Translations under genes and position numbers: made by a program
DNA from: Thermoclostridium caenicola
Lineage (GTDB): Bacteria; Bacillota; Clostridia; DSM-8532
Assembly (NCBI RefSeq): GCF_900142095.1
Contig: NZ_FQZP01000023.1
Coordinates: 1 to 37,907, forward strand
Direction: 5' to 3'
DNA: 37,907 nucleotides
Part shown: piece by piece, positions 1 through 37,907 of the stretch
Numbering within the stretch: position 1 is the first letter of the stretch
Layout of the letters: each line of letters begins with the position of its first letter
Notes under the pieces: model-generated
The model's database searches: none
What the model was told of the DNA's origin: nothing
What the model saw: the letters and a program-made list of their open reading frames with translations, nothing else

Positions 1-287
1 CTTGGCAGGAAAGGTACCTCTTCATAAAACCTTTTATTGCATGAAGGACATACATAGCGTCGTTTCCGCAGATGTATGAAAGTATAGCTTCCAAACGAAG
101 ATATATCCTTAATTTGTTGTTCTCTGTAATCGTGAATCTTGTCCGTAGTCCGACCACAGCGGGGACACTCATGGGCTTTTCGCTTCATTCTCATATAAAT
201 GTGGAACTGATTGTCCTTTCTTTCTGCGAAGGTAACGGTTACATCTTCAAATCCAATAAATTCTCGCGTATAATCTTTGTAGAGCAT
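1..287 (-). CDS. ISL3-family transposase, N-terminal part (runs off the left edge)
   Basis: Reading the minus strand from the ATG at 287 gives 95 codons without a stop to the window edge. The product starts MLYKDYTREFIGFEDVTV and contains two CxxC pairs (CPRC and, about 35 residues later, CPSC). This is the N-terminal zinc-ribbon layout of ISL3 transposases, which precedes a DDE domain that would lie outside the window. An AGGAG ribosome site lies 8 nt before the start, so the 5' end is real and intact. Activity cannot be judged because the catalytic part is missing. Family assignment rests on my recognition of the zinc-finger region. Confidence 0.8.
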   Translation of the reverse strand, partial: MLYKDYTREFIGFEDVTVTFAERKDNQFHIYMRMKRKAHECPRCGRTTDKIHDYREQQIKDISSFGSYTFIHLRKRRYVCPSCNKRFYEEVPFLP

Positions 288-370
288 GGTTGATTCTCCT
301 TTAAAATGATGGTGTGAGTAACTACATTTTACTAGAGATTTCACTCCATGCTCTCTTTATTTGCAAAAAA

Positions 371-410
371 TGTTGGAGTTCCGAAGTTTCTGTCCCTCGG
401 CACCCCAACA
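371..410. repeat. Imperfect inverted repeat near the ISL3 end
   Basis: The arms TGTTGGAGTTCCGA (371-384) and TCGGCACCCCAACA (397-410) match at 12 of 14 positions and enclose a 12-nt loop. They lie about 85 nt upstream of the ISL3-type transposase start. This could be part of the element's subterminal sequence or a hairpin that insulates it from outside transcription. The exact element end is not defined without the other copy. Confidence 0.4.
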
Positions 411-433
411 TTTATTATAGAACCACAAAAATG

Positions 434-462
434 AAGGCTGGCTCACAAAGAGCCAGCCTTTT
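434..462 (-). terminator. Rho-independent terminator after the PP2C/LysM gene
   Basis: A perfect 11-bp stem (AAGGCTGGCTC at 434-444, GAGCCAGCCTT at 450-460) has a 5-nt loop. It lies 10 nt beyond the minus-strand stop at 472. On the minus strand it is followed by CATTTTTG; on the plus strand by TTTT, so it may work both ways. Confidence 0.75.
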
Positions 463-471
463 GATTAGGCC

Positions 472-1803
472 TTATGGCAGCAATTCTTTCGGAGGAATCT
501 TGATTTCCTGACCAATCATGATCTTGTTGGGATCCGTAATCCCGTTATATTCGCAGAGTTTCGGGCCATACTGCGTCGAACCGTAATAGGTTTGAGCAAT
601 CTTGCTGATGGTATCGCCCGCGGCTACCTTGTGGATCTTGATTTCAAACTCGGGCGTCGGTGTGGGTGTTTCTCCGAAAGTCGGCTCATCAGCCGGATCG
701 GGTGTGCTCAGATCCGGAGTGGCTGATGGCGTGGGAGTGGGCGTGGCTGTAGCCGATGCCGAAGGACTTCTGGCAGGTTCCTTGCCCGGATCGATCATGG
801 ACTTAATCATGATACCGATGATGCCGAAGAGAATCAGCACGGTAACCACCAGAAGGACGCCATACAATGCGCCCTGATACCTGCCGCCCCGCTTGCGGTT
901 GTACTTGTAGGTTACCGCGGGAGCCCTGTTCAGACGCTCAACCCTGTTTTTGACCTGGCTGGTTCTGGTCGTGGTCTTCCTGGCTATAGCTGTCCCTTCA
1001 TAACGACGCTCCACCTGTACCACCATGGCTGTCAAATCGCCGAAAGTGGTACGCTTCATGGCTTCATCCACCAGTTTGTAGGCGATATAGGTGCTGTCGC
1101 TTCTTAGGGACAGGATATCCTCAATCTTTTCCTCCCCAAGGGCTTTCACCAGACCATCGCTGCAAAGGAGAAAACAGTCGCCCTCCGTGACTTCATAGAT
1201 ATCTGAAATTACCACCGGACTTTCGGGATTCTCGTCGGGAAGGGTGATTTCCTCATCCTCCACGCTTTCCCCCGGCTGGATCAGCGCATCCAGCATCCGT
1301 TTGGCTCTTGAGGTTTCGCCCGCCAGGGGCCTGAACATCCCGTCGCGCATCATGAAAACCTTGCAGTTCCCGGCGGTTGCGGCGACGAATTGACCGTCAG
1401 AAACAAGAAGGCTGCCAAAACCGATGCCCCATCTCGGGTCTTCGGCAGGCACCCTGTTCATTTCCAGAAAAGAGGTGAGTAGGCGGCTGATATCCGTTAT
1501 CTGGGCTTCCAGTTCCTTGACCTTGAACTTGAGGTCGCCACCATTAACGGTTATTTTTTCATGATACCTGCGGAGTTCATCAATGATCGCGATCTGCGTA
1601 TCGTTGTCCTCATCGGCACCATTCATGTTATCGGCTATCGAAAAAAGGTATTCGGTGCCACGGTTCTCCATGGAGGCCTGGACGTTGTCGATGTGCTGCT
1701 CGGACGTGAACTTGCCGTTCATGTAGAAGGAATTGGTGTTGCTTTCTCTTCCGTAGCCCTTGCGTGAATAAACGCACGCATTTATTTTTATCACGCTACT
1801 CAT
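472..1803 (-). CDS. Membrane-anchored PP2C-like phosphatase with extracytoplasmic LysM domain
   Basis: 443 aa. Residues about 1-265 resemble PP2C Ser/Thr phosphatases: IADNMNG at 56-62 in place of the usual DGMGG, a central GFGSLLV..AATAGNCKVF stretch, CSDGL at 214-218 and GDLTAMVV near 255-262. A single membrane helix lies at about 311-333. A Thr/Pro/Ser-rich linker (338-385) and a C-terminal LysM repeat (about 391-437, starting HKVAAGDTISKIAQ) follow. The predicted topology puts the phosphatase inside and the peptidoglycan-binding module outside. Several acidic metal ligands are changed, so catalysis is uncertain and it may be a pseudophosphatase or sensor. AGAGGAG lies 6-7 nt before the ATG. 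No PASTA kinase partner lies next to it. Confidence 0.85.
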   Translation of the reverse strand: MSSVIKINACVYSRKGYGRESNTNSFYMNGKFTSEQHIDNVQASMENRGTEYLFSIADNMNGADEDNDTQIAIIDELRRYHEKITVNGGDLKFKVKELEAQITDISRLLTSFLEMNRVPAEDPRWGIGFGSLLVSDGQFVAATAGNCKVFMMRDGMFRPLAGETSRAKRMLDALIQPGESVEDEEITLPDENPESPVVISDIYEVTEGDCFLLCSDGLVKALGEEKIEDILSLRSDSTYIAYKLVDEAMKRTTFGDLTAMVVQVERRYEGTAIARKTTTRTSQVKNRVERLNRAPAVTYKYNRKRGGRYQGALYGVLLVVTVLILFGIIGIMIKSMIDPGKEPARSPSASATATPTPTPSATPDLSTPDPADEPTFGETPTPTPEFEIKIHKVAAGDTISKIAQTYYGSTQYGPKLCEYNGITDPNKIMIGQEIKIPPKELLP

Positions 1804-1846
1804 TGGATTCTCCTCTTTTCGACATGATTATTCATATCTAAACTCC

Positions 1847-1876
1847 ATGATACCATAGCCAACACAGGCCTTTCAA
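1847..1876 (-). promoter_or_regulatory. Predicted promoter of the PP2C/LysM gene
   Basis: On the minus strand TTGAAA (1871-1876) and TATCAT (1847-1852) are separated by 18 nt. The -10 is preceded by TGG, giving an extended -10. It lies about 44 nt upstream of the ATG at 1803. Confidence 0.55.
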
Positions 1877-1971
1877 CAATTTAGCAAAAATATCTTTCCA
1901 CGCAGACAGGGTTCAAGCGCAGAATAATCAGGTACTTTGTCGATCCGTCTCCCATGAGGGCCTTTACTTTA

Positions 1972-2000
1972 TTGTCAGCATGTTTTGTTTAAAGTATAAT
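1972..2000 (+). promoter_or_regulatory. Predicted sigma-A promoter for the acyl-CoA synthetase operon
   Basis: TTGTCA (1972-1977), a 17-nt spacer and a perfect TATAAT (1995-2000). This leaves a leader of about 75 nt before the ATG at 2081. The region 1804-2080 otherwise contains only this and the divergent promoter. Confidence 0.7.
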
Positions 2001-2080
2001 AGGATTATTATTGAAATATTTCCTTCATCAAACCGGCATTATCATATCCGGCGGATGCGTCCGGACAGAAAGGGCAGGGT

Positions 2081-3865
2081 ATGCGCATGAAACAGCTTAA
2101 ATTCTATGACGTAAGGCATATCACGGATTTGAAGGATCTTGTGCAGAAAAGCGCAGACATCTACGGCGATTTGGATGCCTTTCTTGTAAAGACCCCATCC
2201 GGAAACATCCGGAACGTAACCTTCAGACAGTTCAGGCAGGACATCAACTGCCTGGGATCGGCATTATGCCATCTGGGACTCAAGGATACCAAAATCGCCA
2301 TTATCAGTGAAAACCGCTATGAATGGTGCGTATCCTACCTGGCTGTCGTGAACGGAACCGGTGTGGTGGTTCCGCTCGACAAGGAGCTCCCCGAGGCCGA
2401 ACTGGAATCCCTGCTTGAGAGAAGCGAGGCCAGCGCGGTCCTGTGTTCCGCAAGCTATGCGCCGGTCCTGGTCAGCAAACAGAAAAGCCTGAAAAAATTA
2501 AAGCACATCATTTGCTTTGATTACGATGAAAACGACAAGGGCGTCCTGTCCTACACGCAGCTTCTCGCAAAGGGGAAGGCCCTTCTGGATAAGGGTTACA
2601 CTGAATTTACCGATGCCGAAATCAACCGGGACGTGATGTGCGCGCTGATCTTCACATCGGGTACCACCGACCAGTCGAAAGGGGTCATGCTCTCCCACCG
2701 CAACATTTCCAGCGACATCATGGCGGTATCCAAGCTCCTGTATGCCGACAACAACGATTTGATCCTGTCGATTCTGCCCCTTCACCATACCTATGAATGC
2801 ACAGCCGGATTCCTGACCATGGTCTACCTGGGCGTCACCATCTGTTTCTGCGAGGGCTTGAGGCACATCACCAAGAATCTCCAGGAATACAAACCCACCA
2901 TGATGATGAGCGTCCCGTTAATCCTGGAAAATGTCTATTCCAAGGTGATCAAGAAGGCTCAGAAGGAAAAGCGCCTTCTGGCCCTGAAATTTGGCCTGTT
3001 CGTTTCCGGCCTTCTGTTCAGGATCGGAATCGATGTCCGCAGGCAGCTGTTCCGCGAGGTCATGGACAACCTGGGTGGAAACCTAAGGCTCATCATCTCC
3101 GGCGCCGCCGCGTTGAATCCGAAGGTTTCAAAAGCCTTGCGGGCCATGGGCTTCAACATCATGCAGGGTTATGGGCTGACGGAATGCTCGCCCATCGTAT
3201 CGGTCAACCGCCTGGACTATTACAACGATCGGTCCGCCGGCCTGCCGCTGCCGGGGATCCAGGTGGCCATAGACAATCCCGGCCCCGATGGCATCGGAGA
3301 AATTAAGATAAAAGGCCCCATCACCATGCTGGGCTATTATCAGAATCCGGAAGCCACCGCGGCCGTTTTGCGCGACGGCTGGCTCTACACCGGGGATAAC
3401 GGCTATATTGACAAAAAGGGATTCCTGTACATAGCCGGGCGCAAGAAGAATGTTATTGTCACCAAAAACGGCAAGAATATATTCCCGGAGGACGTGGAAC
3501 TCTATCTCAACAAAAGCGAGTACATCAAGGAATCCCTTGTTTACGGCGTGGATGACGACAGCAGCGAGGACACCATTGTCTGCGCCAAAATCGTTCCCAA
3601 CATGGAAGTCATCGTTGAGAAATTCGGAAAGGTTCCGGTCCAGGAGGAGCTTTACAAGCTGATCAAGCAGGAGGTCATGAAGGCCAACAAGAAGCTTTCC
3701 TCCTACAAAAAGATCAGGCACTTTGAGATCAAGGAGGGTGAGTTCCAGAAGACCACCACCAAGAAGATCAAGCGCCATCTGGAGCTTGTGTCCCTGAAAT
3801 CCATCGGCGACATGATCAAGGTGCTCAATAAAAACGGGAAAAATGAGCAGAAAAAAGGAGCATGA
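2081..3865 (+). CDS. AMP-forming long-chain fatty-acid-CoA ligase
   Basis: 594 aa, the usual length for FadD-type adenylate-forming enzymes. These activate fatty acids to acyl-AMP and then acyl-CoA in the cytoplasm or at the membrane face. The AMP-binding P-loop FTSGTTDQSKGV lies at about 190-201, the A5 motif QGYGLTECSP near 361-370, the YTGD motif near 436, and the hinge GRKKN near 453. A C-terminal lysine (KNGKNIFPEDVE region) fits the adenylation Lys. Substrate chain length cannot be read from the sequence. The first two ATGs (2081 and 2087) are both possible; AAAGGGCAGG precedes them. The PHP phosphatase gene starts 9 nt downstream, suggesting cotranscription from the promoter at 1972. 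Confidence 0.9.
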   Translation: MRMKQLKFYDVRHITDLKDLVQKSADIYGDLDAFLVKTPSGNIRNVTFRQFRQDINCLGSALCHLGLKDTKIAIISENRYEWCVSYLAVVNGTGVVVPLDKELPEAELESLLERSEASAVLCSASYAPVLVSKQKSLKKLKHIICFDYDENDKGVLSYTQLLAKGKALLDKGYTEFTDAEINRDVMCALIFTSGTTDQSKGVMLSHRNISSDIMAVSKLLYADNNDLILSILPLHHTYECTAGFLTMVYLGVTICFCEGLRHITKNLQEYKPTMMMSVPLILENVYSKVIKKAQKEKRLLALKFGLFVSGLLFRIGIDVRRQLFREVMDNLGGNLRLIISGAAALNPKVSKALRAMGFNIMQGYGLTECSPIVSVNRLDYYNDRSAGLPLPGIQVAIDNPGPDGIGEIKIKGPITMLGYYQNPEATAAVLRDGWLYTGDNGYIDKKGFLYIAGRKKNVIVTKNGKNIFPEDVELYLNKSEYIKESLVYGVDDDSSEDTIVCAKIVPNMEVIVEKFGKVPVQEELYKLIKQEVMKANKKLSSYKKIRHFEIKEGEFQKTTTKKIKRHLELVSLKSIGDMIKVLNKNGKNEQKKGA

Positions 3866-3874
3866 TAAAACAGC

Positions 3875-4705
3875 ATGCTAAAAAGCACGTTTCACACCCA
3901 CAGCCGGTTTGATGACGGGGCTTGCGACCTGGAGGACTATGTCCTGTCCGCCCTGAAGAAGGGTTTTTCTGTCCTTGGATTTTCAGCCCATGCTCCCGTA
4001 TTGTTTGACAGCGAATGGAACATGAAGCAGGAGGCCTGGGATGAATATATTGCCCTGACCAAATCCCTCAGGGACAAATACGGGGACAGGATTGAGATCT
4101 ACACCGGCCTGGAAACCGACTTTTACAAAGGCTGCACGGACTGGCGGAACAAGAAAGGAATTGATTATACCATAGGCGCCGTCCATTTCATACAGAATCC
4201 CGAAACGGGCAAATACTATGCCTTTGACGGCAGCCGCCAGGAATTCGAGGAGAACCTGGAGGTCAATTTCGGGGGCGATATCAGGCGCCTGGTTGCGGGC
4301 TACTACGGCCTGGTCAGGGAAATGCTCATGAAGATGACCCCCAACATCGTGGCCCACCTGGATGTGATCAGAAAGAACAACCAGGGCGGGCGGTTTTTTG
4401 ACGAGGATGAGGAATGGTACCGGGAAGAAGTCCTCAACACCCTTGAGGTCGTCGCTTTGACCCATGCCGTCCTGGAGATCAATACCGGGGGCATCTCAAG
4501 AGGCTATATGACCACCCCCTATCCCAGCAGGTGGATCCTGGAATACTGCCTGGACATGGACATCCCCGTTATGGTCAACTCCGATGCTCACCATCCCGAT
4601 GCTCTCGACTGCTCCTTTGAGGAAGCCTATGAACTTTTACGGGATGTGGGATTCAAGTCCCAGCGCATTCTCTACCGCGGAGAATGGAAGGATGTAGGGC
4701 TGTAG
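3875..4705 (+). CDS. PHP-domain phosphatase, HisJ/histidinol-phosphatase family
   Basis: 276 aa, matching the PHP-type histidinol phosphatases that hydrolyse L-histidinol phosphate. Metal-binding motifs are all present: FHTHS (H7, H9), GLETDF near 78, GAVHF near 104, HLDVI near 163 and SDAHH near 236. The same fold is used for other phosphoesters, and no histidine-biosynthesis genes are nearby, so the substrate is uncertain. The AAGGAG in the tail of the upstream gene is about 13 nt from the ATG, which is far and suggests translational coupling. It is followed 53 nt later by the polysaccharide gene on the same strand. Confidence 0.85.
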   Translation: MLKSTFHTHSRFDDGACDLEDYVLSALKKGFSVLGFSAHAPVLFDSEWNMKQEAWDEYIALTKSLRDKYGDRIEIYTGLETDFYKGCTDWRNKKGIDYTIGAVHFIQNPETGKYYAFDGSRQEFEENLEVNFGGDIRRLVAGYYGLVREMLMKMTPNIVAHLDVIRKNNQGGRFFDEDEEWYREEVLNTLEVVALTHAVLEINTGGISRGYMTTPYPSRWILEYCLDMDIPVMVNSDAHHPDALDCSFEEAYELLRDVGFKSQRILYRGEWKDVGL

Positions 4706-4758
4706 GGCCCTGCATGCCGTATAAACCACAGAGAAAACCAAAGCAAGAGGTAAGGCAG

Positions 4759-6990
4759 ATGAAAATCATACACCTGATCGGCGGGGGCGACGTGGGCGGT
4801 GCCAAGAGCCACGTCCTCTCACTGATAAAGGAACTGGGCAAGCATATCGACGTTACCCTGGTGTGTTACAGAAAGGGACCCTTCCATGAGGATGCGGTGC
4901 GGATGGGCATCGATTCCCGCGTTATCCGTACAGGAAACATCCTGGTCGATATCCGCAAAACCTTAAAGCTCGTGAGGGAAAACAAGTACGATATCATCCA
5001 TTCCCACGGCGCCAAGGCCAACATGATCGCCACCATCATCAGGCGCATCACCGGGATCCCGGTAGTCACAACCATTCACAGTGACTATCGCCTGGATTAC
5101 ATGAACAACCTGCTGAAACAGTTCTCCTTCGGCGTGATCAACATGATCTCCCTACGAAAAATCGATTACCACATCGGTGTTTCCGACAGCTACCGGAACA
5201 TGCTGATCGCGCGCAGGTTCAACCCCCAGCACGTCTTTACGGTATACAACGGTATCCCCTTTGACAACGAGATCCCGCCCTGCACCCGGCGCGAGTTTTT
5301 TGATCGCTATCGTATTCCCTTCCCCGAGGATGCCATCCTGGTCGGAATTATGGCCAGGCTGGATCCGGTCAAGGATCATGAAACCTTTATCCGGGCAGCG
5401 GCCGAGGTATTCAGGACCAACCCGAAGGTCCGTTTCATCATCGCCGGTCCCGGGGATGAACTCAGGCCCCGTCTTGAGCATCTGGCCGAAAAACTGGGCG
5501 TAAGGGACAAAATCTGCTTTACGGGCATGATTCATGAGCCCTACGACTTTTTCCAGATCATTGACATCAATGTGCTCACCTCCATCAGCGAGAGCTTTCC
5601 CTTCGTCATCCTGGAAGGCGCGCGCTGCTGCCGGGCGACAGTCAGCACCCGGGTGGGCGGCCTGGCCGATCTCATCGAGTCCGGTGTCAACGGCTACCTG
5701 ATAAAGCCCGGGGACTGGAAAGCCCTGGCAGGGCATCTTCTTGAACTGGCCAATGATGAGACGAAGCGAGCCGAGATGGGGCGGCGTCTGAAGGAAAAGG
5801 CGGAGAAAAAGTTCTCCCTGGAGAACATGTGCAAAACCCAGTTGGAGATCTATAACCGCATTCTCCGCATGGAAAGCCGCATCAGGAAGGACGGGAAGCT
5901 CTACGATATCGCCATACTCGGCTACTACGGTTACAGAAACAGCGGCGACGAAGCCATCCTGAAATCCATCGTCCATTCCCTGCTGGAGCGGAATCCGGAT
6001 CTGTCCATGGTAGTCTTCTCCAGAAAGCCCGGAGAGACCATGCGTAACACGGAGGTCAACGCCGTCAACCGCTTCAGCCTTTACCATGTGCTGAGGGTCA
6101 TGAAGCAGACCCGGCTGTTCCTGGCAGGAGGCGGCAACCTCATCCAGGACAACACCAGCACACGCTCCATCCTGTATTACCTGTGCATGCTGCGGCTGGC
6201 CAAGCGGTACAGGACAAAGACCATGCTCTTTGCCAACGGCATCGGCCCCATCAACCGCAAGGTCAACTGGCGCAGCGCAGCAAAAGTCCTGAATTGCCTG
6301 GATGCCATCACCCTGCGTGAACCGGTCTCCTATGAAGAACTCAAAAGAATGGGAGTCACCAAACCCATCATACACATTACATCGGATCCGGCCATCCTGC
6401 TGAACCCGGTTCCTTCCGATAAAGTGGACACGATCATGGCCTCCGAGGGCATACCCACGGACAAGCCCCTCATCGGCATCTCGGTGCGCAAATGGGCTGA
6501 CATGTCCTACCTGGACAAGATAGCCGCCCTCGGCGATTATTGCGTGGAGCGCTTTGACGCCCACCCGGTCTTTATCCCCATGCAGCATCCTTCGGACGTG
6601 AATGTCTGCGAGTCCATTATCAAAAAGATGAAGCACAAGGCCTGGCTGATCCGCAACATCTACCAGCCGGAGGAACTGCTGGGCTTTACCCAAAGGCTGA
6701 CGCTGATGATCGGCATGCGCCTTCATTCCCTCATCTATGCATCCAACCAGATGGTCCCTGTATTGGGACTGGTGTATGAACCCAAGGTGGATGCCTTCCT
6801 GAAAGAGGTATCCCAGCCATCCGCCGGATCCCCGCTTAATATGGATTTTCCTCAGGTCTGCAGGGTCCTGGAGGAGCTCTGGAACAACCGCGAAGCCATG
6901 CGCGAAAAGCTGGGCAGGGCCAGGGAACGCCTGGTGGAACTGGCCAACCGGAATGTTGACGTGGCGCTGAGCCTGCTGAACGATTCATAA
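4759..6990 (+). CDS. csaB: GT4 glycosyltransferase fused to CsaB-type polysaccharide pyruvyl transferase
   Basis: 743 aa, two enzymes in one chain. Residues 1-375 are a GT-B fold family-4 transferase: an N-terminal GGGDVGGAKSHV loop and the ESFPFVILEG donor-site motif near 278-287. Residues about 382-740 match CsaB polysaccharide pyruvyl transferases: GYYGYRNSGDEAIL, LAGGGNLIQD, ANGIGP and a late GMRLHSLIYA histidine motif. CsaB adds a ketal pyruvate to ManNAc of the secondary wall polymer, which SLH domains then bind. The fused transferase probably adds a sugar to the same polymer at the inner membrane face. I chose ATG 4759 because GAGGTAAGG precedes it; an in-frame ATG at 4684 overlaps the upstream gene and lacks a site. 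The 3' end overlaps the convergent gene by 6 bp. Confidence 0.88.
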   Translation: MKIIHLIGGGDVGGAKSHVLSLIKELGKHIDVTLVCYRKGPFHEDAVRMGIDSRVIRTGNILVDIRKTLKLVRENKYDIIHSHGAKANMIATIIRRITGIPVVTTIHSDYRLDYMNNLLKQFSFGVINMISLRKIDYHIGVSDSYRNMLIARRFNPQHVFTVYNGIPFDNEIPPCTRREFFDRYRIPFPEDAILVGIMARLDPVKDHETFIRAAAEVFRTNPKVRFIIAGPGDELRPRLEHLAEKLGVRDKICFTGMIHEPYDFFQIIDINVLTSISESFPFVILEGARCCRATVSTRVGGLADLIESGVNGYLIKPGDWKALAGHLLELANDETKRAEMGRRLKEKAEKKFSLENMCKTQLEIYNRILRMESRIRKDGKLYDIAILGYYGYRNSGDEAILKSIVHSLLERNPDLSMVVFSRKPGETMRNTEVNAVNRFSLYHVLRVMKQTRLFLAGGGNLIQDNTSTRSILYYLCMLRLAKRYRTKTMLFANGIGPINRKVNWRSAAKVLNCLDAITLREPVSYEELKRMGVTKPIIHITSDPAILLNPVPSDKVDTIMASEGIPTDKPLIGISVRKWADMSYLDKIAALGDYCVERFDAHPVFIPMQHPSDVNVCESIIKKMKHKAWLIRNIYQPEELLGFTQRLTLMIGMRLHSLIYASNQMVPVLGLVYEPKVDAFLKEVSQPSAGSPLNMDFPQVCRVLEELWNNREAMREKLGRARERLVELANRNVDVALSLLNDS

Positions 6991-8538
6991 TGGCAGGTTA
7001 TACCGTTTTATTACCCGGAACTGCCCCCTGTCATATTGGTAGAAGACGATGGCTGCCACCATCCAGAAATAGACGACCATGTAAGGCACTTCAAAAACGT
7101 TTTCAAACAGGTTGTGGACCAGTATGCCCATCATCCCGGCAAATCCGCCGATGATGACCAGCCTCCTGTCGGGATCCAGCGTGGTCCTGATCGCGCGCAC
7201 CGACCAGACAAAGAGTGCTGAAAGGACGATGAACCAGGCGATAAGGCCCGCCATACCCATCTCCACGGCTGTCTTGAGCCAATAGCTGTCCATGTAGAAG
7301 GTGTTGGGGAAAAGATCCCTGTGGTTCATGGCCACAGCCCCTCCGAAATGCCCCTGTCCCACACCGGTCCAGAAGTTTGCCATGAACATCTCCCAGCCGG
7401 TCTTGTAGCGTAAAAGCCGGCCTCCGGTAAGGCTGCTCATGATATACCGGGGCGAAAGCAGGTAGCTGATGCGGCTATACACGGACGGAATCAGCAGGAC
7501 AACAGCTCCCGCCGGCAGTGCCGCCGCAAGCCATCCGGGATTCCATGCCAGGCAGAAGACGAGCAGCGCAACGGCCATCCCGAGCCAGGCGCCCCTGGAC
7601 AGGGTCAGGATCAGGCAGATGCCCATGGCAGCCAGCATGACCAGGCAGAAAACGCGGCGGTATCTGTTTGTCCGCTCCCGGAGCGACCAGGCAAGGGCGA
7701 TGGGTATGAAAAGGACCATCAGGCTTCCCAGGATATTGGGACTTCCCACCACCGAAAAGACGCGAATTGCACGGGTTCCCTCGGCCGCATCAACCCAGTT
7801 GGAAGGGGTTTCAACGCCTGCAATATATTGCAGGATACCGTGAATGCCCAGAATGCCGCCTGCCCAAATCAGGCCGCATGTCATCCGGTTCGCTTTCCTG
7901 TCCGAATCCAGGTACCGGCTGAAAACATAGTACCAGAAAATAAACTGCACAGTGCCGCGCATGCCTTCAAAGCCCACATGGGGATATGGGGAATGATTCA
8001 GGTATAGATAAAAGGACACGGCGATCAGGAAGAACAGCGGGATGTCCAGGGGCGTGGACGTCACGGGCATGCCGGCCCTGCCCATGATCCCGGATATAAC
8101 CAGGAAAGCCACACAGGCCAGAAGATACACCTCGTCCCAAACCCCAAAAAGGCTTGCACCGAAAAAGCTCCTTCCCAACTCGTCAATGAAGACAAAAAAC
8201 ACCGAAGCCGGTATCAGACGGCGGGACAACATCCTTAAGAACCGGGATCCGCTTGCCATTCTCCAGACGAGGCTTTCCCGGATAACATCCGCCGCCTTAA
8301 GCCGGAAGGGCAGAAGGCTTGCATGCAAACTCCGAAGCAACCTGCAGGCATAAATCTGTTTCGGCCGGAATCGCCTGTGAAAATAGCGGGACAGCCATCT
8401 GGCCGTGCGGCTGTGTGAAACGACGGCACCAAGGCCCATCAACATCCGGCGGGTCAGGCTGTTTTCCCATATGGTCCTGCAAGATCTCATCAGGCGGTAA
8501 ACCAGGCTTTCCTTCAGCCACACCACCGCACGCTCCAT
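6985..8538 (-). CDS. Polytopic O-antigen ligase/Wzy-like polymerase
   Basis: 517 aa. An unusually long basic N-terminal cytoplasmic stretch (about 105 residues, rich in Arg) precedes roughly ten hydrophobic helices. The Wzy_C signature LTLSRGAWLG lies near 309-318, followed by a large extracytoplasmic loop (about residues 350-420) typical of WaaL/Wzy enzymes. These join or polymerise lipid-linked glycan units outside the membrane. The family does not separate ligase from polymerase by sequence. In this cluster it most likely polymerises or transfers the secondary wall polysaccharide. A GGGAGG site lies 8 nt before the ATG. It follows the DUF4330 gene by 13 nt. Confidence 0.82.
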   Translation of the reverse strand: MERAVVWLKESLVYRLMRSCRTIWENSLTRRMLMGLGAVVSHSRTARWLSRYFHRRFRPKQIYACRLLRSLHASLLPFRLKAADVIRESLVWRMASGSRFLRMLSRRLIPASVFFVFIDELGRSFFGASLFGVWDEVYLLACVAFLVISGIMGRAGMPVTSTPLDIPLFFLIAVSFYLYLNHSPYPHVGFEGMRGTVQFIFWYYVFSRYLDSDRKANRMTCGLIWAGGILGIHGILQYIAGVETPSNWVDAAEGTRAIRVFSVVGSPNILGSLMVLFIPIALAWSLRERTNRYRRVFCLVMLAAMGICLILTLSRGAWLGMAVALLVFCLAWNPGWLAAALPAGAVVLLIPSVYSRISYLLSPRYIMSSLTGGRLLRYKTGWEMFMANFWTGVGQGHFGGAVAMNHRDLFPNTFYMDSYWLKTAVEMGMAGLIAWFIVLSALFVWSVRAIRTTLDPDRRLVIIGGFAGMMGILVHNLFENVFEVPYMVVYFWMVAAIVFYQYDRGQFRVIKRYNLPL

Positions 8539-8551
8539 GGCCAGGCCTCCC

Positions 8552-9052
8552 TCACTTTTTCTCCTTCAGGTCCAATACCAATCCGTTGGTGGAATAGGCA
8601 TAAGGGGTTTTAAGGGTGAAGCTTCCCCCCACGCAGACCGCGTATCGGCCCACCTTGACGCCCTCATCCCTGGGATCGTCCTGGATCTCGATCTGCACAT
8701 ACACATCCTTCAGGTTCGGATCATAGACCACGGCTGTGCCGTCAACCGGGGTTACGCTCATGACCTGGGCTTCCTCTTCCTTGATTTCGATAACCCGGGC
8801 ATTGACGAAACCATCGGTCTCGTAATACAGCCGGTTGTCCATCATGATGCTCTCCATGAAGTTATCGGGTACAGAGGAGCATTTGATGGTGGCTATCCAG
8901 GTCTTGGTCTGGGCTTTGGCCTGTTTCTCGTTGCTCTTGGCCACGATCCGCATGCCCGCCGCAACCAGCAGGATGACCAGCGCCGTGAGCGCCAGCAGGT
9001 CAAACAGGTTAATCAAACCAAACAAGCGTCCTCTCTCGTCTATCAGTTTCAT
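8552..9052 (-). CDS. DUF4330-family membrane protein
   Basis: 166 aa from the ATG at 9052. The opening MKLIDERGRLFGLINLFDLL followed by one hydrophobic helix (to about residue 36) is the DUF4330 signature. The remainder is predicted to lie outside the membrane and is beta-rich, ending in LVLDLKEKK. Function is unknown; DUF4330 genes often sit among polysaccharide genes, as here. I prefer 9052 because GGGAGG stands 6 nt upstream. The in-frame TTG at 9073 would overlap that ribosome site. It lies between the GT4 gene (76 nt upstream) and the Wzy-like gene on the same strand. Confidence 0.8.
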   Translation of the reverse strand: MKLIDERGRLFGLINLFDLLALTALVILLVAAGMRIVAKSNEKQAKAQTKTWIATIKCSSVPDNFMESIMMDNRLYYETDGFVNARVIEIKEEEAQVMSVTPVDGTAVVYDPNLKDVYVQIEIQDDPRDEGVKVGRYAVCVGGSFTLKTPYAYSTNGLVLDLKEKK

Positions 9053-9128
9053 TGAAACCTCCCGCAAGTTCAAATTAATTGGGTAAGCAATACCGGATAT
9101 GAAATATATGCGTCTTAGATGCCGCCTG

Positions 9129-10397
9129 TTACGGCAGCTTCATTCCAGCCATCCCGTCCATGATCCCGGCAAGCTTTTCGGTTAGTGCCCTTCGGCTGTA
9201 CTGCCGGATCACCTCATGGTCGGGATCAAGCCTGAGGCGGTCCTCACGCCATCTGTCATACAGTTCGGCCAGCCCCTGTTCAATGGCTCTTGGATTGGAC
9301 CAGTCACAGACGATGCCGGTCCGGGTCTTTTGGATAAGTTCTGCCGCCGCCCCCTTTTCAGGCACCAGAGCCAGTATGGGCCGGTTGGTCCGGATATATT
9401 CAAACAGCTTTCCCGTGTAAAAACACTCGGAACCCCTGCCGCCTTCCAACAGGAGCAGGACATGGGATCGCAGCATGTTGCCGATACAGTCCCGGTGGGT
9501 CATATAGGGAAGAACCTCCACAACCCCTTCCAGGCCGTTTCGGGCTGCCGCCTGGATGACGGACTGATCCTTGATGTTGCCGATGAACCGGATGCGCAGG
9601 CGCTCCCTGGGGATACGCCCGGTTTTGACAAGGCGGCCAGCCGCTTCCAGGAAGCCGTCAGGCGTTCTCCTCCCGTACAGGGAACCGGTATAGGTTACTG
9701 TGAAACGGTTGTCCGGGCTTTCCGCGCCGCTTTGCTCAAAATCCTCCTCGTCAAAGCCGTTGGGGATGACCCACATGCGCCGGTCCAGCTTCAGATCCGG
9801 ATGCCGGCTCTCAAAATTGCGCTTCATCACCGGCGTATTGGCTATCAGCATATCCGCCGTTTCCAGGACCATTCTTTCCATCAGACTTTCACGCCTGGCC
9901 CGCCATGCCGGATGGGGCTTGTCCAGGAGATAGGGGTTGTTGGTCCATTCATCCCTGAAATCCGCTATCCAGGGCAGCTCAGGGTAGATTCTCTTAATGC
10001 CGAGACCCATCAGGTGATCGGAATAGGGATAGGAGGTGGTATAGAGGCAATGGATATCCCCCCTCCCTATCCTTGCGAGGGCTTCCTTTACGGCCCGCTT
10101 CATCCAGAGGATTTCGCCGTCGGGGATCAGGACCTTCCAGGCAATGAATTTGCCCACCTTGGACAAAATGCCGGGAAAGGCCGTCAGATCCCTGGGAGGT
10201 GTCCGGATGATTTCCATATCGGCCGGAAGATCCTGGAGCAGGGTGTCATCCCGCAATCCGATACGTTTATCGCTTCTGGTCAGCACAACAGGTTCCCAGC
10301 CAAAGGCGGGCAGGTATTTGGCAAACTTAGCGCTTCTCTGGACCCCCGATCCCCCCGCCGGCGGGAACTGGTACGCCACCATCAGGACTTTTTTCAT
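9129..10397 (-). CDS. Family 4 glycosyltransferase (WcaI/TuaC-like)
   Basis: 422 aa. The N-terminus MKKVLMVAYQFPPAGGSGVQ is the typical acceptor-side loop of GT4 enzymes with a Glyco_trans_4-like N-domain. VTYTGSLYGRRTPDGFLEA in the middle marks the donor domain. The C-terminal half contains LLLLEGGRGSECFYTGKLFEYI, which carries the EX7E-like acidic pair in modified form. It probably transfers a nucleotide-sugar unit to the lipid-linked polymer; the sugar cannot be read. GGGGGAG precedes the ATG by about 8 nt. Its first 71 nt overlap the 3' end of wecC in another frame, so the two are translationally linked. Confidence 0.83.
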   Translation of the reverse strand: MKKVLMVAYQFPPAGGSGVQRSAKFAKYLPAFGWEPVVLTRSDKRIGLRDDTLLQDLPADMEIIRTPPRDLTAFPGILSKVGKFIAWKVLIPDGEILWMKRAVKEALARIGRGDIHCLYTTSYPYSDHLMGLGIKRIYPELPWIADFRDEWTNNPYLLDKPHPAWRARRESLMERMVLETADMLIANTPVMKRNFESRHPDLKLDRRMWVIPNGFDEEDFEQSGAESPDNRFTVTYTGSLYGRRTPDGFLEAAGRLVKTGRIPRERLRIRFIGNIKDQSVIQAAARNGLEGVVEVLPYMTHRDCIGNMLRSHVLLLLEGGRGSECFYTGKLFEYIRTNRPILALVPEKGAAAELIQKTRTGIVCDWSNPRAIEQGLAELYDRWREDRLRLDPDHEVIRQYSRRALTEKLAGIMDGMAGMKLP

Positions 10398-11661
10398 CGG
10401 CGTGTCTCCCCCATCCCAGCAGATGATAGCGCAGGCCCGCGGCCTCCACCTCCTCCGGTGGCCAGAAGTTCCTGGTATCCAGCACGCAAGGGTAGGCCAT
10501 GCTCTCCCTGATCCGCCTGAAATCCACCTGCCTGAATTCCCGGTGGTTCACGGCAAGGAGCAGCAGATGGCAGCCCCTGACAGCCTCGTATAAGTCCCTT
10601 TCCCTGGAGCCTTCGTAGTCCGCATGCCTGTCGACGGTGATAACCGAATAGCCGCCCTCAGCCTTAAGCAGGGAAATCAGGCGGATGACCGGGCTCTCCC
10701 GCAGATCATCCACATCGGGCTTATAGGTTACACCCAGCACGCAGATGCGCTTCGTGCCGTCGATATCCTTCATAAGGGTCCTGATCTTTTCCAGCACGAA
10801 CCGGGGCATGGCATCGTTGATCCTTCTGGCCAGGCCAATCATCCGGGCGGTTTCCGGCAGACGCTGGACGATGAACCAGGGATCCACGGCAATGCAGTGG
10901 CCGCCCACGCCCGGTCCAGGGTAATGGAGGTTGACCCTGGGGTGTTTATTGGCATACCGGATGACCTCCCAGGCGTTGATGCCCAGTTCCTCGCAGATCA
11001 TGGCCAATTCGGCGGCAAGCGCGATATTGACATCGCGGTAGGTGTTTTCCATAAGCTTGCACATCTCGGCTGTGGTGGCATCGGTTATGTACATCTCCCC
11101 CCGTACAAAACAGCTGTACAGGTTTCGGACCCTCACGGCGGATTCGGTGTTGATCCCGCCTATCACCCGGCTGTTGTGCACCAGTTCGGTGAGGATCCGG
11201 CCGGGCAGGACCCGCTCCGGGCAGTAGGCCACAAAAAGATCCGTTCCCGGCTCCAGTCCCGATTCCCGCAAAATGCCGCACACCATGTTCCTTGTGGTCC
11301 CCGGCGGGGACGTGGATTCCAGGATGACCATGTTCCCCTTCCTGACAACGGGCAGGATGGAACGCACGGCGCGCTCAATGTAGCTCAGGTCTGCCGAATG
11401 GTCCGGGTTGACCGGTGTGGGCACACAGATTATGTACGCATCCGCGGGTAAGGGTTCCCTGCCGGGAATCAGCCTTCTTTCCGAAACCGTCCAACGCACC
11501 ACCTCCCCAAGCCCGGGCTCGCTGAAGAAAGCCTCTCCCCTGCCCAGGGTCTCAAGAATCCTTTCATTGACATCGACCCCCAGCACATAGTGTCCGTTTG
11601 ATGCGAACATGGCCGCTGTGGGAAGACCGATATAGCCAAGGCCGATGACGCACAGCTTCAT
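10327..11661 (-). CDS. wecC: UDP-N-acetyl-D-mannosamine dehydrogenase
   Basis: 444 aa. It oxidises UDP-ManNAc to UDP-ManNAcA using two NAD+. The NAD-binding loop GLGYIGLP lies at residues 6-13. The active-site region HPRVN..PGPGVGGHCIAVDPW (Cys near 255) is very close to what I recall of E. coli WecC and differs from UDP-glucose dehydrogenases. A C-terminal GVTYKPDVDDLRESP motif completes the family pattern. The first ATG is at 11661; an upstream in-frame TTG (11691) has no site. The C-terminal tail of about 24 residues is Gly/Pro/Arg-rich and is encoded in the stretch shared with the GT4 gene, so it may not be conserved. No UDP-GlcNAc 2-epimerase gene is in the window. Confidence 0.9.
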   Translation of the reverse strand: MKLCVIGLGYIGLPTAAMFASNGHYVLGVDVNERILETLGRGEAFFSEPGLGEVVRWTVSERRLIPGREPLPADAYIICVPTPVNPDHSADLSYIERAVRSILPVVRKGNMVILESTSPPGTTRNMVCGILRESGLEPGTDLFVAYCPERVLPGRILTELVHNSRVIGGINTESAVRVRNLYSCFVRGEMYITDATTAEMCKLMENTYRDVNIALAAELAMICEELGINAWEVIRYANKHPRVNLHYPGPGVGGHCIAVDPWFIVQRLPETARMIGLARRINDAMPRFVLEKIRTLMKDIDGTKRICVLGVTYKPDVDDLRESPVIRLISLLKAEGGYSVITVDRHADYEGSRERDLYEAVRGCHLLLLAVNHREFRQVDFRRIRESMAYPCVLDTRNFWPPEEVEAAGLRYHLLGWGRHADEKSPDGGVPVPAGGGIGGPEKR

Positions 11662-11737
11662 ACCAACACCCCGGGTTTTGCTTGCACGCAAGATGCGGCA
11701 TCGGTACGGCTCCGCCGCCCGATGCGGAAATGACGCC

Positions 11738-11771
11738 TTGCAGCAGGTTTGTTTTTGGCTTACACTATAGT
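11738..11771 (+). promoter_or_regulatory. Weak predicted promoter of tagA
   Basis: TTGCAG (11738-11743), a 17-nt spacer and TACACT (11761-11766); a second -10-like TATAGT overlaps at 11766-11771. The region 11662-11821 separates divergent wecC and tagA. The match is modest. Confidence 0.3.
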
Positions 11772-11793
11772 ATGTTCAGAAAACCCGAACATA
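11771..11793. promoter_or_regulatory. Perfect 7-bp palindrome between divergent wecC and tagA, candidate operator
   Basis: TATGTTC (11771-11777) and GAACATA (11787-11793) are exact inverted repeats around a 9-nt centre. The site starts right after the predicted -10 region and 28 nt before the tagA ATG, where a repressor would block transcription. It could equally be an mRNA hairpin. The arms point the opposite way from a Gram-positive LexA box (GAAC-N4-GTTC). Confidence 0.4.
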
Positions 11794-11821
11794 TGAGTCG
11801 ATGTCAAAGGTGGAAAACCCT

Positions 11822-12550
11822 ATGGAGAAAATAAATATCCATGGCGTGATGATGGACAATGTGACCATGGACGAGGCACTCGGATTTGTGGTAGAAAGGC
11901 TGGACGGCCCAGGCATTGCAAAGATTTATACGCCCAACTCGGAGATCATGATGCAGGCCCAGAGGGATCCGGCACTGAAGGATATTCTCAACCAGGCGGA
12001 TTTGCTTATTGCCGACGGGGCAGGCGTAGTGCTGGCCTCCAGGATACTGAGGAGGCCTCTGAAAGAAAAGGTCTCCGGAATTGACCTGGTGAAAAGAATA
12101 CTGGAGAATACCCGGACCCGGCCAACCAGCTTTTTCATCCTCGGGGCCAAACCTGGGGTGGCCGAGAAGGCCGCCATCAATATCATCTCCGATTATCCGA
12201 AAGCGGAGATCAAAGGCTGGCATCACGGCTACTTCCAGCCCGGGGAAGAGGACGGCATCATCGAAAAGATCAACGACAGCGGAGCGGAGGTCCTGCTGGT
12301 GGGCTTAGGCGCCCCCAAGCAGGAGAAGTGGATCCACAGGAACGCCTCACGCCTTAACTGCAAGGTGGCCATGGGCATCGGCGGCAGCATCGACGTGCTG
12401 GCCGGCACAGCGTCCCTGGCGCCGGAATTCATGCGTCGTTCCGGCCTGGAATGGCTGTTCAGGCTTTACAAGGAGCCCAGGCGTTTCCGACGCATGCTGG
12501 ATCTGCCGCGGTTCATGATGCTTTCGATCAGAAAACGCTTCGGGTTGTAA
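11822..12550 (+). CDS. tagA: WecG/TagA/CpsF-family N-acetylmannosaminyltransferase
   Basis: 242 aa, the normal size for GT26 enzymes that add ManNAc (or ManNAcA) to lipid-linked GlcNAc at the start of wall-polymer synthesis. Family landmarks: TPNSEIMMQAQRDP near 32-45, LLIADGAGVVLASR (the conserved Asp) near 61-74, and LVGLGAPKQEKW near 158-169. The ATG at 11822 has AAAGGTGG 8 nt upstream; an in-frame ATG at 11801 has none. Divergent from wecC. With wecC and the CsaB domain it points to a ManNAc-containing, pyruvylated secondary wall polymer. Confidence 0.9.
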   Translation: MEKINIHGVMMDNVTMDEALGFVVERLDGPGIAKIYTPNSEIMMQAQRDPALKDILNQADLLIADGAGVVLASRILRRPLKEKVSGIDLVKRILENTRTRPTSFFILGAKPGVAEKAAINIISDYPKAEIKGWHHGYFQPGEEDGIIEKINDSGAEVLLVGLGAPKQEKWIHRNASRLNCKVAMGIGGSIDVLAGTASLAPEFMRRSGLEWLFRLYKEPRRFRRMLDLPRFMMLSIRKRFGL

Positions 12551-12608
12551 ACAAGCCGTTTCAGGCCTGGGGCTTAAGCGTATGATGAATCATTGTATGG
12601 GAGATAAC

Positions 12609-13061
12609 ATGAGGGGTAAAGGTTTGTTCAGAAAGGCCGTAGTTTTTGCCGCCCTAATCGCTTTGGGCATAGCGGTTTTTTCCTGGCTCAATGTCAGAGG
12701 AAATGAGATTGAAGGCGTATCCCATATTTCGTCCGAGTGCCTGGTAACAATAACTTATGAAAACGAGACCGGGCAGGAGTATCAACTTCAAGCCGAACAG
12801 GTTGACAGGCTTAAGGAGCTTCTTTTCAAATCAACCTTTACAAGAACCTTTTCGCCTTTCGTCACCTACCCTGTCGACACTGAGCGTTATACCATCAGGA
12901 TTGACTGGAAGGATAATCAGCATGTCCTGATCATCCACTGTATCGGAAACCAATACATCTCCATAGCTGACCAGTTTGGCGGCAGGCATTTGAAAGTGAA
13001 TAACCCGGATTGGGAATCAACGATTAAAAGGATTATTTCGGATTCCGATCCGGTTCGGTAA
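12609..13061 (+). CDS. Small membrane-anchored or exported protein of unknown function
   Basis: 150 aa from ATG 12609; an in-frame ATG pair at 12582/12585 is possible but has no clear ribosome site. The chosen start has GGGAGA only 4 nt upstream, so the start is not certain. A basic N-terminus and one hydrophobic helix (about residues 8-27) suggest export or anchoring. The rest is a small beta-rich domain containing VTITYENETGQEYQL and YTIRIDWKDNQHVLI. I do not recognise the family. The reading frame continues after the TAA stop into a BsuPI-like segment, so this may be the front part of a broken two-domain gene. Confidence 0.6.
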   Translation: MRGKGLFRKAVVFAALIALGIAVFSWLNVRGNEIEGVSHISSECLVTITYENETGQEYQLQAEQVDRLKELLFKSTFTRTFSPFVTYPVDTERYTIRIDWKDNQHVLIIHCIGNQYISIADQFGGRHLKVNNPDWESTIKRIISDSDPVR

Positions 13062-13325
13062 ACGCCAGCTGAGCAGCAGTTCGAGTTCGTAAGATTCTCG
13101 GACGGCAAATATTTCACCCAGGCAATTATCAATAGAACCATCCAACCGGGAGGTTTCCTGGCATGGCAGGATAAATGGGATATGACCGATAAGGCTGGTC
13201 AAAAAGTGGGACCCGGGGAATATAAGGCTGTTATTACCGTCCTGGCTGTCCAGGAAGCAGTGAATGCATATAAGTTTGATAACAGCCAGTTTACCGCCGT
13301 TATTTACTTCTATCTCAACGACTGA
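13062..13325 (+). pseudogene. BsuPI (intracellular proteinase inhibitor)-like domain remnant
   Basis: Directly after the TAA at 13059-13061, in the same frame, 87 sense codons run to a TGA at 13323-13325. The product includes QQFEFVRFSDGKYFTQAI, then IQPGGFLAWQDKWD and VGPGEYKAVITV. These match the second half of the BsuPI fold, in which FxF, W/FSDGKxFTQ and PGxY elements recur. The stretch normally between FEFV and the WSDG motif appears shortened. There is no start codon with a ribosome site at the front. I read it as a truncated domain that once belonged to the upstream gene. Readthrough of the TAA is a less likely alternative. Confidence 0.55.
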
Positions 13326-13363
13326 CAAAAGCGATTTGCCTTGTGGGTTGACAGACAGAACAA

Positions 13364-13411
13364 AAAAGGGCTGTCTCAGAATCAGGCGATGGTTCCGGGA
13401 CAGCCCCTTTT
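13364..13411. terminator. Bidirectional terminator between convergent genes
   Basis: AAAAGGGCTGTC (13364-13375) pairs with GACAGCCCCTTTT (13399-13411), giving a G/C-rich stem with A and T tracts on both sides. It lies between the plus-strand BsuPI remnant and the minus-strand oxidoreductase stop. Confidence 0.75.
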
Positions 13412-13415
13412 GTTT

Positions 13416-15269
13416 CTATTTCATCAGGCGCGCGGTTTCCACCGCCAGGCAGTACACCACATCCATGGTGACGCCGCCGTTTTGGGTCAGCTTCCCTTCC
13501 GGAACCTTCCGGTACAGTTCCAGGCCTGATAAGACGTTGAAGGCTTCGCCGGGCGTATAGGAGACCCCGAGGGCATCCAGGATCATGGAAGCGGCTTTTT
13601 CGCCGGTCAGCCTGTCACTGGTCTCATAAGCCTCGAGCATGCCGGCCACGTTGAAGTTGTATGCGTCCGGGGCAATTTTGACAATGGCATTCTTCAGGAG
13701 TACCGACATCACATCGCAGCTGCTTTCGCTGTCCAGCCTGAAATCATTCCCCTCGCCCCCGGCAAGCAGGCCGTATTCGGCCAACTCGCGGATATAGGGA
13801 TAAGCCCAGGCGTTTTCCAGGGGCTGGCCGGTGGAAGCGTCCATCAGCTTTTCGGATATATCCTTCAGAAAAACCCCGCCTCTTTGGAGATAAGATTTGA
13901 AAGTGTCAAGCTCTTCCCCGGTCATGCTGAGAATATCAGCCGGCGTCCGGTTGTTGAGAAAGCTCCATGCCGCTGTCAGTCCGGCGGACTCGCCCATGGT
14001 GATCCGGATAGGAATATGGCCTGCGCTGGTGGCTGCCAGGGACTTAAAAGAGGCCTTTGCACCCGGCATGAGCACATTGTCCACGTTGACGGGAATGATA
14101 CAGCCTAAAGGAATGGCGTAGACATTGGGATCGGTGATGATATAGCTTAAACCGTTGCCTACAAACTTGCCCGCGTCAACCGGCGCAGAAGCCAGCACAA
14201 TCTTGTCGGCAAAATCCCGGTTCTCCAGGATGTCCGCCACAGTCAGGGTATACCGGCCGGCATAATGCCTGTATTCCGGAATGAAAAGCTCATCGGCCGC
14301 CGCCTCGAAAGTGCATTCCGCGAAAGGCACCAGCACGTTTTTCAGATAGGCGGTCAGCAGAATGGCTTCATCCATGGCATCCGCGTAGGCCTGCTTCACA
14401 TCTTCGGGATCATTTACATTCACACCCCACTGCCTGATGGCGCTGATGATGAGCTTATCCTCGGATTGTTCAATAAATGTGGGGCTTTCGATCTTGGTTC
14501 TTTTATAAAAAGGCTGATAGGCCATCAGGACCTGTCTGAACTGGTGGATGAAATCGGAAGTTTTCTGTATCTGCCTCATGTCGTCCCATTTGACGCCCGA
14601 GACCATGAAATTGAATGCCAGGGGCATGTAGGTATCCGGAAGGTTGAGATCCGCCGAGCCAGTCGTATAGGGCACCTGGCAAAGGTCCAGAAGATCGCCG
14701 AACTGGGTGGCATCCACATAAGCAGCAGCCGACAGAACCCTTTCCTGGCCATCCACATTCACCCTTATGTGCCTAAGGAGACTGCCTTCCAGCACCACGT
14801 CGGTCAGCCTGCAGTTATACAGAATCGCCAGATTCTTTATCTGTTTGGTCAGGTTTTCAACGGACGACAGATAATCCTCAGCGGTAAATCCCAGCCTCAG
14901 GCTTCCAAAGAGTTCCTTGTAAAAACCCCTGTTGAGGTTTTCCTTTTTGCCGCCTATTATGCCCTCATCCGGCTTGATCTCAGCGATCATGCTGCGTTTG
15001 ATATAGCTTCCCAGATCGGAATCTTCGGTTATGAGCAACGTCTTCAGGCCGGTTCTGGCACTGGACACAGCCGCAGCAATGCCTTCCGGCTCAGAGCCCA
15101 CCACAATAACGGCATACTCGTTTTCGGAAAAATTGTATTTATCAGCGGTTATCCTGCCCAGGTACTCCTTGAAGGCACTTCCCGAAAGCATGGGTATAAT
15201 GCCAAACCTTACGACAAAGAATAGGATGACTCCCACAAGCAGGAGTTTGATGATCCGTTCGCGCTTCAT
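13416..15269 (-). CDS. Membrane-anchored FAD-dependent oxidoreductase with SLH-like C-terminal tail
   Basis: 617 aa. An N-terminal helix (about residues 8-27) anchors the protein. AVIVVGSEPEGIAAAVSSARTG at about 53-74 is the dinucleotide-binding loop of the FAD_oxidored family, but it reads GSEPEG where GGGPAG is usual. ADELFIPEYRHYAGRYTLTVADI and a late GESAGLTAAWSF FAD motif follow. From about 484 the sequence AWAYPYIRELAEYGLLAG..FRLD resembles an SLH repeat, and DRLTGEKAASMILDALGV near 550-567 a second, degenerate one. The substrate is unknown. ATG 15269 is preceded by GGGGTG; a GTG at 15278 is possible. It sits next to a cluster that makes the SLH ligand, which supports wall attachment. 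Confidence 0.75.
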   Translation of the reverse strand: MKRERIIKLLLVGVILFFVVRFGIIPMLSGSAFKEYLGRITADKYNFSENEYAVIVVGSEPEGIAAAVSSARTGLKTLLITEDSDLGSYIKRSMIAEIKPDEGIIGGKKENLNRGFYKELFGSLRLGFTAEDYLSSVENLTKQIKNLAILYNCRLTDVVLEGSLLRHIRVNVDGQERVLSAAAYVDATQFGDLLDLCQVPYTTGSADLNLPDTYMPLAFNFMVSGVKWDDMRQIQKTSDFIHQFRQVLMAYQPFYKRTKIESPTFIEQSEDKLIISAIRQWGVNVNDPEDVKQAYADAMDEAILLTAYLKNVLVPFAECTFEAAADELFIPEYRHYAGRYTLTVADILENRDFADKIVLASAPVDAGKFVGNGLSYIITDPNVYAIPLGCIIPVNVDNVLMPGAKASFKSLAATSAGHIPIRITMGESAGLTAAWSFLNNRTPADILSMTGEELDTFKSYLQRGGVFLKDISEKLMDASTGQPLENAWAYPYIRELAEYGLLAGGEGNDFRLDSESSCDVMSVLLKNAIVKIAPDAYNFNVAGMLEAYETSDRLTGEKAASMILDALGVSYTPGEAFNVLSGLELYRKVPEGKLTQNGGVTMDVVYCLAVETARLMK

Positions 15270-15332
15270 GATCAACACCCCGTCTTATGACACGTAGGGC
15301 CGATTACTCGGATACAACCGCCATCTTCCTGC

Positions 15333-15348
15333 GCAGAGAATCCTCTGC
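15333..15348. repeat. Short hairpin upstream of the oxidoreductase gene
   Basis: GCAGAG (15333-15338) and CTCTGC (15343-15348) form a 6-bp stem with a 4-nt loop, in the 5' leader of the minus-strand oxidoreductase. The stretch 15270-15431 contains no gene; a TATATAAAT-like A/T patch near 15370-15390 could be its promoter, but no convincing -35 is visible. Confidence 0.3.
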
Positions 15349-15431
15349 AGCCTGAAAACAACGCGCTTGCTCTATTTATATATCGTCCTGATCGGGATTT
15401 ATCATTAAGCGGAAGCCAGCAGAAATGCTTC

Positions 15432-15462
15432 AAAAAAGGCGATGGGCCGATATTCCATCGCC
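15432..15462 (-). terminator. Terminator at the end of the CRISPR array transcript
   Basis: GGCGATGG (15438-15445) and CCATCGCC (15455-15462) form an 8-bp perfect stem. On the minus strand it is followed by six T residues (plus-strand A tract at 15432-15437). The only minus-strand transcript that reaches it is the one from cas13a and the array, whose last repeat lies about 145 nt upstream. Confidence 0.75.
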
Positions 15463-15606
15463 GCTTTGAAATGTCCGTATTTCCCCGATTCATATGTCAT
15501 CCTGCTAGCAAAACCGGCGGAACACTTCACCGACGGTTTTTTATGACTTTTTCCCGTTTCGCACGTTCCAGAAAGGCAAGCCGGAGTCCTGGGTCCAACC
15601 TGCGTG

Positions 15607-15638
15607 AACCGGGTCTCCGCCTACATGGGAGTTGTGAC
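15607..15638 (-). repeat. Degenerate leader-distal terminal repeat
   Basis: Positions 15613-15638 match the consensus exactly, but 15607-15612 (AACCGG) replace GTTGCA. Terminal repeats usually decay at the end far from the leader, so this places the leader on the right, next to cas13a. Confidence 0.85.
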
Positions 15639-16435
15639 GTGGCCGGCGTGTTTCGCAAGAGCCCCAAATCCGAGTTGCAGTCTCCGCCTACATGGGAGTT
15701 GTGACCCTGATGGTGAAATAGCCTATCAGCGTTTTGTAGAAGTTGCAGTCTCCGCCTACATGGGAGTTGTGACTTTCTGCCACGGTTGTTATCACGATCT
15801 ATCTCTACGTTGCAGTCTCCGCCTACATGGGAGTTGTGACTTTTTCAGTATCGCTAATGCAGCTCTGTAATTATGTTGCAGTCTCCGCCTACATGGGAGT
15901 TGTGACCATGCTAACAGTCCATATATCACAATCTACAAACGTTGCAGTCTCCGCCTACATGGGAGTTGTGACGTCGTTGTTGAAAAGATTGATTTTGCTG
16001 ACGACAGTTGCAGTCTCCGCCTACATGGGAGTTGTGACACACCCTCGCGGACATTACCCTGAGTGGTAATAGTTGCAGTCTCCGCCTACATGGGAGTTGT
16101 GACCCGTGTCGACAAGCAGAACCCCAGGGTCGAGGTCGTTGCAGTCTCCGCCTACATGGGAGTTGTGACTTTATGACGGTCGAAGAAGTCACCAAGCACG
16201 CCCAGGTTGCAGTCTCCGCCTACATGGGAGTTGTGACTTGACCAACTGGTGGCAATTTTAAAACTTGAAAAGTTGCAGTCTCCGCCTACATGGGAGTTGT
16301 GACTCATCAAGCCAATAAGTTGTTTGTCGGTTTCCTCGTTGCAGTCTCCGCCTACATGGGAGTTGTGACTCCGCATGCCTGTGCATCCTTTCCAGCACTT
16401 CACGTTGCAGTCTCCGCCTACATGGGAGTTGTGAC
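15607..16435 (-). CRISPR. Type VI-A CRISPR array: 13 repeats, 12 spacers
   Basis: A 32-nt repeat recurs every 65-68 nt. Repeat starts are 15607, 15674, 15742, 15809, 15875, 15941, 16007, 16072, 16138, 16206, 16272, 16338 and 16404; twelve copies are identical and the first is degenerate. Spacers are 33-36 nt. In crRNA sense (minus strand) the repeat begins GTCACAACTCC and ends GGAGACTGCAAC. CTCC and GGAG can pair into the short hairpin expected of a Cas13a 5' handle. I recall the Herbinix Cas13a repeat as having the same length, a GTAACAA-like start and the same CTGCAAC end. Direction is set by cas13a directly upstream on the minus strand, the degenerate repeat at the far end and the terminator beyond it. 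Confidence 0.97.
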
Positions 16436-16589
16436 AGCTGTTCTGTGAAACCCTTTTCCTACAAGGGTTACAGGCCTCAAAAGTGCGAATCCCTCTCATC
16501 TTTGCCAAAAACCTATGCCCATTTTCCCCCGAAAAATGCTAAAAGCCTTTATGGATGCCAGGTGCGAATCACCCTACAAAAAGGTGTTT
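16436..16589 (-). promoter_or_regulatory. CRISPR leader between cas13a and the array
   Basis: This 154-nt gene-free stretch separates the cas13a stop from the first repeat. It holds a perfect 7-bp hairpin (AACCCTT at 16449-16455, AAGGGTT at 16463-16469) 14 nt from the first repeat. The 9-mer GTGCGAATC occurs twice, at 16483-16491 and 16562-16570. I see no strong terminator, so cas13a transcription may continue into the array. No clear independent promoter is visible either. Confidence 0.6.
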
Positions 16590-19500
16590 TCATCCTCTCG
16601 GGTATACCATCAGCGCTTTCAACGTGTCAATAAACCTCTCCCCGTGACTTGGAATTTCAATGCCGCTCAACCTGGAACCTTTCAGATGCACGATCTTGTC
16701 GGCAGTCACATCCTCTATCTTCAGCATTCCTCCTTTCTCCACGGTGAACCGGATTTTGACTTTATGCCTATCAAATATCTGCTGCAAGGTCTTGGTGACG
16801 GCGTTCATGCGTTTCTGGTCATAGGACAGGAGAAACCTCAAACGGTTGATGTAATCTTCCATCACGCTGCAGGTTTTGCCAGCCTCCAACCGCCATCCGT
16901 TTTTCCGCATCAGATCCAGATGGGCAACATCATTCCGCACACCTAAATACTTAGACCCCTTATTCTCAGGGAAATAAACGCTTTCAAAGGCATTCATGTT
17001 TTCGCCTTTCAGCGTATCCACCAGATTGCGAATAATGTTGCCTTCAGAGAAGATATCTCTGACATCTTCCTCCTTTATCCCGTCCAGTTTGCCCTGTCTG
17101 ACCCACGCCAAAAGGAGGAAGTACATATCCCGCTCCCAGTCCTGGACAAACCCCACCCATCGGGAGAGGATTTCAAGATTGAGGACGCATATTTCATACA
17201 ATGAACTGAAGGACAGGTTTTTCACGGCCTGGTTATAGTCCTCAAGCCGCCGGAGAACCTTCTCATACAGTTTGCAGTCCTCCTCCGTAAATCGGGACGG
17301 GGATTCGGCGTACTTCCTATGGAGCCGCTGCAAAAGGCATTGGGCCTGTTCAGCGGAAGAGATATCCGCTCCATTCTCATCCTTCACGTTCCAATGTTTT
17401 TCCGACCAGAGCAAGTAATCTCTTTTGAGCGCCTGCTTGTGGCTGGCAAGCACCTTTTGGTACACTCCCATAAGCCCCGAGCGCAGCAACCGGCTCATGT
17501 TCCTCCGATATACCGGCGTGTTGTTGTCGCTCTGAAGATAAAAAGCCTCATAATTTTTCATGTTTCCTTCAATAAAGTCTTCAAACGCTTCTTTAGCCCG
17601 TTTCCCCCATACTTCCTCCGCAAACTGGGGCTCCGGTTCCGTCAGCTTGACCAGTTCGGTCAATTCCTCAATCTGCCCGGCTATCCTTATTTCTTCACTG
17701 AAATTGCTCTCACCCTGCCAACTGGCCAGGGATGTCCGATAACGGATCATCTGCTGCTGAAGCTCTCCCAGTTCCCTTTCGTCCAGCAGGCGCAGGACGG
17801 GATAGAGCACCAGGAGATGCCCTTCCGGTTCTTTTTCGTCTATAGATGTTTTCAAATCCACCGTTTTGCTTTCTTTTACCCATTTCTTCGCCGCTTCGGC
17901 ATCTTTCCTGGGGCTCATGATCTCAAGGTATTCTTCGCCATAGTGCGCCTCCAGGAAATCGTTAAAGGCCTCGGCAAAGATATCGAGGATAAAGCGCTGG
18001 GCATAATCCGTTTTTTCCTGTGCCAGTTCCCGGCTCTCCCTTTCGGTTTCGGAGATCCTCCGCTGCAATTGCTTCATGAGATCGGAAAGCGGCATGCCTT
18101 CATGATACAGCTCTTCTATAACGCTGTATCCATGGGCCTTACCTTGATTTGGCCCTTGGCCTTCAGACAGCTGCCTGTTTCTTTCCAAAACCTTATGGAT
18201 CTTGCCGGTCACCAGGGTTTCATCCTTCTGCACCTCCGGCAGGAAATGGTGCCTATATATCAGCAGCAGAAGGTTCCGCAGGGCACGCTGGGCATCCACA
18301 TCGGTATCGAATTCAACGTTGTTTTCCACATCGGCTGCCGATTCCGCATAGGCCTCCACAGCCCAGTTGAAATGGGTATCGGCGCTATCCCCAGCCGCAA
18401 GCTGTCGGAACCATTTCAGCCGGTCGCCATCCTGCCCGTTCTGTCCGTTGGATGCCTCGGCTTTCATGCGTTCGCACTCGAACTCCCGGCGCAGATTTTT
18501 ACCACGCTCATAGACCCTCTGAAAGGACGGTGTCATCTGGATCTTGGCGCTGTACAGGAAAAACGCCGTCCCTTCTTTTTTGAAAATGCGGGATAATAGA
18601 TCCTCCCTGTAATACAGCGGAAGGTTCATGCTGCTGATTCTTTTGGCAAACGCCTTTTTGAGGTTTCTCCTGTCCAACAGGTAAATGGCCCGGAGCACAG
18701 ACAAATCCTCCGGTTTCACTTTATCGGCGATCCTTTTGAGCGCCTGTATCAAGGTCACATTTTTATAATGAAAGATATGATGTCTCAGCTCCCCGATGCA
18801 GGAAACGCACTCCGCCAGCAACTGGTTGCAGAGCTTCCGATCATCCCTGACGATGTGCCCGATCGCTTTGAAATCCGTTGTATCAGCCTGCTTATTGTCT
18901 GTTTCCTGTAATCCTTTTGCATCCTCCTTAATCTTTTCCTGCAATTCTTTCAGCGGGAAGAAGTCCTGCAGTTTTTCCTTGCAGGCCTCAACATCTTCAT
19001 GGGTATATTTATTCGTGTCTCTGAGAAATTTATCTCTGAAATCTTTAATCGGGTTTTTATTGCTCAAGATATCGCCGTCTTCAAACTGGTAAAAATAGCG
19101 CAGACGGGATATGGACCACAGCACGGCCGTCATGGCCTGCTTTTTTACCGCTTCATGGACCTGTATCCTTTGCAGCGTCTCGCTGTTTACCAAAAGCCTG
19201 CCGTCTTCCCCGCAGCAATATGCATAAAGCTTTCCATAAAGGATGTGCATCTGGGTACTCTGGTTGATCAGCCTGCGGCGAACGGCATTAGCCATATGCT
19301 TGGGTTCCAGCAGACGGGAAAGGGACGTCTTATCCTTGAGCAATTCCTGCCGCAGGCGGGCGCCCATCCGTTTTGTCCGGATGGGAAAATTGTCCTTAAA
19401 GTACTCCTGTACGGCCTGAAAGTAATACTTCAGATCCTGCTGTCGCGAGGGAGACTTCTCCCAAAGCTCCCGGAGATATTGCTTCAGGGCCTCATCGACC

Positions 19501-20267
19501 GCCATGGCTATGGAACGGGGTCGGCCTTGGCAACGGCTTATCTTTTCGTGCAGCGTTTTGGACAGCTTGTCAAAGTCGAATACTTCTTCCAACTCGCCTA
19601 AGAGCGGGTAGCAGTCGGTTATTCCTTTTGCCGGGTCCGCCGGCTTCATGAGCCCCAGCAGCCAGGCCGCACGGTCATTATTGGGTGTAATGCCGCCATC
19701 CTCTTGGATTCTCAGCGGTATTTTATTGTTCTTGATGGAATACCGGACGCGGTTGATGCGGTTTTCCTTTTCCTTTATTAATGCCTCCCGGATTTTGCCC
19801 AGTTCAGCTTTGGCCATGGCCTGCTTTAAAGGGTTTCCTTCTACCAGGTAAAACAAGGCATCGTTGAGGGTCATGGCGCCTTCTGGGGCGGTATACCTTT
19901 TACCGTATTCGGAAAGGGTACCGTCCAATTGCTTTTTCAGATTTTTAATCTCTTTTTCATTCTTGGGGCGCAGCTTTTCGTTCCTCTCCATGCTTTTCAT
20001 GATCTCCGCCACATCCGCACCCTGGCACAGTTTCTCCACCAGCTTGACGATCTCGTTGCTGTAGAATCTTTTGTCTCCCTTTTCGGGTGTTTTCAAAAGC
20101 CGGTTTCTCAGCGATCTTTCAAATGTATCCTGCGCAATATCATTAAACAGGGTATCGGTATAATCCTGCTTTCTGTCGTTCTGTGCCAGGAGCCTGCCGG
20201 AGTCCTCATCCCGGTAGAAGTAAAGCGGCGGATGATGCTCTCCCCATTTCCTTTTCGTGATCTTCAT
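16590..20267 (-). CDS. cas13a: Cas13a (C2c2), RNA-guided RNase of type VI-A CRISPR
   Basis: 1225 aa single effector that binds crRNA, cuts complementary RNA and then cleaves bystander RNA. The two HEPN catalytic motifs are intact: R495-X4-H500 (ELRHHIFH) and R1111-X4-H1116 (VRNDVAHL). Their 616-residue spacing compares with 576 in LbuCas13a (R472/H477, R1048/H1053). Stretches such as QDWERDMYFL near 1042-1051, LRNLLLLIYRHHFLPEV near 663-679 and LLSYDQKRMNAVTKTL near 1147-1162 are close to Herbinix Cas13a as I recall it. That identifies VI-A rather than Cas13b or Cas13d. The last of these aligns with the LbuCas13a R1079/K1080 processing pair and reads Q1151/K1152. GGAAGGGGG precedes the ATG by about 7 nt. 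It is the only cas gene in the window. Confidence 0.96.
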   Translation of the reverse strand: MKITKRKWGEHHPPLYFYRDEDSGRLLAQNDRKQDYTDTLFNDIAQDTFERSLRNRLLKTPEKGDKRFYSNEIVKLVEKLCQGADVAEIMKSMERNEKLRPKNEKEIKNLKKQLDGTLSEYGKRYTAPEGAMTLNDALFYLVEGNPLKQAMAKAELGKIREALIKEKENRINRVRYSIKNNKIPLRIQEDGGITPNNDRAAWLLGLMKPADPAKGITDCYPLLGELEEVFDFDKLSKTLHEKISRCQGRPRSIAMAVDEALKQYLRELWEKSPSRQQDLKYYFQAVQEYFKDNFPIRTKRMGARLRQELLKDKTSLSRLLEPKHMANAVRRRLINQSTQMHILYGKLYAYCCGEDGRLLVNSETLQRIQVHEAVKKQAMTAVLWSISRLRYFYQFEDGDILSNKNPIKDFRDKFLRDTNKYTHEDVEACKEKLQDFFPLKELQEKIKEDAKGLQETDNKQADTTDFKAIGHIVRDDRKLCNQLLAECVSCIGELRHHIFHYKNVTLIQALKRIADKVKPEDLSVLRAIYLLDRRNLKKAFAKRISSMNLPLYYREDLLSRIFKKEGTAFFLYSAKIQMTPSFQRVYERGKNLRREFECERMKAEASNGQNGQDGDRLKWFRQLAAGDSADTHFNWAVEAYAESAADVENNVEFDTDVDAQRALRNLLLLIYRHHFLPEVQKDETLVTGKIHKVLERNRQLSEGQGPNQGKAHGYSVIEELYHEGMPLSDLMKQLQRRISETERESRELAQEKTDYAQRFILDIFAEAFNDFLEAHYGEEYLEIMSPRKDAEAAKKWVKESKTVDLKTSIDEKEPEGHLLVLYPVLRLLDERELGELQQQMIRYRTSLASWQGESNFSEEIRIAGQIEELTELVKLTEPEPQFAEEVWGKRAKEAFEDFIEGNMKNYEAFYLQSDNNTPVYRRNMSRLLRSGLMGVYQKVLASHKQALKRDYLLWSEKHWNVKDENGADISSAEQAQCLLQRLHRKYAESPSRFTEEDCKLYEKVLRRLEDYNQAVKNLSFSSLYEICVLNLEILSRWVGFVQDWERDMYFLLLAWVRQGKLDGIKEEDVRDIFSEGNIIRNLVDTLKGENMNAFESVYFPENKGSKYLGVRNDVAHLDLMRKNGWRLEAGKTCSVMEDYINRLRFLLSYDQKRMNAVTKTLQQIFDRHKVKIRFTVEKGGMLKIEDVTADKIVHLKGSRLSGIEIPSHGERFIDTLKALMVYPRG

Positions 20268-20312
20268 GCCACGACCCCCTTCCGTTGCGCGGGTTTTACG
20301 AAAAAATGATAG

Positions 20313-20321
20313 ATTATACCA
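20313..20321 (-). promoter_or_regulatory. Predicted extended -10 promoter of cas13a
   Basis: On the minus strand TGG immediately precedes a perfect TATAAT (20313-20318), about 45 nt upstream of the cas13a ATG. No good -35 is visible at 17 nt, which extended -10 promoters can tolerate. Nothing else coding lies in 20268-20410. Confidence 0.6.
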
Positions 20322-20410
20322 ATATCATACAAACATAGACATGTGTTTTCAACCGGGTAAACCTGTTGCAACGTGGAAGGGATAATGGTTTGACAATCGG
20401 TTTTCCGCAT

Positions 20411-20448
20411 AAAAAACTGTCCCAGAATCATTTTTGACTCTGGGACAG
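20411..20448 (-). terminator. Terminator of the nnr-alr-ndoA side operon
   Basis: CTGTCCCAGA (20417-20426) and TCTGGGACAG (20439-20448) form a perfect 10-bp stem. On the minus strand it is followed by six T residues (A tract 20411-20416). It isolates cas13a from the upstream minus-strand genes. Confidence 0.85.
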
Positions 20449-20466
20449 CAGTTTTCAGATATGCAG

Positions 20467-21042
20467 TTATTTGATGGTATATCCGCCCCTGACGATCAGA
20501 TAAGCGTCGGCGGTGATCTTGAGACCCCTGCCGTCGCCCTTGGGAGCGATGATCAGATGCTGGACGGGAACCGATACGCCGTTGTTGAGATCCTTTCCGG
20601 CGCTCACATCCACCAGCGTGCCGCTCTCGCCGCTGATAGCCGTGGCTTGTCCGCTCCTTAAGATGACCTCCGAGCCGCCTCCGAGCACCAGGGTCTGCCC
20701 TTTTTTCAGGGAGATAACCGTGAAGCCGTTCTCAATGACCGCAACCCTGTCCTTCAGTTCCTGAAGACCGCTCAGCGCATCCACCACGAACCTGGTCAGG
20801 TCTCCCACATCGGCTTTCAGTTGTTCAACGGTGGCATTATTGACGTTCCCAGAAGAGCTGCCGCCTGAGGAGCTGTTGATTTTTGCGGCCAGCTGAGCGA
20901 TTTGCTGGTCCACATAGCTCTTGGTCACAAGCGGGTCACTGCTGCTGCCCGGTTCTCCGGCGGCCTGCGAAAAGATGACGGCCACCAGCAGAAACAGCAC
21001 GGCAAAAAGCAGATATGCGATCCTTCCCCTTGTTTGATTCAT
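20467..21042 (-). CDS. Exported protein of unknown function with C-terminal beta-rich domain
   Basis: 191 aa from ATG 21042, which has GAGGGGG 7 nt upstream; an in-frame start at 21108 would overlap ndoA and lacks a site. A signal peptide or anchor lies at about 8-28 (IAYLLFAVLFLLVAVIFSQAAG). A Ser/Gly-rich linker and a short predicted coiled coil (VEQLKADVGDLTRFVVDALSGLQELKDRVAVIE) come next. The C-terminal domain carries FTVISLKKGQTLVLGGGSEV and ends LIVRGGYTIK. I have a general memory of such proteins in Clostridia but no function. It follows ndoA by 37 nt and ends just before a strong terminator. Confidence 0.65.
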   Translation of the reverse strand: MNQTRGRIAYLLFAVLFLLVAVIFSQAAGEPGSSSDPLVTKSYVDQQIAQLAAKINSSSGGSSSGNVNNATVEQLKADVGDLTRFVVDALSGLQELKDRVAVIENGFTVISLKKGQTLVLGGGSEVILRSGQATAISGESGTLVDVSAGKDLNNGVSVPVQHLIIAPKGDGRGLKITADAYLIVRGGYTIK

Positions 21043-21079
21043 CTTTTGTCCCCCTCTATCCGAACCTTCCGCACGGGTT

Positions 21080-21439
21080 TTACTGCACGTATGTATTCGC
21101 CAGTCCAACGCTCGTACGGAGGGCTTGATCGACTTTTCTCATCAGGTTGTCATCCAAATGTCCCGCCTTCTCTCTCAGCCGTCTCTTGTCGATGGTCCGC
21201 ACCTGTTCCAGGAGGATGACGGAGTTCCGGCTGAGTCCATAGGCCTCGCCCTTGAACGGAATATGGGTTGGAAGCCTTGCCTTGTCCATTTGTGAGGTAA
21301 TGGCTGAAATGATAACCGTAGGGCTGTACTTGTTGCCGATATCGTTCTGGATGACCAGAACCGGCCTTACGCCTCCCTGTTCCGAACCAACCACCGGGCT
21401 CAGGTCGGCATAGAAGATGTCACCTCTTCTAATCTGCAT
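21080..21439 (-). CDS. ndoA: MazF/PemK-type mRNA interferase (EndoA)
   Basis: 119 aa, close to B. subtilis EndoA (116 aa), a toxin that cuts single-stranded mRNA at short U-rich sites. The opening [21 protein letters not shown] with R25 ([11 protein letters not shown]) and T48 (SAITSQ) matches the catalytic Arg and Thr of that family. The end [13 protein letters not shown] fits the dimer helix. In Bacillus the antitoxin EndoAI lies between alr and ndoA. Here the 180 nt between them are non-coding and contain a promoter, so no antitoxin is present. The ribosome site is weak (AAGGA about 11 nt upstream), suggesting low expression. Confidence 0.9.
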
Positions 21440-21496
21440 AGGTCATCACATCCTTAGAGCGTATTAACCTCTACAATGCATGACCCCTTTACCAAT

Positions 21497-21525
21497 ATTA
21501 TAGAGATACGGGTCAAGGATCGCAA
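21497..21525 (-). promoter_or_regulatory. Predicted promoter of ndoA
   Basis: On the minus strand TTGCGA (21520-21525), a 17-nt spacer and a perfect TATAAT (21497-21502), about 57 nt upstream of the ndoA ATG. It gives the toxin its own transcription start between alr and ndoA. Confidence 0.6.
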
Positions 21526-21619
21526 ATTAAAATTGGGTTACGCTCCCATGAAATATTTTTACACGTTCCGATATGACCTATACATGCGCCGGAAATTTTT
21601 CTGAACGGATGCGGTTTTT

Positions 21620-22789
21620 TCAGAGCAGATAGTTCAGCACGTTCACAACCTTGCCGTCTCTGAAATAAACCCTTGGAACACGCTTTCCGATGACGCTGAC
21701 CACTTCGTAGGGGATGGTGCCGATCAGGTCGGCGATCTCCTCCACCGTTATTTCGCGTTCGCCCTGCCGGCCGAAGAGAACCACTTCATCGCCCACCTTC
21801 ACTTCGCCGGAGACATCGGTGATATCCACCATGCACTGATCCATGCAGATATTCCCCACCACCGGCGCATACTGCCCGTTGACCAGGACACGGCTCCTGT
21901 TGGACAAAAGGCGGGAATAGCCGTCCGCATAGCCGATGGGAATGGTGGCGATCCTGGACGGGCGCCGGGTGGTAAAGGTGCGGCCGTAGCTGATGGAGAC
22001 ACCTGCCTCAACCTCTTTGACCAGAACGATATTGGCCTTCAGCGTCATGGCCGGTTTAAGATCGATGACGCTCCTGTCCACTTCCCGGGAGGGATAGATG
22101 CCATACAGGATGATACCCGGCCGGATCGCCTCAAGGATCATCTCCGGGTACTGGAGGATGGCACCGCTGTTGGATACATGCCGGATGGGGATCAGGGCCC
22201 CGATCCGGTTGAGTTCCTCAATGATGCTCTCAAACAGCTCAAACTGATGCTTCGTGTATGTCCTGTCCTTTGCATCGGCTTCGGCGAAGTGGGTATAGAT
22301 GCCCTCCACGATGATGCCATCCAGCTTCATGATGGCCACCACATCCTTAACGGCCCGATAGCCGGGCTTGAACCCCACCCGGGTCATCCCCGTGTCGATC
22401 TTGATATGGACCTTTGCCTTTGTCCCATGTCTTAAGGCTTCCTCCGAGAGGGCCTTGGCCATTTCGTGGCTGTAGACCGTCTGGGTGATGTTATACTCCA
22501 GGACCTCGCCGAGCCGCCTGAAATCGGTGTGGTTCAGCACCAGGATGGGCACGTCGATGCCTATTTTCCTGAGCTGTATGGCCTCGTCCAGCATGGAGAC
22601 CGCAAGCCGCGTGGCACCGTTCTCCAACAGGGTATGCACGGTTTCCAGCGTGCCGTGGCCATAGGCATCCGCCTTGACCACCGCAATGATCTCGGTCCTC
22701 TTTCCGGCAAGACGCCGGATTTCCCTGGCATTATGGGCGATGTTGTCCAGGTTGATCTCGGCCCATGCACGGTCGAATGTATAGTTCAC
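21620..22789 (-). CDS. alr: Alanine racemase
   Basis: 389 aa, PLP-dependent interconversion of L- and D-alanine for peptidoglycan. The PLP lysine is K39 in VVKADAYGHG. The second catalytic base is the Tyr in SYGRTF near 266. GNICMDQCMVDIT, the conserved active-site Met/Asp region, lies near 315. Length and order fit fold-III alanine racemases. It starts with GTG at 22789, preceded by GAGGTG about 9 nt upstream. It lies 12 nt after nnr on the same strand, so the two form an operon, an arrangement common in Firmicutes. Confidence 0.95.
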   Translation of the reverse strand: MNYTFDRAWAEINLDNIAHNAREIRRLAGKRTEIIAVVKADAYGHGTLETVHTLLENGATRLAVSMLDEAIQLRKIGIDVPILVLNHTDFRRLGEVLEYNITQTVYSHEMAKALSEEALRHGTKAKVHIKIDTGMTRVGFKPGYRAVKDVVAIMKLDGIIVEGIYTHFAEADAKDRTYTKHQFELFESIIEELNRIGALIPIRHVSNSGAILQYPEMILEAIRPGIILYGIYPSREVDRSVIDLKPAMTLKANIVLVKEVEAGVSISYGRTFTTRRPSRIATIPIGYADGYSRLLSNRSRVLVNGQYAPVVGNICMDQCMVDITDVSGEVKVGDEVVLFGRQGEREITVEEIADLIGTIPYEVVSVIGKRVPRVYFRDGKVVNVLNYLL

Positions 22790-22801
22790 AGGATTTGCAC
22801 C

Positions 22802-24352
22802 TCACTTGTTCACAGAAAGCGCCTGAATCGCTGCTCCGATCCTGTCGGAAATATCGGAAGCGGTCATGCTGGCGGCTCCTTTTTCCCCGGCAGCCAGGTC
22901 GCCGGCCAGGCCGTGGAGATAGGCCCCCGCCACGGCGGCCTCATAGGGCGGCACCGACTGGCCCAGCAGGGACACGATCATACCGGCCAGAACATCGCCC
23001 GAGCCTGCCGTGGCCATTCCGCTGTTGCCGGTGGGATTGATGGAAACCCTGCCGTCGGGCCCGGCTATAACCGTACCGGCGCCTTTGAGCACCACGGTCA
23101 GCCCGTATTCCTCGGCAAAGGACTTTGCCGTTCCTATACGGTCGGATTGCACACATTCTATGCTCGTTCCCAGAAGCCTGGCCATTTCAGCCGGATGGGG
23201 AGTGATAATGGCTTCACATTTGAGCCGGCTTAAAACCTCCGTATCGTTGCGGGCAATCACATTGAGGGCATCCGCATCCAGGACCAGGGGTTTCCGGCAG
23301 TCCTGTATCACCTGCAGGATCAGTTCATAAGTATCTTCGCAGCAGGACAGCCCGGGTCCGGCCAGGACGGCATCGGAGGCCTCCATCAGCTTCCTGAGGC
23401 CATTATTGTCTTCGCAGAACATATGCCCGCAGCGGCTGTCCATGGGAGCATAAACGGCTTCAGGAACCCTGGCAGCGAGAACGGAAATGATATCCTGCGG
23501 CACAGCCATCCTGACCAGGCCTGTTCCGGTCCGGTAGGCGGCCTGCGCGCTTAATGCGGCCGCGCCCGGCATATTGGAGGAACCGGCAAGGATCAGGACT
23601 TTTCCGAAGGTTCCCTTGTGGGCATCCTCGGGTCTGGGCGGCAGGATCTGCAGGACGGCTTCGCCCTCTGTCAGCTCGCAGGTCTCCATATTGTCGGTCA
23701 GGGCATAGGGTATACTGATATCGGCCACGGTCAGCTCTCCCAGGAAGGCTTTCGCCGGATACTGGACCATGCCCACCTTGGGCAGGAAAAAGGTGACCGT
23801 ATAGTCCGCGCGGACGCATGAGCCGCAGATCCGCCCCGTCAGCCCGTCGATGCCCGACGGGATATCGATGGAAAGGGTGCAGGCTGCATGCTGGTTGATA
23901 CATTCAATGGCATCCCGGGCCACACCTTCCACATCCCTGTTCAGCCCGGTTCCAAACAGGCCGTCGATGACCAAATCGGCCTGCGAACAGTTTTGGGCAA
24001 ACCTTTCCAGGCTGGCCGGCTCCAGAAGTTCCATGTCAAAGCCCATGTTCCTCAGGATGTTGGCATTGACGGCCGCATCGCCCCTCAGGGCATCGGGTGG
24101 GCTCAGCGTGTAGACGCAAACCGAATAGCCCATGGCCAGCAGATGCCTGGCAACCGCAAAAGCGTCCCCACCGTTGTTTCCGCCGCCGGCCACAATAAGA
24201 ACCCGGCGCCCGTTCCTTTCGGTCAATATCTCCGCCGCCTTCATGGAAACCTGAAAGGCCGCGTTCTCCATCAGGACGACACCGGGTATGCCAATTCTCT
24301 CTATCGCTTCCCGATCAATTCTTCGCATCTGTTCCGGAGTTATCAGTTTCAT
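22802..24352 (-). CDS. nnr: Bifunctional NAD(P)H-hydrate epimerase/dehydratase
   Basis: 516 aa. The N-terminal YjeF domain (about 1-215) with VLIVAGGGNNGGDAFAVAR (52-69) epimerises damaged NAD(P)H hydrates. The C-terminal ribokinase-like domain (about 230-510), with GPGL near 339 and NPTGNSGMATAGSGDVLAGM near 439-458, dehydrates them using ADP. All expected motifs are present. It starts with ATG 24352 with GGAGGGG 6 nt upstream. The first 38 nt overlap the end of the coiled-coil gene. It is followed at 12 nt by alr. Confidence 0.94.
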   Translation of the reverse strand: MKLITPEQMRRIDREAIERIGIPGVVLMENAAFQVSMKAAEILTERNGRRVLIVAGGGNNGGDAFAVARHLLAMGYSVCVYTLSPPDALRGDAAVNANILRNMGFDMELLEPASLERFAQNCSQADLVIDGLFGTGLNRDVEGVARDAIECINQHAACTLSIDIPSGIDGLTGRICGSCVRADYTVTFFLPKVGMVQYPAKAFLGELTVADISIPYALTDNMETCELTEGEAVLQILPPRPEDAHKGTFGKVLILAGSSNMPGAAALSAQAAYRTGTGLVRMAVPQDIISVLAARVPEAVYAPMDSRCGHMFCEDNNGLRKLMEASDAVLAGPGLSCCEDTYELILQVIQDCRKPLVLDADALNVIARNDTEVLSRLKCEAIITPHPAEMARLLGTSIECVQSDRIGTAKSFAEEYGLTVVLKGAGTVIAGPDGRVSINPTGNSGMATAGSGDVLAGMIVSLLGQSVPPYEAAVAGAYLHGLAGDLAAGEKGAASMTASDISDRIGAAIQALSVNK

Positions 24353-25019
24353 GCTTCAACCCCTCCAGCCCATACTGGCTCTCAAGCGTTTTAACCAGGT
24401 CGGAGCCCAGAAGTTCGGTAAACTGAACCGCATAGGACGTCCAGTCCAGGTTGATGGAATCCAGTTCTTCCTGCAGTTCCTGCTCCTTTTGCCTGATGCG
24501 CTCAAGCTCCCTGGTAATGGTTTCAGCCCGTTCCCTGTTGCTCCTGAGCGTGGAGAAAACATAGCGCACGCTCTCGTTGAGAAGCCGGATGTTTGCCTCC
24601 TTCAGCTCATTGTTGACCTTTTCGATATCCTCAAGGATCTTTTCCATCCGCTCGTTGATCCGTTCAATTTCCTTCCTGCAGTCCCTGAGTTCGGATTTGG
24701 CAGCCTCGTCGTTATTGTCAAAAGCGTCCTTGGTGAGGCTGATGATCCGGTTCATGACCTTCTTCTTCCTGGGTTCCAGGCTCTCCTGCTCCTGCAACAG
24801 CATGGCCTCTTTCTTGATCAGCTCGTTCATCTCGTTCTGGGCTTTCTCAATGGCCGGGCTCATGGGCAGGTTGACAAACAGCCGGGTCCATCTCTCGTCG
24901 ATGGTCAGTCGCGAGATATTGTTTTTCTTCAGCACGGATGCATCGATCAGGGCCTGTGCCTCCTTGCCGTTTTTTCTCTCTCTTTTCTGCGTATTCGGCT
25001 TCTTCCATAAAAATGGCAC
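24315..25019 (-). CDS. Cytoplasmic coiled-coil protein of unknown function
   Basis: 234 aa. No signal peptide or membrane helix. Roughly residues 60-205 are rich in Glu, Lys, Arg and Leu with heptad-like spacing (for example KEIERINERMEKILEDIEKV and ITRELERIRQKEQELQEEL). This predicts long coiled coils with a break near YVFSTLRSN. The N-terminal part contains NNISRLTIDERWTRLF. I do not recognise a characterised family. The GTG start at 25019 is supported by AGGAGG 9 nt upstream. Its end overlaps nnr by 38 nt, so it is the first gene of the nnr-alr operon. Confidence 0.75.
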   Translation of the reverse strand: MPFLWKKPNTQKRERKNGKEAQALIDASVLKKNNISRLTIDERWTRLFVNLPMSPAIEKAQNEMNELIKKEAMLLQEQESLEPRKKKVMNRIISLTKDAFDNNDEAAKSELRDCRKEIERINERMEKILEDIEKVNNELKEANIRLLNESVRYVFSTLRSNRERAETITRELERIRQKEQELQEELDSINLDWTSYAVQFTELLGSDLVKTLESQYGLEGLKHETDNSGTDAKN

Positions 25020-25095
25020 GCTCCATCGCCTCCTGAACGACCCGAAAAGGCTGCCGGAACCATACAGCTTTTCCCATTCGTTATTCTTTATTCAT

Positions 25096-25101
25096 AGTAT
25101 A
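25096..25101 (-). promoter_or_regulatory. Predicted extended -10 promoter of the coiled-coil-nnr-alr operon
   Basis: On the minus strand TGC precedes TATACT (25096-25101), with a weak TTAAAA 17 nt further upstream. It lies about 77 nt from the GTG start at 25019. The gap 25020-25234 holds only this and the divergent promoter. Confidence 0.4.
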
Positions 25102-25165
25102 GCATACGGACTTGCTTTTTTTAACAGGATGGCCCGGCGCTTCCCGACGATGTTTTGAAGTTTAG

Positions 25166-25195
25166 TTGACGAAAGTGGGTGGTAGTTGTTTTAAT
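25166..25195 (+). promoter_or_regulatory. Predicted promoter of the VanW-RluA pair
   Basis: TTGACG (25166-25171), an 18-nt spacer and TTTAAT (25190-25195), about 40 nt before the ATG at 25235. Confidence 0.5.
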
Positions 25196-25234
25196 AGAAT
25201 AATAAAATATACCGATAGTCTTTTACGGTGAGTC

Positions 25235-26893
25235 ATGGAGTTTAAAAGAATGAACCTGATCCTTCAGCGTTTCAGGAACCCGCGCATTGAACTGAAAAAA
25301 TGGATGAAGCTATTGGCAGGGATTATTCTTGTCGTGTTGCTGTCCCTGGCCGCTTTTTATTTGATCAATTCCATTCTGGACAATCCCAATGTCTATAACG
25401 GTGTGTTTGTTGACGGACACAATGTGGGCGGCATGAGCCCGTCCGCCCTGCGCAGCTTTATCCGCGAGCACTATGAGAATTGCCTGGACAACGCACAGGT
25501 GATCTTCTTTACCGAAAACTTTGAAAAGGCGCTCAGCTACAGGGAACTGGGCCTGTCCGTCAACCTGAAAAGCATGGAGGATCAGGCCCTGCGGGTAGGC
25601 AGGGAAGGTTTCTTTGTCAGCAGACTGATCGAGATATCCAGGCTGAAGAAAAACCCGGTGAGAATTCCGTTGGCTCTTGAAACCGATGAAGCGCAGCTGA
25701 ACACGGTTATAGAGGATCTGAACCGCTATTTCAGGACCGATGTCACCGTTCCCAAAGTGGTGATCTCCGGCGACCAGGTCATCCTTTGCACGGGAGTATC
25801 GGGCTGGGAAGTCGACAAGGAACTTCTGAAATGCAAGGTCCTGGAATCCGTAAAAAGCCTGGGAAGCATGTATGTGCACATCCCCCTTAAGGAGATCGTT
25901 CCGCCGAAAATAGACATCGATGCAGTTTACGACGCCATCATCCAGGAACCTGTCAATGCTGAATACATCCGGCTTGAAGACGGTTCGGCAGCCGTAAGGC
26001 CCCAGGTGAACGGCCGGACTATCGACAAGGCCGAACTGAGGAACATCATTCACCGCGTAGAACAGAGGGAACTGAAAATCTATGAGGAAATCCCTCTTCC
26101 CGTACAGATAATCGAGCCTGAAATCAAGACCAGGGATCTGGAAGCCCTGCTGTTCAGGAACGTGCTCTCCACAGCCAGCACCCGCTTTTCCACCGATACC
26201 CCCAATAACCGGAACAGGGGCATCAACATCCGGCTGGCTGCTGCTGCCATTGACGGCACGGTTCTCTTCCCCGGCGAGGAGTTCTCCTTCAACCAGGTTG
26301 TCGGGCCCAGGACCCCGGAGAAAGGCTATACCATCGCCCATGTCTATAGCCAGGGCGAAATCAGGGATGGTTACGGCGGCGGGGTCTGCCAGGTGTCCAC
26401 CACCCTCTATGACGCGGTTTTGCTGGCCAACCTGAAGGTAACCGAACGCCATAATCATGTGTTTACCGTAAGCTATGTGCCCCTGGGCATGGATGCGGCG
26501 GTATCCTACGGCTATGCGGACCTGAAGTTCAAGAACACAACCGATTATCCCATTCGGATTGATGCCCGGGTTTCGGACAGCAATGTACTGACCTTCAACA
26601 TCGTCGGGACCAACATGTATCCCGGCGTCCGGACCAAGGTGGTCTCCCGCATTGTCAGCGTGACCAAGGCCACAACCCAGTACATAGATGATCCGAATCT
26701 GGCCGAGGGCGTGGAGATCGTCGAGGAAAAAGGCATGGATGGCGCTGTGGTGGATACATATATTCAAATCTATAGTGGGAATGATCTGATCAAGGACTAC
26801 AAGATCCATCAAAGCGTCTATCAGATGCTGCCCCGCAAGGTCCGCAGGGGCACAAGGAAGCTGGATCAGGCAGTATACCCTGAAACGGAGTAA
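25235..26893 (+). CDS. VanW-family membrane-anchored cell-wall protein
   Basis: 552 aa. One N-terminal helix (about 24-46) places the rest outside the cell. Residues about 60-300 form two peptidoglycan-binding-4-like repeats (for example YRELGLSVNLKSMEDQALRVGREG and VSGWEVDKELLKCKV). The VanW domain follows at about 315-450 with FPGEEFSFNQVVGPRTPEKGY and GGGVCQVSTTLYDAVLLANL. The C-terminus (TKVVSRIVSVTKATTQYIDDPNL) resembles a G5-like module. VanW proteins occur in some vancomycin clusters but mostly, as here, outside them, and their role in wall metabolism is unproven. The ribosome site (GGTGAG) is close to the ATG. The RluA gene begins 2 nt after the stop codon. Confidence 0.87.
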   Translation: MEFKRMNLILQRFRNPRIELKKWMKLLAGIILVVLLSLAAFYLINSILDNPNVYNGVFVDGHNVGGMSPSALRSFIREHYENCLDNAQVIFFTENFEKALSYRELGLSVNLKSMEDQALRVGREGFFVSRLIEISRLKKNPVRIPLALETDEAQLNTVIEDLNRYFRTDVTVPKVVISGDQVILCTGVSGWEVDKELLKCKVLESVKSLGSMYVHIPLKEIVPPKIDIDAVYDAIIQEPVNAEYIRLEDGSAAVRPQVNGRTIDKAELRNIIHRVEQRELKIYEEIPLPVQIIEPEIKTRDLEALLFRNVLSTASTRFSTDTPNNRNRGINIRLAAAAIDGTVLFPGEEFSFNQVVGPRTPEKGYTIAHVYSQGEIRDGYGGGVCQVSTTLYDAVLLANLKVTERHNHVFTVSYVPLGMDAAVSYGYADLKFKNTTDYPIRIDARVSDSNVLTFNIVGTNMYPGVRTKVVSRIVSVTKATTQYIDDPNLAEGVEIVEEKGMDGAVVDTYIQIYSGNDLIKDYKIHQSVYQMLPRKVRRGTRKLDQAVYPETE

Positions 26894-26894
26894 T

Positions 26895-27842
26895 ATGCAA
26901 AGGATAATTGCAGACCATTCGGACAACCAAAAACGGATAGACAGGTTCCTGGCCGACCGGTTCCCCCGGGTACCGGCCTCGACCTTTTTCAAGGCTTTTC
27001 GCAAGCGTAACATCCGCGTCAACGGGAAACGCGTCAGGAATGATTTCTGCCTGCAGGCGGGCGACGTGGTGGAGATCTATATCCCCGACAGCTACCTTGA
27101 ACGGGACGAGCGGAATGACCGGGCTGTTTCCATCGAGATTCCCTATGAGGATGAACACATCCTGGTGGCAGCCAAGCCACAGGGCATACCTGTCCACCAG
27201 GACGCAAACCAGGAGGAACTGGTCCTGGATGAATATCTCCAGGCCATGGCGGCGGCCAGACAGGACGGCGCAGCACCCGAACCGGGATTCCCTGCCCTCT
27301 GCCACAGGCTGGACCGGAACACCGGCGGACTGGTCATCCTCGCCAAGGACCGGGAAACCCTGGATGTCATGCAGGAGAAGTTCAAAAACCACGAGATCAG
27401 AAAATATTACCTTGCCTGCACCTATGGCATTCCCAGGGAGAAAGAGGCCGAGCGTACGGCGTACCTGAAAAAGGACACCGAAAGCAGCCATGTAAAAATC
27501 TATGACAGCCCGGTGCGCGGTTCGGTGCGTATTGTGACGCGATACCGGCTCGTGAAGGCCGCTTATCCCTACGCCCTTTTGGAGGTGGAACTGGTAACGG
27601 GGAAAACCCACCAGATCCGCGCTCATCTGGCCTGGATGGGCTGCCCCATACTGGGCGACGGCAAATACGGCATCAATACCGTCAACCGTTCCCTCGGGCT
27701 CAAGATGCAGGCGCTCTTTGCCTATAAGCTGAGGTTTGAGTTCAAAAAAGGGACTTCGCACCTGGATTATCTCAACGGGATGGAGATCACCCTGCCCGCA
27801 ATCCCGTGGGAGGAAGGCATCAGGAGCACCGGTCTGGTGTAG
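26895..27842 (+). CDS. RluA-family 23S rRNA/tRNA pseudouridine synthase
   Basis: 315 aa. An N-terminal S4 RNA-binding domain (about 14-70, RNIRVNGKRVRNDFCLQAGDVV) precedes the catalytic domain. The catalytic Asp lies in HRLDRNTGG at about 137-145, and the TGKTHQIRAHL motif is near 234-244. It isomerises uridine in rRNA or tRNA; the target site cannot be deduced. It starts 2 nt after the VanW gene with ACGGAG in that gene's tail, so the two are coupled. Confidence 0.9.
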   Translation: MQRIIADHSDNQKRIDRFLADRFPRVPASTFFKAFRKRNIRVNGKRVRNDFCLQAGDVVEIYIPDSYLERDERNDRAVSIEIPYEDEHILVAAKPQGIPVHQDANQEELVLDEYLQAMAAARQDGAAPEPGFPALCHRLDRNTGGLVILAKDRETLDVMQEKFKNHEIRKYYLACTYGIPREKEAERTAYLKKDTESSHVKIYDSPVRGSVRIVTRYRLVKAAYPYALLEVELVTGKTHQIRAHLAWMGCPILGDGKYGINTVNRSLGLKMQALFAYKLRFEFKKGTSHLDYLNGMEITLPAIPWEEGIRSTGLV

Positions 27843-27848
27843 CATCAA

Positions 27849-27877
27849 TTGAATACAGGCCGGCAATCGCGTATAAT
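27849..27877 (+). promoter_or_regulatory. Predicted sigma-A promoter of the darA-MFS-cupin group
   Basis: TTGAAT (27849-27854), a 17-nt spacer and a perfect TATAAT (27872-27877), about 100 nt before the darA ATG. It starts just after the RluA stop codon. Confidence 0.7.
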
Positions 27878-27975
27878 GAAATTGAGGGGAGCAAATGCCA
27901 TAGCCTGATCGCAGCAGGATATCGGGATATCGGAACTGCGGGGCCGCCCGCTCCATGAAGGGGGAGGAATGGATT

Positions 27976-28305
27976 ATGAAGTTGATCATTGCGGTCGTGA
28001 GCGATGAAGACAGCAATCTTCTCGCAGACAACCTCAACAGGGAAGGCTTTGGAACCACCAAGCTGTGTTCCAGCGGAGGATTTCTGAAAAGCGGCAACAC
28101 CACCTTCCTGATCGCTACCGAGGAGGACAAGGTGGAACAGGCCCTGTCCATCATCAAGGATACCTGCAAGGGCAGGCGCCGGATGATCGCACCGGAGAAG
28201 CTTCCGGGAAGCTTTGGCGCATTCAACCTGGCCATGCCGGTGGAGGTCAATGTAGGAGGCGCCACTGTCTTCATACTGAACATTGAACAGTTCCTGAAGC
28301 TGTGA
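27976..28305 (+). CDS. darA: Cyclic di-AMP receptor (DarA/PstA, PII-like)
   Basis: 109 aa from ATG 27976, the same length as B. subtilis DarA. These trimeric PII-like proteins bind c-di-AMP in the cytoplasm and change loop conformation; their output partner is still unclear. MKLIIAVVSDEDSNLLADNL at the start and TKLCSSGGFLKSGNTTFLIA at about 29-48 are the conserved nucleotide-contacting parts. RRMIAPEKLPGSFGAFNLAM covers the large loop. GGGGAGG stands 8 nt before 27976; an in-frame ATG at 27955 would place that site inside the gene. Confidence 0.92.
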   Translation: MKLIIAVVSDEDSNLLADNLNREGFGTTKLCSSGGFLKSGNTTFLIATEEDKVEQALSIIKDTCKGRRRMIAPEKLPGSFGAFNLAMPVEVNVGGATVFILNIEQFLKL

Positions 28306-28375
28306 GGTTTGAACGGGAACAATTATGTACCGCACATTTATCCCTGGGATACGTTCCGATAAATGAGGTCTTTGA

Positions 28376-29668
28376 ATGTCTGACGCATACAGAATGCCCG
28401 ATGAGAGGGACCTGGAAAGAAACCGCCTTCTTTGCATCATAGAAGGCGCAACGGCACGAACCATATTCAACCTGACAACCAGCGCTTTCCTTGTGGGGCT
28501 TTTGAAAGCCATGGGAGCAGACGATACCGTTTGCGGGTACATAGTCCCCATACCGGTTCTTGCGGCGGGTATCCAGTTTCTGTCGCCCATCACCCTGGAA
28601 AGTCTGAAATTCAGAAAAGGAATCATCATGGCAGGCAGCCTGATCCACAGGCTCCTGCTTTCGTCTTTGATCGTGATTCCTTTTCTTCCCCTGCGCCCGT
28701 CCGCCAGGCTGTGGCTCACGGCAGCCGTTTTTTTGATCTCGCATCTGTCGGTGGCCTTTATCACCCCGGCTGTTTCCAACATGTATGTCAGCTTCGTCCC
28801 CCAGCATATCCGAGGGAAATATTTCGGCACGCGGGAATCCTATATCCTGTTATCCGCAACGGTATTCACCCTTATTTTGGGTAAGGTCCTGGACCTGTTT
28901 GAAGAAGCCGGGAATGAACTGGGAGGCTACATGGTGGTCTATGCCGTGGTCTTTGTGCTGACCATCGTCAATTTCCTTTCCTATGCCAGGATGAAGGAAG
29001 TTCCCCTGCAGCATCATAAGGACCGGATGCGGATCACGGAGATTTTCACGCTTCCTTTCAAAAACAGGCTGTTCGTGCGTTATTTTATCATGCTGGCCAT
29101 CTGGAACATCGCTATCCAGGTCGCCAGCGCCTATTTCAGCGTGTACCTGGTTTCAGACCTGGATATGAGCTACACGGTCATCACGCTGTTGAGCCTGCTC
29201 AACTCGGTCCTGTATGTTATTGCCGCCGGTATCTGGGGCAGACTTGCGGATAACAAGGGCTGGACGGTTACCACCATGGCATGCTTCTCCGTTCTGGCCG
29301 TCTGCCATACCCTGTGGTTCTTCTCCTTCCAGGGAAGCCCGCTGCTGATGGTCATGCTGGTCCTGGCACATATCACGGGCGGCATCGCCTGGTCGGGCAT
29401 CAATATCTCCCTGTTCAACCTGCAGTTTGATTTTACGCCCGACGAGAAAAGAACGGTTTATATCGGCTTCAGCGCGGCGGCCAGCGGCATTATCGGCTAT
29501 GTGGCGGCCATCATCGGATCACAGCTGGTCAAACTTTTTGGAGAGACAGATTTGACTATAGGCGGAACGCCCATCGACATCAAGCAGATATTGTTCATCA
29601 TATCGGCCGTCCTTATCTTTGTGTGCGCCGCCTACATCTATATCTTCATGCGGAAAAAGAATGATTGA
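28376..29668 (+). CDS. Major facilitator superfamily transporter
   Basis: 430 aa with about 11-12 hydrophobic helices in two halves separated by a charged central loop (MKEVPLQHHKDRMRITEIF near 204-222). HIRGKYFGTRES after the fourth helix and a WGRLADNKGW segment in the second half are the two MFS loop-2/loop-8 motifs in modified form. The substrate cannot be inferred. GAGGT lies 6 nt before the ATG. It follows darA by 70 nt and precedes the cupin gene by 15 nt, probably in one transcript. Confidence 0.85.
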   Translation: MSDAYRMPDERDLERNRLLCIIEGATARTIFNLTTSAFLVGLLKAMGADDTVCGYIVPIPVLAAGIQFLSPITLESLKFRKGIIMAGSLIHRLLLSSLIVIPFLPLRPSARLWLTAAVFLISHLSVAFITPAVSNMYVSFVPQHIRGKYFGTRESYILLSATVFTLILGKVLDLFEEAGNELGGYMVVYAVVFVLTIVNFLSYARMKEVPLQHHKDRMRITEIFTLPFKNRLFVRYFIMLAIWNIAIQVASAYFSVYLVSDLDMSYTVITLLSLLNSVLYVIAAGIWGRLADNKGWTVTTMACFSVLAVCHTLWFFSFQGSPLLMVMLVLAHITGGIAWSGINISLFNLQFDFTPDEKRTVYIGFSAAASGIIGYVAAIIGSQLVKLFGETDLTIGGTPIDIKQILFIISAVLIFVCAAYIYIFMRKKND

Positions 29669-29683
29669 AGGAGGTAAAGCTCA

Positions 29684-30034
29684 ATGGTTAAAAGAATGGA
29701 AGACATGGCACTGGAAATCAGGGAACGAATGAGGGGCGGAAAGGGGTCGGTGCAGATCCGGCATATCTTCTCCCAGGATGAGCTCACAGGAAAATGCCGC
29801 CTGTTTGCGCAGGTCACCCTTGAACCGGGCTGCTCCATCGGCATCCATAATCATGACCGTGAGGAAGAGATCTACTATATCATCAGCGGCAAAGCGACAG
29901 TGGACGACAACGGCAATGTCCAGGAACTGCGCCCGGGCGATGCCGTGATAACCGGCAATGGCGCATACCACGCCATCGAGAACACGGGAACCGAGAACCT
30001 GGTCCTCATGGCCGTCATCCTGCTGTTCGACTGA
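29684..30034 (+). CDS. Small cupin-domain protein
   Basis: 116 aa, a single cupin barrel. Metal ligands are visible as H55, H57 and E61 or E62 (GIHNHDREEEIYYIISG) with H96 (NGAYHAIENTG) in the second motif, so it probably binds a divalent metal. Single-domain cupins of this kind include isomerases, dioxygenases and sensors, and nothing here decides between them. GGAGG stands about 10 nt before the ATG. It converges with the HAD gene; only 10 nt separate the two stops and no clear hairpin is visible there. Confidence 0.85.
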   Translation: MVKRMEDMALEIRERMRGGKGSVQIRHIFSQDELTGKCRLFAQVTLEPGCSIGIHNHDREEEIYYIISGKATVDDNGNVQELRPGDAVITGNGAYHAIENTGTENLVLMAVILLFD

Positions 30035-30044
30035 AATCTTTCAC

Positions 30045-30698
30045 CTATTCCAGGCAGGATACCAGATCCATGGGCTTATGGATGATGCGTTCCGCTCCTG
30101 CCCGGCACAGATCATCCGGTGACCGGAAACCCCAGGCCGCGCTGATTTGAATCATGCCGGCCTTTTTTGCCGTCATGATATCCACCTCGCTGTCACCCAG
30201 GTAGATGCATCGCCGGGGCGTGACACCCATCCCGGCCGCCATTTCCAGGGCCCTGGCAGGATCGGGCTTTTTCGGCATCCCGGGGGTTGTCCCGGAAACG
30301 CGGAAGAACTTGAAACGGGACAGATAACGTTCCACAATTCTGCGCGCGACACCCTCGTCCTTGTTGGTGTCGACGGCGAAGGGAATGCCACGGCTCTGCA
30401 GGTGCACAAGCAGGTCCTCTATGCCGTCATAGACCCGCATGCCATAATCCCAGTGCCTGTCATATTCGGCGCGCAGTTGGGAGACATAGCGTTGAATCTC
30501 CGCTTCGCTTCTGTGTTCTTCGGGAACGGCGCGCCTGACCAGGTCAACAAATCCGTTTCCCACAAGCTGTTTGCATGTCTCTATGGAATGAACGGGAAAC
30601 CCGTTTTCGGTCAATACGCGGTTCAGCGCAAAGGCGATTCCCCCTATGGAATCGATGAGGGTCCCGTCCAGATCAAAAATCACTGCTTCAACTTTCAA
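30045..30698 (-). CDS. HAD-family phosphatase, phosphoglycolate-phosphatase-like
   Basis: 217 aa. The catalytic motif I is FDLDGTLIDS with D9 as nucleophile and D11 as acid/base. An alpha-helical cap follows (about 15-85), then motif III with KKPDP near 143 and motif IV YLGDSEVDIMTA near 167. The pattern matches Gph/PpaX-type phosphatases, but HAD substrates vary widely. It starts with TTG at 30698, supported by AGGAG 6-7 nt upstream. The first 11 nt overlap the end of murG, so the two are coupled. Confidence 0.88.
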   Translation of the reverse strand: MKVEAVIFDLDGTLIDSIGGIAFALNRVLTENGFPVHSIETCKQLVGNGFVDLVRRAVPEEHRSEAEIQRYVSQLRAEYDRHWDYGMRVYDGIEDLLVHLQSRGIPFAVDTNKDEGVARRIVERYLSRFKFFRVSGTTPGMPKKPDPARALEMAAGMGVTPRRCIYLGDSEVDIMTAKKAGMIQISAAWGFRSPDDLCRAGAERIIHKPMDLVSCLE

Positions 30699-31788
30699 GG
30701 CCTTCTCCTCTTCTGGCGTGCTTTAATTGATAGGTTTCCTCAATGACCCGGACGACCTCGCGGGTGCCGTTGGTCCGGCCGCTTCTTTCCATGGCCTTCC
30801 TGTATTCCTGCCGTTTCTCGAACAGGGTTTTCGCACGGTCTGCCAGGGTATCCGGGGTCAATTCCTCTTCCGGGAGAACCATGCTGAAGCCTTGCTTTCT
30901 GAAGGATTCCGCATTCAGGATCTGATCGCCCCGGCTGGCCTGCCGGGAAAGCGGGATCAGCAGGCTCGGCTTTTTGAGGGCCAGAAGCTCAAACAGGGTA
31001 GTGGCCCCTGCTCTCGACACCACGATGTCCGCGAGGGCAAAAAGGTGGGGCAGTTCCTCCCGGATATACTCAAACTGTTTATAGCCTTTCACGCTGCGGT
31101 ATTGATCATCCACGTTGCCCTTGCCGCAGATGTGGCAGATATTGAAATCCTTCATCAGCCGCCCCAGGCTTTTTCTGACGGCTTCATTGATGCGCACCGC
31201 TCCCTGGCTTCCGCCGATGACCAAAAGGGTGGGCTTGTTATCTTCAAACCCGCAGATCATACGGCCTTCCGCCCTATTCCCTTCCAGCAGGGACTTTCGG
31301 ATGGGAATACCGGTCAGCACTCCTTTCTCCTGCGGGATATGGCTTTTCGATTCCGGGAAGGTGTAGCAGACCTTTCTGGCAAAGGGCATGGAGAGCTTAT
31401 TGGTCAGGCCGGGCGTGATGTCGGACTCATGGATCACCACCGGAATCCCGCAGAGCCAGGCTGCCCAGACTACGGGACAGGAGACAAACCCGCCCTTGCT
31501 GAACACGATATCCGGCCGTATCTTCCTCATCAGCGACACCGACTGGGTGAGCCCGCCCATCACCCGGAAGGCATCGGCAAAATTCTCCAGGCTGAAATAC
31601 CGTCTCAGCTTGCCGGTGCTGATACTGTGGTAAGGAATACCCTCAGCCTCTATCAGCTGCTTTTCCATGCCGTTTTTTGAGCCAATGTATTCTATATGGT
31701 AGCCCAGGGCCTTAAGCTCGGGTATCAGCGCAATATTCGGGGTAACATGACCTGATGTTCCCCCGCCTGTCATCACGATCTTCTTCAT
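30688..31788 (-). CDS. murG: Undecaprenyl-PP-MurNAc-pentapeptide GlcNAc transferase
   Basis: 366 aa, normal MurG length. It adds GlcNAc to lipid I to form lipid II on the inner membrane face. The glycine-rich loop GGGTSGHVTPN lies at 8-18 with the conserved His at 14. FSKGGFVSCPVVWAA near 100 and VIGGSQGAVRINEAV near 190 are the second and third G loops, and the donor-site region SRAGATTLFEL is near 263. It lies outside any division/cell-wall (dcw) cluster, so a second murG could exist elsewhere in the genome. AAGGA stands about 10 nt before the ATG. Confidence 0.92.
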   Translation of the reverse strand: MKKIVMTGGGTSGHVTPNIALIPELKALGYHIEYIGSKNGMEKQLIEAEGIPYHSISTGKLRRYFSLENFADAFRVMGGLTQSVSLMRKIRPDIVFSKGGFVSCPVVWAAWLCGIPVVIHESDITPGLTNKLSMPFARKVCYTFPESKSHIPQEKGVLTGIPIRKSLLEGNRAEGRMICGFEDNKPTLLVIGGSQGAVRINEAVRKSLGRLMKDFNICHICGKGNVDDQYRSVKGYKQFEYIREELPHLFALADIVVSRAGATTLFELLALKKPSLLIPLSRQASRGDQILNAESFRKQGFSMVLPEEELTPDTLADRAKTLFEKRQEYRKAMERSGRTNGTREVVRVIEETYQLKHARRGEGLES

Positions 31789-31821
31789 TTGTCACACGTC
31801 CTTGGCAATCATTTTATCCCC

Positions 31822-31849
31822 ATTATACTATTACACATAAAAACAGCAA
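31822..31849 (-). promoter_or_regulatory. Predicted promoter of murG
   Basis: On the minus strand TTGCTG (31844-31849), a 16-nt spacer and a perfect TATAAT (31822-31827), about 33 nt before the murG ATG. The stretch 31789-32077 has no gene. Confidence 0.65.
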
Positions 31850-31942
31850 AGACCAGCGGGTTTCCCGGCAAATCGGAAGCGCACCCATCGGCCATGCAAT
31901 ACCGGACAGCCGTTGAAACCCGGCTCTGCGCTTGCGCAATGA

Positions 31943-31967
31943 GGGGAAGCACCTGAAATGCTTCCCC
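31943..31967. other. Stem-loop between paaI-like gene and murG
   Basis: GGGGAAGCA (31943-31951) and TGCTTCCCC (31959-31967) form a perfect 9-bp stem with a 7-nt loop. No T tract follows on either strand, so it is either a weak terminator for the thioesterase gene or an mRNA-stabilising hairpin. Confidence 0.45.
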
Positions 31968-32077
31968 CTTACTGATATGGATTTCCCCGCCGGGTTTTGC
32001 CTTACACTGCCAGGCCCCCGCCGGGAATCATCACACCTGAAAGATACGGCAAGCAGCTGACGCCTTTTCTGAAGCCT

Positions 32078-32473
32078 TCAGGGTTTCTTCATGTAACCGG
32101 TGGCCGTGAGCCTGGCGATGAGGCTGTTGTCTTCATCGTAAATATCCACGTTATAGGAGCAGAGCCTGTTGGTGGAGGATACCTCTTTGGCCTCGGCCGT
32201 CAGCACCTTACCCTTGGGCGTTCTGAAATAGGAGATGTTGGCGTTGATGCCGAGGGTGACGGTTCCTTTTGCGTTGGATGCGGCGGCAAAGGCATAATCC
32301 GCCAGGGTGAAGATGGCACCGCCCTGCACAAAGCCCACCCCGTTGAGATGGTGGGGGCCCACCGCCATACGGACAACCGCGTGCCCGGGCTCCGCCGAAA
32401 CCAGCTCAAGGCCTATAAATTCGGCAAATTTATCGTTCTTTACATATTTGATCATTTCGGTGTCCATGGTCAT
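32078..32473 (-). CDS. PaaI-type hotdog-fold acyl-CoA thioesterase
   Basis: 131 aa single hotdog domain. HHLNGVGFVQGGAIFTLADYA at 41-61 is the PaaI/4HBT signature: the HHLN pair, the GG turn at 51-52 and the active-site Asp at 59. ANISYFRTPKGKVLTAEAKEV fits the second strand. It would hydrolyse acyl- or aryl-CoA; the substrate is unknown. AAGGAG stands 7 nt before the ATG at 32473, and a second in-frame ATG follows two codons later. Confidence 0.87.
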   Translation of the reverse strand: MTMDTEMIKYVKNDKFAEFIGLELVSAEPGHAVVRMAVGPHHLNGVGFVQGGAIFTLADYAFAAASNAKGTVTLGINANISYFRTPKGKVLTAEAKEVSSTNRLCSYNVDIYDEDNSLIARLTATGYMKKP

Positions 32474-32564
32474 ACCAGAGCTCCTTTTTCCTGTGTTCAG
32501 GTTTGCTTATAATCATAAATCATACGCCGGCCTCCGTAAAGATGAAATCCGCTTAAGGCGCATC

Positions 32565-32597
32565 AAAAAAGCGGCGGGGCTCCGTCTCCCCACCGCT
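32565..32597 (-). terminator. Terminator of the GHL10/amidase gene
   Basis: AGCGGCGGGG (32570-32579) pairs with CCCCACCGCT (32588-32597), 9 of 10 pairs, with an 8-nt loop. On the minus strand it is followed by six T residues. It lies 20 nt beyond the stop at 32618. Confidence 0.8.
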
Positions 32598-32617
32598 CTT
32601 TTCTTACCTTTCCCGGT

Positions 32618-35518
32618 TTATTCCCTGAAATAGGCAGTAATGGCTTCGGCAATGCTTTTGGCAAGCCGGGTTTGCTCTGCTTCGTCTGTCAGCCACTCAA
32701 ACTCCTGCGGGTTGGGCACAAAACCGGTTTCCAGGAGTATCGAAGGCATCCAGGTTCCGCGGGTAACATAGAAATTGCGCACATGCGTCCCCTTCAGGGT
32801 TCGGCCCAGAGAACCGGTAACATGGTTATACAGCAGTTCAACCAGGTCTTTGGCCAGGGGCTCCCGGTACCATACCGAGAATCCGTCCACCTTGGAAATA
32901 TCCACATTATCCGCCATGCTGTTGGCATGCAGGGATACAAACAGGTCCGGAAGCATCATTTTGGACATGGCCAGCCTGTCTTCCAGGGATACGGTCCTGT
33001 CATCCTCCCTGGTCAGGTATACCCTGGCCCCCAGGGCTTCCAGCTCTGCAGCAAGTTTTTTGGCCAGGTTTAAGTTGATGTCTTTTTCCGCATAGCGCAA
33101 TCCCAGCGGTCCAATAGCTCCCGTCTCGGTTCCGCCATGGCCGGGATCCAGCATGATGGACAGGCCTTTCAGGGGAAGGCTCTGATCCTTTGACTGCGGC
33201 TTGCGCTTAACATGCAGCAGCAATCCGCCGGACGTCTTTTCAATATAGTAGCCGGTCAGTTTCTCCCCAGGCCTTACGGTCAGGGTCATGAGCGTCCCGC
33301 TGTCGCTATTTTGGGCAATCGTTACGGAAGAGATGAGGGCATTGGGTGGCAGCTGGGGCGCTTCCGCCCTGCAGGTTGCCGAAACCGTGAGTTTTACCTG
33401 GGTTCCGTCAAAGACGGCGAATGCGGCCGGAGAAAGTGTTGCATCCAGCTTCAGGGTCTCCCATCCCTCTCCGATGACGTATTCAACCTGCTTGATATCG
33501 GACTGTATTTTGAAATTCAAATCATAAACATTGACATCATTCTTGTTCACCCATTGTCCGGAGGACAGGCGGACGTAGCTTCCCGACATTCCGGTGACCG
33601 CATCCAGCATACCGGAATAGAGCTGGTGCCTGCCGCCGTTATCGGATGAAGGCTCATCGAAGGTATAGGTCATGGGTACCTTGACCTCGGCATAGACTGG
33701 TGCGCCTTTCATGATGACGCCCACAACGGCTGCCCCTTTCTGGGTGCTGGTTGTACCTTTATAGTTCATGGTATAGACCGGAACGCCCAGGTCCACCTTT
33801 CTGGGATTACCCGCATAGTTTGGCAGGGTATAGTCATAGGTAAAGGTGGCGGCATACAGGCCGGAGTCGCTGGGGGTTGCCGTTTGCTGCTTCATGGTAT
33901 AGGTCTTCCCGTCAATCTGGACCGTCACCTTGGATCCGGCAGGCGCCTGGCAGGACAGGGTGATGGTCTCACCCGGCATCCCGTAGACCGGCGATCTCGG
34001 GAAGGTGGAGCTTGCAGGGATTTCAGCCTTGCTCATCTTCTGTGGACCCGAAGAGACGGTTCTCGTGATGACACGGGTTACCGAATACCCGTCCTGGGTG
34101 AAGGTGAACCGGTTCTCTCCCGGCTGAAGCGTTATAAGAATACCGAAATATCCCCGGGAGGACCTGCCGCTGACTGGCAGGCCGTTCAGGTAAAGCGGCT
34201 TTTCGGGATCCGACGCACCGTTGAGATAGTACTTGTCCAGGCTGGTGGTGATGTTGCCGGAAGGCCTGGACACGATGAGCCCGGTTTTTCCCGCCAGTTC
34301 ATCCCGCCGGGCGTAGACTGCCTTTATGGCAGCCGCAAGTTCCGGATAGTTGGCCAGGGAGTTGTAGGTAAACATGATGCTGCCCTTGACCTCTTCCACC
34401 GTGTCGTTCAGCTCAAGCTGCCTCACGATTTCCTGCGTGCCGTGCCAGGGGCTGTTCGGATTGGCATCGCCGGCTTTATAGGCCGCCATACCGATATAGA
34501 GATCCACCCCGGTGCCGGCGACGGCATTCTTCCACCAGGTCAGCAGCTTGCTGTAATCGGCCACCGAATAGCCGATATTCCAGTAAAACTGTGGCGCGAT
34601 ATAGTCGATGATGCCGTCCTTCACCCATTTCAGGGAGTCGGCATAATGGCTTGAATAGGACTGCAGGCCGTTGGTGTCGCTCCCCAAGGGGTTTGATGAG
34701 CGGTTGGCCCAGATGCCGAAGGGGCTGATGCCGAACCGGACACTGCTTCGGGTGACTTTTATGGCATAGTAGCAATCCCGGATCAGGGTATTTACGTTTT
34801 CCCTGCGCCAGTCGTCAAGGCTCTGACCGGGGGATTTGTATTTCTCATATGTGGCCTTGTCGTTGAAGGAGGTGTCGGGATAGAAATAGTCGTCGAAATG
34901 GATGCCATCCACATCGTAGTTTTTGACGATTTCAAGCACCCCGTCAATGATGAGCCGCCTCACTTCGGGAATGCCCGGATCAAAATAGAGGTTGCCGTCC
35001 GGGTGCTTGACCACCCACTGGGGATTCAGTACGGCAGGATTGGTGGGTGCCAGCGAGGCAAAATCATGGGAGGGCTGGTTCCACTCCTTCTTGGTCACGC
35101 GATAGGGGTTGATCCAGGCATGCAGTTCCAATCCCCGTTTATGGGCTTCCTCAGTCCAGAAGGCGAGCGGATCAAAACCGCCGTCGGGCGCAACACCCTG
35201 CTTTCCGGTCAGATACCTGGACCAGGGAAAGAGGCTTGACTTGTAGAAAGCATCCGCGGTGGGCCTCACCTGGAGGAAGACGGCGTTAAAGCCTGTATCC
35301 TTGGCCAGATCCAGGATCTTTATGGCTTCGCTCTTCAAGGTTTCTGAATCGGTCGTGGGCTTCTTAGGATAGTCGATGTTCACCACCGTTGATACCCAAA
35401 GGCCACGGAAATCGCTTTTCGCTGTCTTCCCGGGCAATGTGTCGTTTGCCGCAAATGCCGGGCAGGCCATCGACAGGATCAGGATGACGACCATCAGAAA
35501 TTTCGCCATTTTCTTCAT
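32618..35518 (-). CDS. Secreted GHL10-type glycosidase fused to N-acetylmuramoyl-L-alanine amidase
   Basis: 966 aa. A signal peptide (1-23, ending ACPAFA) directs export. Residues about 33-340 match the GHL10/DUF187 hydrolase-like barrel (FRGLWVSTVVNIDYP, VFLQVRPTADAFYKSSLFPW, DVDGIHFDDYFYP). A middle region holds Ig-like and SH3-like stretches, including SGSYVRLSSGQWVNKNDV. The last 180 residues are a zinc amidase_3 domain with ligands in DPGHGG (His near 793), AEKD (near 807) and SLHAN (near 862), and catalytic Glu in LLETGFVPN (near 928). It probably cuts stem peptides from peptidoglycan, with the barrel acting on glycan. ATG 35518 has AGGAG 7 nt upstream. Confidence 0.87.
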   Translation of the reverse strand: MKKMAKFLMVVILILSMACPAFAANDTLPGKTAKSDFRGLWVSTVVNIDYPKKPTTDSETLKSEAIKILDLAKDTGFNAVFLQVRPTADAFYKSSLFPWSRYLTGKQGVAPDGGFDPLAFWTEEAHKRGLELHAWINPYRVTKKEWNQPSHDFASLAPTNPAVLNPQWVVKHPDGNLYFDPGIPEVRRLIIDGVLEIVKNYDVDGIHFDDYFYPDTSFNDKATYEKYKSPGQSLDDWRRENVNTLIRDCYYAIKVTRSSVRFGISPFGIWANRSSNPLGSDTNGLQSYSSHYADSLKWVKDGIIDYIAPQFYWNIGYSVADYSKLLTWWKNAVAGTGVDLYIGMAAYKAGDANPNSPWHGTQEIVRQLELNDTVEEVKGSIMFTYNSLANYPELAAAIKAVYARRDELAGKTGLIVSRPSGNITTSLDKYYLNGASDPEKPLYLNGLPVSGRSSRGYFGILITLQPGENRFTFTQDGYSVTRVITRTVSSGPQKMSKAEIPASSTFPRSPVYGMPGETITLSCQAPAGSKVTVQIDGKTYTMKQQTATPSDSGLYAATFTYDYTLPNYAGNPRKVDLGVPVYTMNYKGTTSTQKGAAVVGVIMKGAPVYAEVKVPMTYTFDEPSSDNGGRHQLYSGMLDAVTGMSGSYVRLSSGQWVNKNDVNVYDLNFKIQSDIKQVEYVIGEGWETLKLDATLSPAAFAVFDGTQVKLTVSATCRAEAPQLPPNALISSVTIAQNSDSGTLMTLTVRPGEKLTGYYIEKTSGGLLLHVKRKPQSKDQSLPLKGLSIMLDPGHGGTETGAIGPLGLRYAEKDINLNLAKKLAAELEALGARVYLTREDDRTVSLEDRLAMSKMMLPDLFVSLHANSMADNVDISKVDGFSVWYREPLAKDLVELLYNHVTGSLGRTLKGTHVRNFYVTRGTWMPSILLETGFVPNPQEFEWLTDEAEQTRLAKSIAEAITAYFRE

Positions 35519-35571
35519 ATCGTTTCTCCTATGTAAGATTTTTTGGGGATTCCTGCCTTCCATTTTAGCAG

Positions 35572-35618
35572 AAAAAAACAGCTTCCTGCCGGTTTGACCC
35601 GTGTTTTAAGGAAACTGT
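35572..35618 (-). terminator. Terminator of the truncated gene at 35670
   Basis: ACAGCTTCCT (35578-35587) pairs with AGGAAACTGT (35609-35618), with one wobble on the minus-strand RNA. It is followed on the minus strand by seven T residues (plus-strand A tract 35572-35578). Confidence 0.65.
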
Positions 35619-35669
35619 AACCATAAGGTAACAATATGGGACACAGCGAAATCAGTCGCAAATACAAGC

Positions 35670-36029
35670 TCAGTCATTATAGTACTGACAGAATTCTATG
35701 GTCTTGACACGGCCATCCTTAAGGGTCACAACCATCTGCCGGTGGAAAGTGGGCTGAACACCGGCAGTGAAGTACCAGGTAACACTCCCGTCCTCAAAGC
35801 GCCCTACATCAGGCATGCCATAGTATTTTTCCAGGGTTTCAGCGCTGTCTCCAACCCTTAATCCCCTTGAGGTGGCATATTGGCTCGTGGAAAGGACAAT
35901 CCAGCTGACCAGGGAATAGGTGCCTCCCAGGCGGACACCGTTAATCTCGATTTCTCCCCGTTCAAGCTGAGACTCGCCATAATCATCCGGATTGCCTCCA
36001 AGGGCCCGTACGGCTTCTTCCATGTCCAT
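35670..36029 (-). CDS. Hypothetical protein, probably a 5'-truncated remnant
   Basis: About 119 aa from the first ATG at 36029. No ribosome site precedes it, and the IS256-type terminus lies only 1-2 nt upstream. The normal N-terminus, likely a signal peptide, was therefore probably cut off by the insertion. An in-frame TTG at 36041 lies inside the element. The product contains YSLVSWIVLSTSQYATSRGL, AETLEKYYGMPDVG and DGSVTWYF, then LKDGRVKTIEF. This recalls small extracytoplasmic beta proteins in which a G-x-P-based repeat is followed by a Y/F-rich strand. No named family is assigned. A good terminator follows, so it was once a real gene. Confidence 0.55.
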   Translation of the reverse strand: MDMEEAVRALGGNPDDYGESQLERGEIEINGVRLGGTYSLVSWIVLSTSQYATSRGLRVGDSAETLEKYYGMPDVGRFEDGSVTWYFTAGVQPTFHRQMVVTLKDGRVKTIEFCQYYND

Positions 36030-36030
36030 A

Positions 36031-37275
36031 GGTACCGTCAATAATTTTTCGCAAATTCATTTACCCGCCTGGTAGGCATCAGTTAACCAGCAGTTACTTT
36101 TGAACCATCCATGGCACCCAGTTCCTCAAGATGTCTCATACTCATATAACGCTTGGTTCCCCATTCTTTGCTTGCAACATACCTTAATCTTGCGCAAACC
36201 AGCATTAAAGCTGAATTCCCATCAGGAAAGGTGCCAACAACTCTGGTCCTACGCCTGATCTCCCGATTAAGCCGTTCGATGACATTATTACTCCGCAATT
36301 TGCTCCAATGGGCATAGGGGAATTCCATGTACGTCAGCGTTTCCTCGATGCCCTTTTCTATCTTAGCTGCCGCTTCTTTTAGCTTCATTTCCCGTAGCTT
36401 CTGGACTACACTCTGGGCCTTTTGCCTTGCGGCCTCTTTGTTCTCTTGCGCATGGATAGCCTTCAACATTGCAGCCACTTCTTTTACCTTGGAGCGCGGT
36501 GTAACCGTAAAGACATTCCGGTAGAAATGGACTGTGCATCTCTGATACTTTGCATCGGGAAAAACCTCATTTATTGCCTCCAGAAGCCCTAGACATTTAT
36601 CTCCAATGAATAATTGAACCCCTGTTAGTCCTCGCTCCCTCAAGCCCTGTAAAAAGCTCAACCAGCTTGCCTTGTCTTCTTTCATTCCTTCTGATGCACC
36701 AATCACTTCTCTATAGCCTTCTTCGTTAACAGCCATAGCTATGAGAATGGAGACGTTCTCGTATTCGCCGCCCCAGTTACGTTTCAAATACATTCCATCC
36801 AAGTAGACATAGAGGTATCTACTCTTCAATGGCCGGTTACGCCATGCGTCTATATGTACATATACCTTCTTGTTCAATTCACTTATGGTACCAGGTGGAA
36901 CTCTTGTCCCCCATAGGGCTTCGGTGATATCCTCAACACGCCGTACTGAAACTCCTGCCAGGTACATCTCTATTAATGCCTCTTCCACTGAACTCTCACG
37001 GCGTCGATATCGCTCTATTATGGCTGTCTCAAAAGCTATCCCTTTTAATTTAGGAATCTTTAACCTAACATTCCCTGATGTTGTGGTTAGATTTCTCTCA
37101 TAGTGGCCGGATCTATAGCCTTGCCTTTCTGAAGTGCGCTCATAGCGCTCTGCTTTGGTTAGTTCTGCTGCCTCTTGCTCCAATAGATTATTTAGAGTTT
37201 CCTCAACACTGCTACGGACTAATTCTTTTAACTCCTGCTTTATTACTCCTTCATTTAGCTGTATAATTTTATCTG
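36031..37275 (-). mobile_element. IS256-family insertion sequence, interrupted by an IS21-type element
   Basis: The transposase (36083-37275) is bounded on the left by GGTACCGTCAATAATTTTTCG (from 36031), which I take as the element terminus because similar GACxxTACC-type ends follow IS256 transposases. The other terminus should lie upstream of the transposase start, but the IS21-type left end begins there instead. It is therefore either displaced beyond the window or lost. Confidence 0.6.
36083..37275 (-). pseudogene. IS256-family transposase lacking its start codon
   Basis: The reading frame is open from the IS21 junction to the stop at 36083, about 397 codons. The product starts TDKIIQLNEGVIKQELKEL and continues with the family's AERYERTSERQGYRSGHY, the DDE domain (YVYLDGMYLKRNW with the first Asp, FIGDKCLGLLEAI with the second) and a C-terminal NNVIERLNREIRRRTRVVG. 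IS256 transposases typically begin M-x-DKIIQLNE, so only the first one or two codons are missing. No ATG, GTG or TTG is in frame until the TTG at 37183, which would lose about 31 residues. The enzyme is therefore probably silent or weakly made in shortened form. Confidence 0.8.
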
Positions 37276-37907
37276 TGTCACCGCCGGGATATAATTGACC
37301 CAGGAACGCCGAAAAGAAAATGACCCACCCCTGTAGAATATATCCCTCTGTATGAAAAGAACAACAACAAACAACAGAGGGGAGATATATGCTAAGGAGT
37401 GGGACTGTGATAAGATTACATGAACTTTACGCAAGTGGCAAGAGTATTCGAGAAATTGCCCGAATTACGGGACACTCCCGAAATACCGTACGCAAATATT
37501 TGCGCGCCAACGGAATTCCAGAGCCTCGATATGGCAAAAAAAGAGGTTCTAAACTCGATCCCTTTAAGCCTCTTCTGGATGAGTATATGGCCCAGGGGAT
37601 TTTCAACTGCGAAGTGTTGAAGCATCTGTTGAGAGAACGGGGTTATACTGGGGGCATCACACTCATTAAGGACTATGTGAAGCCGCACAGGCCGCCAAAG
37701 CAGATTCCGGCAGTACAGCGATACGAAACAAAACCTGGTTATCAAGCACAGGTAGACTGGAAGATATGCGAGTACATAGATCTGAACGGTGTAGTGAGAA
37801 AGATTCCGGTGTTTGCGATGGTACTGGGCTACTCTCGCGCTATGTACATCGAATTTACAAAACGATGTGACATTCACAGCTTTTTACGTTGCATGGTAAA
37901 CGCGTTG
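37276..37907 (+). mobile_element. IS21-family element, left end and istA (runs off the right edge)
   Basis: The left terminus is placed at TGTCACC (37276). Two related 21-nt repeats follow, 37282-37302 and 37307-37327, both starting CGCCG and ending TGACCCA and matching at 15 of 21 positions. Multiple terminal repeats of this type are characteristic of IS21 elements. istA begins at 37389. The right end and istB lie outside the window. Confidence 0.7.
37389..37907 (+). CDS. istA: IS21-family transposase IstA, N-terminal 173 residues
   Basis: The frame is open from ATG 37389 to the window edge. An N-terminal helix-turn-helix (IRLHELYASGKSIREIARIT and RNTVRKYLRANG) precedes the start of the DDE integrase domain, whose first Asp lies in YQAQVDW near 121. 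RYGKKRGSKLDPFKPLLDEY is typical of IstA. A GGGGAG site lies about 4 nt before the ATG. It is transcribed away from the interrupted IS256 transposase. Confidence 0.88.
   Translation, partial: MLRSGTVIRLHELYASGKSIREIARITGHSRNTVRKYLRANGIPEPRYGKKRGSKLDPFKPLLDEYMAQGIFNCEVLKHLLRERGYTGGITLIKDYVKPHRPPKQIPAVQRYETKPGYQAQVDWKICEYIDLNGVVRKIPVFAMVLGYSRAMYIEFTKRCDIHSFLRCMVNAL

Follow-up and report, generated by a model that had tools for sequence, protein, structure and literature searches.

The DNA analyzed here, referred to as the window, is a stretch of 37,907 nucleotides from Thermoclostridium caenicola. It contains a single stop-free reading frame in which a GT4 glycosyltransferase is followed by a CsaB-type pyruvyl transferase (Table 1). 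An alternative in-frame ATG at position 4684 would lengthen the product to 768 amino acids. The start at 4759 is favored, because an AGAGG motif is found 8 nt ahead of it and because that methionine is the first residue in 11 of the 17 rows of alignment A1. Chance or an assembly error was rejected as the source of the fusion, since neither domain is truncated and full-length relatives keep the frame at 35-85% identity. The reverse strand of the fusion frame contains stops. An antisense ORF of 524 amino acids (5152-6726) runs in a different frame from the fusion and was given no weight.

Table 1. Fusion gene, its parts and the neighboring genes (positions in the window)
Feature	Position	Strand	Size, evidence or remark
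GT4-CsaB fusion gene	4759..6990	+	743 aa; Pfam, NCBIfam, AlphaFold model
N-terminal GT4 domain, type A, predicted retaining type	4759..5874	+	residues 1 to about 369-372; Pfam, HepE fold match
Helix 354-378, leading from GT4 to CsaB	5818..5892	+	DSSP of model
C-terminal CsaB ketal-pyruvyl transferase domain	5896..6987	+	Pfam, TIGR03609, conserved residues, model
Wzy_C / O-antigen-ligase-type membrane protein, candidate polymerase or ligase	6985..8538	-	convergent neighbor of the fusion; Pfam
DUF4330 protein	8552..9073	-	family accompanies GT4-linked CsaB
Second GT4-like transferase	9129..10397	-	Pfam
Nucleotide-sugar dehydrogenase	10327..11691	-	nearest UDP-ManNAc dehydrogenase, 435.2 bits, just under the cut-off of 459
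TagA/WecG ManNAc transferase, expected maker of the CsaB acceptor	11801..12550	+	Pfam, NCBIfam; 4.8 kb downstream of the fusion

Near relatives of the window share this arrangement, with PHP, the fusion, then convergent genes for Wzy_C, DUF4330, a glycosyltransferase and a nucleotide-sugar dehydrogenase, and TagA beyond. In many Acetivibrio-like loci, TagA is found immediately downstream of the fusion.

The whole fusion was modeled with AlphaFold2 from 38 sequences (pLDDT 93.0, pTM 0.89), and the CsaB half was also modeled alone (pLDDT 93.7, pTM 0.90). The helix 354-378 is predicted to be continuous between the two domains, with no floppy linker, and according to DSSP it runs nearly straight into the first CsaB strand of the model (382-387).

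The CsaB half scores 260.6 bits with TIGR03609 (residues 384-691) against an equivalog cut-off of 213.1, and PS_pyruv_trans (PF04230) matches residues 394-674 with an E-value of 9.8e-38. Since the TIGR03609 cut-off is exceeded on the whole protein, the fusion would be annotated as plain 'CsaB'. R520, R577, R654, H656 and K676 are invariant in all 38 rows of alignment A3. Paenibacillus alvei CsaB requires Y14, R148, R207 and H308, and its K328 takes part in PEP binding (PMC6030368, PMC10435577). The spacing of R306, H308 and K328 in that enzyme equals the spacing of R654, H656 and K676 here, a correspondence by spacing and not by direct alignment. From motif and order only, R520, R577 and Y390 (the last kept in at least 90% of the 38 A3 rows) are the likely counterparts of R148, R207 and Y14. 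The two systems also have SLH and TagA partners in common, but the P. alvei protein is a stand-alone enzyme of 396 amino acids (PMC10435577), whereas the CsaB of the window has a GT4 of 372 amino acids ahead of it. Pvg1p (5ax7) was not among the best 50 of 309 fold matches of the CsaB half (E-value of at most 0.001), where GT-B proteins were matched, and a match between Pvg1p and the CsaB half was not found by sequence either; this absence does not speak against such a fold.

In the N-terminal half, the Pfam GT4 models (Glyco_transf_4 and Glycos_transf_1) cover residues 12-345. Among NCBIfam models it resembles TIGR03088, BshA and MshA, with scores below the cut-offs of all three. The model of residues 1-368 has a GT-B fold and matches HepE (4xso; Z 39.5, rmsd 2.8, 351 aligned residues) as well as BshA and MshA. 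H107, R200, K205, E278 and E286 are invariant in all 138 rows of the GT4 subfamily termed type A below; E278 and E286 form the EX7E motif, and R200 and K205 are the donor-site arginine and lysine expected of GT4. Judging from its family, the enzyme is probably a retaining transferase. The fold, EX7E and the donor-site residues are common to BshA, MshA, HepE and PglA, but identity with these proteins is 18-24%, and the GT4 of the window differs from them in being fused to CsaB. The domain searches thus confirm a preliminary description of this DNA, in which one chain was said to contain GT4 and CsaB, each in complete form, and the conserved residues identify the N-terminal half as intact rather than degenerate.

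The preliminary description had also implied that the fusion is rare, which was overstated. In the family of the window, all 25 of 25 genomes have an above-cut-off csaB match, in a frame of at least 744 amino acids. Universality, which that description had named as counting against it, thus holds for the family but not for the order, where a second family, represented by a single genome, has an unfused csaB frame of 368 amino acids (1/1). In the class, csaB was detected in 204 of 391 genomes at an E-value threshold of 1e-40. Of the 150 class rows listed from these 204, 90 reach 700 amino acids (24 families) and 60 do not (19 families), with six families holding both sizes. In other classes of the phylum, nearly all of the csaB frames listed have about 350-500 amino acids, in line with the earlier statement that CsaB is usually a separate protein, and G467 alone reaches 700. 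Of 551 relatives in a scan of named genomes, 80 were kept, among them Acetivibrio straminisolvens, A. alkalicellulosi, Herbivorax, Oscillibacter valericigenes, Evtepia gabavorous and Flavonifractor plautii. The fusion as a rarity of one lineage was therefore rejected. In the Acetivibrio, Oscillibacter and Flavonifractor relatives, the attachment of proteins through SLH domains may be important for the degradation of cellulose and for life in the gut.

Both domains are known, and by title or abstract a natural GT4-CsaB fusion is without description in the open-licence PMC literature searched. GT4-CsaB fusions are absent from the published CsaB sequence network of 2019 because of its length filter, as only proteins of 250-600 amino acids were admitted (PMC6801904, section 5.3.1). 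That all six frames of 626-677 amino acids outside the class are GT4 fusions was rejected: five of them are CsaB-TagA/WecG fusions from other classes of the phylum (L178:1064-2890, L179:3051-5033, L180:1941-3935, L181:2600-4531 and L182:864-2747), and in the sixth (G577, L183) CsaB is an ORF of its own. As in the window, the fusion partner of CsaB in these five proteins acts in the same pathway as CsaB, but there it is a C-terminal TagA and here it is an N-terminal GT4.

Not all GT4 halves belong to one family. Some fusions have an N-terminal half that scores just 27-51 bits against that of the window, and these were termed type B. Type A was found in 93 of the 391 class genomes (71 in frames of at least 700 amino acids) and type B in 85 (60 in such frames), and the two occur together in only one of 177 genomes (G039). 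On the GT4 tree, each type forms one clade (support 100* and 99*; the 3 outgroup rows are on long branches), so that a single GT4 family behind all fusions was rejected. Type B keeps the second glutamate of EX7E, has a gap in place of the first in 40/40 rows, and has an arginine for the donor-site lysine (K205) in 39/40. The fusion partner of CsaB therefore need not be a standard GT4. Type-B GT4 proteins (L042:346-1485 and other rows) may work with a different donor or have no activity. One type-B match (G212:C99:43829-44968, L187) has an in-frame TAG, either from a broken gene or from a sequence error.

Unfused copies are mostly neighbors of csaB. Distances were taken between match ends, and the unfused sets (22 of type A, 25 of type B) include some truncated frames. 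Where both genes are on one contig, the unfused GT4 precedes csaB in the same orientation in 11 of 12 genomes for type A and in 17 of 18 for type B, the latter 24-192 nt away. The type-A set divides into four copies within 100 nt of csaB, seven at about 2.2-2.5 kb, one on the other strand, three on another contig and seven without a listed csaB row; the type-B set comprises the 17 nearby upstream copies, three on another contig, one on the other strand and four without a listed csaB row. The opposite-strand unfused GT4 is that of G039. In L246, L247 and L249, the 2.2-2.5 kb gap is occupied by DUF4330, a small ORF and Wzy_C, giving the order GT4A-DUF4330-small ORF-Wzy_C-CsaB-TagA in L247 and L249; in L248, Wzy_C is present in the gap and DUF4330 was not seen. 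Type-B loci have MurJ and Wzy_C downstream in L250 and L254, and not in L251, L252 and L253. Stand-alone GT4 genes beside stand-alone csaB genes (Tissierella praeacuta L103, L043, L247) encode the two domains in the same order as the window, but separately.

The grouping of the CsaB domains is not that of the GT4 types. Of 224 rows, thinning left 102 for the CsaB tree: 34 of the 132 A-fused, 19 of the 25 B-fused and 49 of the 67 others. Seven A/B changes were counted on 65 rows, only two of which are forced by starred branches. A single origin of the A-coupled CsaB domains was rejected (AU p 0.000394, quick tree, 65 rows), from which we conclude that partners changed; lateral transfer or recombination could likewise mix the A and B labels on this tree. 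In family f22, type A is found in G078 and G197 and type B in G045, G104, G131 and G153, and the csaB genes of the five of these six genomes included in the tree cluster with one A fusion (SH-aLRT 90). Fusion and splitting are recurrent, with six fused/split changes on the GT4 tree and, on that of CsaB, ten changes among four labels. That two GT4 types are joined to one partner, CsaB, suggests a coupled step of wall building. Coupling of sugar transfer and pyruvylation, as proposed earlier, gains indirect support from these two fused subfamilies and from the proximity of most unfused copies. The further idea from the preliminary description, that joining the enzymes determines which residue is modified, is a conjecture.

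In order to relate the fusion to other genes, 80 genomes were picked by hand on the basis of their completeness: 25 of the 71 A-fused, 20 of the 60 B-fused, 15 of the 25 with csaB without GT4 (no A or B at an E-value of 1e-60), and 20 without csaB (at 1e-40; one of these, G032, has a weak csaB match of 5e-6). These genomes are related, so that the following counts are not independent trials. SLH proteins were found in all 60 csaB genomes (25/25, 20/20 and 15/15) versus 2/20 without csaB; together with the literature, this bears out the association of CsaB with SLH proteins assumed earlier. The genome of the window has 30 SLH matches. TagA likewise accompanies csaB, in 59/60 genomes (25/25, 20/20 and 14/15) versus 5/20. 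Wzy_C does not separate the groups (25/25, 20/20, 11/15 and 10/20).

Two further families do separate the csaB genomes. DUF4330 was detected in 24/25 A-fused, 19/20 B-fused and 0/15 GT4-less genomes of the 60 with csaB, and DUF5693 in 3/25, 2/20 and 15/15, respectively, and in 0/20 genomes without csaB. The 45 genomes with a GT4-fused csaB thus have DUF4330 in 43 cases and DUF5693 in 5. Within the fetched stretches of 50 class loci, DUF5693 was present in 0/36 with GT4 and in 9/14 without; as for the remaining five, a type-A GT4 lies past the fetched stretch in L034, L036 and L044, and L019 and L038 are at contig ends. Among the 38 csaB loci of the phylum search, the fetched stretch contained DUF5693 in 35, a type-B fusion in one and neither in two. 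csaB therefore has two alternative partner sets. On the CsaB tree, the DUF5693 group largely coincides with a single deep side (exceptions are L013 and L016, within the GT4 side), and since the genomes are also related, few independent events lie behind these counts. In most GT4-less loci, DUF5693 is upstream of csaB (L032, L030, L031, L013, L016, L178).

The published biochemistry provides the frame for interpretation. P. alvei CsaB acts on lipid-PP-linked GlcNAc-ManNAc, and the polymer has a disaccharide repeat with pyruvate on every repeat, whereas the repeat of Bacillus anthracis is one alpha-GlcNAc longer and pyruvate is found on the terminal ManNAc alone (PMC6030368). With WcfO, a lipid-linked disaccharide is pyruvylated before the repeat is complete (PMC6801904, PMC6030368). 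The SLH domains of P. alvei SpaA bind terminal Pyr-ManNAc alone, at the non-reducing end, and they no longer bind it in solution when its O3 carries a sugar (PMC6081394). P. alvei, with its split TagO/TagA/CsaB pathway, and the WpaA/WpaB model for B. anthracis have lipid-linked GlcNAc-ManNAc, pyruvylation and Wzy-clan candidates in common with the window, but the portions of PMC6030368 on which we draw do not mention a fused GT4. The same source calls polymerization and ligation of the repeats open questions, and PMC6081394 asks why some polymers carry pyruvate on all repeats even though SLH domains read only the end.

With slightly better than even confidence, we regard the fusion as a bifunctional cytoplasmic enzyme of secondary cell wall polymer synthesis that works on a lipid-linked precursor, both pyruvylating its ManNAc and attaching the next sugar. 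Und-PP-GlcNAc-ManNAc would come from TagO and TagA. The CsaB half would transfer pyruvate from PEP onto ManNAc as a 4,6-ketal, and the GT4 half would extend this same precursor by the next sugar in alpha linkage, the intermediate passing between the two active sites of one protein. After being flipped, the finished unit would be joined by the Wzy_C protein, and its pyruvylated ManNAc would anchor SLH-domain proteins. In this scheme we infer the donor, the acceptor, the order of the steps, the channelling and the roles of Wzy_C and DUF4330. In favor of the scheme are the CsaB score, the conserved residues of both halves, the position of most unfused GT4 genes, the linkage to SLH and TagA, the CsaB-TagA fusions and the precedent of WcfO. 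Against it are the nonstandard type-B GT4s and the unfused GT4 genes that are on another contig or strand than csaB. Genes of one pathway also fuse without channelling, which counts against that part of the scheme. The difference between the P. alvei and B. anthracis repeats, together with the retaining type, makes an adder of a further alpha-linked sugar the best reading of the GT4 half, and the loss of SLH binding upon substitution of O3 (PMC6081394) implies that the GT4 may act on a residue other than that of CsaB. With both sites on one protein for the presumed lipid-linked precursor, step order and competition would be measurable in one tube.

Less probably, the halves merely serve the same polymer at different residues, and the fusion just keeps the two enzymes co-made and together. 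The recurrent fusion and splitting would fit such a role, as would the split neighbors in Tissierella praeacuta L103, L029, L043 and L045, which are presumably equivalent to the fusion, but the coupling of CsaB to two GT4 subfamilies argues for more than chance co-transcription. We give slightly less credence to a switch in which the halves compete for one lipid-linked ManNAc, the GT4 extending unpyruvylated ends and CsaB capping them, so that the ketal cap sets chain length and leaves an SLH-binding end. In favor of such a switch, a 4,6-ketal blocks O4 and O6. Since SLH domains read terminal Pyr-ManNAc only (PMC6081394), glycosylation of the same ManNAc would hide that copy from them, and the B. 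anthracis polymer, longer by one alpha-GlcNAc and pyruvylated at its terminal ManNAc alone, also fits. However, P. alvei has pyruvate on each repeat, with CsaB working at the disaccharide stage (PMC6030368), and the Wzy_C neighbor suggests block polymerization of finished units and not growth at one end. A non-catalytic GT4 half, acting as a scaffold or sugar-binding module, is improbable: type B might allow it, without the first glutamate of EX7E and with arginine for K205, but type A, the type of the window, keeps all five residues listed above.

Returning to the bifunctional enzyme and the two partner sets of csaB, we tentatively suggest that the class may have a second route, so far undescribed and marked by GT4-CsaB, to the wall polymer bound by SLH domains. 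On the first route, a disaccharide repeat would be built by DUF5693-CsaB-TagA. On the second, a GT4 of type A or B would be coupled to CsaB, accompanied by DUF4330, Wzy_C and in some lineages MurJ, with a further sugar added and Wzy-like polymerization. The two routes would seldom occur in one genome, and within the second, distant GT4 subfamilies would have been swapped while CsaB stayed.

Some minor observations concern other genes. The genome of the window has a second group of Wzy_C, DUF4330 and GT4 away from that in the window (G000:C11:46722-49931). Four further minus-strand features of the window are a protein of 443 amino acids with a weak PP2C-phosphatase-like match (38.4 bits, under the cut-off) and a C-terminal LysM (472-1803), an ORF of 1225 amino acids with zero Pfam matches (16590-20267), a protein of 981 amino acids with GHL10 glycosyl-hydrolase-like and Amidase_3 domains (32618-35563), and a Mutator-family transposase close to the contig end (36083-37183). 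A MazF/PemK-type toxin gene (21080-21439, minus strand) is found near an alanine racemase gene, and both recur in Acetivibrio-like neighborhoods.

Follow-up and report, generated by a model that had tools for sequence, protein, structure and literature searches.

The closest known counterpart of the system considered here is the type VI-A system of Thermoclostridium caenicola with its effector TccCas13a, for which RNA-guided, RNA-activated RNase activity and tolerance of single mismatches across the spacer have been published; the sections of that work on which we draw had already identified the associated CRISPR array and used its repeat for crRNA design, and are silent on what the native spacers match, which is worked out below (PMC9282225). 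Within type VI, a further comparison is offered by the type VI-B system of Flavobacterium columnare, in which all natural phage-derived spacers are mRNA-targeting (n=19), pre-existing spacers targeting self mRNA are absent or depleted, and a DNA-targeting system resident in the same cell has been proposed to supply adaptation in trans (PMC8092290 and an earlier study cited therein). Among Cas13a systems, Leptotrichia arrays carry spacers that exactly match their own chromosome (PMC6914741), and nearly no spacers of reverse transcriptase (RT)-containing VI-A systems matched anything in a survey (PMC6753606). Here, a VI-A array with Cas13a is found together with a type I-C system in a thermophilic clostridium, and its assignable spacers fit the F. 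columnare picture in that those derived from phages are mRNA-targeting and those matching the host are not.

The window analyzed, i.e., the whole stretch of T. caenicola DNA under consideration, is 37,907 nucleotides long and contains a type VI-A CRISPR array (15607..16435, minus strand) in which 13 repeats, each 32 nt long, alternate with 12 spacers of 33-36 nt; these regular repeats and spacers lie beside an effector gene, cas13a (16590..20267, minus strand), consistent with the VI-A assignment. The 1225-aa product matches the NF038188 equivalog with 903 bits (cut-off 150) over residues 1-1220, and the protein chain of PDB entries 8ewg and 8h4u end to end, with 2783 bits over all 1225 residues and no difference among the residues printed. 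The depositors named the molecule of this chain Cas9, apparently in error; on the published description of the enzyme (PMC9282225), we take the chain to be TccCas13a, the same effector as encoded here. Two HEPN R-x4-H motifs, RHHIFH and RNDVAH, can be read in the translation and are predicted to be catalytic. Toward the other end of the window, a 366-aa ORF (36083-37183) resembles a transposase by eye.

The polarity of the array can be deduced from its repeats. The first bases of the repeat at 15607, at the array end distal to cas13a, are degenerate, and a sister species (G031), which has a syntenic VI-A array with identical core repeats, also has degenerate repeats in the two positions most distant from cas13a. 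Degenerate repeats far from cas13a in both species place the old end of the array there and the leader beside cas13a, and hence the array would be transcribed on the minus strand, co-directionally with the effector gene. Array polarity, gene direction and, indirectly, the target orientations described below thus all point to a minus-strand crRNA, which would carry the 3' tag ACUGCAAC. A Cas13a crRNA is expected to have a short repeat-derived stem-loop handle at its 5' end. Repeat folding was dropped as an uninformative indicator of the strand: the expected minus-strand stem (CUCC/GGAG with a 9-nt loop) appears in the centroid fold only, and the plus strand folds more stably (-10.9 vs -4.5 kcal/mol).

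Spacer 9 (16170..16205, crRNA on the minus strand) is flanked by the repeats at 16138-16169 and 16206-16237, and its plus strand, TTTATGACGGTCGAAGAAGTCACCAAGCACGCCCAG, encodes FMTVEEVTKHAQ in frame 0; the position, sequence and open plus-strand frame recorded for it in the initial annotation proved exact. An open frame of 36 nt is by itself uninformative, since two minus-strand frames, 0 and 1, are likewise open, and it is the peptide that carries weight. When IMG/VR was scanned with FMTVEEVTKHAQ back-translated to all synonymous codons, a single contig matched, IMGVR_UViG_3300010011_000078 (hereafter L002), with a chance expectation for the degenerate pattern of ~1e-6 hits if a search space of 5e10 bases is assumed, both strands counted. 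The protospacer (L002:591-626, plus strand) sits within a 279-aa ORF (48-887) that encodes RecT (PF03837, 137.6 bits over L002:48-884, cut-off 24; PHROG 148, RecT-like, 253.5 bits), and the presence on the same contig of genes for a terminase large subunit, an SPP1-type portal, SSB and a DNA methylase points to a tailed phage or prophage. Spacer and recT are identical at 33 of 36 bases, and the three differences are all synonymous third-codon changes, which correspond to guide-target mismatches A:C, U:G (wobble) and C:A at crRNA positions 34, 22 and 10, respectively. Random synonymous recoding of FMTVEEVTKHAQ with phage codon usage gave a mean of 28.9 identical bases and reached 33 in 0.9% of the trials, so that the match exceeds what mere conservation of the peptide would produce.

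Because recT reads in the direction of the spacer's plus strand, a minus-strand crRNA would be complementary to recT mRNA. The 3' flank of the protospacer, CAGTACAG, provides a C as the PFS and has 0 of 8 matches to the anti-tag. Among the features required of Cas13a protospacers, namely, a sense match within a gene, a non-G 3' flank (a flank rule that may not be TccCas13a's own) and no tag complementarity, the L002 site displays all three, its transcription being presumed. The initial annotation had attributed the spacer to a phage or prophage recT and considered its orientation functional. The near-identical, sense-oriented site in the recT of a phage, followed by C, agrees with the proposed origin, although the exact source phage was not found; as for function, the orientation and the flanks are correct, and activity as such is a prediction from sequence. 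Neither a perfect protospacer in another gene nor an antisense one was seen in IMG/VR (peptide pattern only), INPHARED, PLSDB, the T. caenicola genome itself or 391 genomes of the class. A perfect 36/36 site in recT was likewise not found in the IMG/VR scan, which demanded the exact peptide and would miss sites with an amino-acid change; a looser pattern, FMTxEEVxxHA[KQ], had no match in GTDB genomes, and BLAST of the whole array against INPHARED phages and PLSDB plasmids returned only noise. A self-targeting or prophage-derived origin of spacer 9 was rejected, as the host genome contains neither a second copy of the spacer nor recT. Taken together, these comparisons support the first interpretation of spacer 9 and confirm that the finding is real.

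Several other spacers of the array could be assigned. Spacer 6 (15973..16006, minus strand) is an exact 34/34 match to a phage ssb gene (IMGVR_UViG_3300010277_000144, L037:1217-1250) in the mRNA-targeting orientation; its earlier assignment to antisense recT of contigs L006 and L010, at 27/34, was rejected once a wobble pattern had produced the exact ssb site. Given that this 27/34 match is treated as chance, spacer 8 (16104..16137, minus strand) is assigned by its peptide motif only: its plus strand encodes RVDKQNPRVEV, a C-terminal motif of phage RusA resolvases, which would make it mRNA-targeting. This pattern had two hits only in IMG/VR, both in RusA genes, and the DNA match is that of a homologue (27/34 nt in contig L041). 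The leader-proximal pair, spacers 11 (16304..16337, minus strand) and 12 (16370..16403, minus strand; nearest to cas13a), exactly match the host genome at C13:4013-4046, within a shared mobile region, and at C15:1136-1169, within a 409-aa ORF that runs in the same direction as Tad/CpaF-like genes (identified by eye). For both, crRNA and matched gene share one sense, which would preclude pairing with the mRNA; thus, T. caenicola resembles Leptotrichia in having exact self-matching Cas13a spacers, which here are both in the non-mRNA-pairing orientation. Wobble patterns of spacers 1, 2, 7 and 10 had no hits in IMG/VR, and spacers 3 and 4 appear to be either non-coding or antisense. The C13 region that holds the spacer 11 site (C13:1-40000) includes a prophage with terminase, portal, capsid and tail genes, and shares 88-99% identity across about 37 kb with a region in a genome of another family (G268:C1:4338001-4398000), which suggests recent horizontal transfer.

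The array of the sister species points at the same group of phages. Its spacer 4 has its match in a phage gene for replication, located beside recT (33/35, contig L007), and its spacer 9 in a gene for a TROVE-like RNA-binding protein (31/33, contig L006), both in the mRNA-targeting orientation, and both contigs are relatives of the recT phage L002. Across the two species, all 5 phage-assigned VI-A spacers are mRNA-targeting and neither of the 2 self matches is, a 7/7 split with p = 0.008 if the orientations are independent and even, in a small sample in which spacer 8 is counted on a motif-level match and the sister-species hits are biased toward early genes by the clustering of the fetched phage sequences around recT. 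A codon-usage strand test, calibrated on held-out genes with 80% of fragments called correctly, was positive for 6 of the 12 spacers of the T. caenicola array, with a maximum-likelihood sense fraction of 0.43 (interval 0.06-0.81), i.e., no sense excess; leaving the self-matching spacers 11 and 12 out of this test is a post hoc choice. By the same test, the array of the sister species is strongly sense-coding, with a fraction near 1 (interval 0.75-1), and the control type I-C array yields 0.38 (0.24-0.53). In view of the small sample, the motif-level assignment of spacer 8, the recT-biased sequences and the lack of a sense excess in the T. caenicola array, a rule by which phage spacers are mRNA-targeting and self spacers are not is at most suggestive.

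The genome of T. caenicola encodes a single cas1, within a type I-C operon that is followed by an array of 98 repeats and 97 spacers. Two of these, spacers 74 and 75, match phage contig L006 (RecT 89% identical) at 33/34 and 35/36 positions, beside TTC, the sole mismatch falling on a base that does not vary within the repeat register; a further I-C spacer, also beside TTC, is similar to the rusA region matched by spacer 8, with 8 mismatches. Shuffled I-C spacers, used as a control, had no hits, and the cell's own DNA-targeting array thus independently points at relatives of the phage. Spacers 74 and 75 are adjacent in their array (C12:36000-52000), represent one sequence at 34 and 36 nt, and derive from a single site in a TROVE-like phage gene. 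At the six checkable VI-A protospacers (those of spacers 9, 6, 11 and 12 and two of the sister species), no consistent TTC/GAA motif was found on either side, so that, unlike in F. columnare VI-B, no motif is shared with the co-resident DNA-targeting system, and the TTC signature of adaptation in trans by the I-C machinery is missing, although the only cas1 in the genome is that of I-C. As a separate observation, an adenine methylase gene and its neighbor in phage contig L005 (9986-11566) have a homologue of 64% DNA identity in the host chromosome (C1:81150-82733), possibly a restriction-modification module shared by phage and host.

The reading of spacer 9 outlined above has to be weighed against several alternatives. 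That its likeness to recT is fortuitous has a precedent of sorts in the same array, in the antisense recT matches that spacer 6 gave on two contigs before its ssb site emerged; nevertheless, the probability of 33/36 is 4e-17 per position and 20 sets of shuffled T. caenicola spacers yielded no match with fewer than 9 mismatches across 569 kb, which makes chance a negligible explanation. A more serious contender is that the spacer captures only a conserved RecT motif and was taken from a different recT, be it of another phage, a plasmid or a chromosome, rather than from a relative of L002. Indeed, the motif [FY]M[ST]VEEV.KHAQ is a conserved feature of this RecT subgroup (alignment A1, 13 aligned), and several relatives match the spacer in the same register and orientation with 6-8 mismatches; in named genomes, the nearest relatives occur in clostridial MAGs (Peptococcaceae, Thermosediminibacterales) and in Caloramator australicus. 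However, the identity to L002 lies above the synonymous expectation, the F at motif position 1 occurs in L002 only among the 13 aligned RecT sequences, and the host genome lacks recT, all of which render a different source improbable. Were the crRNA instead transcribed from the plus strand, as the more stable plus-strand repeat hairpin might hint, the spacer 9 crRNA would share the sense of recT mRNA and be useless against it. The location of the degenerate repeats distal to cas13a in both species and the co-directionality of the array with cas13a on the minus strand argue against this, and plus-strand transcription would, moreover, turn both exact self matches into mRNA-targeting spacers and inactivate all five phage matches; we consider it very improbable.

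The remaining alternative accepts the recT origin and concerns only the meaning of the orientation: if spacers are taken up without strand preference, the sense orientation of spacer 9 is a coin flip that says nothing about function. The absence of a sense excess in the codon test of the T. caenicola array, the antisense or non-coding appearance of spacers 3 and 4, and the uptake of spacers from both strands by the F. columnare VI-B system in the laboratory (PMC8092290) are all in line with this possibility. It is at odds, however, with the uniform orientation of the seven assigned spacers, the strongly sense-coding array of the sister species and the likewise uniform natural VI-B arrays (19/19; PMC8092290), and on balance appears unlikely, if by no means negligible. 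Tentatively, and at slightly less than even chances, we suggest that the Thermoclostridium VI-A arrays have been sorted by selection, with uptake from both DNA strands and independent of the TTC motif of I-C, such that spacers from phage DNA-metabolism genes are retained if they target mRNA and self spacers only if they do not.

Returning to the recT origin, we consider it highly probable that spacer 9 records a past encounter with a tailed phage close to IMGVR_UViG_3300010011_000078, having been acquired from its recT gene, and that its minus-strand crRNA guides TccCas13a to the sense mRNA; the strand, expression, cleavage and protection are the inferred components of this scheme. The spacer would have come from the gene for the single-strand annealing recombinase RecT of a closely related phage and would be transcribed on the minus strand within the pre-crRNA. 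The resulting crRNA would direct TccCas13a onto sense recT mRNA, where pairing next to a non-G flank without tag complementarity would activate the HEPN nuclease, and the active nuclease would then cut phage and bystander RNA and halt the infected cell. The three mismatches could weaken targeting of the L002 phage in particular. LbuCas13a restricts phage whatever the timing or essentiality of the target gene (PMC9712115), and recT, therefore, needs no special role as a target.

The VI-A system itself was already known, and what is new is the assignment of targets to its spacers and the contrast in orientation between phage and self matches. Phage genes have been identified as the source of few natural Cas13a spacers, and the recT match, ordinary in kind, is a rare traced example. 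The array of a biochemically well-studied Cas13a thereby gains phage targets, namely, recT, ssb and a rusA-like gene, and the sister-species array aims at the same phage group, so that natural guides and their targets are now at hand for testing TccCas13a immunity. The contrast between phage- and self-derived orientations provides a small, checkable case for post-uptake selection in VI-A, parallel to that in VI-B.
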